From Candidatus Gastranaerophilales bacterium (GTDB lineage Bacteria; Cyanobacteriota; Vampirovibrionia; Gastranaerophilales; Gastranaerophilaceae): a stretch of DNA of 52,244 nucleotides. The notes below the pieces were generated by a model. The model was given only the letters and a program-made list of their open reading frames with translations, made no database searches and was not told the DNA's origin. Below are positions 1-52,244 of this stretch, piece by piece (the stretch's first letter is position 1; the number at the start of each line of letters is the position of its first letter). The position numbers and the translations under genes were made by a program. Where the stretch lies: assembly GCA_944323285.1 (NCBI GenBank), contig CALURV010000007.1:1-52244 (forward strand), written 5' to 3'.

Positions 1-56
1 GGTGATTTAAGTAGTTTACATTTTTGTTCTTCGGTAAAATTTTTCTGTTTTCTCAT
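1..56 (-). CDS. IS3-family transposase OrfA, N-terminal fragment (continues beyond window)
   Basis: The minus-strand ATG at 56-54 is preceded by a GGAGAAAAAG ribosome-binding site. The visible 18 codons read MRKQKNFTEEQKCKLLKSP. The 'K.FTEEQK...L' pattern is the usual opening of the IS3-family OrfA helix-turn-helix protein (IS911/IS150-like), which binds the IS ends. The position just inside a TG...CCCC terminal repeat supports the call. The rest of OrfA and the OrfB integrase lie outside the window, so intactness is unknown. Confidence 0.65.
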   Translation of the reverse strand, partial: MRKQKNFTEEQKCKLLKS

Positions 57-126
57 CTTTTTCTCCTTTCCTTATTTTAACAGAATTTTTCCTACCTACT
101 TTGTCCGCTTTTTGGGGTACACTTCA
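1..126 (-). mobile_element. End of an IS3-type insertion sequence (truncated by window edge)
   Basis: Read on the minus strand, the segment 126-102 begins TGAAGTGTACCCC and runs into an A-rich stretch and GCGGACA. This has the look of the terminal inverted repeat of IS3-family elements, which start with TG and carry a conserved CCCC tract. It is followed about 45 bases further in by a ribosome-binding site and the start of a transposase OrfA-like reading frame. The outer boundary is put at 126 from the TG end. Only one end is visible, so the target duplication and the rest of the element cannot be assessed. Confidence 0.7.
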
Positions 127-281
127 AAATGCCCAACCTATAGATAGGACTATAATCGGATATTGAATTTGCTTAATATAGTTAAACTTCAAGCTGATTT
201 AAACAAGATTTTTTATAACTGAAATAGCAACTCTTTTGTTTGTTGTAAAATAGTTTTATAGAGAATTATAAGGATAGGAAT

Positions 282-2897
282 ATGACAACTCCATTAACAG
301 GAAATGAAATAAGAAGAGCCTTTATTGAGTTTTTCAGAGATAAACATCAATCAACTGAAGTTGCAAGTTCAAGTTTGGTGCCTGATAATCCTACTGTATT
401 ATTAACAACAGCAGGTATGCTTCAGTTTTTACCTTATTATTTAGGTTTGGAAAAACCTCCATATAACCCGGCGAGAGCTGTATCTTGCCAAAAATGTGCC
501 AGAGCAGGCGGTAAAGATTCTGATATTGAAAATGTAGGAAGAACTCCTCGCCACCATACTTTTTTTGAAATGCTCGGTAACTTTGCTTTTGGTGATTACT
601 ATAAAAAAGATGTTATTCCTTGGGCGTGGGATTTTGTTACTAATTATCTTAAATTAGATCCTAAAAGATTGTGGATAACTATTTATGAAAATGATGACGA
701 AGCTTTTGAAATTTGGACAAAAGATGTAGGTATTGCACCTGAAAGAGTCATTAGAAAAGGCAAAAAAGATAACTTCTGGGGACCTCCCGGGGCTACAGGT
801 TCTTGCGGTCCTTGCAGTGAAATTCATTATGATTTGGGCGAACATCTTAAATGCAGTGATAATTGTTCTATAGCTACTTGTGAGTGTGACAGGTGGGTTG
901 AAATTTGGAACCTTGTTTTCACTGAATTATTCCAAGATGAAGAAGGTAATTTCTCTCCTTTAGAAAAGAAAAATGTTGATACAGGTATGGGTTTAGAACG
1001 TATTGCTATGGTTGTTCAAGGTAAAGAATCAACATTCGAAACTGATTTATTAAAACCTATTCTTGATAAAGTATCTGAAATGAGTAAAGTACCTTATAAA
1101 CAAAATAATAAAACAGATATTTCTTTGAGAATAATAACAGACCACGCAAGATGTGTTACTTTTATGATTAATGACGGAATTATCCCCGGTAATGAAGGAA
1201 GAAGCTATGTTTTAAGAATGATTTTAAGACGTGCTTTAAGACATGGGAAATTATTAGGGCTTGAACTTCCTTTCCTTAATGAAATTGTTGATACTGTTAT
1301 TGATTTGTATAAAGATGTATATCCTGATTTGGTTAAAAATTCTGAAAAAATAAAATCAACAATAAAACAAGAAGAAGAAAGATTTAAAATAACTCTAGAT
1401 AGAGGTTATAAACTTCTTGAGGATTTAATTCAGAATACAAAACAAATTGACGGAGAAAATGCATTTAAATTGTATGATACTTTTGGTTTCCCATTAGAGC
1501 TAACTGTAGAAATTGCAGCTGAAAAAGGTGTTAGCGTTGATGTTGAAGGCTATAAAGCTGAAATGCAAAAACAAAAAGAAAAGGCAAAAGCTGCAGCGCA
1601 TAAAATCAGTTTAACTGATGACCTTGTTTATGTTGATGTTGAGAATAAATTTGGTTCAACTAAATTTATAGGTTATGAAGAAACAAAGGCTGAAGCTAAA
1701 ATAATAGCAATTATAGAAGCCGGAGATTTTATTGATATTATGCTTGATAAAACACCTTTTTATGCTGAATCGGGCGGCCAAATCGGTGATACCGGTATAA
1801 TTGAAGGTAAAAACTTTAAAGCTGAAGTTTTAAATACTTTCAAAATTAATAAACTTTTTGTTCATCGTGTTCAAATGGTTAATGGAGAAGCAAAGGTAGG
1901 TGATATTGTTAATGCTTCAATTGATGTTGACAGAAGAAAGGAAATTACAATTCACCATTCTAATGCTCACTTAATTCAAGCTGCATTAAGAAAAGTGCTT
2001 GGAGATGATGTTCATCAAGCAGGTTCTTTTGTTGAAGAAAACAGAACACGTTTTGACTTTACATTCCCTCGTGCTATGACAAAAGAAGAAATTCAGGAAG
2101 TTGAAGATATTGTAAATAAATGGATTGGACAAGATTTACCTCAAACAACAACCGTAATGAACATAGAAATGGCTAAAAAATCCGGTGCTATGGCTTTATT
2201 CGGTGAAAAATATGATGAAGATGTAAGAGTTGTAAAAATGGGTGATGTTTCATCTGAACTTTGCGGAGGTACTCATGTTAGTTCAACAGGAAAAATTCGT
2301 TTAACCAAAATAGTTGCTGAAACTGCGATTGCTGCAGGCACAAGAAGAATTGAAACTGTTTGCGGTGATGCTGCTATTAAATTCTTATCTGAAAAGGCTG
2401 ATATTATTGATAAAATGTCTCATGCTTTTAAAGTTCCTATAAATGAACTTGGTGAAAGAATTATTAAACTTGCTGTCGATAATAAAAATTTACAGCTTGA
2501 AGTTGAACATTTAAAAGAAGAACAAGCAAAAACTAAGTTCCAATCATTTATATCTAAAGCACAAGATATTAATGGCGGTAAGTTATTTATTACACAAATG
2601 GAAGCCTTCCCTGCTAATATTGTTAAATTAGGAAGTGAGTTGTTATCCTCAAGGCTTGGCGATAGTATTATTGTTCTTGCTTCTGTTGATAGTGATAAAA
2701 TAACTTATGTTGTTAAAGTTAGTGATTCTTTTGTTAAAAAAGGAGTTAATGCAGGTCAAATAGTATCAAAGCTTGCTAATGCTACAGGCGGAAAGGGCGG
2801 AGGCAGACCGCAATATGCTCAAGGTGGCGGCAAAGATGCTTCTAATTTGACAAAAATTCTTTCTGATTTAGAAAAAGAAATAAAACAATCTCTATAA
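282..2897 (+). CDS. alaS: Alanyl-tRNA synthetase
   Basis: Charges tRNA-Ala with alanine in the cytoplasm and hydrolyses mischarged Ser/Gly-tRNA. The 871-aa length is normal for bacterial AlaRS. Visible in order: the class II catalytic core (motif 2 region RTPRHHTFFEMLGNFAFGDY near residue 90), the editing-domain zinc site HHSNAH at about residue 558 with its partner SELCGGTH near 661, and the C-terminal DHHA1 domain with the glycine-rich GGKGGGRPQYAQGGGKD near 836. The ATG lies 7-8 nt after AAGGATAGG, a plausible ribosome-binding site. It stands alone on the plus strand and ends in a hairpin terminator shared with the convergent priA operon. No T-box leader is visible upstream. Confidence 0.98.
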   Translation: MTTPLTGNEIRRAFIEFFRDKHQSTEVASSSLVPDNPTVLLTTAGMLQFLPYYLGLEKPPYNPARAVSCQKCARAGGKDSDIENVGRTPRHHTFFEMLGNFAFGDYYKKDVIPWAWDFVTNYLKLDPKRLWITIYENDDEAFEIWTKDVGIAPERVIRKGKKDNFWGPPGATGSCGPCSEIHYDLGEHLKCSDNCSIATCECDRWVEIWNLVFTELFQDEEGNFSPLEKKNVDTGMGLERIAMVVQGKESTFETDLLKPILDKVSEMSKVPYKQNNKTDISLRIITDHARCVTFMINDGIIPGNEGRSYVLRMILRRALRHGKLLGLELPFLNEIVDTVIDLYKDVYPDLVKNSEKIKSTIKQEEERFKITLDRGYKLLEDLIQNTKQIDGENAFKLYDTFGFPLELTVEIAAEKGVSVDVEGYKAEMQKQKEKAKAAAHKISLTDDLVYVDVENKFGSTKFIGYEETKAEAKIIAIIEAGDFIDIMLDKTPFYAESGGQIGDTGIIEGKNFKAEVLNTFKINKLFVHRVQMVNGEAKVGDIVNASIDVDRRKEITIHHSNAHLIQAALRKVLGDDVHQAGSFVEENRTRFDFTFPRAMTKEEIQEVEDIVNKWIGQDLPQTTTVMNIEMAKKSGAMALFGEKYDEDVRVVKMGDVSSELCGGTHVSSTGKIRLTKIVAETAIAAGTRRIETVCGDAAIKFLSEKADIIDKMSHAFKVPINELGERIIKLAVDNKNLQLEVEHLKEEQAKTKFQSFISKAQDINGGKLFITQMEAFPANIVKLGSELLSSRLGDSIIVLASVDSDKITYVVKVSDSFVKKGVNAGQIVSKLANATGGKGGGRPQYAQGGGKDASNLTKILSDLEKEIKQSL

Positions 2898-2902
2898 CAT
2901 TA

Positions 2903-2935
2903 AAAAAAGAGGAAGTTTGAACTTCCTCTTTTAAA
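2903..2935. terminator. Bidirectional rho-independent terminator between alaS and priA
   Basis: A 12-bp perfect stem (AAAAGAGGAAGT at 2905-2916 with ACTTCCTCTTTT at 2921-2932) closes a TTGA loop. The A-run on one side and T-run on the other give a U-tract on either strand. It sits between the convergent stops of alaS (2897) and priA (2940), so it probably ends both transcripts. Confidence 0.88.
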
Positions 2936-2939
2936 TTTC

Positions 2940-5216
2940 TTATATAATATCAACAGGGTCAATATCAATAATTAATTTTATATCTTCTGCTGCTGTTGTA
3001 TTTTTTATGAATGAAGAAATTATATATTGTCCCTTTTTACTCATTTTATTTTTTATTATTATTTGGAATCGATATTCAGAGTTAATTTTATGCATTATAC
3101 ATTTCATTGAACCTGTAACATTTATGTATTCTGAAAGCTTTAATTTATCTATTTGATTATGAAGTCTTTGAGCTATTTCATTTGCGCAAATAGCAGCTCT
3201 TATTTCATCATTAGACGAAATAACTATTTTAATAATTTGGCAGAATGGCGGGTAGTCAAAGGTTTCACGTCTTTCTATTTCATTTTTATAAAAATTTATA
3301 TAATTTTGATTTTTGGCGTTTTCTATTGCATAAATTTCCGGATTATATGTTTGAAATATAACTTCTCCTTGGTATTCACCTCTTCCTGCTCTCCCTGCTA
3401 CTTGCATTAACAATTGAAATCCTCTTTCAGAAGACCTATAGTCGGGCAGCATAAAACTTATATCTGCATCTATTACTCCTACGAGTGTTACATTTTTATT
3501 ATCAAGACCTTTTGCTATCATTTGAGTACCAATAAGTATATCAATTTCTCCTTTTTGAAATCTGTCAAGAATTTCTACATATTTTGTTTTAGAAGATAAG
3601 ACATCAGAGTCTATTCTTTCTATAACAGCATTTGGAAAAAGCTTTTTAGCAATACTTTCAACTCTTTGAGTTCCTATTCCTCCCATTTTAATTTCAGGAG
3701 AATCACAACTTGGACATAATTCGGGAAGCTCAATTGATGTGTTGCACCAGTGGCATTTTAATGTTTTATCTGATGCGTGATATATCATTGGAATATCACA
3801 TTTAGGGCATTTTATTAGCTCTCCACAGGTTTGGCACTGCACGCTTGTATAAAATCCTCTTCTGTTCATTAAAAGAATTGTTTGTTTCTTATTGTTTAGT
3901 GTTTCATTTATTTTATTTATAAGAGTGTTTGAGAAGATGCTTCTTGATTCTCTGTAAAATTCTTCTCGCATATCTATAACTGTAACTTTAGCTAAATCTA
4001 CATTGTTATAGCGTTTATCCAGAGTAATTAAATTATTTGTTGAAAGTGCTTTAAAATATGAACTGATATCAGGGGTAGCGCTACCTTTTATTAGTGTTGC
4101 ATTATTTATTTCACAAATTTTCTCCGCAACAAACCTTGCATCATATCTTGGCGCAGGTGATATTTGTTTATAGGTATTTTCATGTTCTTCATCTATTATT
4201 ACAAGACCAATATTATTTAGTGGTGCAAAAATTGCAGAACGTGCTCCTATTATTATTCTTATTTGATTCCTTCTTAACTTATTCCACACATCATATTTTT
4301 CGCCTTCTGATATGCTGCTGTGCCATATTGCTATTTCTTCAGGGTTAAATCTTTTTATTAGTCTTAGAGTAAGTTGTGAGGCAAGTGCTATTTCAGGCGC
4401 CAGAAATAATATATTCCTGCCTTCTTCCAGAACCTTTTTTATTGCCCTAAAATATATTTCGGTTTTTCCTGAGCCTGTAATTCCATTTAATAATATTGGC
4501 ATTGTTTCTTTTTTATCAATTTTTTCTGAAATTATCTTAAAAGCTTTTTCCTGCTCCTCTGATAATTTAGGGAAGGTATCTTTTTCTATATTTTTAAATA
4601 TATTTAATGGATCTCTATATATTGGTTTTTCTATTATTTCAATAAATCCGTTTTCTTGCAGTTTTAATATAGTTGCTCTTGTTGTTTTTACTTCTTTTTC
4701 AAATTCAATAAGAGTTGTTTCTTCTAAATTCTCAAGTTTTTCGAGAATTTCCAGTTGTCTTTGCTTTGCACCGTCTTTTTTCTTATAAATTATGTATTTT
4801 TCAAATTTTTCTTTTTGTATATTTTGAATATTCTCTTTTAGAAATTTCATCGGTATAGCTGCTTGCATAACTACATTTATATCGCAGCAATAGTAATTAG
4901 CAATCCAATCAAGCATTTTTAAATATTCAAGTGAAAAAACAGCTCTTCTATCTATAATTTTTATTATTTCTTTTGCTTTAATTCCTTCTTCAAGATAATT
5001 AGAAAAACCTACAACAAAAGCAATAATATTTTGTTTCCTAAATCCAAAAGGTACTAAAACTGCTTGACCTATTTTTATTTCAGATTTTATTTGATTGGGA
5101 ATTAAGTATGAAAAAGTTCTTGTGCCAAGATTTTTTACATCAACAATACACAGGGCATATTTATTCGATATGCCCTGCTGTGTATTATTTTCTTCTATTG
5201 TGTTATTTTGTTCCAT
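2940..5216 (-). CDS. priA: Primosomal replication-restart helicase PriA
   Basis: PriA is an SF2 3'-5' helicase that recognises stalled forks and reloads the replisome. This 758-aa protein shows Walker A GITGSGKTEIY at about 245-255 and the DEEH box (IIDEEHE) at 341-347. Eight zinc-binding cysteines lie between the helicase lobes (positions about 462, 465, 471, 474, 489, 492, 502, 505; CQTC, CPKC, CHWC and CPSC). 'IGTQMIAKGLDNKNVTLVGV' and 'QVAGRAGRG' are motifs V and VI. It is the last gene of a minus-strand operon after the phosphohexomutase and the PC4-like protein, with only 7 nt between the PC4 stop and its ATG. N-terminal residues 1-18 are low-complexity (Asn/Gln/Glu), so the exact start is less certain. 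Confidence 0.97.
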   Translation of the reverse strand: MEQNNTIEENNTQQGISNKYALCIVDVKNLGTRTFSYLIPNQIKSEIKIGQAVLVPFGFRKQNIIAFVVGFSNYLEEGIKAKEIIKIIDRRAVFSLEYLKMLDWIANYYCCDINVVMQAAIPMKFLKENIQNIQKEKFEKYIIYKKKDGAKQRQLEILEKLENLEETTLIEFEKEVKTTRATILKLQENGFIEIIEKPIYRDPLNIFKNIEKDTFPKLSEEQEKAFKIISEKIDKKETMPILLNGITGSGKTEIYFRAIKKVLEEGRNILFLAPEIALASQLTLRLIKRFNPEEIAIWHSSISEGEKYDVWNKLRRNQIRIIIGARSAIFAPLNNIGLVIIDEEHENTYKQISPAPRYDARFVAEKICEINNATLIKGSATPDISSYFKALSTNNLITLDKRYNNVDLAKVTVIDMREEFYRESRSIFSNTLINKINETLNNKKQTILLMNRRGFYTSVQCQTCGELIKCPKCDIPMIYHASDKTLKCHWCNTSIELPELCPSCDSPEIKMGGIGTQRVESIAKKLFPNAVIERIDSDVLSSKTKYVEILDRFQKGEIDILIGTQMIAKGLDNKNVTLVGVIDADISFMLPDYRSSERGFQLLMQVAGRAGRGEYQGEVIFQTYNPEIYAIENAKNQNYINFYKNEIERRETFDYPPFCQIIKIVISSNDEIRAAICANEIAQRLHNQIDKLKLSEYINVTGSMKCIMHKINSEYRFQIIIKNKMSKKGQYIISSFIKNTTAAEDIKLIIDIDPVDII

Positions 5217-5223
5217 TAATTAA

Positions 5224-5466
5224 TTATTCTTCTTCAACAGTAAGTAATTCTTGCATTGCTTCTTCAACTGCATCTTTTAGTTTAACAAGGTTATCAGGAG
5301 ATATTGTTACTCCTTTTTTTGTTGGAAGCCAAGTTGCACCGTCATCTGTTGTGTAGTATATTCTTAAGTCCAAGTATTTTTTATCTTTATATGAATTAAT
5401 ACTTATTTGTACTTGTTCTGTTGCATTTCTCGGTATTGTTGTAAGTATTTTTGCTTCTTCTGACAT
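5224..5466 (-). CDS. PC4/p15-type transcriptional coactivator domain protein
   Basis: This 80-aa protein is almost entirely a PC4-type ssDNA-binding domain: 'VQISINSYKDKKYLDLRIYY', then 'TWLPTKKGVTISPDNLVKLKDAVEEA'. The family forms small beta-sheet dimers that bind single-stranded DNA, and bacterial members are thought to act in transcription or DNA repair. The ATG follows a GAGAGAGGGA ribosome-binding site. It lies between the phosphohexomutase (12-nt gap) and priA (7-nt gap), so it is co-transcribed with a fork-restart helicase, which would suit an ssDNA-binding role. The assignment rests on motif resemblance; the cellular role is inference. Confidence 0.85.
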   Translation of the reverse strand: MSEEAKILTTIPRNATEQVQISINSYKDKKYLDLRIYYTTDDGATWLPTKKGVTISPDNLVKLKDAVEEAMQELLTVEEE

Positions 5467-5478
5467 TTTTCCCTCTCT

Positions 5479-7749
5479 CTATATATTTAGTGTTTCTTTG
5501 TAATTTGGAATTTCAAAAGTTCTTGTGTCTGCATCTTTATTTGTAAACTTTAAATATTCCTGCATGGATTTTTCTTTAGCATTATTGTAATAATCTTTAG
5601 GAATTATTGCAAGATATTCATCATTCAATTCACCTGAGTAATTACCTAAAATATATGCAAATTTAGCAATATCTTCTTTATTATCGCCAGCTCCATAAGC
5701 TTTTGTTTTTGCATCTGTTCCGGAGGGTCTTATTTCTATGAATTTATTATTGAATTGCATAAATGTTCCATCACCGACAAATTTTATTGCTGTTAAATTG
5801 TCAAAATTTAATTCTTTAAATGTTGAATTTAATATTGATTTTATTTGTTCAAGTGTGATTTTTTTATCAAAAGCAGCTAATGCCATTGTTAAATAAAATA
5901 AATCATTTTTTGTCCTTAACATTTCGCCGTCTTTTTTTGCTTGTGTCAGTTTTACAATATCAGGTTCTGATTCGTTGTAATAAGCAATATCTTCTCTGAT
6001 ATCATATTTTGATATAATTTTATTTGTTGTAAATATTTCATTTAATGCTTTTGATAATGTTTTATTTTCTTTCTCCAGTTTAGCAGTTAGAGCTGAAGCT
6101 ACAATAATTGCTTCTGAGGCACTTTTTTCTCTCATTGCAATTGCAATTCTGCCTGCTTTTGATTTTATTAATTCCTCTGATCCAATAATCATTCCGCCTG
6201 ACTCTTCGCCGCCAAATAGCATTCTTGGATTTTTTCCTAAGTTTATATCTTTTCCTAAAACATCTGTTATAATAACGTCTTTTTCAGGATTGTCTATTAT
6301 TTGTTTTTCAACTTTTTTCATTATGTTGGCGATTTCTTTAAAACCTACCGGTACATTTACAACTTTTACATTGTTATATTCTGCCCATTCATCCCATGAT
6401 TTTGCACTTGCGGTTGTTTTTATTATAAATCTCGGATGATTTGACCATCTGTTTGATTCTTTCAATTGTTTTGCCCAAAAGTCCATTATTAATAAAAATG
6501 ATTGATTTGCGTTGTATATGCATAAAATTCTGTTATTGTTTAACTTGCAATAACTTATTCCTGTTTCATCAAGGAATGGTATTTCTTTTTCATCTTCAAT
6601 TTGACATACTGTTAATCTGTCATGATCAGGATCTGTTATTAGAACAACTGTTCCTGCAGGATAATTTTTTAATTTTTCTCCGTAGTTTAGAGTTTCAATA
6701 ACAGGGAAGAAGGTTTTCCCTTCTTTATCCTTTGCAACTACGGTTGCATCTACAGAGTAATCATAAAAGCATTTGTTTCCTTTAGGATCGGTGTCATATT
6801 TTCCGATGCCATGAAAAAATGGGTCTTCTTCTATATTCATCCAGTCGAATTTATTTTCAATGTTAAATGCATTTAGAAGCTTACTTAAAGTGTTATATGC
6901 GCTTCCACCTACATTTTCTATTACAATTTTTTCTTTTAAATCTTTTATTAAATGAATATTTTCTTTATTTGCTACACCTTTTTCAAGATATTCTTTATAT
7001 AAATCAATACCGTTATTAATGGTTTTCATAAAATTTTCATTAATTAAAGGGTCATTAGATTTAGCAATTTTTATTTCATATTGACCTTCTTTTTTCGTTA
7101 TTTCGAAGATTTCTTTTATTTTATTAACAAATTCCATAGATTCTTCAGGTAAATATTGGCTTCCTTGTGAATTTAAATCTTTTGTTGCATTCTTAACGCT
7201 GATACCATGGCTTGATGTTATATATTCTCCGCCAAGTAAATCAAGTTTAAAACATAAAAATGAAGCCAGCCATATAGGCATTGTTTTTCTTTCGTATGTT
7301 GTTAATGTTTCAATGCCTTGAGCTGCTTGAACTCTGGCTATTAAGTCTAAGAATTTATCTGAATTGTATCTTACTTCTCTTCCTGCCAGTTTTAATAATG
7401 TTTTACCATTATACTTTTCTTTTGCAACTAATGCTTTTGCATATGTTGCAAGCATTATTCCCATAATATTAATTGGAAATCTTACGTCATAAGGGAATAA
7501 TATATTTTGTGGACCTCTTATGCCTGCGGTAGATACTGCTGCTTCTTTTTCATAATTCTTTAACCAGTTATCTAAGTTTAATCCTTCCGTATTTGTTTTT
7601 TCATCATAAGGCAAAAGATGTTCTTTTTTTAATATAAATGTAAATTCATTTTTATTATCAATATCTACATATTTATTTTCTTTAATGTAATCAGGGGTAT
7701 TTTCTCTTACGGAGTTATATAATTCTTGTTCTAATGTCTGGCTGTTCAT
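5479..7749 (-). CDS. Phosphohexomutase (phosphoglucomutase/phosphomannomutase family), long atypical form
   Basis: The family interconverts sugar 1- and 6-phosphates. All four active-site elements can be located: STAGIRG at 73-79, the phosphoserine loop TSSHG at 178-182, the metal loop DPDHDR at 373-378, the sugar loop GGEESGG at 513-519, and the phosphate loop RPSGTD at 674-679. The protein has 756 aa against the usual 450-580, with much of the extra length between the Ser loop and the metal loop. Two motifs deviate: the Ser loop lacks the Asn-Pro of the common T-A-S-H-N-P, and the metal loop has His where Gly is usual. Strong ribosome-binding site AAGGAGA. First gene of the operon with PC4 and priA. 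The substrate (glucose, mannose or glucosamine phosphate) cannot be told. Confidence 0.88.
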   Translation of the reverse strand: MNSQTLEQELYNSVRENTPDYIKENKYVDIDNKNEFTFILKKEHLLPYDEKTNTEGLNLDNWLKNYEKEAAVSTAGIRGPQNILFPYDVRFPINIMGIMLATYAKALVAKEKYNGKTLLKLAGREVRYNSDKFLDLIARVQAAQGIETLTTYERKTMPIWLASFLCFKLDLLGGEYITSSHGISVKNATKDLNSQGSQYLPEESMEFVNKIKEIFEITKKEGQYEIKIAKSNDPLINENFMKTINNGIDLYKEYLEKGVANKENIHLIKDLKEKIVIENVGGSAYNTLSKLLNAFNIENKFDWMNIEEDPFFHGIGKYDTDPKGNKCFYDYSVDATVVAKDKEGKTFFPVIETLNYGEKLKNYPAGTVVLITDPDHDRLTVCQIEDEKEIPFLDETGISYCKLNNNRILCIYNANQSFLLIMDFWAKQLKESNRWSNHPRFIIKTTASAKSWDEWAEYNNVKVVNVPVGFKEIANIMKKVEKQIIDNPEKDVIITDVLGKDINLGKNPRMLFGGEESGGMIIGSEELIKSKAGRIAIAMREKSASEAIIVASALTAKLEKENKTLSKALNEIFTTNKIISKYDIREDIAYYNESEPDIVKLTQAKKDGEMLRTKNDLFYLTMALAAFDKKITLEQIKSILNSTFKELNFDNLTAIKFVGDGTFMQFNNKFIEIRPSGTDAKTKAYGAGDNKEDIAKFAYILGNYSGELNDEYLAIIPKDYYNNAKEKSMQEYLKFTNKDADTRTFEIPNYKETLNI

Positions 7750-7853
7750 ACTATCTCCTTAGATTATATTATTAATGTTATTCTATAAAATAATACTAAA
7801 CAAAAAACTTAATAACAATATCTAATGTAAATAATAGCATTTTTATACTAATT

Positions 7854-8034
7854 TGTCCGAGAAAAAATTCACGATAAACTGAAAGTGTGAGTGAATTTTT
7901 TTTACAAAACGAACCAAAAACTTTGTTTTTGAGTGAGCTTGTATCCGTAGTGAAACGAAGGTGAGCAGAGTTTTCAAAAGGTGAGTACTTTGTTAACGAG
8001 GATGACTCGGTAACAAAGTGCGATACTAGATTAA
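7854..8034 (+). repeat. Dispersed ~180-bp intergenic repeat, copy 1 (full length)
   Basis: First of four copies in the window (others at 15793, 29159 and 35801), all in the same orientation, from TGTCCGA to AGATTAA. Three hairpins are visible. The first is AAAAAATTCAC...GTGAATTTTTT (about 7862-7902), like a symmetric terminator. The second is CAAAAAC-TTT-GTTTTTG. The third is a 33-nt element at 7987-8019 with 9-bp arms ACTTTGTTA/TAACAAAGT around the core ACGAGGATGACTCGG. The repeat lies between the divergent starts of the phosphohexomutase (7749) and ileS (8109) and fills most of that 359-base gap. No terminal inverted repeats or coding capacity are evident. The family is not one I recognise. 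Confidence 0.93.
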
Positions 8035-8108
8035 TTTATATGAACATGTACTATTTAAATTGTTTATATTAAAATGTTGTTTGTAAAAAATATAAACAGG
8101 TGGATAAT

Positions 8109-10949
8109 ATGGCAGAGAGTACAACAAAAAGCGATTATAAAGACAGTATCAACTTACCGAAAACAACATTGGAAATGCGTGCAAATGCTGCGCAAAAAGA
8201 ACCTTTAACTCAAAAATTCTGGGAAGATAATAAAATTTATGAAAAAAGTGTTAAACAAAGAGATAAAATAAATAAGTTTATTCTGCATGATGGTCCGCCT
8301 TATTTAAGCTCAGGTAAAATACATATTGGAACAGCTTTAAATAAAATTTTAAAAGATATAATACTAAAATATAAAGCGCAAAGAGGGTTTTATGCTCCTT
8401 ATATACCTGGTTATGATGCCCATGGACTCCCTATTGAAAATGCTGTAGTAAAAACTATTAAAGGCGGAAGAGAAGCGCTGACTTCGGGTGAATTAAGAGC
8501 TAAATGCAGAGAATTTGCACTGGAAAATCTTAAAGGTCAAGAATCTGAGTTTAAAAGACTCGGGGTTTGGGGTAATTGGGAAAAACCATATCTAACAATT
8601 GCTCCTGATTTTGAAGCTGAACAAATTAGAGTCTTTGGTGAAATGTATAAAAAAGGCTATATTCAAAAAGGTTTAAAACCTGTTTATTGGTGTGCCTCTT
8701 GTGAAACTGCTTTAGCTGAAGCAGAAGTTGAATATGCTGATCATACATCTACTAGTATTTATGTTCGTTTTAAATTTGATAATAAAGACCAAGAAAAAGT
8801 TTATTCACTAATTAATGAAAAATCGGAAAAAGATTTATATGTTGTAATTTGGACAACAACTCCCTGGACTATTCCATCTAATTTAGCTGTTTGTTTAAAT
8901 GCAAGACTTGAATATACTGTTTTTGAATATAAAAATGACAGATACATTGTAGCAACAGAACTGTTACATAATTTCTTAAAAGATGTTTCTTGGGAAGAAT
9001 CAGATATTAAATCAATCGGAACTTTTAAAGGGGTTGAAATAGAAAACTTTAACGTATTTCATCCTTTATATAATAGATTTAGCCGTATAATTCTTGGGGA
9101 TCACGTTACATTAGATGCAGGTACAGGATGCGTTCATACAGCACCTGGACACGGTCTTGAAGACTGGGAAGTTTGCCAAAAATATGGCATTGAAACACTT
9201 TCTCCTCTTGATTCTAAAGGTATTTGGAGAAAAAGTGATAAATTTGAAGACCCTGATTTAGAAGGTGTTCCATATTATAAAGGAAATGAAATCGTTATAA
9301 ATAAACTTGAAGAAAAATCTGCACTCTTAGCCAAACAAGATATAACTCACAGTTATCCTCACTGCTGGAGATGTAAAAAACCTGTTATTTATAGAGCAAC
9401 AGATCAATGGTTTGTTAAAGTTGATATGTTTAAAGACCAAACACTTGAAGCTATAAGGAATGTTAAATGGGTTCCTGCTGCTGGAGAAACAAGAATAACA
9501 AATATGGTCGAAAATCGCTCTGATTGGTGTATATCCCGTCAACGTGCATGGGGTGTTCCAATACCTGTTTTCTATTGTAAGGACTGCGGTGAGGTTATCG
9601 TTAATGATGAAACTATTAATCATGTTGCCAATTTATTTGAGAAAGAAAGTTCGGATGCTTGGGTAAATCATACAATTGAAGAACTTATGCCTAAAGGTTA
9701 TAAATGTCCTAAATGTGGCGGTGTCCATTTTAGGAAAGAAACTGACATTATGGATGTTTGGTTTGATTCAGGATGTACACATAGAGCGGTTGTTCAAAAA
9801 AGAACAGATGAACTTGGCGAGCTCCCTGTTGAAATGTATTTAGAAGGTTCTGACCAACATAGAGGCTGGTTCCAATCTTCTTTATTAACATCAGTTGCGA
9901 CAACCGGAAAAGCTCCGTACAAAACAGTATTAACTCACGGATTCGTTCTTGACGGCGAAGGCAGAAAAATGAGTAAATCTCTGGGTAATGTTGTTTTACC
10001 GCAAGAAGTTATTAAAGTGTACGGAACTGATGTATTAAGACTTTGGGCTGCTTCTATTGACTATCGAAATGATGTTAAAATTGGTGATACAATCATTAAA
10101 CAATTAGTAGAAATCTTTAAAAAGACAAGAAATACCGCAAGATTCTTACTTGGTAATTTATATGATTTTGACCCTAAAACAGATTATGTCAAATACGAAG
10201 ATTTAAAAGAAATTGATAAGTTTGCACTTCATAAACTAAATACATTAATTGCAAATGTTACAGAAGCATTTGATGAGTATGAATTTTACAGGTATTTCCA
10301 ATATCTTCAAAATTTTGCTGCTGTTGATTTAAGTTCTTTCTATTTAGATATTGTAAAAGACAGATTGTATACAAGCGGTAAAAAATCACTTTCAAGAAGA
10401 GCTTGTCAAACTGTACTTTATGAAATAGCTCAAGCTTTAACCAGAATTTTAGTTCCTGTTATGCCTCATCAGGCTGAAGATATTTGGATGAATACACCTG
10501 AAGCTCAAAAAGACGGATTAGAAAGTATTCTTCTTTCTGATTGGCCAAAAGTTAAAGCTGAATGGAATAATGAAGCTTTAGAAGAAGAATTTACTCAAAT
10601 ATTAAAGGTACGTGAAATCGTAACAAAAGCTATTGAACCTTTAAGAGCAGATAAGAAAATCGGAAGTTCTTTAGAAACTGCTGTTTATATTATTTCAAGT
10701 AATTCTGAATTATTGAAAAAATATGAAAAAGAGTTATGTAATATATTTATTACTTCTCAAGCTTTTGTTGTTAGTGAAAAACCGTCTGAAATTATGAATG
10801 AATATACAGAAGATGAATATAGCGTTTATGTAACAAAAGCATTAGGAGAAAAATGTGAACGCTGCTGGAAATATAGACCTTTGGGTAAAATTAAAGGCTA
10901 TGAAACTATATGTGAAGACTGCTACAATGCAGTTAAAAATCAAGACTAA
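8109..10949 (+). CDS. ileS: Isoleucyl-tRNA synthetase
   Basis: Charges tRNA-Ile and edits Val-tRNA-Ile. From the ATG at 8109 it is 946 aa, normal for the bacterial enzyme. Visible: class I HIGH box as HIGT at about 72-75, the CP1 editing insertion with 'WTTTPWTIPSN', the KMSKS loop 'KMSKSLGN' near 620, and a C-terminal zinc finger (CERCWKY...CEDC near 916-935). A GTG nine bases upstream (8100) keeps the frame, but AGGTGG at 8098-8103 is a good ribosome-binding site for the ATG at 8109 and overlaps that GTG, so 8109 is preferred. No T-box is apparent in the short leader. It is monocistronic and ends at a clear hairpin terminator. Confidence 0.98.
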   Translation: MAESTTKSDYKDSINLPKTTLEMRANAAQKEPLTQKFWEDNKIYEKSVKQRDKINKFILHDGPPYLSSGKIHIGTALNKILKDIILKYKAQRGFYAPYIPGYDAHGLPIENAVVKTIKGGREALTSGELRAKCREFALENLKGQESEFKRLGVWGNWEKPYLTIAPDFEAEQIRVFGEMYKKGYIQKGLKPVYWCASCETALAEAEVEYADHTSTSIYVRFKFDNKDQEKVYSLINEKSEKDLYVVIWTTTPWTIPSNLAVCLNARLEYTVFEYKNDRYIVATELLHNFLKDVSWEESDIKSIGTFKGVEIENFNVFHPLYNRFSRIILGDHVTLDAGTGCVHTAPGHGLEDWEVCQKYGIETLSPLDSKGIWRKSDKFEDPDLEGVPYYKGNEIVINKLEEKSALLAKQDITHSYPHCWRCKKPVIYRATDQWFVKVDMFKDQTLEAIRNVKWVPAAGETRITNMVENRSDWCISRQRAWGVPIPVFYCKDCGEVIVNDETINHVANLFEKESSDAWVNHTIEELMPKGYKCPKCGGVHFRKETDIMDVWFDSGCTHRAVVQKRTDELGELPVEMYLEGSDQHRGWFQSSLLTSVATTGKAPYKTVLTHGFVLDGEGRKMSKSLGNVVLPQEVIKVYGTDVLRLWAASIDYRNDVKIGDTIIKQLVEIFKKTRNTARFLLGNLYDFDPKTDYVKYEDLKEIDKFALHKLNTLIANVTEAFDEYEFYRYFQYLQNFAAVDLSSFYLDIVKDRLYTSGKKSLSRRACQTVLYEIAQALTRILVPVMPHQAEDIWMNTPEAQKDGLESILLSDWPKVKAEWNNEALEEEFTQILKVREIVTKAIEPLRADKKIGSSLETAVYIISSNSELLKKYEKELCNIFITSQAFVVSEKPSEIMNEYTEDEYSVYVTKALGEKCERCWKYRPLGKIKGYETICEDCYNAVKNQD

Positions 10950-10961
10950 TTAAAAATCCTA

Positions 10962-11001
10962 ATAAAAAAGCTGCTATTTTATATTTTAGTAGCTTTTTTA
11001 T
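10962..11001. terminator. Bidirectional rho-independent terminator after ileS
   Basis: Stem AAAAAAGCTGCTA (10964-10976) pairs with TAGTAGCTTTTTT (10987-10999), with one G-T wobble. It is flanked by an A-run and a T-run so it can work on both strands. It lies between ileS (ends 10949) and the convergent LOG-like gene (ends 11010). Confidence 0.85.
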
Positions 11002-11009
11002 TTATAATT

Positions 11010-11639
11010 TTACTTAAGTAAAGCTTCTATTTCTTCTTCCGTATCAACAACAGTAAACAATTCTTCAGGCGGACATTTGATTAATTTTGAATTATAAAGT
11101 TGTTGATATTGTTCTTGTAATCCCTTAAAGAAATCACGTCCGACCAATATTATTTTCTTTTTCTCTTCCGGTTTCCCATAATAATTTTTAGTAATTAATG
11201 TAGTAGCTTCTTGTAAAGTTGTTGAACTCCCCGGGAAAATAACAAAAATATCTGCGACACTAGCGAATTTTTCTATTCTGTCTGCTTCACTTTTTGATGT
11301 AGTTAAAGGAATACAATTATCTAAATCTTCATCACCCCAAAGAGGTTGAGCTATAATGGCAAGATTTTGTATGGGTTTGCCATTAGAATCTTTCTTTGAA
11401 TATATTTTCCCGGAATTATATGCGACTCCCATTATACCTGAATTTCCGCATCCATGTAAAAGATTCTTTTTGTTTTGAACCATACTTTTTGTTACAGATG
11501 CACAAAGATCCATATATTTCATTATTTCATCAGTGGATTTTGAACTTCCAAGAATTCCTATAGTATTTTCACGAGATTGTTTAGTGCAATATTGTGGATT
11601 TATGTTTATTGGAATATTTGATTTGAAACTTACTTTCAC
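11010..11639 (-). CDS. LOG/'lysine decarboxylase-like' Rossmann protein with altered motif
   Basis: This 209-aa protein has the layout of the LOG (cytokinin phosphoribohydrolase / TIGR00730) fold: 'IGILGSSK' near the start, 'GCGNSGIMGVAYNSG' around 63-77 (family: GGGxxGLMG), and 'IFPGSSTTLQEATT' near 135 in place of the signature PGGxGTxxE. Known LOG enzymes release free bases from nucleoside monophosphates. With two of the signature glycines replaced by Ser and Thr, activity here is uncertain. The predicted start is GTG (11639), preceded by GAGAGAAAA. The N-terminus reads MKVSFKSN, matching the 'SFK' motif at the front of other proteins in this window. Monocistronic, convergent with ileS. 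Confidence 0.7.
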   Translation of the reverse strand: MKVSFKSNIPININPQYCTKQSRENTIGILGSSKSTDEIMKYMDLCASVTKSMVQNKKNLLHGCGNSGIMGVAYNSGKIYSKKDSNGKPIQNLAIIAQPLWGDEDLDNCIPLTTSKSEADRIEKFASVADIFVIFPGSSTTLQEATTLITKNYYGKPEEKKKIILVGRDFFKGLQEQYQQLYNSKLIKCPPEELFTVVDTEEEIEALLK

Positions 11640-11653
11640 TTTTCTCTCTTTCT

Positions 11654-11692
11654 AAAAATTACTCAATTTAGATTAAGTGCGGTAATTTTTTT
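11654..11692 (-). terminator. Possible terminator downstream of the 134-aa gene
   Basis: On the minus strand AAATTACC... pairs with GGTAATTTT-like arms: plus-strand AAAAATTAC at 11654-11662 and GTAATTTTT at 11682-11690, with a ~19-nt loop. It lies just after the stop of the minus-strand gene ending at 11701. The stem is AT-rich and the loop long, so this is moderate evidence only. Confidence 0.45.
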
Positions 11693-11700
11693 ACAATTTC

Positions 11701-12105
11701 TTATATATTTCCATCTAATACTTTTTTTAGTTTTTTTAATGCATTATCAAAATTTGCCTGAAAATTTCCTTTTGATGATTTTAATATATGGCTTTTTCTC
11801 CTGCAAATATTTTCAGGTATTTTAACCGAAAATACTTCTTTGGTAAATGAATCAATATCAGATTGTCCTGGCTTATAAAAAATATTGAAATGGGGTATTT
11901 CTATATTATCGGGGAAAAGGTTAAAACCTCCGCCATTTGGGAAAAATTTTTTATTTAAAGCCATTCTCTCTGTTACATTTAGTTTGGCATCTTCTACTGC
12001 TTTTTCTAATGTTGCTCTTAATTCTACATTCTCTATTGTTTGCTTGGGATTATATCCTTTAATTAATCCCATAGGAATTACTTCCGCTACTCCTTTTACA
12101 TTCAT
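11701..12105 (-). CDS. Hypothetical protein, 134 aa
   Basis: I do not recognise this protein. It is soluble-looking, with no signal peptide or membrane segment. It starts MNVKGVAEVIPMG, has a predicted helix rich in Glu/Lys (residues 25-50), a Gly/Pro/Phe patch (FFPNGGGFNLFPDN near 53-66), and ends in a basic helix (ALKKLKKVLDG). The ATG follows AAGGACTTTAT, a good ribosome-binding site. Codon use matches the neighbours, and it stands alone between the LOG-like gene and the pseudopilin operon. It may be a lineage-specific protein. Coding status is supported by the ribosome-binding site and uninterrupted frame only. Confidence 0.7.
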   Translation of the reverse strand: MNVKGVAEVIPMGLIKGYNPKQTIENVELRATLEKAVEDAKLNVTERMALNKKFFPNGGGFNLFPDNIEIPHFNIFYKPGQSDIDSFTKEVFSVKIPENICRRKSHILKSSKGNFQANFDNALKKLKKVLDGNI

Positions 12106-12190
12106 ATAAAGTCCTTATATTATGTTCTGTTTTTATAATAATACTGAACATAAATATTTTTGATATTTTAATAATTTAAAATTTACAATT

Positions 12191-13231
12191 TTATAAATTA
12201 TATCTAAACAATGGCTTTATAGTTTCTACTTGGCATAAATCGAATCTTTTTTCATTATTTGAGGGTGGACATAATTCATTTTGATTAATTCCATAACAAT
12301 AATCAGTATATGTTGCTGTCCTATTTTGACCTAGCGATGCACAAAATGCTTCTCTATAACTAAATATTGCTAAATTAGTGTCAGAGTTTTTTATAGGAAC
12401 AACAGCATAGTTACATAATTGTATTGTTCCATCTTTTGTTTTCAAATAACAATCACTTGGAATACCTGAGGTGCGTTCTGAATTTTCATTATAATAATAT
12501 CCTTTTACTCTTGCAGTTAAATATTGTGCTGTCTTATCCCCTGTAATAGGTAAATTATCGGCTGCTACTCCGAGTGGATATACTTCTCCATTATCCATTA
12601 ACATAAAAGTTATAACATCTGGTGGTATTTTATTTGCAGATTTTTCTATTGTATTCGGTTTACTTTTTCCGTTTAAGTCTATTGCTATTAATCTGAAGCC
12701 ATATTCATCTGAAATTCTGGAGTTATATGCTCTTGATGTTATATAATATCTTTGTCCGTTTGTTGTTATATAATTTGGATTTAAATGATTGAAATCTGAA
12801 ATATACGGTTCATCTGTTTCTTCAGAAATTAAAGCTGTAAATAAATTTGTACAATTAGTGGCTCCTGTTGTATTTGACATTTCTACAAGGTTTTTACATA
12901 CAGTATTTGACCCAGAACCAACTTCTAATTGATTACAACTAGGGATTACTCCTCCCGCTTCTTCTTCCATTTGATCCGGCTTTAGTACATGTACACTGGT
13001 ACCATCACTTCTTCTGCATAATATTGTCGAAGATTCTGTTGTTTTTGCTGTTTGCCCTGATATTAATTCTCTTGCAATTGCTTGCATATTATTAAATGCA
13101 AAATAACTCAATGCTGTATATGATGTTCTAATTATTTTTAAGGTTTGAACTGATAATGCGAATATAATACCGATTACCATTATACAAATTAATACTTCGC
13201 CTAAAGTGAATCCTTTTCTAATTTTTTTCAT
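12191..13231 (-). CDS. Type IV pilin-like (pseudopilin) protein with prepilin signal
   Basis: The N-terminus MKKIRKG / FTLGEVL is a class III (prepilin peptidase) signal: Gly at -1, Phe at +1 and Glu at +5 of the mature protein. A ~22-residue hydrophobic helix follows (ICIMVIGIIFALSVQTLKII). The remaining ~300 residues form an exported domain with many cysteines (near 76, 99, 111, 122 and in the C-terminal third). It is larger than a major pilin and resembles minor pilins or pseudopilins of type IV pilus / type II secretion systems. It overlaps the upstream DUF3326 gene by 14 nt, so both are translated from one mRNA. No other pilus gene is in the window. A SigF-type sigma factor, which controls pilins in cyanobacteria, is 12 kb away. 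Confidence 0.82.
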   Translation of the reverse strand: MKKIRKGFTLGEVLICIMVIGIIFALSVQTLKIIRTSYTALSYFAFNNMQAIARELISGQTAKTTESSTILCRRSDGTSVHVLKPDQMEEEAGGVIPSCNQLEVGSGSNTVCKNLVEMSNTTGATNCTNLFTALISEETDEPYISDFNHLNPNYITTNGQRYYITSRAYNSRISDEYGFRLIAIDLNGKSKPNTIEKSANKIPPDVITFMLMDNGEVYPLGVAADNLPITGDKTAQYLTARVKGYYYNENSERTSGIPSDCYLKTKDGTIQLCNYAVVPIKNSDTNLAIFSYREAFCASLGQNRTATYTDYCYGINQNELCPPSNNEKRFDLCQVETIKPLFRYNL

Positions 13232-14234
13232 TAAATTTTTCCTTTAAAATTTTATGACACTCTTTATAACTCTCTATCTCTTTTATTATATCATTTTTAT
13301 TGATGCGGTATTTGTTTATTTTTAATACAGTATTATTCTCCTTTATTGCATATATTTTTATATTATTTTTTATTGCATTTGATATTATTGAAGAACCTAG
13401 AGAATTATATGGCATAATTAATGCTTTTACATCTTCTATGCAAATATACTGTTCCACTTTTTTATTAGAAAATAACGGTGCATTTTGTAGTCCTATTAAT
13501 AAACAAGGTAAAAAAGTAGGCGCTATATATTCTGCTGAAGCCTTTGCATCAACTATTTCTTTTGTTATAGTAATATCTTCAAAGGCAGGTGAATGTACAA
13601 CAGGTACTTTTAATTCTCTTGATAAGTAATGTGAAATAATTGCTTCTACTCCCCCTACAATATCAACACCTTCTCCGTCTTTATAATTATCATCAGGCGG
13701 TTCTTCAAATTTGCATACAACGGCTATTGTATTTGCGCCTCTCGCTATAAGTTTTTTACCTGCTTCCACTAAAGTTTTATTATTTCTTACACTGCCTGTT
13801 GATATTCCGCTCTCTGTATTATAAAATTCAACACCAACATCTTCTTTTGTTATTTCAAAACCTATTACATTTACTCCATAAATGGTTCTTACTGCATTAA
13901 TTGTATTAATGTGTACATTAATAATACCTTCTGATATGCTTCTATCAAAGATAACTCCGATTCTATTGTTAAATGAAGGAATTAAGTTTAAATTACCTTT
14001 AAAAAATTCAGTTAATGTCCATCCTTCAACATATAACATATTCTCGCTGATGCCTGAAAAACAAGCCGCATTTACTACATTCGGATTTACTATCACATTA
14101 AAATCTTTTGCAAACATCCTTGCATATTGTGAAGCATCTCCGGCATATCCGCCTATAGAAGCACCAATTCCCGTTGGTACTATAAAGGCTATTAAGGGTT
14201 TGTTTTTATCATATTTATAATTCAACATACTCAT
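13218..14234 (-). CDS. DUF3326 family protein
   Basis: A 338-aa soluble protein opening with 'LIAFIVPTGIGASIGGYAGDAS', which I recognise as the DUF3326 signature. From memory this family occurs mainly in cyanobacteria and plastids; its biochemical function is not known to me. Other visible segments are 'VIVNPNVVNAACFSGIS' (about 50-66), 'GVDIVGGVEAIISHYLSREL' and 'PVVHSPAFED'. It overlaps the UPF0173 gene upstream by 20 nt and the pseudopilin downstream by 14 nt, so these three form a tightly coupled minus-strand operon. The last ~60 residues are Lys/Asn/Ile-rich and less conserved-looking. Confidence 0.82.
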   Translation of the reverse strand: MSMLNYKYDKNKPLIAFIVPTGIGASIGGYAGDASQYARMFAKDFNVIVNPNVVNAACFSGISENMLYVEGWTLTEFFKGNLNLIPSFNNRIGVIFDRSISEGIINVHINTINAVRTIYGVNVIGFEITKEDVGVEFYNTESGISTGSVRNNKTLVEAGKKLIARGANTIAVVCKFEEPPDDNYKDGEGVDIVGGVEAIISHYLSRELKVPVVHSPAFEDITITKEIVDAKASAEYIAPTFLPCLLIGLQNAPLFSNKKVEQYICIEDVKALIMPYNSLGSSIISNAIKNNIKIYAIKENNTVLKINKYRINKNDIIKEIESYKECHKILKEKFNEKN

Positions 14235-14892
14235 TAGGCTTTAATGGAACACATTTTTGTCCTTGGGCTTCTATTAAATCAACAAATTCATCTACATTTA
14301 CTTTTATATTTGGAAATGTATTATAATGCATTGGTATTATTTCCATAGAAAATAACATTTTGGCTGCTGCTGCGGCTTCTTTTATATCCATAGTATAATA
14401 TCCGCCAATAGGTAAAAGAGCATAATATGGATTATATAACTCTCCAATGGCTGAAAACTCACTCATTAAGGCAGTATCACCGGCATGATATATTGTTGTC
14501 CCGTCTATATCAAATAACAAACTGGATGCTAAGCCGCCATATGCTAAATCAGGATTAGAACTGGAGTGTATAGCCGGCAGAAATCTTACACTTCCCCAAT
14601 TGAATTTTAAGCAACCTCCTATATTTACACCGATTGCTTTTGCTCCTTTTTCAATACAATAATTTGCAAGCTCAAATACTGCTATTATTGGTGCACCTGT
14701 ACTTTTAGATATAGCAATAGCATCTCCTATATGGTCTAAATGTGCATGGGTTAATACAATATGAGTTATTCTTTTTTTCTTATAATCAAAATTTGCAACA
14801 GGATTCCCTGTTATAAAAGGATCTATTAATATTCCATCCCAGTCTTTTTCAATAAAAAATGCACTATGCCCGATATAAGTTAATTTTCTCAT
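14215..14892 (-). CDS. UPF0173 metal-dependent hydrolase (metallo-beta-lactamase fold)
   Basis: 225 aa, the usual size of UPF0173 proteins. The MBL metal motif is HAHLDH (within THAHLDHIGD, residues ~49-54). Further metal ligands are plausible at 'HSSSNPD', 'YHAGDTAL' (~135) and 'PMHYNTFP' near the C-terminus. It starts MRKLTYIGHSAFFIE, typical of the family. It is expected to be a cytoplasmic Zn-dependent hydrolase of unknown substrate. Ribosome-binding site ATGGAGAAAT. It is the first gene of the operon with DUF3326 and the pseudopilin, and its 3' end overlaps DUF3326 by 20 nt. Confidence 0.9.
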   Translation of the reverse strand: MRKLTYIGHSAFFIEKDWDGILIDPFITGNPVANFDYKKKRITHIVLTHAHLDHIGDAIAISKSTGAPIIAVFELANYCIEKGAKAIGVNIGGCLKFNWGSVRFLPAIHSSSNPDLAYGGLASSLLFDIDGTTIYHAGDTALMSEFSAIGELYNPYYALLPIGGYYTMDIKEAAAAAKMLFSMEIIPMHYNTFPNIKVNVDEFVDLIEAQGQKCVPLKPNEYVEL

Positions 14893-14963
14893 ATTATTTC
14901 TCCATTTTTTTTTAATTCTATCAAATTATATAGAGAAATAAAATACTTTATATGATGTTTTTA

Positions 14964-15344
14964 CTAGCAGCAAAGAAATCTTTTTATTGTTTTGAATATT
15001 CCTTTTAGTTTATTTGAACATGGAATTAAGGCTTCAGTATGATATGGAATGTAGGAATTTATTATGTTCTGTGGAAGTTCCTCTCCTTTTTGCAATGTAA
15101 ACATAATAAATTCAATGTATTCATCTTGTTCATGTCTATATTGTGAATTTTTTTCCCTTATATCTTCATCTGCTTCAAGATGGCATAATGCGTGCCAGCT
15201 AGCTATTATTGTTTTATCATCACAATCTTTTGGAAATTTAGCTAAAGCTTCCTGCACTGAAATTCTTTTTGTAAGAACGCCAACAAAAAGTCTCGATACT
15301 CTTTTGCGTAACTGTGAATAATCTATATTTTCAGACTTGTGCAT
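14964..15344 (-). CDS. Hypothetical protein, 126 aa, partner of BlaI-like regulator
   Basis: Not recognised. Largely helical: 'YSQLRKRVSRLFVGVLTKRISVQEALAKFPKD' then a His/Glu-rich stretch 'WHALCHLEADEDIRE..SQYRHEQDEYIEFIMFTLQKGE', and a Lys/Phe-rich tail ending in Cys-Cys. There is no signal peptide or clear membrane segment. The start overlaps the end of the BlaI-like repressor gene by 22 nt, so the two are probably translationally coupled, and this protein may be the product that the regulator controls or senses with. It takes the place usually held by a BlaR/MecR-type M56 peptidase but has no resemblance to one. Confidence 0.72.
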   Translation of the reverse strand: MHKSENIDYSQLRKRVSRLFVGVLTKRISVQEALAKFPKDCDDKTIIASWHALCHLEADEDIREKNSQYRHEQDEYIEFIMFTLQKGEELPQNIINSYIPYHTEALIPCSNKLKGIFKTIKRFLCC

Positions 15345-15673
15345 TGTTTTTCTAATGCTCGCATTAATGACCTGATATCATTATTAAAATATTGTCCCGC
15401 AAGTTTGTTTATTGCATTTTCGGCCATTTTTTCCCTTGATTCAACAGACTTGTAGCAAAATTTTTTCCCACTCTTTTGTCTTTTTAATAAATTTTTATCT
15501 ACTAACCTGTCCATAACTGTTTTTACAGTTGTATAGGCTCTTATGTTACCTGAATTATTAATTTCTGATAATACTTCACTTACTGATATATTTTTTGTGC
15601 TTATGCCTTTTTTTTTCTTTTTCCATACGGCATTTAATTTTTCATTTTCTAAAGTCCCGTGTGTAAACGTCAT
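15323..15673 (-). CDS. BlaI/MecI/CopY-family transcriptional repressor
   Basis: 116 aa with the winged helix of the penicillinase-repressor family: 'KLNAVWKKKKKG-ISTKNISVSEVLSEIN', then 'AYTTVKTVMDRLVDKNLLKRQKSGKKFCYKS' (recognition helix and wing, about 47-78), then a short dimerisation helix. The family binds operators as dimers and is released by proteolysis or metal. The ATG follows AAGGAAGG. It overlaps the 126-aa unknown protein by 22 nt. The region upstream holds a copy of the dispersed repeat. There is no beta-lactamase, copper pump or M56 sensor protease nearby, so the controlled process is unknown. Confidence 0.85.
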   Translation of the reverse strand: MTFTHGTLENEKLNAVWKKKKKGISTKNISVSEVLSEINNSGNIRAYTTVKTVMDRLVDKNLLKRQKSGKKFCYKSVESREKMAENAINKLAGQYFNNDIRSLMRALEKQCTSLKI

Positions 15674-15792
15674 GAAATCCTTCCTTTTTATATTTAATTT
15701 ACTATATAAAATTCAAAAATAATAAACATCTAATTACTACTATTATAGCACTTGTTTTTCTAAATAACACTATTTTGTGAAATTATATTAAA

Positions 15793-15972
15793 TGTCCGAG
15801 AAAAAATTCACGATAAGCTGAAAGTGTGAGTGAAATTTTTTACAAAACGAACTAAAAACATTGTTTTTGAGTGAGCTTGTATCCGTAGTGAAACGAAGGT
15901 GTGCAGAGTTTTTAAAAAGTGAGTACTTCGTTAGCGAGGATGAGACGGTAACAAAGTTTGATACTAGATTAA
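15793..15972 (+). repeat. Dispersed ~180-bp intergenic repeat, copy 2 (full length)
   Basis: Same orientation and length as copy 1, from TGTCCGA to AGATTAA. The third hairpin is at 15925-15957 with arms ACTTCGTTA/TAACAAAGT and core GCGAGGATGAGACGG. It fills the gap between the start of the blaI-like gene (15673) and the 3' end of the helicase gene. The last bases of the repeat (TTA at 15969-15971) are the helicase stop codon on the minus strand. Confidence 0.92.
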
Positions 15973-18900
15973 ATCTTACTATCTGTTAATAAATTTTCCA
16001 TAAATATATTGTGTTTTGCATTCTTACGTATTTTATAATTTTGGGAATATGTTAATATTAGCCCTTTTTTTGCTCGTGTTATTCCTACATATAATAATCT
16101 TAGGGTTTCTTCTATTAGTTCTTCTTTTAATTCATCGGGTGTTTTAATTTTACAATTTTGGATATTACTTTTTATTGTTTCAACAAAATGACCGCCGCTT
16201 TTAAGTTTTATATCAATCTTGTTTGTTGGATAATTTTCTTCTGTTAATTGAGGAATAAAAACTATATCAAATTCATCTCCTTTTGATTTATGCATTGTCA
16301 TTATATTTATTGTAGGTTCTTCTGATTTATTTTCTTCTTCAAAAAATTTATATGCACTTGTTGATTTTTTAGAATAATATTCAAGCTTCTTAATTAATTC
16401 TTCATTTGTTTCATTATTTGTTTTTAAATGTTTGATAAAGGTTGAAATCAAATAGGTATTAGATTTGTCTATATCATCTTTTGAATAAAATATCCCTGCT
16501 TTTAAGGCTATGTCTTCAATAGGTATATCTGAACTGTTAAGCCAGTAATCTACATCAAGATATAATTGTATTAATATTTCTTCTTCTATTTCATCTATAT
16601 CAGTTCTTATAAAAGGTTGTTTCAGATTATTGAAATATTCTTTTATTAATTCTTTTTTATTTGAGTCATTTTTATATTTGTTTTCAGCATATAAAATTGC
16701 TAATTTCTCTATTTCTTTATTATTTATTGGATTTGATATTATTTTTAATACTGAATATATAAATTTATATATTTTCTTTTCTGCTAAACAATCGGTTCTT
16801 ATTGCCGTACTAATATTGTTAGAATTTAAAAATTCATTATAATCATTTACTTGGGAGTTTAATCTTAATAATATTGCAATAGTTATTTGTGGATTCTCTT
16901 TTTTGATTTGTCTTATTTTATTTAAAATAAATTCTTTTTCCTCTATCTCTTTTTCAAAATATAATAATTCAGGCTCTATTTCTATTTTTGGATTATTTTG
17001 TGTGCTAATCATTTCAATAGGATAAAAGGCTTTTTTATTACTCTCGGAAGAAAGAGCTTTTTGTATCATTTTATTTGCCAGACTGTATATTGGCTTTGCG
17101 CATCTTTGTGATGAAACCATTTCTATTTTTTTGTTTACTTTTATAAATTCTTTGAAACTTTCTAAGTTTGAATTTGTAAAAGTCGAGGTGATTGATTGAT
17201 TAATATCTCCGCATCTTATTATATTTTTATGTTTTGCGCTTAATAATTTTATTAGGGATTGTTGAATTTCTGTAGAGTCTTGAGCTTCATCTTCAATTAT
17301 ATATTCACATAAATCTTGATAGTATTGAGCAATTTCTTTATTATTTTTTAATAGCAAAAGTGCATAACTTAACATATCATCATAATCTATTAAATTAAGC
17401 TTTTTTAAGGTTATGTTGTATTCTTTGTAAAAATTATAAAATTCTTGGATATCTTGGTATTTTGAATATAATTCTTTTTTGTTTTCTGATAATTTTACTA
17501 TTGAAATACTTCTTAAAAAATTATCGTATTTGTCTTCTTGTATTTTTAACTTATAAAATATTTCTTTTAAGATTCTTTCTTTTGTATTATCATCACAAAT
17601 CTCAAAATTTTCATCCAAGCCTACTTTCGTATAGTTTCCGTTTTCTTTTATTATTCTTAAAGCAAGACCATGAATGGTTGAAATATTTGGTAATTGAGAA
17701 GAATTATTCAAATGTGATTTAATTCTTTCTTTAAAATTTTTTGCTGCTGATTCCATATATGTAAGAACAAAAATATTCTCTGCACATACACCCGAATTAA
17801 TAAGTTCTGAAACTAAAGCAAGTAAGATTGTTGTTTTGCCTGCTCCCGGAACTGCCATAATCCCCATTTTGCCTTTTTTGTATTCTAATACGGGTTTTTG
17901 ATCATCCCTTGGAATGATTTTCATTTCTGTAGTTTTTTGTTCTTTTGTTTCTATGTATTCATTTATTCCGCCAAAATTTTCATTTCCTGTGTTATCATAT
18001 ATGCTTGAGTATAATTTTATCTCCTTTTCGCAGCATAGCATTAATTTTCTGATTATTCTTGCGGTTTTATCTCTTGTATTTTTTATATTATCTTCTAATG
18101 TGTATTCTTCTTTAGACCAATCTCTATTAAATACCCAGGCGTTATAAAGAGTTCCCGTATCTTGTTTAAACCATTCGTTATTTGATATATCAAGCCAAAA
18201 TTGGTATTTTGTTTTAATTTTGTAATCAATAATTTTTTGGGGAGTTGCTATTATAACTTTATTTGCTTTTATTGAAAATATGTCTGTTGGATTCTCACTT
18301 ATTACACTATTTTCTATTTGAATTATAAATTCTGAAATTATATTTTCTGATATTTTATTAAAAGTATTTTCAAAACTATTTGCCTCTTTTATTAAAAAAT
18401 CAAATTTTGTAATTTCTTCTTCTTCTAGTTCGCCTTTTATTAAATTTGAAAAAATCACTTTTATTTGTTCTGTTAAAGAATAATTGACTTCTTTTAATGA
18501 TTTTATAATATTTTTGAATTTTATATATTTACTTGTATATTCAAAATTATCAATATTTATATTTATAAATTCTTTTGTGGATTTATAATTTTGTATTATT
18601 TCATAACATTTTCTGTATGGGATATTTAATAAATTAATTAATATACTTTTTATTTCATAATCATTTAATTCTAGGTTATTTACTATTTTTAATATATTAA
18701 GAGTGTGCTTTATTGATTTTATATCAGATAATTTTTCGTTTCCGGAAACTAACTGAAAATTTATGTTAAAGTTTTTCTCTTTCAATGTAGCGAATAAAAC
18801 ATCATCAATTAGTGGCGATACTATTGCAATTTCGTGAGCTTTAACACCAAGAGAAATAAGTTCGTTTATATCTTTTATAGCTGAATCTATCATTTCAAGA

Positions 18901-19793
18901 CGTCTGACAGAATCTTTTTTACAAAATTCAAGATTTATTAGATTTCCTGTTTTTATATTCTCGCTGAATTCTTCTGCAATGCTACTATATTTACTTTTTT
19001 TGTGTAAGGTTATTTCTTTTGGTGAATATTTTTTTTTGAACTCATTTATTCCGCTTTTATATGCACATAAATAACCGCATCTTGTTGATCCGTTTTTATC
19101 ATAAGCTATTATATAATTTTTTAATTGCGGTATTAGATAATTGATAAATTCCCAAGTTAAATATGTCATTTCATCTGCATCATCGACAATTATATATTTT
19201 ATATTTTTAAAATATTCTGTTTCTTTATATATTAAAGGGAATATTGCAGCTTGTCTTAAATAATCAAAACTTCTGTATTCTATTGTCTTTAACTTATAAT
19301 CTTGAATAGCTTTTTGAGCATCTTTTGAGAAACTTTCTTTTAATATATCTGAACGTTTTTCTATATCCTCTTTAGATAAGTTATTATTAACTATTAATGC
19401 ATATCTTCTGAATAATTGATGAAGTAAATTTATTTTTGATATATAATCACTAAAATCAGCTTCTTTTATACTTTGTTTAAATATATATTGTGATATCTCA
19501 AGTCCGCAAAGTTCTATTTTGTCCTCTTTATTATATTTTAAAATTTTTTTTATATATTCTTCATTATCTTTAAATGCGTTATAATATAGCCCGTTTGTTG
19601 TGTAAACTTTAGCTTTATTGATATCAAAATTTGATAATTTTTCTTTTACTTTATTTATAAATATTGCTTTTTGATAAGGATTTAATAATATAACAAGAAC
19701 TTCATTATAAGCTGATTCATTATTTATCAGCTCAACATATTTTTCTACTAAAATATTTTCTCTTTCAGTGTTAAAGCTTCCTTCTATAAGCAT
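15969..19793 (-). CDS. UvrD/PcrA-like superfamily 1 helicase with degenerate N-terminal helicase-like half
   Basis: 1274 aa. The C-terminal half is a full SF1A helicase: Walker A 'MAVPGAGKTTI' near 645-655, motif II 'IIEDEAQD' near 831-838, 'GDINQSIT' (motif III), 'MTMHKSKGDEFDIVFIP' near 1163, and 'LLYVGITRAKKGL' (motif VI) near 1233. The N-terminal ~600 residues look like a decayed second copy: 'LIEGSFNTERENILVEKYVELI' stands where a Walker A would be but lacks GxGKT, and 'IIVDDADEMTYLTWEFINYL' near 201 resembles a motif II. The layout recalls AddB/RecB-like partners fused to an active UvrD core. Likely role: DNA repair or recombination. Ribosome-binding site AAAGGATTAATAAT. No nuclease motif was recognised. 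Monocistronic; its stop codon lies within repeat copy 2. Confidence 0.88.
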   Translation of the reverse strand: MLIEGSFNTERENILVEKYVELINNESAYNEVLVILLNPYQKAIFINKVKEKLSNFDINKAKVYTTNGLYYNAFKDNEEYIKKILKYNKEDKIELCGLEISQYIFKQSIKEADFSDYISKINLLHQLFRRYALIVNNNLSKEDIEKRSDILKESFSKDAQKAIQDYKLKTIEYRSFDYLRQAAIFPLIYKETEYFKNIKYIIVDDADEMTYLTWEFINYLIPQLKNYIIAYDKNGSTRCGYLCAYKSGINEFKKKYSPKEITLHKKSKYSSIAEEFSENIKTGNLINLEFCKKDSVRRLEMIDSAIKDINELISLGVKAHEIAIVSPLIDDVLFATLKEKNFNINFQLVSGNEKLSDIKSIKHTLNILKIVNNLELNDYEIKSILINLLNIPYRKCYEIIQNYKSTKEFININIDNFEYTSKYIKFKNIIKSLKEVNYSLTEQIKVIFSNLIKGELEEEEITKFDFLIKEANSFENTFNKISENIISEFIIQIENSVISENPTDIFSIKANKVIIATPQKIIDYKIKTKYQFWLDISNNEWFKQDTGTLYNAWVFNRDWSKEEYTLEDNIKNTRDKTARIIRKLMLCCEKEIKLYSSIYDNTGNENFGGINEYIETKEQKTTEMKIIPRDDQKPVLEYKKGKMGIMAVPGAGKTTILLALVSELINSGVCAENIFVLTYMESAAKNFKERIKSHLNNSSQLPNISTIHGLALRIIKENGNYTKVGLDENFEICDDNTKERILKEIFYKLKIQEDKYDNFLRSISIVKLSENKKELYSKYQDIQEFYNFYKEYNITLKKLNLIDYDDMLSYALLLLKNNKEIAQYYQDLCEYIIEDEAQDSTEIQQSLIKLLSAKHKNIIRCGDINQSITSTFTNSNLESFKEFIKVNKKIEMVSSQRCAKPIYSLANKMIQKALSSESNKKAFYPIEMISTQNNPKIEIEPELLYFEKEIEEKEFILNKIRQIKKENPQITIAILLRLNSQVNDYNEFLNSNNISTAIRTDCLAEKKIYKFIYSVLKIISNPINNKEIEKLAILYAENKYKNDSNKKELIKEYFNNLKQPFIRTDIDEIEEEILIQLYLDVDYWLNSSDIPIEDIALKAGIFYSKDDIDKSNTYLISTFIKHLKTNNETNEELIKKLEYYSKKSTSAYKFFEEENKSEEPTINIMTMHKSKGDEFDIVFIPQLTEENYPTNKIDIKLKSGGHFVETIKSNIQNCKIKTPDELKEELIEETLRLLYVGITRAKKGLILTYSQNYKIRKNAKHNIFMENLLTDSKI

Positions 19794-19847
19794 ATATTAT
19801 TAATCCTTTGTATATACATTATACCTGTTTATTTTTAAGCAATTTTA

Positions 19848-19898
19848 ATGTAAAGACATATTACAAAAATAGTTAAAATTTGAATTTTTACTTTACAT
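19848..19898. promoter_or_regulatory. Inverted repeat ATGTAAAG/CTTTACAT in the sigma-factor upstream region
   Basis: Exact 8-bp arms at 19848-19855 and 19891-19898 separated by 35 bases, in the 284-base gap between the divergent helicase and sigma-factor genes. The spacing is long for one operator, so it may be a paired site or chance in AT-rich DNA. Confidence 0.3.
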
Positions 19899-19940
19899 CT
19901 CTTAATAAAAGGATTGAAATAAAAAATATAAGGTGATATA

Positions 19941-19967
19941 TTAAATATATACAAAGTATATATTTAA
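19941..19967. promoter_or_regulatory. Perfect 12-bp palindrome (TTAAATATATAC-AAA-GTATATATTTAA)
   Basis: Twelve perfectly complementary bases on each side of an AAA centre, about 110 nt upstream of the sigma-factor ATG. No U-tract follows on either strand, so it does not look like a terminator. An operator or leader hairpin is more likely. Confidence 0.5.
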
Positions 19968-20077
19968 AAATAAGTTCTTTTCCATTTTGTGTTTAAAACA
20001 AGCCTTATTATAGGCGTATTTCCTCTGCAAATATGCAGAAAATTTGTGTGTATTATAAGTAAATCAGGAGTATTATT

Positions 20078-20977
20078 ATGGTTTTTAATTGTTTAATAAA
20101 AGAAGAAACAGATTTGACAGAGAATGTAACAAATCCTTTATTTTCAGATTTGAATTTATCAAATTATATAAAAGAAATTTCTAAAATTAAGAGTTTGACT
20201 GTTGAAGAAGAACAAGATTATGCAAAAAGAGCAAAAGAAGGAGATAGTCTGGCAAAACAAAAACTAATAAGAGCCAATTTAAAATTAGTTGTTACTATTG
20301 CGAAAAAAGTAATACATTCCAGTAAACTTCCAATGATTGACTTAATTCAAGAAGGAAATATTGGCTTAATGGTTGCCGTTGATAAATTTAATTGGAAATT
20401 CGGATACAGATTTTCAACTTACGCATCTTGGTGGATAAAACAAGCTATGTTCAAGGCAATATCTGAGCAGTCTCACTGTGTTAAAATCCCTGTATATATT
20501 CAAGAAACATTATCTAAATACTCTAAATTAAAATCAGAAATGGAACAAAAAACAAATAAAGAAGTAAAAGTTGTCGATGTAGCCAAGAAAATGAATATAG
20601 AACCTGAAAAAATAAATAATTTTTTGGGAGCATACAAAAAAACATTATCTCTAGAAGGTGAGTATGAAACGACAAATGGCTCTGAAGTTAGACTAATTGA
20701 TGTTATTGAAGATACAAAAGCTTCTATACAAAGGGAAATTGAATATGAATCAATGAAAAAAGATGTAGTTAGACTTTTAAACAATTTAAAAGACCGAGAA
20801 CAGAAAGTTATAACTTTAAGATTTGGTTTAGATGGTAATCAAAGACAAACTTTAGAAGATATTGGAAAAATATTTGGGGTAACAAAAGAATGTATAAGGC
20901 AAACAGAATCTAGAGCTTTGAATAAGTTAAAAAGTATTAATTTATCCAAAGGTCTTTTCGAATGTTACATCAGTTAA
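20078..20977 (+). CDS. RNA polymerase sigma factor, RpoD/SigA family (group 2-like)
   Basis: 299 aa. Region 1.2 is at 'NYIKEISKIKSLTVEEEQDYAKRAKEG' (25-55), region 2 at 'RANLKLVVTIAKKV' and 'DLIQEGNIGLMVAVDKFNWKFGYRFSTYASWWIKQAMFKAI' (about 66-130), region 3 about 135-190, and region 4 with the helix-turn-helix 'TLEDIGKIFGVTKECIRQTESRALNKL' near 265-291. There is no long N-terminal region 1.1, and it is shorter than a housekeeping SigA, so it is most likely an alternative group 2 sigma factor directing polymerase to stress or growth-phase promoters. ATG preceded by CAGGAGTATTATT. The leader contains two palindromes and a small hairpin (TCTGCA/TGCAGA at 20024-20039), so regulated expression is plausible. 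Confidence 0.9.
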   Translation: MVFNCLIKEETDLTENVTNPLFSDLNLSNYIKEISKIKSLTVEEEQDYAKRAKEGDSLAKQKLIRANLKLVVTIAKKVIHSSKLPMIDLIQEGNIGLMVAVDKFNWKFGYRFSTYASWWIKQAMFKAISEQSHCVKIPVYIQETLSKYSKLKSEMEQKTNKEVKVVDVAKKMNIEPEKINNFLGAYKKTLSLEGEYETTNGSEVRLIDVIEDTKASIQREIEYESMKKDVVRLLNNLKDREQKVITLRFGLDGNQRQTLEDIGKIFGVTKECIRQTESRALNKLKSINLSKGLFECYIS

Positions 20978-21043
20978 ACTGCATTTAGGGTAAATACTAA
21001 TTCTTATATAAAGCATAATTGTAGCTTTGAATAGGTGAAAATC

Positions 21044-21072
21044 TTTACAACGTGCGGAAAAAGCTGTATAAT
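21044..21072 (+). promoter_or_regulatory. Sigma-70-type promoter for rpsA
   Basis: -35 TTTACA (21044-21049), 17-nt spacer, and extended -10 TG-TATAAT (21067-21072). The predicted start is near 21079, about 38 nt before the rpsA ATG at 21117. Confidence 0.75.
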
Positions 21073-21116
21073 ATATACACATAATAATATGTTTACAGTA
21101 TAGAGGGTAAAAGAGA

Positions 21117-22175
21117 ATGAGCGAACAAAATTATACAGATGCACAATTTGAAGAACTGCTTAATAAATATGATTATAGCTTTCAAAAAGGAGATCTTGTT
21201 AAAGGTATAGTTTGTTCGTATGATTCGACGGGTGTTATTGTTGATATCGGCGCAAAAACAGCTGCCTATGTTCCTATTAAAGAAGCAATTGTTGATAAAG
21301 ATGTACCTTTAGAAGAAACTTTAAAGAAAAATAATGAGTATGAATTTTTGATTATTCGTGAAGAAGATGAAGATGGTAGATTTATGCTTTCTTATAAGAA
21401 AGTTGCTATGGCTTATAGTTGGAGAGAACTTGAACAATTGAAAGCTGATGATGCTACTGTTGAAGGTGTTATTGTTTCTGCTGTTAAAGGTGGTGTTCTT
21501 GTTGAAGTTAAAGGTGTTAGAGGGTTTGTTCCTTCAAGTCACTTAAAATTGAAGTCAACTGAAAATGTTGTTGGTGAAAAACTTGAGTTAAAAATTCTTA
21601 CTATGGATATTCAACAAGGTAATTTTATTCTCTCTAACAGAAAAGTTTATTCTGAAGATAAAGAAGATAACAAGAAAGATTTATTTGAAACTATTGAGAT
21701 AGGACAAATAGTTAAAGGTGAAGTTGTTAGAATTACTGATTTTGGCGCTTTCGTTGATATTGGAGGTGTTGATGCGTTGTTGCCTTTATCTCAAATTTCT
21801 TGGAGATGGGTTGATCATCCTTCTGATATTTTAAAAGTCGGTGATATAGTTAATGTTGAAGTTATTGTTATTGATCATGATAAACAAAGAGTTAGCTTAA
21901 GCCTTAAAAACTTAGAAAAAGATCCTTGGATTGAAGCTAAAGACAAAATTAAAGATGGTGATATAATAGAAGGTACTATTACCAGAATTAAACATTTTGG
22001 TGCTTTTGTAGAGGTATTTCAAGGAGTGGAAGCATTACTTCCTAATAATGAACTTATTGAATATCAAAATCAAAAAAATGTAATTTTAAAAGTCGGTGAT
22101 AAAATTCAAACAACTATTTTGAAATTTAATCCCGATGACAGAAGAATTAGTTTAAGTATTAAAAATGAAGAATAA
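21117..22175 (+). CDS. rpsA: 30S ribosomal protein S1 (four S1 domains)
   Basis: 352 aa with four S1 RNA-binding domains: about 20-88 ('GDLVKGIVCSYDSTGVIVDIG'), 107-170 ('DATVEGVIVSAVKGGVLVEV'), 195-268 ('GQIVKGEVVRITDFGAFVDIG...RVSLSLKNLEKDPW') and 283-350 ('GDIIEGTITRIKHFGAFVEVF...RRISLSIKNEE'). Domains 3 and 4 carry the full GAFV signature, while 1 and 2 are more divergent. Enterobacterial S1 has six domains; shorter forms are known in Firmicutes and cyanobacteria. It binds mRNA on the small subunit during initiation. An AGAGGG ribosome-binding site precedes the ATG. The stop overlaps the next gene (P-loop kinase) by 11 nt. Confidence 0.92.
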   Translation: MSEQNYTDAQFEELLNKYDYSFQKGDLVKGIVCSYDSTGVIVDIGAKTAAYVPIKEAIVDKDVPLEETLKKNNEYEFLIIREEDEDGRFMLSYKKVAMAYSWRELEQLKADDATVEGVIVSAVKGGVLVEVKGVRGFVPSSHLKLKSTENVVGEKLELKILTMDIQQGNFILSNRKVYSEDKEDNKKDLFETIEIGQIVKGEVVRITDFGAFVDIGGVDALLPLSQISWRWVDHPSDILKVGDIVNVEVIVIDHDKQRVSLSLKNLEKDPWIEAKDKIKDGDIIEGTITRIKHFGAFVEVFQGVEALLPNNELIEYQNQKNVILKVGDKIQTTILKFNPDDRRISLSIKNEE

Positions 22176-22707
22176 TCATAAAAAAATTATTGTTTTTTCC
22201 GGAAAACAATTTTCCGGAAAGGATACTGTTGCAAAAATATTATTAGAAAAATTTCATTCTTTTAAAAGAATTGGTATTGCAGATGCAATCAAATTAATGT
22301 ATTCAGATAAAACAGGGTTGAGTATTGAGGAAATAGAAAAAAATAAATCTAAATACCGACAGGATTTAATTGATTTGGGCGATTGGGGTAGAGCTCAAGA
22401 TCCGGATTTTTGGCTTAATTCTATTATTGAATATCCTGGTAATACTATTGTTACTGATATTAGAGTTAAGCATGAACTTGATTTGTTTAAGTCCTACGGT
22501 GCTTTTACTGTTAGAGTAGAAGCTTCTCTAGAAGCAAGAGCAAGAAGAGGCGTTCTTACTTCTGTTAATGATGCAACAGAAACTCAGCTTGATAACATTA
22601 AAGATTGGGATTATCTCATTAATAATGATGGGAACTATGATGAGCTTCTTAAAAATATTGATGATTTGATTAAATCAATTTATTTGAAATTTGGAGATAA
22701 TCTCTGA
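22165..22707 (+). CDS. P-loop nucleotide/phosphomevalonate kinase-like protein
   Basis: 180 aa. Opens with a P-loop 'IIVFSGKQFSGKDTVAKILL' (GKQFSGKDT, ~12-20). Further on are 'YRQDLIDLGDWGRAQDPDFWLNSII' (~63-88), 'TIVTDIRVKHELDLFKSYGAFTVRV' (~93-117) and an Arg-rich lid 'EASLEARARRG'. This order matches the small P-loop kinases that include animal-type phosphomevalonate kinase and phage/bacterial deoxynucleotide monophosphate kinases. It therefore phosphorylates a small phosphorylated molecule, but the substrate cannot be fixed. A mevalonate role would be unexpected in a cyanobacterial relative, so nucleotide kinase is the safer guess. The ATG lies inside the end of rpsA (11-nt overlap), indicating translational coupling. 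Confidence 0.72.
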   Translation: MKNNHKKIIVFSGKQFSGKDTVAKILLEKFHSFKRIGIADAIKLMYSDKTGLSIEEIEKNKSKYRQDLIDLGDWGRAQDPDFWLNSIIEYPGNTIVTDIRVKHELDLFKSYGAFTVRVEASLEARARRGVLTSVNDATETQLDNIKDWDYLINNDGNYDELLKNIDDLIKSIYLKFGDNL

Positions 22708-22738
22708 TAATTATATTTTTTTTGGCTTTTACATATTG

Positions 22739-22767
22739 TTGACAATGAATTTTGAGCAGGTTAAAAT
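22739..22767 (+). promoter_or_regulatory. Sigma-70-type promoter for rplU-rpmA
   Basis: TTGACA (22739-22744), 17-nt spacer, then TAAAAT (22762-22767). A second possible -10, TATAAT, lies at 22772-22777. Either would give an ~80-90-nt leader before rplU. Confidence 0.65.
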
Positions 22768-22807
22768 TTCATATAATGTAAAATTGTGTTTTACATGTGT
22801 GTAGAAA

Positions 22808-22843
22808 GGTATACCGTTTATAAATGCTAAATGCTACGGTACC
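22808..22843 (+). promoter_or_regulatory. Hairpin in the rplU 5' leader (possible r-protein autoregulatory element)
   Basis: GGT-AT-ACCGT (22808-22817) can pair with ACGGT-ACC (22836-22843), giving an 8-bp stem with a two-base bulge and an ~18-nt loop. It ends about 20 nt before the rplU ATG, next to the AAAGGAATAAG ribosome-binding site. L21 leaders with autoregulatory hairpins are known in other phyla. Equivalence here is inference. Confidence 0.45.
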
Positions 22844-22863
22844 TAAAATGAAAGGAATAAGAA

Positions 22864-23208
22864 ATGTTCGCAATTATTGAAACAGGCGGAAAACAATATC
22901 AAGTTACAGAAGGTCGTTACGTTGATGTTGAATTATTAGATGATGCAGCAGATTCAAAAGTTGTTTTTGAAAATGTTGTTATGCTTGTAAATGGTAAAAA
23001 ATCAAAAGTTGGTCAACCTTATGTAAAAAATGCCAGTGTTGAAGGTATTATTATTAAGAATGACAAAACTAAAAAAGTTTTAGTTTATAAACAAAGAGCT
23101 AAAAAAGGTTACAGAAGAAAAAATGGTCACAGACAAAATTTTACAAGAGTTATGATTAATAAAATCAGAACTACTGCAAAAAAAGCTGAGACTGCTTCAG
23201 AAGAATAA
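22864..23208 (+). CDS. rplU: 50S ribosomal protein bL21
   Basis: 114 aa, typical length. Starts MFAIIETGGKQYQVTEGRYVDVELL and contains 'KVLVYKQRAKKGYRRKNGHRQNFTRVMINKI' (~72-102), the conserved basic C-terminal signature that contacts 23S rRNA. AAAGGAATAAGAA precedes the ATG. It is followed by rpmA after 30 nt, the common rplU-rpmA arrangement, and preceded by a structured leader and a good promoter. Confidence 0.97.
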   Translation: MFAIIETGGKQYQVTEGRYVDVELLDDAADSKVVFENVVMLVNGKKSKVGQPYVKNASVEGIIIKNDKTKKVLVYKQRAKKGYRRKNGHRQNFTRVMINKIRTTAKKAETASEE

Positions 23209-23238
23209 TATTGAAATTAATTTAAGGAGATTATAAAA

Positions 23239-23493
23239 ATGGCACATAAGAAAGGTGTCGGATCGAGTAAAAACGGTCGTGACAGTGAAAGTAAGCGATT
23301 AGGCGTTAAAAAATTCGGCGGTGAGGCTGTTACTACAGGTAATATCATTGTTCGTCAAAAGGGTACTAAATTCCATCCCGGTAATAATGTTGGTATGGGT
23401 AAAGACTATACTCTTTTTGCTTTAATTGATGGTGTTGTTAAATTTGAACCTCATAAGCGTGACAGAAAACAAGTTAGTGTTTATGCTGAATAA
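23239..23493 (+). CDS. rpmA: 50S ribosomal protein bL27
   Basis: 84 aa. Starts [29 protein letters not shown], the standard bL27 N-terminus that reaches the peptidyl-transferase centre, and continues '[32 protein letters not shown]'. There is no N-terminal cleavable extension of the Firmicutes/Fusobacteria type. Ribosome-binding site AAGGAGATTATAAAA. Second gene of the rplU operon, closed by a strong terminator. Confidence 0.97.
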
Positions 23494-23504
23494 ATAATTA
23501 TTAT

Positions 23505-23546
23505 TTAAAAGAAAAGAGCAACATTTCCGTTGTTCTTTTCTTTTAT
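23505..23546 (+). terminator. Rho-independent terminator after rpmA
   Basis: Long stem AAAAGAAAAGAGCAAC (23507-23522) with GTTGTTCTTTTCTTTT (23529-23544), one G-T wobble, loop ATTTCC, ending in a T-run. It separates rplU-rpmA from the radical SAM gene 17 nt further on. Confidence 0.88.
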
Positions 23547-23561
23547 TCTGGGAGATTTATT

Positions 23562-24599
23562 ATGAATAATTTAGGTTGTATTTTTTTAGAATCTGGCATT
23601 AATTTTGATCTTAATACTGTTTGTGATTGCTGTATATCTCATAATGACGGAAGAGGGCTTCCTATTTTAATTTATAATTACCGTGGGCAGCAAATAGATT
23701 GGAATAAGCTTTTTGATATTAAAGCTAAAAGAATTGAGCAGCAAAAAGAAAAAACAATTTATGATTGTGAAGGATGTTATCATCTTGGCGAATATACTTT
23801 TTCAAATGAACGAAAAATATCTCAATTCCACTTCTCTCATTGTCGTGTTTGTAATGCTAAATGTATATATTGCAGTGATGAATATAGTAATGGGATTCTA
23901 AATTATAATACATATCCTGTTATTTTAGATTTAATTGAAAAAGGGTTTTATAAAGCAGGCGGTGAAGCTACTTTTCAAGGCGGAGAGCCTACTCTAATGC
24001 AAAATTTTGATGAACTTATTAATTTATTTATTCAAAATGGAACTGTAGTCAGAGTTCATACAAGTGCTATTAAATATAGTTCTACATTAGAAGATGCTTT
24101 AAAGAAAAATATGGCTTCCGTTGTTATTTCACTTGACTCTGCCTGCAGTAAAACTTACAAAAAAATTAAGCAGGTTGATGCTTTTGATTCTGTTTGTAAA
24201 AATATTGAAAAATATATTCAGGCTTCAGAAAATAATAATCAAAATTTGATATTAAAATATATTATTATCCCAGGAGTTAATGATAATGTTAAAGAAATTG
24301 ATAAGTTCTTTAACCTATTAAAGGATTTAAAGGTAAAAACTATTGCGGTTGATATTGAAGTACAGTATGCTAGAAAATATGATAATAAGGAGGTTTCTCC
24401 TCATATTTTTCTTTTATATGATTATTTTCAATATTTAGCGGATAAATTTCATATTGAATTACTTACATATAGTTTTTTGTCTTATGTCCTTCAAAACAGA
24501 AAAATTAAAAAATCTTCTTTTATCAATAACAAATTTCTATATGTTTGGTTTTTGAACAGGCATAATATCAAAAGTAAAAATATTTCTTATAAAAGATAG
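23562..24599 (+). CDS. Radical SAM protein, function unknown
   Basis: 345 aa. The [4Fe-4S]-SAM motif CxxxCxxC is CNAKCIYC at about 105-112 (in 'HCRVCNAKCIYCSDE'). 'ATFQGGEPTLMQNF' (~143-156) is the GGE motif that binds the SAM amino group. Extra cysteines precede the core ('CDCCISHNDGRG' near 21-32 and 'CEGCYHLG' near 68-75), which could bind a second cluster or recall the Cys-rich SPASM tail placed N-terminally. 'VISLDSACSKTYKKIKQVDAFDSV' fits the MoaA/PqqE-type barrel. Ribosome-binding site GGGAGATTTATT. It follows the rpmA terminator and has no obvious peptide substrate gene next to it. The reaction catalysed cannot be predicted. Confidence 0.82.
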   Translation: MNNLGCIFLESGINFDLNTVCDCCISHNDGRGLPILIYNYRGQQIDWNKLFDIKAKRIEQQKEKTIYDCEGCYHLGEYTFSNERKISQFHFSHCRVCNAKCIYCSDEYSNGILNYNTYPVILDLIEKGFYKAGGEATFQGGEPTLMQNFDELINLFIQNGTVVRVHTSAIKYSSTLEDALKKNMASVVISLDSACSKTYKKIKQVDAFDSVCKNIEKYIQASENNNQNLILKYIIIPGVNDNVKEIDKFFNLLKDLKVKTIAVDIEVQYARKYDNKEVSPHIFLLYDYFQYLADKFHIELLTYSFLSYVLQNRKIKKSSFINNKFLYVWFLNRHNIKSKNISYKR

Positions 24600-24638
24600 T
24601 TTTTACATATGTAAATATTTAAATTTAAAATGTATTAT

Positions 24639-24667
24639 TTGACTTATTTTGATTTAAAATATAAAAT
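24639..24667 (+). promoter_or_regulatory. Sigma-70-type promoter upstream of the 191-aa gene
   Basis: TTGACT (24639-24644), 17-nt spacer, then TAAAAT (24662-24667). The implied ~100-nt leader (24674-24776) includes a seven-codon reading frame (24688-24711, MESYLLA) and the small inverted repeat CTCT/GAGAG near 24743-24756. No known riboswitch was recognised. Confidence 0.6.
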
Positions 24668-24776
24668 GAATTAATTATCTTGGCGGTATGGAGAGTTATC
24701 TACTAGCATAAGAAGGAATAATAAGTAACTATATATTGTATTCTCTTTTTTGAGAGCTTAGGTAAAATATAATTTT

Positions 24777-25352
24777 ATGATAAATTCAATATTAAAAAAT
24801 GATAAAAAAGAACAGAATTTAAAATTAGTAGAAAATATACTAAATGATGTATACCTTCTTCCCCGTTGGGAAAAAATAAAAGAAATAGCCTTGCTTCAGA
24901 GAAAATTTTTCTTTTCATATAAATCTGTTCAAACTTCGTTATTTAGAAAATTTTCTTCTAAAAATTATCTTGAAAAATATGCTATAAAAGATGATAATGC
25001 TAACATTCTTGGTAATATTGATCTTCGCGTTTATAAAGATAGTGTTTATATTATTAATTTAAATATTGAACAAGGTGTTGATTTTGATCAGGTTATTAAT
25101 ATATTATTACAAGTTGCTGTTGAAAAAGCTTTATATAATACGACTGATAAACAGTTAAAGATAAATTTGTTGTTCCCTTTATTAATTAGAAATAAAATTA
25201 AGAAAATTTTGATTGCTGAAGATTTTACTGCAGAGGAAAATCAAAGTTCTTATGAAAAAAATATGTTTGGTGAAACATACGTTTTAAACATAGATTCTTC
25301 AACTTTTTGGCAAAAAAAGATAAAACAAATGCATTTTTTAATAAATAAATAA
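24777..25352 (+). CDS. Hypothetical protein, 191 aa
   Basis: Not recognised. Soluble, Lys/Asn/Ile-rich, no signal peptide. The middle (about 78-130) alternates predicted strands and helix ('GNIDLRVYKDSVYIINLNIEQGVDFDQVINILLQVAVEKAL...QLKINLLFP'), which is vaguely like a GNAT acyltransferase core, but the acetyl-CoA loop is not clear. The start is uncertain: no ribosome-binding site lies close to 24777, and a TATAAT (24768-24773) sits only three bases before it. It lies upstream of the FliA/SigF-like gene with a 91-nt gap. Confidence 0.65.
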   Translation: MINSILKNDKKEQNLKLVENILNDVYLLPRWEKIKEIALLQRKFFFSYKSVQTSLFRKFSSKNYLEKYAIKDDNANILGNIDLRVYKDSVYIINLNIEQGVDFDQVINILLQVAVEKALYNTTDKQLKINLLFPLLIRNKIKKILIAEDFTAEENQSSYEKNMFGETYVLNIDSSTFWQKKIKQMHFLINK

Positions 25353-25443
25353 AGATATTTAAAAACTTCATTTATTTATATGATTTGATATTATTGCTAT
25401 ATGAATACAATTGTATTGTTATACTTATTCTTAGTGGATATTC

Positions 25444-26265
25444 ATGAGTGACAATATAGAATATAATTCTTATAACAATATAAAAAGACTTTCAGATTCT
25501 GAACTTGAAAGCCTTTGGGTTTCATATCTCAAGGATAAATCTAATAAAAAATTACGTGATGAAATAATTGTTCAATATATATATTTAACAAAATATGTTA
25601 TTGGAAGAATAAAGTTAAATTTACCTCCTAATTTTGCCATTGAAGATATTACTAGTTTTGGGGTAGAAGGTTTAATTGATGCGATTGAAAAATTCTCTCC
25701 GGATAAAGGGGCTCATTTTGAAACTTATGCCATTATGAGAATTAGAGGGAGTATTATTGATAAAATCCGTTCTCAAGATTGGCTTCCTCGCAGCACTAGA
25801 AAAAAAATTAAAGATATTAAACTTGCAACAGAAAAATTAAAACAAAAATTCGGACGTACCCCGACTAATGATGAAATTGCTGATTTCCTCGGTATCGATA
25901 AAGCTAAAGTTATTTCTACTCTTGCTGAAGATACTTCTATTGGCTCTTTATACGATAAAAAATATTCCGGTGATGAAGGTATTGAGATTATTGATACAAT
26001 TGAAGATACTAATTCTGTTAGCCCTTTAGAAAAACTTGAAGAGAAAGATGTTAAGAATGAGCTTCAGGCGGCATTGAAAAAGCTTCCCGAACGTGAACGT
26101 ATGGTTATGGTTCTTTATTATCATGAAAATATGACTTTAAAAGAAATTGGTGAAAGTATTGAAGTTTCTGAATCAAGAGTCTGTCAAATTCATGCTCAGG
26201 CTATTATGAAATTGAGAAATATTCTTAATGCTAACCGTTCTGACAAAATTAAAGTCTCAAGATAG
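25444..26265 (+). CDS. FliA/WhiG/SigF-type sigma-70 factor
   Basis: 273 aa. Region 2: 'LRDEIIVQYIYLTKYVIGRIKLNLPPNFAIEDITSFGVEGLIDAIEKFSPDKGAHFETYAIMRIRGSIIDKIRSQDWLPRS' (about 38-118). Region 3: 'LATEKLKQKFGRTPTNDEIADFLGI'. Region 4: 'LPERERMVMVLYYHENMTLKEIGESIEVSESRVCQIHAQAIMKLR' (about 212-258). The 'DWLPRS' and 'GRTPTNDEIA' segments mark the group 3 FliA/WhiG branch, to which cyanobacterial SigF belongs. There SigF drives pilin and motility genes; FliA drives flagellar genes. No flagellar genes are visible, and a pseudopilin gene lies 12 kb away, so a pilus or surface role is the more attractive inference. It ends one base before the convergent pyruvyl transferase gene. Confidence 0.92.
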   Translation: MSDNIEYNSYNNIKRLSDSELESLWVSYLKDKSNKKLRDEIIVQYIYLTKYVIGRIKLNLPPNFAIEDITSFGVEGLIDAIEKFSPDKGAHFETYAIMRIRGSIIDKIRSQDWLPRSTRKKIKDIKLATEKLKQKFGRTPTNDEIADFLGIDKAKVISTLAEDTSIGSLYDKKYSGDEGIEIIDTIEDTNSVSPLEKLEEKDVKNELQAALKKLPERERMVMVLYYHENMTLKEIGESIEVSESRVCQIHAQAIMKLRNILNANRSDKIKVSR

Positions 26266-27291
26266 TTATTTTATAATCTGTTTTCCCAGTTCTTTAAAAT
26301 TGTATGCTTTATTTCTTATAATATCAGAATAGCTAATAATATTATTATTTTGATATTCTTCAAATATTTTATCAATATATCTTATTTCTTGTGGGTTAAT
26401 TTCTATTAAATTAAATTCTTTTCCTAAATTTTCTACTTTTATATCATAATTTATCGGTAAAAGTTTTATACCTGCTTTTATTGCTATTAAACAGGCATGA
26501 TAGCGCATTGCTATAATTTCTTCCAGCTGTGTAATTTCTTTTATTATTGTTTCATTTGTGGAATTTTCTATAATTCTTATATTTAAATTTTTATTTATTT
26601 TTTCTAATTCATATTTTAGTTTATTACATATATTTAAGTCATAACTATTTTGCAATGATAATATGTAAATTTCTTTATTCGAATAATATTTATTTATATT
26701 TATTGCAAGTTTTGAAATAAATTCATCTGTAATTATTTTACAGTTTCTTAATTGAACACCTATCCTATTTTTTTGTTCCTTTTTTTCAAATTGTATATTC
26801 CAAACAGGATCATCACACTTATTGGCTTTTATATTCCAATTTTCTAATAATTTCAGACTATTATCATCTCTGACGGTAATGTAATTAGCCTTTTTTAGTA
26901 TAAGAGCTGTTAATTTTGCTAAAAATTTATTATTTATTGGACCAATACCTTGAGCAAAAATTATAGTTTTTTTCTTTAATAGTTGGGCAAAACCTAATAT
27001 GAATAAATAATATATTAAGCTTTTTGCACTCGTTGTATCTTGAAGTAAACTTCCTCCGCCTGATATTAAACAGTCACTTTTTATAATTGTTTTTATTACT
27101 TTATATATATCAAAAGATTTGACACTATTAACGCCTAATTCTTTTGATGTTTTAATCGGATTTGATGAAAATACAGTTGTTTTAGTCGGAAATGAAAAAC
27201 TTTTGATATTTTCAATAAGAACTTTTAATATTAATTCATCACCAAAATTATCAAAACCATAGTATCCTGAAATGCAAATTTTTTTAGTCAT
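26266..27291 (-). CDS. csaB: Polysaccharide pyruvyl transferase family protein (CsaB-like)
   Basis: 341 aa from the ATG at 27291. Starts MTKKICISGYYGFDNFGDELIL, the typical G-Y-(Y/F)-G-x-x-N-x-GDE opening of the family, followed by 'DCLISGGGSLLQDTTSAKSL', 'TIIFAQGIGPI' and 'ITVRDDNSLKLL'. 'EEIIAMRYHACLIAIKAG' is the conserved C-terminal R-x-H motif. The family adds ketal-linked pyruvate to cell-wall or exopolysaccharide sugars; CsaB does this for S-layer anchoring. A 31-codon in-frame extension (to 27384) runs into the PfkB gene and was rejected because the family starts at this Met and the ATGACTAA overlap is a classic coupled junction. Paired with a PfkB sugar kinase and a TPR gene upstream. 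Confidence 0.85.
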   Translation of the reverse strand: MTKKICISGYYGFDNFGDELILKVLIENIKSFSFPTKTTVFSSNPIKTSKELGVNSVKSFDIYKVIKTIIKSDCLISGGGSLLQDTTSAKSLIYYLFILGFAQLLKKKTIIFAQGIGPINNKFLAKLTALILKKANYITVRDDNSLKLLENWNIKANKCDDPVWNIQFEKKEQKNRIGVQLRNCKIITDEFISKLAININKYYSNKEIYILSLQNSYDLNICNKLKYELEKINKNLNIRIIENSTNETIIKEITQLEEIIAMRYHACLIAIKAGIKLLPINYDIKVENLGKEFNLIEINPQEIRYIDKIFEEYQNNNIISYSDIIRNKAYNFKELGKQIIK

Positions 27292-28231
27292 CTTGACCTT
27301 TGAGTATTTTATAAACTTCTTCTTTATCAGGTATAGATTTAATTGCACCAAATTTCTTAGTTTGTAATCCTGCAACAATAGCACCTAAATTAGCTGATTT
27401 AAATGGAGACATACCTGATGTTATACCGTGTATTACCCCGCCATTAAATGCATCACCGGCACCTGTATTATCTATAATGTCTTCATTTGTATATTTTATA
27501 AATTCTATTTTTCCTTGATAGCCTATATAATAACCTTTTTCAATGTCGGTTTTTACTATAATTGTAGAAATGCCTTTATCCCATAAATATTTCATTATAT
27601 TGTTAACGGAAGAAGAATCTATTATTATTTTTGAATCATGTTTTATATTTATAAATAATATATCAATATATTCTTCTATTTCTTCAAAGGCTTCTTTTGC
27701 TTCATCTTCTGACCATATTAATGAATTAAAATTAGGATCATAGGCGGTTAGTATATTGTTTTCTTTTGCAATTCTGAAGGCTTCTTTTACAGCTTCTCTT
27801 GCAGATATTGATAATGATTGAGTAATTCCTGTAGCATAAACTAGTGAGGCTGTCTGTATATATTCTGTTGAAATGTCTTCAATACTTAATTTTGTAGCGG
27901 CTGTCTTTTTTCTGTAAAAGGTAAATTCTTTATTAGTGCAATTTTGCTCCTTTGATACCATATATAATCCGTTTGTACCTTGATCCGGTTTAACATGGGA
28001 TATATCAAGTCCTTCTTCTTGCCAGCTCTCAAGAAGATAATTTTTGAAACAATCCATTCCTATTCTTGAAATAAACCCTACTTTTGAACCAAGTCTTAAT
28101 GCTGCTATTGCTGTAGTTAAACTGTCACCGCCATAATATTTGTTTAATGTAGTAGCTGTGGTTAAACTCTCACTTGTCGAAAGTTCTATTAAACTTTCGC
28201 CTATTGCTATTATATCAAGTTTTTCATTCAT
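27284..28231 (-). CDS. PfkB-family sugar kinase (2-keto-3-deoxygluconate kinase-like)
   Basis: 315 aa from the ATG at 28231. 'KLDIIAIGESLIELS' opens the ribokinase fold; 'YYGGDSLTTAIAALRLGSKVGFISRIGMDCF' (~32-62) is PfkB signature 1. 'DNTGAGDAFNGGVIHG' (~255-270) is signature 2 with the catalytic Asp in GAGD. 'FYRKKTAATKL' is a substrate-lid segment typical of KDG kinase-like members. It phosphorylates a sugar or sugar acid in the cytoplasm; the substrate is not fixed by sequence. An in-frame TTG 33 bases upstream (28264) is possible, but its 11 extra residues do not belong to the fold. Its end overlaps csaB by 8 nt. Confidence 0.87.
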   Translation of the reverse strand: MNEKLDIIAIGESLIELSTSESLTTATTLNKYYGGDSLTTAIAALRLGSKVGFISRIGMDCFKNYLLESWQEEGLDISHVKPDQGTNGLYMVSKEQNCTNKEFTFYRKKTAATKLSIEDISTEYIQTASLVYATGITQSLSISAREAVKEAFRIAKENNILTAYDPNFNSLIWSEDEAKEAFEEIEEYIDILFINIKHDSKIIIDSSSVNNIMKYLWDKGISTIIVKTDIEKGYYIGYQGKIEFIKYTNEDIIDNTGAGDAFNGGVIHGITSGMSPFKSANLGAIVAGLQTKKFGAIKSIPDKEEVYKILKGQDD

Positions 28232-28284
28232 ATTATTGTCTATTCTTGATTGCAAGTGTATCAAAAAGATTATAAATAATCAAT

Positions 28285-29061
28285 TTATATATGTATAATT
28301 CTTAATTTATTTGTTTTCTTGGTCGAAATGTTTTTTAATTCTTTCATTCTATTTTTTATGTCAAAGTAGTCGTGAGCTAGGGGGTTTATTTCTAAATATT
28401 TTTTATAATATCTTTTTGCAGCAGATATATTTGATAATTTTTCATAACATATCCCTAATGCTAAAAATCCTCTGTAATAGTCAGGTTTTATTTTTATTAT
28501 TTTTTTGAATATTATGGCAGAGTTTAGATAATCATCTAAATGCATATATAATGTTGCTTTTTGTATATAGGCTCTTATATATTCAGGATTTGTTTCTATT
28601 ATTTTTTGATATATCATTAATGCCATTTCTTCTTCTTCTATTAATTCATGGACTAAGGCCAATTGCATTTGTATATCTATATTATCAGGTTCTAAACTAA
28701 TAGCTTGAATTAAGTATTTAAGCCCTCTGTCAAAATTGCCATTTATTATATTACACATTGCTAATTCTTTTTTTATCTTAGAATTATCGGGATTTATTAA
28801 TTCAGCTTTTTCAAAATTATTTATTGCTTTTGTATAATTTTTTAAATTTTTATATGTAAATGCTATTCCTAGATAAGAATCATAATTATTTCTATCTATT
28901 AATATTGAATTTAAATATTTTTCTATAGCTTCTTTGTACTTGAAATTGTTTCTTAAATTTTCTGCAAGGTCATAGTATTTTTTAGCCAAAGATTTTATAC
29001 TATGACTATTGTATTTGAGTTCTTTGTTTATTGATTTTTTATAAGTACTTATCCCCAACAT
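28285..29061 (-). CDS. TPR-repeat protein, 258 aa
   Basis: About six tandem tetratricopeptide repeats fill residues 25-240, for example 'AIEKYLNSILIDRNNYDSYLGIAFTYKNLKNYTKAINNFEKAELINPDN' and 'YYRGFLALGICYEKLSNISAAKRYYKKYLEINP'. There is no signal peptide or membrane helix, so it is probably a cytoplasmic protein-protein interaction scaffold. Strong ribosome-binding site AAGGGGTATT. It lies 53 nt upstream of the PfkB gene and may be co-transcribed with PfkB and CsaB. The partner is unknown. Confidence 0.85.
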   Translation of the reverse strand: MLGISTYKKSINKELKYNSHSIKSLAKKYYDLAENLRNNFKYKEAIEKYLNSILIDRNNYDSYLGIAFTYKNLKNYTKAINNFEKAELINPDNSKIKKELAMCNIINGNFDRGLKYLIQAISLEPDNIDIQMQLALVHELIEEEEMALMIYQKIIETNPEYIRAYIQKATLYMHLDDYLNSAIIFKKIIKIKPDYYRGFLALGICYEKLSNISAAKRYYKKYLEINPLAHDYFDIKNRMKELKNISTKKTNKLRIIHI

Positions 29062-29158
29062 AATACCCCTTATATATTTTTATTTTAAAAAATATTTAAA
29101 GTTGAGAATATAGCCTATAGATTTAAATTTATAGACCTAAAGTTCAATTCTAATATTT

Positions 29159-29278
29159 TGTCCGAGAAAAAATTCACGATAAGCTGAAAGTGTGAGTGAA
29201 TTTTTTTGAGTGGCGTTTTAAAAGGTGAGTACTTTGTTACCGAGTCATCCTTGCTAACAAAGTACGATATTAGATTAA
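29159..29278 (+). repeat. Dispersed intergenic repeat, copy 3 (internally deleted, 120 bp; hairpin core inverted)
   Basis: Same left end (TGTCCGA) and first hairpin, and same right end (GATATTAGATTAA), as the full-length copies. About 60 bases of the middle, including the second hairpin, are missing. The third hairpin at 29231-29263 keeps the arms ACTTTGTTA/TAACAAAGT, but its core CCGAGTCATCCTTGC is the reverse complement (13 of 15) of that in copy 1. Located between a TPR gene start and the thioesterase 3' end. Confidence 0.9.
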
Positions 29279-29286
29279 ATTAACTT

Positions 29287-29694
29287 CTATAATCCTTTTT
29301 CAAATTTCGAATATAATTCCGGTGGAATTTTTCTATATAATTTACCTGTTTCTGAATTTATTACAACAATTGTTGTATGGGCAGTTACTCTTAATATACC
29401 AGTATTTTTTTCATATACATTATGTTCAAATGTAATACTTACGGGTTTTATTTCAGTAATCTGAGTTTTGATTATAATTCTTTCATTCATTTTTGCGGAA
29501 GATTTATATCGTATATTCATTTCAACAACCGGAAATAATATATTAGCTTTTTCCAGCGTTTCAAGTTCAAGTCCCAGCTTTTCAACAAGCCCAACCCTTG
29601 CTGCTTCAAACCATTTTGTATATGAACCGTGCCATACTACTCCATAAGAATCTGTATCACTATATAGTACTCTTATCTCTTGTATATATTCCAT
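29287..29694 (-). CDS. Acyl-CoA thioesterase, YbgC/4HBT family
   Basis: 135 aa, the usual single hotdog domain. 'EIRVLYSDTDSYGVVWHGSYTKWFEAARVGLVEKLG' (6-41) is the 4-hydroxybenzoyl-CoA thioesterase/YbgC signature, with the catalytic Asp in Y-S-D-T-D-S-Y-G. The family hydrolyses short acyl-CoA or acyl-ACP; YbgC is associated with the Tol-Pal envelope system in Proteobacteria, but none of its partners are here. Last gene of a minus-strand operon (M16, M16, TPR, thioesterase) with a 12-nt gap to the TPR gene. Followed by repeat copy 3. Confidence 0.9.
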   Translation of the reverse strand: MEYIQEIRVLYSDTDSYGVVWHGSYTKWFEAARVGLVEKLGLELETLEKANILFPVVEMNIRYKSSAKMNERIIIKTQITEIKPVSITFEHNVYEKNTGILRVTAHTTIVVINSETGKLYRKIPPELYSKFEKGL

Positions 29695-29706
29695 TTTCTT
29701 TCTCTT

Positions 29707-31329
29707 TTATGTAAATAAATCTTGAATTTTTTCTTCTATATCTTTAGGATCAAGTTCTTGTGTATAAGAATTAATATCAAGTGCAATTTGATATAATTTT
29801 GCAGCTTCTACTTTATCTCCGGTAATGGCGATTGAACGGGCAAGATTGTAATTGGCTAAAGCATAATTTGGGTTATATTTTCTTGCAGCTTCAAATAGTT
29901 CTATTGCCTTTTTTACTCTCCCTAAATCATCAAGGTAGATTACTCCTAAGTTATTGTACGCAATATCATATGTATTATCATATTTTATAGCTTTTTCATA
30001 TTCTTTTATCGCTTCTTCTATATTGCCTTTTCCCCAGTATAAATATCCTAAATTACAATGCAATCTTGCATTATATGGTGATGATTCTAATGCTTTTTTA
30101 TATACTATTAATGCATTGTCATAAGAGCCTTTTTCAAAAAATACATTGCCTAAATTCAAATATATATCTATATCATTAGGATTTAAATTATATGCATTTT
30201 GATATGAACTTATTGCTGCATCTAAATCTTTTGTATTTTCCTGGAAAATAAATCCTAATGTTTGAGCTACAACACTTGTCCATTGTGGATTTGGATTAAT
30301 TGTTACTGCTGTTTGATAGTGCTCAATTGCTTCAGCTATATCTCCTCTTAGGTATAAGTATTGGGCTATTCGGCAATGAAACTCAGCTACATGCGGCTGA
30401 AGTTCAATTAGCTTTTTACAAGTTTCTATTGCATTATCAAAATCTCTTATTTCTTCATATAATTGGCATAAATAATAATATGCTCTTAAATTAAGGCTGT
30501 CTAACCATATTGCCATTTTATATTCACATATTGCATCATCATATCTTTTTAGTTCATAATATACTCGACCTAAATTAATATATAATTCAACAAAACCCGG
30601 GGCTTTATCTATTGTCTCTCTGTATATATCTAATATTTTCTGATTAAACCCGTGTAAAAATATCATTATAGAAGTTTTTATAAGGGTAGGCACAAATTGT
30701 AAATATGATAATTTTCTTGCTACTTCTTTTAATGCATATTTGTCAAATGGCAGTGTAACAAATGAGGTTATTAATTTTAAAAATTTTTGATGCCATTTTG
30801 TTTTATTGGAAAGTGATTGAATGCAAAAAATTAAAAAATATGCTCTTGAAGATGATAATGGCGCTATTTTTATCGCTCTTTGGGCAGATTCTATAGCTTC
30901 TAAAAAATCACCTTTCTTCATAAAAATTTCAGCTATCATAAAATGTGCTTCTGCCATTTTTGTATTATGTTCAAGCGCTAATTTAAAATAATTTATTGCT
31001 TTTTCAAGTTCTCTTTTATAATAAAATGCCATTGCTATTTTGTAATAAATTTCTGCTGAATCAACACAAGATTCTAATGCCCTTTGATATTCTGTAATTG
31101 CTTCATCTGCATATTGCTTAACTTGATGAATATCAAGATGCCACTCCATATATAAATCGCCAAGTTTTATATGTAAATCGGCATTATTTTCATCTTGCAA
31201 TAATGCTCCTTGGCACGTTTCAATGGCTTTCTGAATGTTACCTGATTTCTTAAATTTATCTATTTCTTTATTTATTTTTTTATTTTGTATATTAACTTTA
31301 TTCATATCTTCTTGTGTTGATTTTATCAT
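29707..31329 (-). CDS. Large TPR-repeat protein, 540 aa
   Basis: Residues ~25-520 are made of about a dozen TPR units, clearest at 'AEIYYKIAMAFYYKRELEKAINYFKLALEHN', 'VELYINLGRVYYELKRYDDAICEYKMAIWLD' and 'IDIYLNLGNVFFEKGSYDNALIVYKKALESSP'. One stretch around 175-235 ('KFLKLITSFVTLPFDKYALKEVARKLSYLQFVPTLIKTSIMIFLHG') breaks the repeat pattern and is more hydrophobic. No signal peptide. Third gene of the operon behind the two M16 peptidases (24-nt gap) and before the thioesterase (12 nt), so it may scaffold those proteins. Function otherwise unknown. Confidence 0.88.
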   Translation of the reverse strand: MIKSTQEDMNKVNIQNKKINKEIDKFKKSGNIQKAIETCQGALLQDENNADLHIKLGDLYMEWHLDIHQVKQYADEAITEYQRALESCVDSAEIYYKIAMAFYYKRELEKAINYFKLALEHNTKMAEAHFMIAEIFMKKGDFLEAIESAQRAIKIAPLSSSRAYFLIFCIQSLSNKTKWHQKFLKLITSFVTLPFDKYALKEVARKLSYLQFVPTLIKTSIMIFLHGFNQKILDIYRETIDKAPGFVELYINLGRVYYELKRYDDAICEYKMAIWLDSLNLRAYYYLCQLYEEIRDFDNAIETCKKLIELQPHVAEFHCRIAQYLYLRGDIAEAIEHYQTAVTINPNPQWTSVVAQTLGFIFQENTKDLDAAISSYQNAYNLNPNDIDIYLNLGNVFFEKGSYDNALIVYKKALESSPYNARLHCNLGYLYWGKGNIEEAIKEYEKAIKYDNTYDIAYNNLGVIYLDDLGRVKKAIELFEAARKYNPNYALANYNLARSIAITGDKVEAAKLYQIALDINSYTQELDPKDIEEKIQDLFT

Positions 31330-31353
31330 AATTCTTTATCTATTTACAATTTT

Positions 31354-32595
31354 TTATAATAAATCTGCTTCTTTAAGATATTTTGTTGGGGCAAGAACAC
31401 TTAATACATTAGGTTTTGCAAAATATTTCTTTGCTATTTTATTTATTTGTTCTTTTGTTGTATTATTGATAGCTTGTATAAGCTTTTCTTCCCAATCATA
31501 GCCAAGTCCCAGAAATTCATAGTAGCCTCTTAGAGATGCTTCTAATAAATTAGTTTCCTGATAAAATTGGCGTTTCCCTATTGCATTATTTTTTGCATTA
31601 TTTAGTTCTTCTTCTGAAATTGTTTCTGTCATAATTTTGTTTATTTCTGTTGCAAAACCATCAATTGATGTTTTTATATTTTTTGGTTCTGTTGCAATAT
31701 AAACAAAAAAGTCTGCACATAATAGAAATGGTTCATATACGCTTCTTACAGTATATGCAAGTCCTTGTTTTTCTCTCAACTCAAGAAATAATCTTGAGGA
31801 TAAACCAGATGCACCCAATATTGTATTTAATAATATTATTGCAGGATAATCATTAGAATATATTGTTGGAAATAACCAGCCTTGGAAAATTTGAGCTTGA
31901 TTCGCATCTTCCTTTTTTATTGTAGATACTTTGTTTTCATTTAGTTCTGTAACTTTTTCACGGCTATTATTATCTTCTGTTGATATTTTTAAATTAGAAA
32001 AATGTTTGTTTAATTGCTTTATAAATTTATCTTCTTTTATATCACCAACAACAGAGATGGTTTTTTTTGATATATATTTTATTCCCTTGTATGCATTAAT
32101 TATATCTTCCTTTGTTATTGTTTCAATTTGAGCTATTATTTCTTCTCTTCCAACTCCATATGGATGATTTTTAAATAATGTTCTATAGTAATTATCTTGT
32201 GCTTGTATTTTTGCCGAATCTAAATCAGCTGATAACTCTCCTTTTATTTTTAATGCTTCTTTTTTGTAGTCTTCAAATGTAGAATTTTCAAGAATATCTT
32301 CAAAAATTTCTAAAGCATAATTAATGTCTTCATTTAAACATAATAATTTAAATCTTATATAGTCTGCTTTTTTCTCTATATTTAAATCAATGGCATTTTC
32401 ATCTAATATTTGTGCTAATTCTTCCGAAGATTTACTTTTTGTACCTTGTAATAACAGCTGCGTTAGTAAATAGTATAAACCTGCTTTTTCTTCATCTTTA
32501 GTTATTTGCGCATACATTACAATTGCAGTTCTTGGTGTATTTTTATTATTTTTTATTATTACATCTATTCCATTATTTAATTTGAGTTTTTTCAT
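31354..32595 (-). CDS. M16-family peptidase subunit, catalytically inactive type
   Basis: 413 aa with the M16B fold but without the zinc motif: where active members have HxxEH, this protein has 'GLYYLLTQLLLQGT' (about 39-52), replacing His, Glu and His by Tyr, Thr and Gln. The C-terminal half keeps the substrate-binding signature 'SSRLFLELREKQGLAYTVRSVYEPF' (R/Y pair, about 268-292). Such subunits pair with an active M16 partner, and one is encoded just upstream (10-nt gap). No signal peptide is visible. The pair probably forms a heterodimeric zinc protease for peptides or protein fragments; location and substrates are unknown. Confidence 0.88.
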   Translation of the reverse strand: MKKLKLNNGIDVIIKNNKNTPRTAIVMYAQITKDEEKAGLYYLLTQLLLQGTKSKSSEELAQILDENAIDLNIEKKADYIRFKLLCLNEDINYALEIFEDILENSTFEDYKKEALKIKGELSADLDSAKIQAQDNYYRTLFKNHPYGVGREEIIAQIETITKEDIINAYKGIKYISKKTISVVGDIKEDKFIKQLNKHFSNLKISTEDNNSREKVTELNENKVSTIKKEDANQAQIFQGWLFPTIYSNDYPAIILLNTILGASGLSSRLFLELREKQGLAYTVRSVYEPFLLCADFFVYIATEPKNIKTSIDGFATEINKIMTETISEEELNNAKNNAIGKRQFYQETNLLEASLRGYYEFLGLGYDWEEKLIQAINNTTKEQINKIAKKYFAKPNVLSVLAPTKYLKEADLL

Positions 32596-32605
32596 TTTTT
32601 ATCCT

Positions 32606-33952
32606 TTAATTTTTAAATGATTCGGGCATTAACACAGATATTACCGCATTTTCTATATTCAAATATTCTTTTGCCGTTTCTTTTATTTCTTCAATTGTTA
32701 TATTGTCAATGGTTTTTATATATTCTTCTATACATTCAAGATTATTACATACAGTCATATAATAACCTATTGTTTCTGCAATATCAGAAACAGTTTCTGA
32801 ATTTTCTGCAAAAGCTGCTTTAAGTTTTTTCTTTGCCTTATTCAACTCCCTTTTAGTAATTCCTTCTTCATATATTTTTCTTATCTGTTCTTTTATCTTA
32901 TTTATAGCTTCTTCTTTTGCTTCAGGTTTAAAGTTTGCTTGTACAAATACATTTCCGCCATCTTTAAATTGATAATAATCTGTTGATACGATATTAAAAA
33001 TAGGATTTTTTGTTTTTTCTATTAATTCTTGATATAATCTTGAGCTTTGTCCTGTTCCTAATATAAGGCAAATCATTTCTAAAATAGTAGAAGTTCTTAT
33101 ATCATTTGCTTTAGCTCCTAAAAATCCAAACATTAAAAAGCTTGTATTTATTTGGGAATATTCTTCACAATATTTACCGCCTTTGGGTTGGTTGTCAATT
33201 TTATGTTTAGGCTTTTCTATATTTTTTCTTCCCTTAAAATCAAATTCTTTTGCAATTAATGGAATAATTTCTTTTGGGTTTAAATCTCCAACTATTATTG
33301 TTGTTATATTGCTTGGGGTATAAAAGGTTTTATAATAATCAAGAACAGTTTCTCTTTTTACTGTTGAAATTATTGTTTCATTCCCTATTACATCTCTCTT
33401 ATAAGGGTGAGAAGTGTACATATTATAATTTAAAAGATTGTATACTTTTGTCCAAGGCTGATCTTTTCTCATTCTTATTTCTTCAATAACAACGTGACGT
33501 TCTCTTTTCGTTTTTATTTGGCTATTATTAATATCAAAAGGTTCGCCAATTTCATTTTCAGGAATTATTGGATTAAGCATCATATCTGCATGAAGTTCAA
33601 GAGTTTGTATGAAATTTTTGCCGTCACTTCCTTTTGGAATTGTAACATAATAAAAAGTATAATCTTTCCAAGTAGCTGCATTTACAATGGCTCCTTTTGA
33701 TTCAAGAATTTTATCAAATTCTCCCGCCTTATGTTTATTTGTTCCTTTAAACATTAGATGTTCAAGAAAGTGAGAAATTCCGTTATTTTCATCATTTTCA
33801 TTTATAGAGCCTGTTTTTACCCAGCTGCTTATATTTATTAATTCACCTTTTTTATATGCATATACAATTTTATGACCGCATTCTCTTTCATATATTTCAA
33901 CCGGTTTTTCTAAAAATGGGTATTTGACCAGCTTCTTTTTTATATTTTTCAT
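32606..33952 (-). CDS. M16-family zinc metallopeptidase, active subunit
   Basis: 448 aa. The inverted zinc motif HxxEH is HFLEH at 61-65 ('GISHFLEHLMFKGT'). A downstream Glu-rich segment 'VVIEEIRMRKDQPW' (~153-166) supplies the third ligand. The fold continues with 'YKTFYTPSNITTIIVGDL' and the C-terminal domain 'GTGQSSRLYQELIEK'. It cleaves peptides, probably together with the inactive paralogue encoded next. First gene of a four-gene operon (M16 active, M16 inactive, TPR, thioesterase). No obvious signal peptide, in contrast to periplasmic PqqL-type members. Confidence 0.93.
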   Translation of the reverse strand: MKNIKKKLVKYPFLEKPVEIYERECGHKIVYAYKKGELINISSWVKTGSINENDENNGISHFLEHLMFKGTNKHKAGEFDKILESKGAIVNAATWKDYTFYYVTIPKGSDGKNFIQTLELHADMMLNPIIPENEIGEPFDINNSQIKTKRERHVVIEEIRMRKDQPWTKVYNLLNYNMYTSHPYKRDVIGNETIISTVKRETVLDYYKTFYTPSNITTIIVGDLNPKEIIPLIAKEFDFKGRKNIEKPKHKIDNQPKGGKYCEEYSQINTSFLMFGFLGAKANDIRTSTILEMICLILGTGQSSRLYQELIEKTKNPIFNIVSTDYYQFKDGGNVFVQANFKPEAKEEAINKIKEQIRKIYEEGITKRELNKAKKKLKAAFAENSETVSDIAETIGYYMTVCNNLECIEEYIKTIDNITIEEIKETAKEYLNIENAVISVLMPESFKN

Positions 33953-34084
33953 TGTATAACCTCTGCATAATATTTAACTTTATTAATTGTATCAGATTTT
34001 AAAGTATTTTCATAATATTGAAGCAACTTTTTTTTTGTTCAAGTTTTCTATTCAACATACAACATGCAATAAAGGATTTTTTAA

Positions 34085-34489
34085 ATGAATATAAGACCTG
34101 TATCTTTTGGCTCTTTAATGGTTTTTACATTAAATGATAATAAACCTAAAGCGGATATTCCTACCTTAATGAAAATTTCTTTTAATAATAATAAGCAATT
34201 AAAACAATATACACTTACAGATACAGTTAGTTTTAGTGAAAAAATAGATGGTACTGTTCATAATGCAGCTAAAAATTTTGCAGAAGATTTAGATAGACTT
34301 TATAAAAAGGAATTACCTAAAGGTTCTAAAAGAGTAAAATTAACAGAAGTTGATTTTTATGTTAATCCGAGAGAAACGCAAAAAAGATATTTTTTAACTG
34401 CAGCTACTAATGATGACGAAAATAAAATTCATGAAATACTAAGCCAAAGTTCTGTTTTCTATACGGCTAAGTTTAGTAATAAGAGATAG
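34085..34489 (+). CDS. Small hypothetical protein with N-terminal 'PVSFGS' motif
   Basis: 134 aa, not recognised. Starts MNIRPVSFGSLMVFTL; the S-F-G/K-(S/G) motif near the N-terminus recurs in two other proteins of this window (starting at 11639 minus and 42498 plus). The rest is mixed alpha/beta with many charged residues ('NAAKNFAEDLDRLYKKELPKGSKRVKLTEVDFYVNPRETQKRYFLTAATNDDENKIHEIL'). No transmembrane segment. Ribosome-binding site AAAGGATTTTTTAA. Its last 17 bases overlap the convergent lipoate-ligase gene. Confidence 0.75.
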   Translation: MNIRPVSFGSLMVFTLNDNKPKADIPTLMKISFNNNKQLKQYTLTDTVSFSEKIDGTVHNAAKNFAEDLDRLYKKELPKGSKRVKLTEVDFYVNPRETQKRYFLTAATNDDENKIHEILSQSSVFYTAKFSNKR

Positions 34490-35156
34490 AAAAATATTTT
34501 TGAAATCCTTTTTTCATTGCTTCAATTATATCTTTTCTTTGAAGGTTTTGATTGATTTCATTTATTGAAATTATTGTTTCTGATGATGTCTTTTCATTGA
34601 AAATTTTCTCAATTAATTTTTGATTGTAGCTAAATAGTATGGAACCGTGTTGCAGAATATAATTATTTTTTCTATATTGGGCAGAACCTATAAGCTTTTT
34701 CCCGTTATAAGAAAGATCAGCTCCGGTTGATAATAACATGCAATAGTCAAAAGATGTATTCCTTTTTTTTGAATTTCCTATCTCAAGTGTGATATCTATA
34801 TTTTTAAATCCTTCAATTATGGCAGAAGAAATTTCTTTGTATGATTGAATTACACTTTCTCCTGAATGTAAAAATTCGATAGGACATACAAAAGAATATG
34901 TTACTTCATCGTCGTGAAGCAGACCTCTTCCTCCGGTTACTCTTTTTACTATGTCTATGTTATTTTGGCTGCAATAGTTTATATTAATATGTTCAAGTGT
35001 TTGATTTCTGCCCAAAGAAACACATTTTGGGCTCCAGCCATAAAATCTTATTATTGGTTCTTTTTCTTTATTTTTAATTGCAGATTCTAAAATTTCAGAA
35101 TCTGTTTTCATATTTATTTCGCCTGTATTTACTTTATAATCTATTAATTTAGCCAT
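34473..35156 (-). CDS. Lipoate-protein ligase / octanoyltransferase-like (BPL/LPL fold)
   Basis: 227 aa. 'PIIRFYGWSPKCVSLGRNQ' (~34-52), 'VKRVTGGRGLLHDDEVTYSFVCP' (~69-91; family R-R-x-(S/T)-GG-x-x-x-H) and 'KLIGSAQYRKNNYILQHGSILF' (~153-174, with the conserved Lys) place it with LplA/LipM. It attaches lipoyl or octanoyl groups to lipoyl domains of dehydrogenases or GcvH. LplA and LipM cannot be separated confidently by eye. No ribosome-binding site precedes the ATG; a TAAAAT box lies six bases before it. The 3' end overlaps the convergent small gene by 17 nt. No lipoylated partner gene is in the window. Confidence 0.85.
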   Translation of the reverse strand: MAKLIDYKVNTGEINMKTDSEILESAIKNKEKEPIIRFYGWSPKCVSLGRNQTLEHININYCSQNNIDIVKRVTGGRGLLHDDEVTYSFVCPIEFLHSGESVIQSYKEISSAIIEGFKNIDITLEIGNSKKRNTSFDYCMLLSTGADLSYNGKKLIGSAQYRKNNYILQHGSILFSYNQKLIEKIFNEKTSSETIISINEINQNLQRKDIIEAMKKGFQKYFSISYY

Positions 35157-35209
35157 AAGGTTATTTTATATCATAAACTTGCAGATTATAAAATAATTGG
35201 AGGTTTATT

Positions 35210-35791
35210 ATGGAAAAATTACAATTAAAAAATACAAGAACCAGAGAAAACTTAATGAAAGCTTTTGCCGGGGAATCTATGGCAAGAAATAGATACTGTA
35301 TGTTTGCATCAATTGCTGAAAAAGAAGGTTATATTGAAGTCGCCCAGACATTTAGAAATACCGCCTTAAATGAAAAAGAACATGCTGAAATTTATTTTAA
35401 ATTTCTTGACGGAGATGATGTTGAAATAAATAATGCATCATATCCAAGCTGTTATGGTGATACTTTATCTAATTTACTTTGTGCAAGTAAATATGAAGAA
35501 GAAGAAAATCAAATTCTTTATCCAGACTTTGGAAGAATTGCTAAAGAAGAAGGCTTTGATAAAATTTCTGCAGCTTTCTATAATATAGCTTCTATTGAGG
35601 CTCATCACGCACAACGTTATAGAAAACTTGCAGAAAGATTAGAAAAACAAATAATGTTTAAAAATGATAAAAAAATAAAGTGGATGTGCCAGCATTGCGG
35701 GTTTGTTTTTGAAGATTTAGAAGCTCCTAAAAAATGCCCTGTTTGTTCTAAAGAACAAGGTTATTTCTTTAGATTATGTGATTGCTTCTAG
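35210..35791 (+). CDS. rbr: Rubrerythrin
   Basis: 193 aa. The N-terminal ferritin-like di-iron domain has 'FAGESMARNRYCMFASIAEKEGY', 'NEKEHAEIYFKFL' and 'IASIEAHHAQRYRKL' supplying the Glu/His ligands. The C-terminal rubredoxin-like iron site is 'CQHCGFVFEDLEAPKKCPVC' (~158-177). It reduces hydrogen peroxide in anaerobes using electrons from NADH via rubredoxin-type partners. Excellent ribosome-binding site TTGGAGGTTTATT. Monocistronic, followed by repeat copy 4, whose first hairpin could act as its terminator. Confidence 0.96.
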   Translation: MEKLQLKNTRTRENLMKAFAGESMARNRYCMFASIAEKEGYIEVAQTFRNTALNEKEHAEIYFKFLDGDDVEINNASYPSCYGDTLSNLLCASKYEEEENQILYPDFGRIAKEEGFDKISAAFYNIASIEAHHAQRYRKLAERLEKQIMFKNDKKIKWMCQHCGFVFEDLEAPKKCPVCSKEQGYFFRLCDCF

Positions 35792-35800
35792 TAAAAAGAC

Positions 35801-35978
35801 TGTCCGAAAAAAATTCACGATAAGCTGAAAGAGTGAGTGAATTTTTTTACAAAACGAACCAAAAACTTTGTTTTTGAGAGAGCTTGTATCCGTGTGAAAC
35901 GAAGGTTAGCAGAGTTTTCAAAAGGTGAGTACTTTGTTATCGTCTCATCGTCGCTAACAAAGTGCGATACTAGATTAA
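35801..35978 (+). repeat. Dispersed ~180-bp intergenic repeat, copy 4 (full length; hairpin core inverted)
   Basis: Same ends (TGTCCGA...TAGATTAA) and the same three hairpins as copies 1 and 2. The third hairpin at 35931-35963 has arms ACTTTGTTA/TAACAAAGT, but its core TCGTCTCATCGTCGC is the reverse complement (13 of 15) of copy 2's core. It lies between the convergent 3' ends of rubrerythrin (35791) and dCMP deaminase (35997). A 64-codon open frame crosses it, but it is repeat sequence and not a credible gene. Confidence 0.92.
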
Positions 35979-35996
35979 ATATCTTTATGATGTCTT

Positions 35997-36458
35997 TTAT
36001 TTTGCACAAGAATAAAATTGTTCTGTTAATTCTTTTTTTATTTCTTCAACGGATATATGTTCAATAGGTGAAGTATCATCTTTTCTTAAATAAACATCCT
36101 TAAGACCTGCCTGAACTATAAATCTTTTGCATAATATACATATAAAATTGTGTCCATATATGTACATGGTTGCGTCTTTACAGCGATCTTGACCTGCTTG
36201 AATAATAGCATTTTGTTCCGCATGAATACTTCTGCAAGTTTCATACATTGTTCCTGATGGAATTTTATTTTCTATACGATAACATTTACCTAGCTCCATA
36301 CAAGAAACTACTTTTGATGGAGTTCCATTATATCCTGTCGCTTTTATTTTTTTATCTTCACCTACTATTACAGCTCCCACATGAGCTCTTAAACAGTTTG
36401 AACGTGATGCACATGTTTTTGCTATTTCAAGAAAATATTCATTCCATTCTTTTACCAT
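35997..36458 (-). CDS. dCMP deaminase-family protein (ComEB-like)
   Basis: 153 aa from the ATG at 36458. The zinc motif HAEQNAI (~73-79) carries the catalytic Glu and the first ligand. The second motif, normally P-C-x-x-C, reads I-C-I-L-C (~103-107), keeping both cysteines. 'SRSNCLRAHVGAVIVGEDKKIKATGYNGTPS' (~15-45) is the conserved N-terminal strand. It deaminates dCMP to dUMP for thymidylate synthesis. A longer start at 36479 exists, but GGAGG lies five bases before the 36458 ATG, so the shorter form is chosen. Convergent with rubrerythrin across repeat copy 4. Confidence 0.92.
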   Translation of the reverse strand: MVKEWNEYFLEIAKTCASRSNCLRAHVGAVIVGEDKKIKATGYNGTPSKVVSCMELGKCYRIENKIPSGTMYETCRSIHAEQNAIIQAGQDRCKDATMYIYGHNFICILCKRFIVQAGLKDVYLRKDDTSPIEHISVEEIKKELTEQFYSCAK

Positions 36459-36586
36459 ATTTCCTCCAGAAGTCTTCATATATATATTATCAAACTATTT
36501 CATGACTTCATAATAAGTAACAATATATTGTAAAGTATTTATACTTTATTCATTATTAACTCTAAAATATTATTAGTAGGTGAACT

Positions 36587-37528
36587 ATGTATACTACTGA
36601 TACCATTTCTGAAAATGATAAAAAAATCTGGATAAGTATAACCGGATATAGGACTTTATTAATTCTCATCAGTTTACTTAAAGAAGGCAAAACTATTGAT
36701 GAGCTTGTTCAGATACTTAAAAATGATAATATTACAAGTAAATCTGTTTCTAAAGATACAGTAAGACTAACTATAAATACTCTTAAATCTGCCGGTTGTG
36801 CTATTTTAAGACCTTCTAAATCTAATGGGTATAAGTATGAATTGATGGAACATCCTTATTCCCTTAATATTTCTAAATTTGATTTTGATTCTTTAATGTT
36901 AATTAGGGATAGAATATCTAATGAATTAAGCTGGAAAAAAGTATTAGATTTGAATAATTTATTTTCAAAAATTATTGCTTTAACATCAAATAATTCTTAT
37001 ATTGAAATCTGTGAAAATGAAAAACTTTTAAATAATGTTAATTTAAAAATTTTATCTGAACTTTCAAAGCCAAATCTAAAAGGGAAAAAAATAAAAGTTA
37101 AATATTTATCTCCAAAAAATGGTGAAGAAGATATTGATATAATTATTCAGAAAATTATATATGAACATAAAAAGTTATATTTGAGCGGTTATATTTTTAA
37201 ATATAATAAAGTTAGTTTATTGAATATTGAAAGAATAAAGAAAATATTGGCTATAGATATTTCCGAAAGAATAAATATTAATGATTATTATGAAGTTGAA
37301 TATGAATTATTTGGAAATTCTTATAATCAATATGAACCTGCTTCTTATGAAGAAATTATAAAAAAGAATAAAAATTCAATTATAATTAGAGCAAAAGTTC
37401 TTAATGAATTTTGCTTTATTCAAAGATTATTTCTTTTTGGCAGCGATTTTAAGATAATTTCTCCTTCTTTTTTTAAAGAAAAATTAATTGATAAAATATT
37501 ACAAATACAAAAAGGATATCAAGAATGA
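36587..37528 (+). CDS. WYL-domain transcriptional regulator (first of pair)
   Basis: 313 aa. An N-terminal winged helix-turn-helix spans about 18-88 ('RTLLILISLLKEGKTIDELVQILKND...SKDTVRLTINTLKSAGC'). A WYL-type ligand-binding domain is in about 165-235 ('KKIKVKYLSPKNGEEDIDIIIQKIIYEHKKLYLSGYIFKYNKVSLLNIERIKKI'), and a WCX-like C-terminal extension follows. WYL proteins sense nucleic acid fragments or nucleotides and are often repressors; PafBC in Actinobacteria is a paired example. It overlaps the second regulator by 4 nt (ATGA). Ribosome-binding site AGGTG before the ATG. Confidence 0.82.
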   Translation: MYTTDTISENDKKIWISITGYRTLLILISLLKEGKTIDELVQILKNDNITSKSVSKDTVRLTINTLKSAGCAILRPSKSNGYKYELMEHPYSLNISKFDFDSLMLIRDRISNELSWKKVLDLNNLFSKIIALTSNNSYIEICENEKLLNNVNLKILSELSKPNLKGKKIKVKYLSPKNGEEDIDIIIQKIIYEHKKLYLSGYIFKYNKVSLLNIERIKKILAIDISERININDYYEVEYELFGNSYNQYEPASYEEIIKKNKNSIIIRAKVLNEFCFIQRLFLFGSDFKIISPSFFKEKLIDKILQIQKGYQE

Positions 37529-38445
37529 CAAAACCTGATAAAAATTTTGATACGGGTTTAAGAATACTTGAAGTATTAAAGATACTTCAAAATAAAGATG
37601 TGTCAAAAAATGATATTATTAATGAATTAAAGAATAATAATCTTTTTGAAAGTGTATACACCCCTGAAGCTTTTATTAAATATTTTAATACTTTTGAGTT
37701 AATTGGTTTAGTTATAGAAAAAGAGAAAAATGTCTATAAACTTAAAAATTCTCTTTTAAAAGTTAGTTTATCTAAAAATGAAATTGATGTTCTCGTTGAT
37801 TTAGTTAGATATATAAAAAAATTACATAATAAAAAGATAGAAACGGCAATAAAAAATTTAATATACAAATTTATAAAATATACAGATACTAATACCCAAG
37901 AAATTGTATTAAAAACTTTACAAGAAATAGATTGTAATATGAATGGAAATAACAATACAATTGGATTCCTTGAAAAATTATTATATGATAATCAACTTGT
38001 TACGATAACTTATTACAAGAATAAATTTATTCAAGACAATATAACAGTAACCATAAAAGAAATTATTGAAAAAAATAATGATATTATAATTGTTTGCTAT
38101 GACAGTTCAAAATCGAGAAATAAAAAGATTTATTTATCCTCTATTATATCAATAAAACAGTCTCCTCAGAAAGCATCAAATTCTCAATATTTAAATTCGG
38201 TTGTTTTCAGATTATATGGCAGGTTGGCTTCTTTATATAAACTTAAGACATCTGAAACTGTACTAGATTTTTCTAAAGATTATATTACTGTTTCTAATAC
38301 AGAAGAAGATAAAGACATTTTATTAAGAAGACTTTTAAAATATGGTGAAAGTTGTAAGATAATAAAACCCCAAATTATGCAAAAAGAATTTATTTCTCTG
38401 ACTAATGATATATTAAAAAATCTTCAGGAGGAAAAAATAGGATGA
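37525..38445 (+). CDS. WYL-like transcriptional regulator (second of pair, divergent)
   Basis: 306 aa with the same overall plan as the preceding gene: N-terminal helical DNA-binding region ('GLRILEVLKILQNKDVSKNDIINELKNNN', 10-38), a linker, and a weaker WYL-like core ('LYDNQLVTITYYKNKFIQDNITVTIKEIIEKNNDIIIVCYDSSKSRNKKIYLSSIISIK', about 152-212). The WYL tripeptide itself is not preserved. Coupled by 4-nt overlaps to the WYL gene before and the DUF4127 gene after, so the three are one unit. Likely a heterodimer partner of the first regulator; this is inference from PafB/PafC-like pairs. Confidence 0.72.
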   Translation: MTKPDKNFDTGLRILEVLKILQNKDVSKNDIINELKNNNLFESVYTPEAFIKYFNTFELIGLVIEKEKNVYKLKNSLLKVSLSKNEIDVLVDLVRYIKKLHNKKIETAIKNLIYKFIKYTDTNTQEIVLKTLQEIDCNMNGNNNTIGFLEKLLYDNQLVTITYYKNKFIQDNITVTIKEIIEKNNDIIIVCYDSSKSRNKKIYLSSIISIKQSPQKASNSQYLNSVVFRLYGRLASLYKLKTSETVLDFSKDYITVSNTEEDKDILLRRLLKYGESCKIIKPQIMQKEFISLTNDILKNLQEEKIG

Positions 38446-39893
38446 TAAATATTGCATTAATTCCTATTGATAATAGACCTGTTTGTTATCAACTTCCTAA
38501 ACAAATTGCAAGTTTATCAAAAGACTGTAATCTTATATTGCCTGATATTAAATTACTCGGTGATCTTAATCATAATGCGGATATAGATATAATTTTAAAA
38601 TGGCTCGAAAATTTAACTGATATTGATATAATTATTATTTCTTTAGATACAATTGCTTATGGAGGGTTAATTCCTTCCAGAAGAAGTAATGATAAATTTG
38701 ATGTAATAAAATCAAGAATAGATAAATTAAAAGAAATAATAGAAAAGAAAAATTCTAAAGTTTATGCTTTCTCAAGTATTATGCGTATCTCAAATAATAA
38801 TATTAATGAAGAAGAAAAAGAATATTGGAATTTATATGGGAAAAAAATTTTTGAATATTCTTATAATTTACATAAAAATAAGAAAATGCTACAATCAGGC
38901 GGTTTATCTGTTATAGATGAAATAACTACAGAAATCCCTAAAGATATACTTAGTGATTATCTAGAGACAAGAAAAAGAAATTTTAAAATAAATAAATATT
39001 ATATTGAATTAAAAAGACTTGGATATATAAATACGCTTGTTTTTTCTAAAGATGATTGCAGTGAATACGGATTGAATGTTGAAGAAGCAGAAAATTTAAA
39101 AGAATTATCAAAAGGAATAAGTGAAATATATATAAAAACAGGTGCTGATGAAATCCCTTTATCATTATTGTCAAGAGTATTAAATAAAGATAAACGAATA
39201 AAAATAGCATCTGTTTATACAAATCCCGATTATATAAATAAAATATCAAAGTATGAAGATATAAGTGTAAAAGAATCTGTAGAATCTCAAATAGAACTTG
39301 CCGGCGGAATAGTTACTGATGAAAAGAATTGTGATTTGATTTTACTTGTTAATAATTTCAAAGAAGAACAAGGAGAACTTGTTATGAATGTAAATGTTCC
39401 GTTGTTTAATAATACGCTTGTTCTACCTGATAAACCTTATTTTATAGCAGATATATTAAATGCGAATGGGAGTGATAATGATTTCATAAAAGCATTATTT
39501 ACTTATGATTCATTAAAAGAGTTTTATGGATATAGCGCCTGGAATACTACCGGAAATACATTAGGCAGTGCAATAGCAGCAGCACTAACTTATTTTGGAG
39601 CAAAACATCCTAACAAAGATGCCTTTGAACTGCTTCAACTTACAAGATTTTTGGATGATTGGGCATATCAGGCAAATGTCAGAACAATTATCAGAAATAA
39701 TTCTGAAAATTTATCTGCTACAGTTTTAAAAATGAACATGCATGAATTTGAAAAAATTATTTATAATAAGTTTGGTATAAAGAAACATAAAATAGAATAT
39801 AAATTCCCTTGGCAGAGATTTTTTGAAATAGAGATAAATATAAAGAAAAGATATATAAAAATACCATTTATTGATATATTGTTTTATGAGTGA
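38442..39893 (+). CDS. DUF4127 family protein
   Basis: 483 aa. Opens 'INIALIPIDNRPVCYQLPKQIA' and continues 'IIIISLDTIAYGGLIPSRR' (~60-80) and 'VYAFSSIMRISNN', which are the features I associate with DUF4127. Later come 'ELAGGIVTDEKNCDLILLVNNF' and 'YSAWNTTGNTLGSAIAAALTYFG' (~360-385). No biochemical function is known to me; the pattern suggests a soluble enzyme-like alpha/beta protein. Strong ribosome-binding site (AGGAGG) inside the end of the upstream WYL-like gene, with a 4-nt overlap. Being third in this operon, it is the probable effector or target of the WYL pair. Confidence 0.85.
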   Translation: MINIALIPIDNRPVCYQLPKQIASLSKDCNLILPDIKLLGDLNHNADIDIILKWLENLTDIDIIIISLDTIAYGGLIPSRRSNDKFDVIKSRIDKLKEIIEKKNSKVYAFSSIMRISNNNINEEEKEYWNLYGKKIFEYSYNLHKNKKMLQSGGLSVIDEITTEIPKDILSDYLETRKRNFKINKYYIELKRLGYINTLVFSKDDCSEYGLNVEEAENLKELSKGISEIYIKTGADEIPLSLLSRVLNKDKRIKIASVYTNPDYINKISKYEDISVKESVESQIELAGGIVTDEKNCDLILLVNNFKEEQGELVMNVNVPLFNNTLVLPDKPYFIADILNANGSDNDFIKALFTYDSLKEFYGYSAWNTTGNTLGSAIAAALTYFGAKHPNKDAFELLQLTRFLDDWAYQANVRTIIRNNSENLSATVLKMNMHEFEKIIYNKFGIKKHKIEYKFPWQRFFEIEINIKKRYIKIPFIDILFYE

Positions 39894-39928
39894 TATAACT
39901 TATTATATGTACATGAGAAGGGAAAAAT

Positions 39929-41710
39929 ATGGAAAAGAATAATGAGAATTTGCATATATTAAGACATTCGGCATCACATATTATGGCGCAAGCTGTTCAA
40001 AAACTTTTTCCTAATGCAAAACTTGCAATAGGTCCTGCTGTTGAAAACGGTTTTTATTACGATTTTGATTTGGATGAACACTCTTTCACGGATGAAGATT
40101 TGGTTAAAATTGAAAATGAAATGAAATCAATACTGAAGCAAAATCTTGTTTTTGAAAAATATGTAATTCCTGATGTTCAAAAACAAATAGATGAATTTAA
40201 AGCTCAAGGCGAAATATATAAATCAGAATTATTAGAAGAACATAAAAATGATAATCCTACATTGTATTTAACGAAAGATAAAGATGGAAATGTATTATTT
40301 AATGATTTATGTTCAGGTCCTCATGTACCTAATACATCTTTTATAAAAGGAAATTCAATAAAATTATTAAAAGTAGCAGGTGCATACTGGCGTGGTAATG
40401 AAAAAAATAAAATGCTTCAAAGAATATATGCTACTGCTTTTTGGAATAAAGAAGATTTGGATAAATATTTAAATTTCTTAGAAGAAGCTCAAAAAAGAGA
40501 TCATAGAAAACTGGGAACTCAATTGGATTTATTTTCTGTAAGAGAAGAAATCGGCGGCGGACTTGTTTTATGGCATCCAAATTTAGCTATAGTAAGAGAA
40601 GAAATTGAAAATTATTGGAGAACAGAACACAGAAAAAGAGGTTATGTTATCGTTCAAACTCCTCAGCTTGCTAAATCTAAATTATGGGAAATTTCAGGGC
40701 ATATTGACCATTATAAAGAAAATATGTTCTTTATCCAAAAAGAAAATGATGATGATGAACAATACATTGTAAAACCAATGAATTGCCCATTCCATATTAT
40801 GATTTATCAAGCTAATAGATATTCTTATCGTTCACTTCCTTTAAGAATGGCTGAACTTGGTACTGTATATAGAAAAGAAAAATCAGGTGCATTATCCGGT
40901 TTAACAAGAGTTCAAGGTTTTACTCAAGATGATGCCCATATTTTCTGCACACCTGAACAATTGGTTGATGAAATTAATAATATTATTGACTTTGTTTCAG
41001 ATACAATGAAAATTTTTAATATGGAATTTGAAGTTGAACTTTCTACAAGACCTGAAAGTTATGTTGGTGAATTATCAAATTGGGAACTTGCTGAAGCAGG
41101 ATTAAAAGAAGCTATGGATAAGCGCGGAATGAAGTATGAAATTAATGAAGGAGATGGTGCTTTTTATGGTCCTAAAATTGATTTCAAAGTTAAAGATGCC
41201 ATAGGCAGAACATGGCAATGCGCTACTATTCAACTGGATTTTAATTTGCCTGAACGCTTTGAAATTAAATATCAGGATAAAGACGGTCAATTGAAAACTC
41301 CTGTTATGCTTCACAGAGTAATATTCGGTTCAATGGAAAGATTTCACGGTATTCTTATTGAACATTTCGCAGGTGCTTTCCCAATGTGGCTTGCTCCTTC
41401 TCAAGTATGCATTGTTCCTATCGCAGAACGCCATAATGATTATGCAAAGAAAATCTACGATGAATTATTTGCTAAAGGAATAAGAGTAAAACTTGATGAC
41501 AGAAGCGAAAGTATGGGATATAAAATAAGAGAAGCGCTTCAAGGTAATAAAATTCCTTACGTTCTTGTTGTAGGTGATAAAGAAATTGAAGAAAATAAAG
41601 TTGCAATAAGAATCAGAGGAATTGGTGAAGCAGGTAAATTATCTTTAGATGATTTCGCTCAAAAGGCTTTAGAAAAAATTCATTCAAAAACTCAAGATTT
41701 AACTTTATAA
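39929..41710 (+). CDS. thrS: Threonyl-tRNA synthetase (without TGS domain)
   Basis: Charges tRNA-Thr. The 593 aa begin directly with the editing region 'ILRHSASHIMAQAVQKLFP' (HxxxH), where E. coli ThrRS (642 aa) has about 60 residues of TGS domain first. Editing cysteine region 'DLCSGPHVPNT' at ~128-138. The catalytic core shows 'MNCPFHIMIYQ' (zinc Cys), 'YRKEKSGALSGLTRVQGFTQDDAHIFC' (motif 2) and 'HRVIFGSMERFHGILIEHFAGAFPMWLAP' (motif 3). The anticodon-binding domain follows to the end. Ribosome-binding site GAAGGGAAAAAT. No upstream in-frame start would add a TGS domain, because the DUF4127 stop lies 35 nt away. No T-box visible. Confidence 0.97.
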   Translation: MEKNNENLHILRHSASHIMAQAVQKLFPNAKLAIGPAVENGFYYDFDLDEHSFTDEDLVKIENEMKSILKQNLVFEKYVIPDVQKQIDEFKAQGEIYKSELLEEHKNDNPTLYLTKDKDGNVLFNDLCSGPHVPNTSFIKGNSIKLLKVAGAYWRGNEKNKMLQRIYATAFWNKEDLDKYLNFLEEAQKRDHRKLGTQLDLFSVREEIGGGLVLWHPNLAIVREEIENYWRTEHRKRGYVIVQTPQLAKSKLWEISGHIDHYKENMFFIQKENDDDEQYIVKPMNCPFHIMIYQANRYSYRSLPLRMAELGTVYRKEKSGALSGLTRVQGFTQDDAHIFCTPEQLVDEINNIIDFVSDTMKIFNMEFEVELSTRPESYVGELSNWELAEAGLKEAMDKRGMKYEINEGDGAFYGPKIDFKVKDAIGRTWQCATIQLDFNLPERFEIKYQDKDGQLKTPVMLHRVIFGSMERFHGILIEHFAGAFPMWLAPSQVCIVPIAERHNDYAKKIYDELFAKGIRVKLDDRSESMGYKIREALQGNKIPYVLVVGDKEIEENKVAIRIRGIGEAGKLSLDDFAQKALEKIHSKTQDLTL

Positions 41711-41711
41711 A

Positions 41712-41739
41712 TAGACAATATTTACAGGTCTGCTATAAT
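41712..41739 (+). promoter_or_regulatory. Promoter placing transcription start at the ATG (leaderless candidate)
   Basis: -35-like TAGACA (41712-41717), 16-nt spacer, extended -10 TGC-TATAAT (41734-41739). The ATG at 41746 starts seven bases after the last -10 base (six between), the usual distance to a transcription start. No Shine-Dalgarno is present between them. Confidence 0.65.
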
Positions 41740-41745
41740 GTGAAT

Positions 41746-42408
41746 ATGAAAAAAATAGTTTTATTAATTATATTTTTTATATTCACATTATTTATGTTGC
41801 CGGCTAAAGCTGACATAATACCATTAAGCAGTAAAAGCATTAAGTATTATGGTATTGGTGTTTTAAATATGCCAAGAAGTTATACTGTCTACAAATATCC
41901 TTATAAAGATTCTGATATTTTGCGGGAAGTTAATTATGACGGCATGAAAAAATCCGCAATTGTTAATACTATTGATATGAGAAAAGTATCTTATGTTGCT
42001 TATGTTCCATCTAATAATGTTGCGCTTTTAACTGTAGATTTAAATCCCGGCAATGATTGGTATTGCGTTTTTCTTGATCAATTAACAGGGGAAACCGGCT
42101 GGGTTTATAATGAAAATAAACATGATTTTTATACTTATCGCCAAATGTTTTACAAATGGGGTAAAAAATATGGAATTAGAATGTTTAATGATTTATCTCA
42201 AGAAGAAAAAGTTTTGTATTCAAAAGAAGATTTAAATTCTAAAGTACTTGAAGAACTACAATATCCTAAATTTATTACTTTTACGGTTATAAGAGGCAAC
42301 TGGCTTTTAGCTACTGTTAGTGATTTAGCAAGTCAGCCAAAAGTAGGTTGGTTTAACTGGCGAAATGAAGACGGCACTTTAAATATGTTCCCTAATTTTA
42401 AAGATTAA
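41746..42408 (+). CDS. Secreted hypothetical protein with signal peptide
   Basis: 220 aa from the ATG at 41746; the GTG at 41740 overlaps the promoter -10 spacing and is unlikely. Residues 1-19 (MKKIVLLIIFFIFTLFMLP) are a Sec signal peptide with probable cleavage after A-K-A (~22). The mature part has two SH3-like-looking segments: 'RSYTVYKYPYKDSDILREV...VALLTVDLNPGNDWYCVFLDQLTGETGWVYNEN' and 'KVLYSKEDLNSKVLEELQ...VIRGNWLLATVSDLASQPKVGWFNWRNEDG'. These resemble bacterial SH3 repeats that bind cell-wall peptides, an inference only. Followed by a hairpin terminator. Product would be periplasmic or extracellular. Confidence 0.75.
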   Translation: MKKIVLLIIFFIFTLFMLPAKADIIPLSSKSIKYYGIGVLNMPRSYTVYKYPYKDSDILREVNYDGMKKSAIVNTIDMRKVSYVAYVPSNNVALLTVDLNPGNDWYCVFLDQLTGETGWVYNENKHDFYTYRQMFYKWGKKYGIRMFNDLSQEEKVLYSKEDLNSKVLEELQYPKFITFTVIRGNWLLATVSDLASQPKVGWFNWRNEDGTLNMFPNFKD

Positions 42409-42412
42409 TTGT

Positions 42413-42440
42413 AACGTTTATTTATAAATAAATGTTTTTA
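42413..42440 (+). terminator. Probable terminator after the secreted-protein gene
   Basis: AACGTTTATTTA (42413-42424) is followed directly by its near-complement TAAATAAATGTT (42425-42436), one G-T pair, then TTTA. The stem is AT-rich, so strength is uncertain. Confidence 0.5.
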
Positions 42441-42497
42441 AGCAAATTATAATTTTTAGATTACTTAAAAGAGCATATGTCATGAAAAGGAATGATT

Positions 42498-43535
42498 ATG
42501 TTAACTATTTATCCTATAAAACCAGTAAAAACTAATAATTATAATAATTTTCAACAACAAAGAAAAAAAACATTGGTAAATGATGTATTTATTAGAACAA
42601 CACCTAATATAAGTTTTAAAGGAACAGAACAGAATGAAAGAAACTCTTTTATAGAATGGGCAGAAAAAACTGATTTCTTGAAATCACAATTACCTTATAT
42701 ATTTTCAAATCCTGATTGTAAAATAGGCTCTGGATTTTTTCATGCTGCTTATTCAATTCCGGGAAATGATGAATATATTTTAAGAATACCCAAAAATCAA
42801 GAATTTCAAATTTTTGATTTTTCTAATGCTATCATAAAGGATAAAGAAGATAAAAATTTAATGATAAATATCGGACAGGAAATTGCAACTATTGAACTTC
42901 CTAAAGAAAAAGGAATACCTACTACTATAGAGATTTTAAAAAAACAAAAAGGTAAAGCAATCGGAATTCCACCATTACAAACGCTTTTCATTCCAGGTAC
43001 TGGGGTATTGAAAAGTAATGAACTCCCTTATGATGATTTGGCAAGAAAAGAATACTATGCTTCTACTATTCATAAAGTTGCACAATTGCCAATTTCGGCA
43101 TATGAAAAACTAATATCTGATATTAGAGAAGCTGAAAAATTTGATTATCATTTCGATCATTTAAATTCTAATAATTTGCTTATTGATGAAGAAAGTGGAG
43201 TTATAAATATTATTGATATGGAAAAGATGAAAGTTCCTGTTTTTCTTGGTGATTTATTGTATGCATTAACAAATATGAATTATTTCTCTACATTTAGTAG
43301 TCAACATAATAAATATGCGGTAGCTGAAGAAATGGTAAATAAAGTTATTATGGATATAGTTGAAATTATAGATAAATTTATTCAAGCAATGCGAAATAAA
43401 GGTGAAAAATTTAACCGCGAAGAATGTGCTTATGAATTCTTTAGGTTTATGAATAGTTTACCTTTTGAACTTTATTGTGGAACTTGTGATGATAATGAGA
43501 AATGGAAAGTATTATCAGAAAAAGGTGTTGCTTAA
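42498..43535 (+). CDS. Kinase-like fold protein with N-terminal 'SFKG' motif
   Basis: 345 aa from the ATG at 42498, chosen because AAGGA lies six bases upstream (the ATG at 42492 is too close). Residues ~35-42 read ISFKGTEQ, the short motif shared with other small proteins here. The body resembles aminoglycoside-phosphotransferase/protein-kinase-like folds: 'SGFFHAAYSIPGNDEYILRIPK' (nucleotide-binding loop and a possible Lys), 'FDYHFDHLNSNNLLIDEESGVINIIDMEKM' (~213-242; catalytic loop with Asp/Asn followed by a D-M-E in place of DFG/DxE). No signal peptide. The substrate is unknown and it may be an effector-like kinase. Downstream neighbour is convergent, with abutting stop codons. Confidence 0.65.
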   Translation: MLTIYPIKPVKTNNYNNFQQQRKKTLVNDVFIRTTPNISFKGTEQNERNSFIEWAEKTDFLKSQLPYIFSNPDCKIGSGFFHAAYSIPGNDEYILRIPKNQEFQIFDFSNAIIKDKEDKNLMINIGQEIATIELPKEKGIPTTIEILKKQKGKAIGIPPLQTLFIPGTGVLKSNELPYDDLARKEYYASTIHKVAQLPISAYEKLISDIREAEKFDYHFDHLNSNNLLIDEESGVINIIDMEKMKVPVFLGDLLYALTNMNYFSTFSSQHNKYAVAEEMVNKVIMDIVEIIDKFIQAMRNKGEKFNREECAYEFFRFMNSLPFELYCGTCDDNEKWKVLSEKGVA

Positions 43536-43802
43536 CTATACATTATCTTTATTATGTTCCGGAAGAGATGCAGAATACTCTGCCAAAATTCTTGCGATAT
43601 CAGAGCCTTTTATAACAACTTCTAATATTAGTTGAGCATTAATTAAGATTTTATCGGTATACTCAAGTTCATCAGTATCGAAAATTTCAAATTCAACAAA
43701 ATCTACACCGACATAGTTAATTTTACCATATCCTTCATTTGTTCCCCATTTCATAAAAACGAGGCTTCTTTCAAATAATTTGAGTTTATCTACCAATCTC
43801 AT
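43536..43802 (-). CDS. Hypothetical protein, 88 aa
   Basis: Not recognised. The core 'GTNEGYGKINYVGVDFVEFEIFDTDELEYTDKILINAQLILEVVIKGSDIARILAEYS' reads as a small beta-barrel followed by a helix, somewhat like Sm/SH3-type folds. The ATG has a good ribosome-binding site (GGAGAAATAATTT). Its stop codon is immediately adjacent to the convergent stop at 43535. The 193-base gap upstream separates it from the divergent udk gene. Confidence 0.72.
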   Translation of the reverse strand: MRLVDKLKLFERSLVFMKWGTNEGYGKINYVGVDFVEFEIFDTDELEYTDKILINAQLILEVVIKGSDIARILAEYSASLPEHNKDNV

Positions 43803-43995
43803 AAATTATTTCTCCACATATCTTATATACATGATAATGACTTTATTTTTATTAGTCAAATATTAAAGTAAAAATTTATGTAAATTTTACTCATATTATC
43901 TTAACAAACAGTCTAAAAATATTTTGTTTTGAATTTAGTTTTGGTATATTCATAAAAAGATTGAACTTATTTATAAGTTAAAAAAAGGAAATATT

Positions 43996-44868
43996 GTGAT
44001 AAGTACAATTAGTCGAAGTGTTGAATTAAATAGTAATGTTAAAAATAATTATATTTCTTCCCCTGTTAATAATTTAAATGAAATAGAGAAAAATCTATTT
44101 GAAATTTTTGAGAATGAATTGAATTCTGTAAATGGGGTACTTCTTAGTTATAATCCAATTGTAATATATAAACTTACAAAATTTATATCAGGTAAGATTA
44201 AACGTTCAGCTTCTGTTGGGGTCGCAGGTGAAACAGCCAGCGGAAAATCAACTATTACTTTAGATATAATAGATACAATAGAATTATTTGCAAAAGTTTT
44301 TAATTTGGGTAGTGTAATAACAAGAGTTAATACAGATGATTATTATTTTGACAGATCTGAAGAAGTAAAAAAAGCAGGCGGAATGGCAGAATTTGCTAAA
44401 AATTATGATTTTGATGTACCTGAAGCGCTTGAACTTGATTTAATGTATAAACATATTAATGAACTTTTATCTGGAAAACCTGTATTCCTTCCTAAATATG
44501 ATATGTCAGGGACTACAATAAGATGGGATAATCATACATTAGCTTTGCCTTCAAAAATTATTATTTCTGAAGGCTTATTTACGTTAACGGATAAAATTAA
44601 AGATGCCTTCGATTTTAAAATCTATGTTGATATAGATAATAAAATTCAAAAAGAAAGATTTTATATTAGAGCTAACGAAAGAGGGCTTGGTGAATCTGCT
44701 CATAAGATTTATGAAAATGCATCTGAAAAAGCAAAAATATACATACGTCCTTGTAAAAATTTTGCAGATATTGTTCTTTCTGGTGAAGCAGATAGAAAGG
44801 GTTATAAAATTTTCTTAAATAAAATTCTTTCTATAGTTGAGCAAATACATTTTTCTAAACAGGTATAG
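43996..44868 (+). CDS. udk: Uridine kinase-family protein
   Basis: 290 aa with a GTG start preceded by AAAAAAGGAAATATT. A ~65-residue N-terminal extension precedes the P-loop 'VGVAGETASGKSTIT' (~75-89). Then 'VNTDDYYFD' (~112-120, substrate-binding Asp pair), 'YDFDVPEALELDLM', 'LPKYDMSGTTIRW' (~169-181) and 'IIISEGLFTL' (~194-203) follow the uridine kinase / phosphoribulokinase order. It converts uridine or cytidine to the monophosphate in salvage. The stop is one base before the nadD ATG, so udk-nadD-yqeK form one operon. The gene symbol is by family; a related nucleoside kinase role is possible. Confidence 0.82.
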   Translation: MISTISRSVELNSNVKNNYISSPVNNLNEIEKNLFEIFENELNSVNGVLLSYNPIVIYKLTKFISGKIKRSASVGVAGETASGKSTITLDIIDTIELFAKVFNLGSVITRVNTDDYYFDRSEEVKKAGGMAEFAKNYDFDVPEALELDLMYKHINELLSGKPVFLPKYDMSGTTIRWDNHTLALPSKIIISEGLFTLTDKIKDAFDFKIYVDIDNKIQKERFYIRANERGLGESAHKIYENASEKAKIYIRPCKNFADIVLSGEADRKGYKIFLNKILSIVEQIHFSKQV

Positions 44869-44869
44869 T

Positions 44870-45469
44870 ATGAGAGTTTGTCTTTATCAGGGTAGCTTTA
44901 ATCCTATTCATAATGCACATTTAAAGGTTGCTAAATATGTACATGATGAATTAAAATTCGAAAAAATTGTTTTTATTCCTGCTTTTAAACCGCCTCATAA
45001 AGATTTGAAAAATTTTGATATTGATAATGCTTTTCATCGATTAAATATGGTTGAATTGGCTATAGAAGATTTTCCTTATTTTGATGTTAGCGCCATTGAA
45101 TATACAAGGAATAAACCTTCTTATACTTATGATACAATTGTTCAATTATATGAAATAATTAAACCTAAAGAAAAAATAAATTTTATAATAGGCACAGATG
45201 CTTTTATAAAAATTGAAACTTGGTATCAGGCTGATAAACTTAAAGAACTTTTAAATTTTATTCTTTTTATCAGGCAAAATAATTTTGATGAAACTCCATA
45301 TAAATTATTGAAAGATAAAGGTTATAATTATACACTTATGCACATGCCTTTTTGTGATATCTCAGCAAGTGAAGTAAGGGAAAAAATTAGGCAAAATATA
45401 GATATTTGTGATATAGTACCTTTAAAAGTAGCTGAATATATTAGAGATAATAATGTATACAAAATATAG
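44870..45469 (+). CDS. nadD: Nicotinate-nucleotide adenylyltransferase
   Basis: 199 aa from the ATG at 44870. 'RVCLYQGSFNPIHNAHLKVAKYV' carries the nucleotidyltransferase GxFxPxHxxH motif at ~8-17. 'VFIPAFKPPHK' (~38-48) and 'FIIGTDAF' (~104-111) are NadD-typical, and 'DISASEVREKI' (~163-173) is the ISxTxxR equivalent. It adenylates nicotinate mononucleotide to NaAD in NAD synthesis. An in-frame start at 44837 would overlap udk by 32 nt and add 11 residues outside the family, so it was not used. Its 3' end overlaps yqeK by 17 nt. Confidence 0.95.
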   Translation: MRVCLYQGSFNPIHNAHLKVAKYVHDELKFEKIVFIPAFKPPHKDLKNFDIDNAFHRLNMVELAIEDFPYFDVSAIEYTRNKPSYTYDTIVQLYEIIKPKEKINFIIGTDAFIKIETWYQADKLKELLNFILFIRQNNFDETPYKLLKDKGYNYTLMHMPFCDISASEVREKIRQNIDICDIVPLKVAEYIRDNNVYKI

Positions 45470-46031
45470 TATTGATGAAATAAAAAATAAGTTGAAAGAT
45501 TGCCTTACAGAAGAAAGATATCTTCATTCAATCGGCACAATGGAAAAAGCTGTTGAACTTGCAAAAAGGTTTAATCTTAATGTTGAAAAAGCTCAAGTGG
45601 CAGGGCTATTGCATGATTGTGCCAAATGTATTTCTAAAGAAGAACTGGATTTAGTTAAAGATTCTTTTGAAGAATGTGAGAAAATAAGTGAGAAAACCTG
45701 GCATGCTCCGGTTGGTGCTTTAATTGCCAAACGTGATTATGGAGTTACTGATGATGAAATTTTATCTGCTATAAGATGGCATACTATTGGCAAAAAAGAT
45801 ATGTCTGATTTTGAAAAAATCATATTTATTGCAGACAAAATAGAATCAAAAACACGTGAAATAAAATATAGAGAAAAAATTGAAAAAGCCTTGAATAAAA
45901 CAAATAATTTAGATGCTGCTCTTTTAAAAAGTTTTAAAATAACTATAAAGAGTTTGTTAAAAAGAAAATTGCCAATTTGTTTTCAAACGGTTGATGTCTA
46001 TAATAGTTTGCTTGAAAAAACTCTAGTTTAA
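45453..46031 (+). CDS. yqeK: HD-domain diadenosine tetraphosphatase YqeK
   Basis: 192 aa. HD-domain residues: 'ERYLHSIGTMEKAVELAKRF' (His ~25), 'AGLLHDCAK' (~49-57, the HD pair), 'WHAPVGALIAKRDYG' (~86) and 'RWHTIGKKDMSDFEKIIFIADKIE' (~110-133). It matches YqeK, which splits Ap4A symmetrically to ADP. Overlaps nadD by 17 nt, the usual nadD-yqeK arrangement; the ribosome silencing factor gene (rsfS) that often follows is not here. Its end overlaps the convergent TspO gene by 9 nt. Confidence 0.94.
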   Translation: MYTKYSIDEIKNKLKDCLTEERYLHSIGTMEKAVELAKRFNLNVEKAQVAGLLHDCAKCISKEELDLVKDSFEECEKISEKTWHAPVGALIAKRDYGVTDDEILSAIRWHTIGKKDMSDFEKIIFIADKIESKTREIKYREKIEKALNKTNNLDAALLKSFKITIKSLLKRKLPICFQTVDVYNSLLEKTLV

Positions 46032-46412
46032 TCTTAATAGTTCCAGATTCAAATAAAATGCAAAACTTGTCCATATAAAGTATGGAATGAGCAATATTGC
46101 TGCTGTTTTTGAATGTTTATAAAATGTGATTATTGTTAAAAGTAAAAATATCCATATAAATATTAATATAATTAAGGCTATTTTTATTTGAGAAAATATA
46201 AAAAATGCGGGAGTCCAAAGAAAGTTCAAAATTATTTGTACTAAAAAAAATAATAAAGGTAAAACTTTTTGTTTGCTCATTCCATCTCTTATAAAAAGAA
46301 TGAAAGAAATAGTTATTAAAATATATAAAATAGTCCAAGCTGGAGCAAATACCCAATCTGGCGGGTTTAAAAAAGGTTTATTTAAATTATTATACCATTC
46401 AATATTCTGCAT
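46023..46412 (-). CDS. TspO/MBR-family membrane protein
   Basis: 129 aa from the ATG at 46412. 'EWYNNLNKPFLNPPDWVFAPAWTILYILI' (5-33) is the TspO signature, followed by three to four further hydrophobic helices ('VLPLLFFLVQIILNFLWTPAFF', 'IALIILIFIWIFLLLTIITFY', 'AAILLIPYFIWTSFAFYLNLELLRL'). The family binds porphyrins and sterol-like ligands in membranes. A longer frame from a TTG at 46481 overlaps pflA and is only weakly hydrophobic. The ATG at 46412 has TTGAAT-N16-TATTAT ending seven bases upstream, so a promoter and leaderless start fit the shorter form. If the longer form is real, it would add the first helix present in some homologues. Confidence 0.85.
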   Translation of the reverse strand: MQNIEWYNNLNKPFLNPPDWVFAPAWTILYILITISFILFIRDGMSKQKVLPLLFFLVQIILNFLWTPAFFIFSQIKIALIILIFIWIFLLLTIITFYKHSKTAAILLIPYFIWTSFAFYLNLELLRLN

Positions 46413-46419
46413 CCTTTTT

Positions 46420-46447
46420 ATAATACTAATTAATAAACTGAATTCAA
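46420..46447 (-). promoter_or_regulatory. Promoter for tspO inside the end of pflA (leaderless candidate)
   Basis: On the minus strand: TTGAAT (46442-46447), 16-nt spacer, TATTAT (46420-46425), then seven bases to the ATG at 46412. The AAAAAGG between is flush against the ATG, too close to act as a Shine-Dalgarno. Confidence 0.5.
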
Positions 46448-47199
46448 TTAATCTTATGTCTATTATTTTTATATGATTCAAAGATTATTTGTTTTGCTTT
46501 TATTGCTTCTTCTTTTGTCAATGCAGGTATAGCTTCTAAACGATATTCAATGCCTAATTTTTTATACTTTGCAATTCCCATATTATGATATGGAAGAATA
46601 TCTAATGCTTTAATATTATTAAGAGTGGCAAGAAATTTACCAAGTTCTTTTAAATATTTTTCATCACCTGTAATTGTAGGTACTACAACATGCCTTAGCC
46701 AAGTTGGAATATTTTTTTCAGAAAGATATTTTGCAAATTCAAGGACTGGTTTATTTGAAAAACCGGTAAGTTTTTTATGTTCTTCATCGTTAATATGTTT
46801 AATATCAAGCAGAATTAAATCGGTATATTTAATTAGCTCATCAATTTTATTTTTATTTTCATTGTTGAATAAAATACCTGAGGTATCTATTGCAGTATGT
46901 ATATTTTTTGTTTTTGCCTGTTTAAATAAATCAGTAACAAAATCAATTTGCACTAATGGTTCACCGCCTGTTACCGTTATACCGCCATTTTTTAAAAATT
47001 CTTTTATACTTTCATATTTTTCTAATATTTCTTGTACTGTTATTTTTTTATTTATATTATTTGACCAGGTATCAGGGTTATGACAATATAAACAACGCAT
47101 AGGACATCCTTGCATAAAAATAACAAAACGAATGCCGGGGCCGTCAACGGTTCCGAATGATTCTATTGAATGAATATTCCCAAAAATTTGCTCTGTCAT
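46444..47199 (-). CDS. pflA: Pyruvate formate-lyase activating enzyme
   Basis: 251 aa. 'SIESFGTVDGPGIRFVIFMQGCPMRCLYCHNPDTW' (12-46) holds the radical-SAM CxxxCxxC (CPMRCLYC) and the G-T-V-D-G-P-G-I-R signature of PFL activases. 'GGITVTGGEPLVQIDFV' (~72-88) is the GGE motif. It installs the glycyl radical on pyruvate formate-lyase using SAM. The partner pflB/glycyl-radical genes are 2.2 kb away on the same strand, separated by two plus-strand genes, not adjacent as is usual. No ribosome-binding site; TATAAT (47207-47212) lies seven bases before the ATG. Confidence 0.95.
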   Translation of the reverse strand: MTEQIFGNIHSIESFGTVDGPGIRFVIFMQGCPMRCLYCHNPDTWSNNINKKITVQEILEKYESIKEFLKNGGITVTGGEPLVQIDFVTDLFKQAKTKNIHTAIDTSGILFNNENKNKIDELIKYTDLILLDIKHINDEEHKKLTGFSNKPVLEFAKYLSEKNIPTWLRHVVVPTITGDEKYLKELGKFLATLNNIKALDILPYHNMGIAKYKKLGIEYRLEAIPALTKEEAIKAKQIIFESYKNNRHKIN

Positions 47200-47206
47200 A
47201 AGTTCT

Positions 47207-47212
47207 ATTATA
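47207..47212 (-). promoter_or_regulatory. -10 box of pflA, seven bases before the ATG
   Basis: TATAAT on the minus strand with seven bases to the pflA ATG (47199). No good -35 was found at 16-18 nt. It shares a 73-nt divergent spacer with the paralogue gene at 47273. Confidence 0.45.
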
Positions 47213-47235
47213 TTAAAAAAATATCAATAGTTTAG

Positions 47236-47266
47236 TTGTTTATTATATTTTAAAATAGGGTATTAT
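47236..47266 (+). promoter_or_regulatory. Promoter of the first membrane paralogue (leaderless candidate)
   Basis: TTGTTTATTATATT... leads to GG-TATTAT (47261-47266), then exactly six bases to the ATG at 47273. A nearly identical block precedes the second paralogue at 48659-48689. The -35 is either TTGTTT (19-nt spacer) or TTTATT (16-nt spacer). Confidence 0.55.
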
Positions 47267-47272
47267 AGTTAA

Positions 47273-48592
47273 ATGATAAAAATAAAAGTACAAAGACAAT
47301 ATTCAATTTTTTTATCTATTATTCTTCTTTTTGCCATTTTTTTGTTAATTGGAGTTCTATTGTATTTTCTATTTATGTCTGAAGTAGATTTGAATAGTAA
47401 ATCTAAATCTGATTTACACGAAATCTTATGGATATTAGCTTTTGTTCTTGTTCCGTTTATTTTTTGTTCCATAGGAAATAAATCAGAATATGTTTCTGAC
47501 ATGATAATATCTTCAGAATATATTGAATTGGTTTATAAACAAAAACAAAAAGAAATAAGAAGAACAAGACTTTCAAGAAATGACATAGAGTTATTTGAGG
47601 TGATAGCAAATATTGATAAAAGAAGTTCAGGACGAACTTGTTATATACAAAGTAATACAATTGTTACAATTGAACTTAAGGATAAAAATCAAATTCAATT
47701 TTCACAAGATTCCTCATATATATTATGTGGAAGCCCTTATAAATTCATTTTAGATTTAATAAAAAATTCAAGAGAAATTCCTAACTTTAAATACGAAATA
47801 AATGGAAATTATGAGTTTGCAAAAAAGGATATAGAACACTACCGTATATATAAAAAACGACTTCCTTATATTGAACAATTAAAACACGATTATAAAAATC
47901 AGCCCAAATTTATAAAAATTCTACATCTAATTTTGATAATTGTTTTAATTGGAAATTTATGCTTTATGGGTTATCTGTGCATGCCGGCAGGTAAACTGAC
48001 AAAAGACGAACAAGAATATATGAAACATTATAATCAAGCAATTGAATTGCGTATAGAGCAAAAGCAATATCAAGAAGCTATTTATGAATTAAATAAAGCA
48101 GAAGAATATTTTTCTGACACAGCAGAAACATATCTTGAAAAAGCATATTGTTATGACAGATTAAAAGAATATGATAAAGCTATATCGGCGGCAAATGAAG
48201 GACTGAAATATATAGATTCAAAATCTATATATCGTAAATATCATAATTTTAAATTTATGGGTAAAAAAGATATTTCTTTATATACATTGCTTGGTAAATT
48301 ATATAAAAAGACGAATAACTACGAAAAAATGAAATTATGCTATGACTATGTTATTGGTAATGTTAAATATAAATATACAAATGCATATTTTCAAAGAGGA
48401 TATGCAAAATATTATCTTTCAGAATTTGATTCTGCTCTTCAGGATTTCTATAAACACAAAGAAATAATACAACAATATATCAATGATCAAAGAGAAGAAG
48501 CCCCTGAATTTAAACATACAACCCTAATATATGATGAAAATGATTTAATTAATGTTGAAAAATGGATTTCCGCCTGTAAAAAATACAAATAA
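47273..48592 (+). CDS. Membrane protein with C-terminal TPR domain (paralogue of next gene)
   Basis: 439 aa. Two N-terminal membrane helices (about 10-35 'IFLSIILLFAIFLLIGVLLYFLF' and 48-64 'ILWILAFVLVPFIFC') are followed by a soluble domain with 'SSEYIELVYKQKQKEIRRTRLSRNDIELFEVIANIDKR', 'NTIVTIELKDKNQIQF' and 'FILDLIKNSREIPNFKYEINGN'. A third helix lies near 220-240 ('ILHLILIIVLIGNLCFMGYLC'). The last ~190 residues are TPR-like repeats ('AIYELNKAEEYFSDTAETYLEKAYCYDRLKEYDKAISAANEGLKYI'). Not recognised as a known family. The domain before the third helix is a clear paralogue of the next gene. It has no ribosome-binding site. Confidence 0.8.
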   Translation: MIKIKVQRQYSIFLSIILLFAIFLLIGVLLYFLFMSEVDLNSKSKSDLHEILWILAFVLVPFIFCSIGNKSEYVSDMIISSEYIELVYKQKQKEIRRTRLSRNDIELFEVIANIDKRSSGRTCYIQSNTIVTIELKDKNQIQFSQDSSYILCGSPYKFILDLIKNSREIPNFKYEINGNYEFAKKDIEHYRIYKKRLPYIEQLKHDYKNQPKFIKILHLILIIVLIGNLCFMGYLCMPAGKLTKDEQEYMKHYNQAIELRIEQKQYQEAIYELNKAEEYFSDTAETYLEKAYCYDRLKEYDKAISAANEGLKYIDSKSIYRKYHNFKFMGKKDISLYTLLGKLYKKTNNYEKMKLCYDYVIGNVKYKYTNAYFQRGYAKYYLSEFDSALQDFYKHKEIIQQYINDQREEAPEFKHTTLIYDENDLINVEKWISACKKYK

Positions 48593-48658
48593 AAAATACT
48601 GAAAAATCTCTTTATTATTAATGTTATCCAGAAAATTGTAATACAAGTAGTATTTTAA

Positions 48659-48689
48659 TTGTTTATTATATTAAAAAGTATGGTATTAT
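48659..48689 (+). promoter_or_regulatory. Promoter of the second membrane paralogue (leaderless candidate)
   Basis: TTGTTTATTATATT (from 48659) then GG-TATTAT (48684-48689), six bases before the ATG at 48696. Same sequence and spacing as the promoter of the upstream paralogue. Confidence 0.55.
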
Positions 48690-48695
48690 AAAAGA

Positions 48696-49370
48696 ATGAT
48701 AAAAATAAAACTTCAACAAAAAATATTGATATTTATATTTTTTATTATTCTGATAATAGTATGTGGTTTAAGTTGTTTGGTATTTCCTTTCCTATTAATA
48801 ATCCGTTTCATGTTTTTATGGATAATTGTATTCTTTGTTATTTGGGTTTGGAAAAATAAATCAGCTTCTGTATCTGAACTAATAATAGCAGCTGATTATA
48901 TTGACATAATATATAAAAAGATATTTAGAGAAGTTAAAAAAATAAGAATTTTAAAAAATGAAATAGAGGTATTTGAATTAGTTGCAACTATTGATAAAAA
49001 AAATATAATAATTGAAAATTCTATATACAGCAATACAATTGTTACTATTAAACTTAAGAATAAAAAACAAATTCAATTTATGGTAGATTCAACAATGAGT
49101 CTGAGGGGTTGTTCTTACCAATTTATCTTGGATTTAATAAAATCTTCCAGAGAGATTCCTAATTTTAAGTATGAAGTTTGTGGAAATGATAGTTTTGCAA
49201 AAAAAGATATAGAAAATTATAGAATATACGGGAAACATTTGAGTGCAGTTGACCAAATGAATCATGATTTTAATAAAATGCCAAATCATGTAAAAGGATT
49301 TATAATCTTTTCTATTATTATTTGTTTATGGATAGTATTTCTTTATTGGTTGTATATTTATGTTCTTTAA
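48696..49370 (+). CDS. Membrane protein, short paralogue without TPR domain
   Basis: 224 aa, aligned along its whole length with residues 1-240 of the preceding gene. Shared segments include MIKIK at the start, 'SNTIVTIKLKNKKQIQF', 'FILDLIKSSREIPNFKYEVCGN' and 'FAKKDIENYRIYGK'. Two N-terminal helices (about 10-50) and one C-terminal helix ('GFIIFSIIICLWIVFLYWLYIYVL') bracket a ~130-residue domain; the TPR tail is absent. A tandem duplication including the promoter is the simplest explanation. Its stop abuts the stop of the convergent glycyl-radical gene. Function unknown. Confidence 0.8.
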   Translation: MIKIKLQQKILIFIFFIILIIVCGLSCLVFPFLLIIRFMFLWIIVFFVIWVWKNKSASVSELIIAADYIDIIYKKIFREVKKIRILKNEIEVFELVATIDKKNIIIENSIYSNTIVTIKLKNKKQIQFMVDSTMSLRGCSYQFILDLIKSSREIPNFKYEVCGNDSFAKKDIENYRIYGKHLSAVDQMNHDFNKMPNHVKGFIIFSIIICLWIVFLYWLYIYVL

Positions 49371-49619
49371 TTAACAACCGCAATTTAAACTAGAATGGAA
49401 AGTCCTTGATATAACATCATCTTGCTGTTCTTTTGTTAGTTTAATGAAATTAACAGCATAACCTGAAACTCTAACTGTTAATTGGGGATATTTCTCAGGA
49501 TGTTTTTGGGCATCAATTAGAGTTTCTCTATTGAAAACATTAACGTTTAAATGATGTCCGCCTTTTTCAACATAGCCGTCAAGTAAATTTATTAAATTTT
49601 CTTCTTGCATTGTAGCCAT
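49371..49619 (-). CDS. grcA: Stand-alone glycyl-radical domain of pyruvate formate-lyase (GrcA-like)
   Basis: 82 aa consisting only of the PFL C-terminal domain: '[71 protein letters not shown]', ending in N-C-G-C. The radical-bearing glycine is Gly53 in R-V-S-G-Y. E. coli GrcA (YfiD, 127 aa) repairs damaged PFL with such a domain, but here the upstream catalytic gene lacks its own glycyl-radical domain, so this protein must supply it for PFL to work. AGAGG lies seven bases before the ATG. It follows pflB with a 14-nt gap, so they are co-transcribed. The C-terminal tail S-L-N-C-G-C repeats the pflB ending. Confidence 0.93.
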
Positions 49620-49673
49620 ATAAAAACCTCTTTCTAGTTAATATTATCTTGAGAACAACCGCAATCTAAACTA
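49374..49673 (-). repeat. 19-bp direct repeats flanking the glycyl-radical gene
   Basis: acaaccgcaatttaaacta (49374-49392) and acaaccgcaatctaaacta (49655-49673) match at 18 of 19 bases. They encode S-L-N-C-G-C and S-L-D-C-G-C at the C-termini of the glycyl-radical protein and PflB. The repeat period is 281 bp. Confidence 0.85.
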
Positions 49674-51715
49674 ATTGTCAAATCTCCCATAAATACTTCA
49701 TCTTTACCTAAAGCATTAGGGATAATTGAAAATGTGTTTGAAATGCCGTCTTGTGCATCTTCAAAAGGAAGTTTTGCAACAGAAGCTAAAGAAGCAACAG
49801 CTCCGTTAGTATCTCTTCCATGCATTGGATTTGCTCCAGGAGCTAAAGGAATACCTGTTTTTCTTCCGTCTGGTGTATTGCCTGTCTTTTTGCCGTATAC
49901 AACATTTGATGTTATTGTTAAAATCGACATTGTTGGAATTGAATTTCTATATGTATAGTGTTTTCTTATTTTTGCCATAAATGTTTTGACGAGATTTACA
50001 GCTATCTGATCAACTCTGTCATCGTTGTTTCCGTATTTAGGGAAATCACCTTCAACTTCATAGTCAACAACTATACCATTTTCATCTCTTATTGTTTTTA
50101 CTTTTGCATATTTAATTGCAGATAAAGAATCAGCAACAACAGACAGACCTGCAATGCCTGTTGCGAAATAACGTTTTACGTCTCTGTCGTGAAGTGCCAT
50201 TTGGGCTTTTTCATAACAATATTTATCGTGCATGTAGTGAATTACATTTAACGTATTAACATATAAACCTGCGAGCCACTCCATCATATCATCATATTTT
50301 TCCATAACTTCATCATAATCAAGATATTCTGAAGTTATTGGTCTGTATTTTGGTCCGATTTGTTCTTTAAGTCTTTCATCAATACCGCCATTAATTGCAT
50401 ATAATAAACATTTTGCAAGATTCGCTCTTGCTCCGAAAAATTGCATTTCTTTACCCACAACCATTGATGAAACACAGCAGGCTATAGCATAGTCATCACC
50501 ATGAACTACTCTCATTAAATCATCGTTTTCGTATTGAATAGAAGAAGTTTCTATAGAAATTTTTGCGCAATATTCTTTAAAACCTCTTGGTAAATTTTTA
50601 GACCAAAGTACTGTTAAATTTGGTTCAGGAGCACTTCCTAAATTTTCTAATGTATGAAGATACCTGAATGAATTTTTTGTAACTAAAGGTCTTCCATCAA
50701 CACCCACTCCGCCTATTGACTCTGTTACCCAGGTGGGATCACCTGAAAATAATTCGTTATATTCAGGGGTTCTTGCAAATTTTACAAGTCTCAATTTCAT
50801 TATAAAATGATCAATCATCTCTTGAGCTTGTTCTTCTGTAATAAGACCTCTTTTTAAATCTCTTTCTATATAGATATCTAAAAAAGTAGAGGTTCTTCCG
50901 ATACTCATTGCAGCTCCATTTTGCTCTTTTACTGCTGATAAGTATCCAAAGTATAACCATTGTATTGCTTCTTGTGCATTTTTTGCAGGTTTTGATATGT
51001 CAAATCCATATATTTGACCAAGTTTTTTCATATCTTTTAATGCACTTATTTGATCGGTTATTTCTTCTCTTAATTGAATTCTTTCAGGTGTCATCTCACC
51101 TTCAAGAGATTTAAATTGTTCTTGTTTATCTTCTATTAATCTATCTATACCATATAGTGCAACTCTTCTGTAATCACCTATTATACGACCTCTACCGTAT
51201 GCATCTGGCAAACCTGTAATAATAGCTGAATGCCTTGCCGCTTTCATCTCGGGAGTATATACATCAAAAACTCCTTGGTTATGTGTTTTCCTGTATTTAG
51301 AAAAAATCTCTGAAATTTCAGAATCTACTTCATATCCATAAGACTTACAAGCAGTTTCTGCCATTCTTATTCCGCCAAATGGCTGCAGTGAGCGTTTTAA
51401 TGGCTTATCCGTTTGAAGACCTACTATTTTTTCAAGCTCTTTATCTATATATCCTGCTTCATGGGAAATTATAGTAGATACAACTTTAGTATCCATATCA
51501 AGGACACCGCCATTTTCACGTTCTTTTTTGAAGAGGTCACAACACTCTTCCCACAATTGAACTGTAGCCTTGGTAGGATCAGCTAAGAAACTTGCATCAC
51601 CTTCATATAATGTATAGTTTTTTTGAATAAAATCTCTAACATTAATTTCTTGCTGCCATTTACCGGGTTTAAATTCTGTTTTATCTGAAATATCACTTAA
51701 AGAAGCAATAGCCAT
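49634..51715 (-). CDS. pflB: Pyruvate formate-lyase catalytic subunit lacking the glycyl-radical domain
   Basis: 693 aa from the ATG at 51715, chosen because GGGAG lies six bases upstream; the longer TTG frame to 51751 has no such site. It converts pyruvate and CoA to acetyl-CoA and formate. The catalytic pair Cys413-Cys414 is in '[27 protein letters not shown]' (E. coli 418/419). '[32 protein letters not shown]' and '[24 protein letters not shown]' are PFL-typical. The chain stops after '[31 protein letters not shown]', exactly where full-length PFL continues into the glycyl-radical domain, which is encoded by the next gene. Together 693 + 82 residues equal a normal PFL (~760). Confidence 0.95.
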
Positions 51716-51752
51716 TTTCATCTCCCATAATCTTTTTATTTCTATCCACAAA

Positions 51753-51765
51753 ATTGATAATCAAT
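51753..51765. promoter_or_regulatory. Palindrome ATTGATAATCAAT upstream of pflB
   Basis: A perfect 13-base palindrome 38 bases before the pflB ATG. A -10-like TATACT on the minus strand (51784-51789) would put the palindrome just after the transcription start, a common place for a repressor operator. It is not an FNR site (one base instead of four between TTGAT and ATCAA). Confidence 0.4.
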
Positions 51766-51906
51766 ATCATTTTGTCTTAAAATAGTATACCATAAACAGT
51801 AACTAGATTCAGCAATTTATTAAAATCTTTATATAAGTTTTACATGTTGAAAACAAGGGCAGTATTTTAAGATAAATAACCTTTATTCAACCTGCAAAAT
51901 ATATAA

Positions 51907-52244
51907 TCATTTTCTGATTAATAAATAGAACAAAGATTTAAAGAATCCGGGGCGGAACATAAATAAAGGTCGATGTTTAAAATATAAAAATAGCCCAAGT
52001 AAATTTGATTTTATATGCCAAGTACTATCAGGACTTTCCCATTGTGTCATTTTCAAATATTTAAAATAATATTTTTTAAGCGGAATATAAGATCCCATTT
52101 TCCAAGGCTTAGAACCACCCATATAGTGCAATATTTTAAAATCATTAGAATAATCAGAACGTGAACAAAAATTCACAACTTGAACATTCCATTTACCATC
52201 TAACAACAATATCTCATTTGCAAAACATATATTAATCAAATCCT
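51907..52244 (-). CDS. Glycosyltransferase family 8 protein, C-terminal part (5' end beyond window)
   Basis: The frame runs out of the window on the minus strand. The first residues read (Q)DLINICFANEILLLDGKWNVQ, matching the D-Q-D-x-(I/L)-N...LP..WN segment of GT8 enzymes, and 'ILHYMGGSKPWK' is the conserved H-(Y/F)-x-G-x-x-K-P-W motif that binds the nucleotide-sugar phosphates and metal. The tail is basic and aromatic. GT8 enzymes transfer glucose or galactose onto LPS or other glycans. The apparent TTG 'start' at 52239 is inside the conserved region, so the true N-terminus lies beyond 52244. Confidence 0.82.
   Translation of the reverse strand, partial: DLINICFANEILLLDGKWNVQVVNFCSRSDYSNDFKILHYMGGSKPWKMGSYIPLKKYYFKYLKMTQWESPDSTWHIKSNLLGLFLYFKHRPLFMFRPGFFKSLFYLLIRK

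Follow-up and report, generated by a model that had tools for sequence, protein, structure and literature searches.

Recurrent inversion of hairpin loops in an interspersed repeat of two Gastranaerophilales genomes

The repeat and its hairpins

The window, the whole stretch of 52,244 nucleotides that was analysed here, carries four copies of an interspersed repeat of 120–185 bp. Two related Gastranaerophilales genomes, both from gut bacteria, contain about 100 copies of it each. The repeat occurs in a short form of about 122 bp and a long form of 180–185 bp, with the ends TGTCCGAG...CTAGATTAAAT. By pattern search, 51 + 57 copies were found in the window's genome (G000), where a reversed control pattern gave 0, and 70 + 32 copies in its relative, the same-genus MAG Candidatus Gastranaerophilales bacterium BRZ_AN__bin63 (handles G028 and G040), while other species of the genus hold few or zero copies of the repeat in this form. 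Two of its hairpins, H1 and the third hairpin H3, are predicted by RNA folding in the short and the long form, and the consensus hairpins folded as single-stranded DNA reach −13.2 (H3) and −6.8 kcal/mol (H1).

An earlier note on this DNA had described H3 of copy 3 (29231–29263) as a core between constant arms, and the placement proved exact, with the arms ACTTTGTTA/TAACAAAGT and a 15-nt core between them. The H3 arm pattern, with up to 3 mismatches allowed, occurs 4 times in the window against 0.19 expected by chance. The note had also claimed that the core of copy 3 is that of copy 1 inverted. This was reproduced, as the reverse complement of CCGAGTCATCCTTGC, which is GCAAGGATGACTCGG, agrees with the copy 1 core ACGAGGATGACTCGG at 13 of 15 positions, compared with 7 of 15 when read directly. 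The core includes a short stem of its own, CGAG/CTCG, which matches in either direction, and the evidence for inversion therefore lies in the asymmetric positions, namely a 5-nt loop (GATGA or TCATC) and an outer mismatch (usually G/G, and C/C when flipped). Both of these features are inverted in copy 3, which has TCATC and C/C where copy 1 has GATGA and A/G (G/G is normal). Two window copies show the common orientation and two are flipped (Table 1), copy 4 adding to the copy 3 described in the note, and the core subtype (right half CTC or GAC) is independent of orientation among them. When unflipped cores were simulated with the divergence doubled, only 0.05% were mis-called as flipped.

Table 1. 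Copies of the repeat in the window and the hairpins scored in them
Feature	Position	Strand	Remarks
Copy 1, long form	7854–8036	+	H3 7987–8019, core 7996–8010, common orientation
Copy 2, long form	15793–15974	+	H3 15925–15957, core 15934–15948, common orientation
Copy 3, short form, about 122 bp, TGTCCGAG...TTAAAT	29159–29280	+	Partly deleted orthologous copy in G028 C10
H1 of copy 3, AAAAAATTCAC / GTGAATTTTTT	29167–29206	+	Loop in common orientation
H3 of copy 3, flipped core CCGAGTCATCCTTGC	Arms 29231–29239 and 29255–29263, core 29240–29254	+	
Copy 4, long form	35801–35980	+	H3 35931–35963, flipped core 35940–35954, TCGTCTCATCGTCGC; site empty in G028

The window had no match in Rfam at the gathering score, the repeat element matched there at chance level only, and no description of the repeat was found. 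Related repeats in 18 of the 191 genomes of the window's family (among them G014, G037, G038, G047, G066, G097, G125 and G169, the last with the highest count, 94 matches) retain the frame AAGGTGAG...GYGACACTAGATTA, and the H3 stem inside this frame is species-specific, with compensatory (paired, two-sided) changes. The lone copy of the related repeat in G014 appears flipped. A CRISPR-like array at locus L101 (G012 C28), with the repeat GTTTTCGTCTCCTAACGGAGTGAGACTAAAAC, has one part similar to the middle segment of the long form, and a repeat copy that runs from G000 C5:39034 to the contig end (locus L243) is broken by a putative IS3-type transposase gene.

Frequency and independence of the inversions

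Inversion of H3 is recurrent. Scored across the genomic copies, 26 of the 200 standard-length cores are flipped, including 10/105 in the window's genome and 16/95 in the relative. The earlier note had set against its own reading a single old event, in which orientation would follow sequence subfamilies, and the reading withstood this test: on a tree of 171 copies, built with the loops left out, the 21 H3-flipped copies need 21 changes (mean with shuffled labels, 20.05), and the flips are thus scattered. Because the tree is weakly resolved, the comparison of neighbours weighs as much as the change count, and the nearest neighbours of copy 3, which are 97.8% identical to it, are unflipped.

Inversion is not limited to H3. 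H1, which differs from H3 in having arms of unrelated sequence, is flipped in 11/176 copies. In 2 copies both hairpins are inverted, and the middle hairpin of the long form showed zero flips among about 100 copies. The H1 loop is also inverted in three further incomplete or variant copies outside the 11, namely G000 C29:7602, C24:254398 and C1:17723 (minus strand). Slight clustering is seen for H1, where the 11 flipped copies require 8 changes and the neighbours G000:C1:29245 and 29997 share one. This would suit one or a few old inversions that founded a flipped subfamily, which then spread; however, the H3 flips are fully scattered (21/21) and are found in the two length forms and with either core subtype, and such a founding history is extremely unlikely.

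An assembly or library artefact was considered, since palindromes can yield chimeric reads, the relative's genome was assembled from a metagenome and that of the window is also in fragments. However, the similar frequencies given above come from independent assemblies, many of the flipped copies carry point mutations of their own, and the arms of 9–14 bp are shorter than the usual assembly words, which together leave an artefact with next to no probability.

Comparison of shared insertions between the two species

The earlier note held that the loop had turned while everything outside stayed in place, and this is seen directly at one insertion common to both species. At G000:C8:66104 and its counterpart in G028:C2 near 247.6 kb, CCGAGTCATCCTCGC stands against GCGAGGATGACTCGG, which are reverse complements at 15/15 positions, whereas the flanks match on both sides over about 390–400 bases at 82–85% identity and the derived AAAGAGC is common to both. 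At the seven other shared insertions compared, the H3 orientation is equal between the species.

The counterpart of window copy 3, in G028 C10 near 39.5 kb, is missing H1 as well as 7 nt of the loop of H3. Its outer pair is still the unflipped G/G, in contrast to the C/C of copy 3, and copy 3 was therefore most likely flipped in the window's lineage. A supposed orthologous flip at G000:C24:10714 was rejected, its flanks not being shared, and the pairs 73/111 and 40/149, which have different insertion points, were not accepted as orthologous.

Switch points, stem dependence and ordinary hairpins

The extent of the inverted segment is reflected in the outer pair of H3, which is G/G in 120 of the 167 unflipped copies and C/C in 14 of the 24 flipped ones. 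Since flipped copies are never G/G, the inverted segment extends at least to the outer mismatch, which places the switch points in the outer arm. Copies with at least three inner stem pairs are more frequent among the flipped (21/24) than the unflipped (108/167; p = 0.034). One copy, G028 C6:77386 (CCGAGAATGATTCGC), combines an outer C/C with an unflipped loop and may have undergone a second, inner flip. At H3 core position 15, G/G is replaced by G/C in 13 unflipped copies of G000 and G028 but by C/G in just one, and templated repair or inheritance may account for this imbalance.

Like changes are observed at unrelated hairpins outside the repeat. The sequence compared, 310 kb aligned at 87.5% identity between the species, contained 1088 non-repeat hairpins able to show an inversion. 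The loop is inverted in two of them, G000:C5:38981 (9-nt loop, 8/9) and G000:C24:276594 (5-nt loop, 4/5), the arms of which are long and conserved. The inverted cases are 2 of the 16 hairpins at a dG of −10 kcal/mol or below and 0 of the 1072 weaker ones, where the −10 cut-off was set post hoc and the evidence for one of the two is a 4/5 match in a 5-nt loop; at −6.8 or stronger, the count is 2/51. The direction of these counts is consistent with a process that depends on the stem and is independent of the arm sequence. A view of flipping as peculiar to the repeat, based at first on 0/25 ordinary hairpins, was dropped with the two ordinary cases in the larger sequence.

Recurrent inter-strand template switching at stable hairpins during replication is the best explanation of these changes and, judged from its end products, a highly probable one. 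This is because the flipping of unrelated arms, the segments of 5–18 bp, the dependence on stable stems and the change in place all point to such a process. The substrate would be the near-perfect hairpins present in every copy of the repeat. During replication, the nascent strand would occasionally leave its template within one arm, jump to the opposite strand of that palindrome, copy the loop backwards and then return in the other arm. As the arms are mutually reverse-complementary, they would appear unchanged, and all that lies between the jump points would be inverted. In H3, the jumps would fall in the outer 9–11 bp arm, and the G/G beside the arm would become C/C along with the loop. The changes have the features of hairpin loop inversion, which are constant length, bounds formed by inverted repeats, unchanged surroundings, recurrence and dependence on the stem and not on the arm sequence. 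We infer that the GATGA orientation is ancestral.

The earlier note had offered two causes. Strand-switching at the palindrome agrees with these observations, and recombinase action at the 9-bp arms disagrees with them. A site-specific recombinase that recognises these arms and turns the core around, in the manner of phase-variable invertible DNA, is in keeping with the inverted repeats that bound the inverted segment and with the occurrence of two orientations. However, no common site is present among the arms of H1, of H3 and of the two ordinary hairpins, all of which flip, and the flipped segments are just 5–18 bp long, far smaller than known invertible segments. A recombinase is unneeded and leaves the range of arms unexplained, and we regard it as very unlikely.

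Relation to known inversions

The type of mutation is already known, and what is notable here is its frequency and cleanness in a single family of bacterial repeats. In genes for RNA hairpins, bacterial rRNA included, loop inversions have been attributed to an inter-strand template switch (Monttinen and Loytynoja, 2022; PMC8794818), and these share with the present cases the reverse-complement loop, the retained length and the intact arms. They are very rare, affect mostly 4-nt loops and lie in selected RNA genes, whereas the repeat is intergenic, has 13% of its H3 copies flipped and inverts segments of 15 and 18 nt. Similarly, hairpin-associated minute inversions of chloroplasts (Kelchner and Wendel, 1996; Catalano et al., 2009), as they are cited in PMC3631202 and PMC3123225, are small, bounded by inverted repeats, recurrent and reported with stable hairpins. 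They concern single loci in plant plastids, whereas the repeat is bacterial and multi-copy, and its recurrence can be counted in one genome. Loop inversions and microinversions in bacteria were also sought in the literature, and under those terms none came up.

About 100 copies of one hairpin per genome make a rare mutation countable. Hairpin template switching can thereby be measured in a bacterium, along with the influence of stem length and of the location of the switch points. Further, a loop in reverse complement within a repeat or terminator is not in itself a sign of a recombinase.

Timing of the inversions and mobility of the repeat

The timing of the flips was examined with two measures of copy age. 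With mismatches in 44 flanking bases as a proxy, the flipped fraction is flat, at 4/30 among copies with none and 4/23 among those with at least seven, and the likelihood is lower under a pure clock (lnL −86.1 vs −77.3); this flat frequency counts against a simple clock. With whole-element divergence as age, the flipped copies go from 4/42 to 7/42 across quartiles, and the clock and constant models are about equal (lnL −64.35 vs −63.69). A rough clock estimate on this second measure is about 1.4 H3 inversions per unit substitution per site.

A flip that arises when a copy is made or mobilised, for example in a single-stranded intermediate, at about 1 in 8 per new copy and with flipped copies leaving no offspring, would agree with the nearly flat frequency on the flank-based proxy, with the lack of clusters among H3-flipped copies and with five flipped copies that occupy sites empty in the other species. 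However, the shared insertion with opposite states implies that resident copies flip too, ordinary hairpins also flip, and the clock does about as well once whole-element divergence is used. In addition, no mobilising enzyme was found: a search for the Y1 transposase domain PF01797 gave 0 matches in G000 and G028, while positive controls were detected. We therefore consider flipping at the mobilisation step unlikely, and retain template switching during replication as the preferred explanation.

At sites empty in the other species (copy 4 and G028 C5:8458), the repeat was inserted without target duplication, and the only target preference seen is the base four before its left end, which is A in 91% of 115 sites. 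The repeat resembles non-autonomous hairpin elements of the IS200/IS605 or REP type in being short and intergenic, with several hairpins and without inverted termini or visible target duplication, but PF01797 was not found in its two genomes, and its target preference, just the A at −4, may also set it apart, as IS200/IS605-derived repeats would sit directly 3′ of a fixed target of 4–5 nt. It is conceivable, if doubtful, that the repeat belongs to a so far undescribed mobile family, in which the frame is conserved and the hairpin stems are specific to each species. It would have moved via a single-stranded intermediate, with flips as a by-product that switched copies off. If so, the loop orientation would be a record of the copies still able to move.

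At the site of copy 1, G028 carries a repeat at the identical position (C10 near 60.0–60.2 kb) with the whole element oppositely oriented. The same arrangement, with opposite whole-element orientation at the same site, was observed at G000 C1:15451, C6:9136, C8:111799, C17:49443, C24:166288, C27:19065 and C32:26241. Candidate readings of these same-site opposite elements are independent insertion at one spot and inversion of the whole element.
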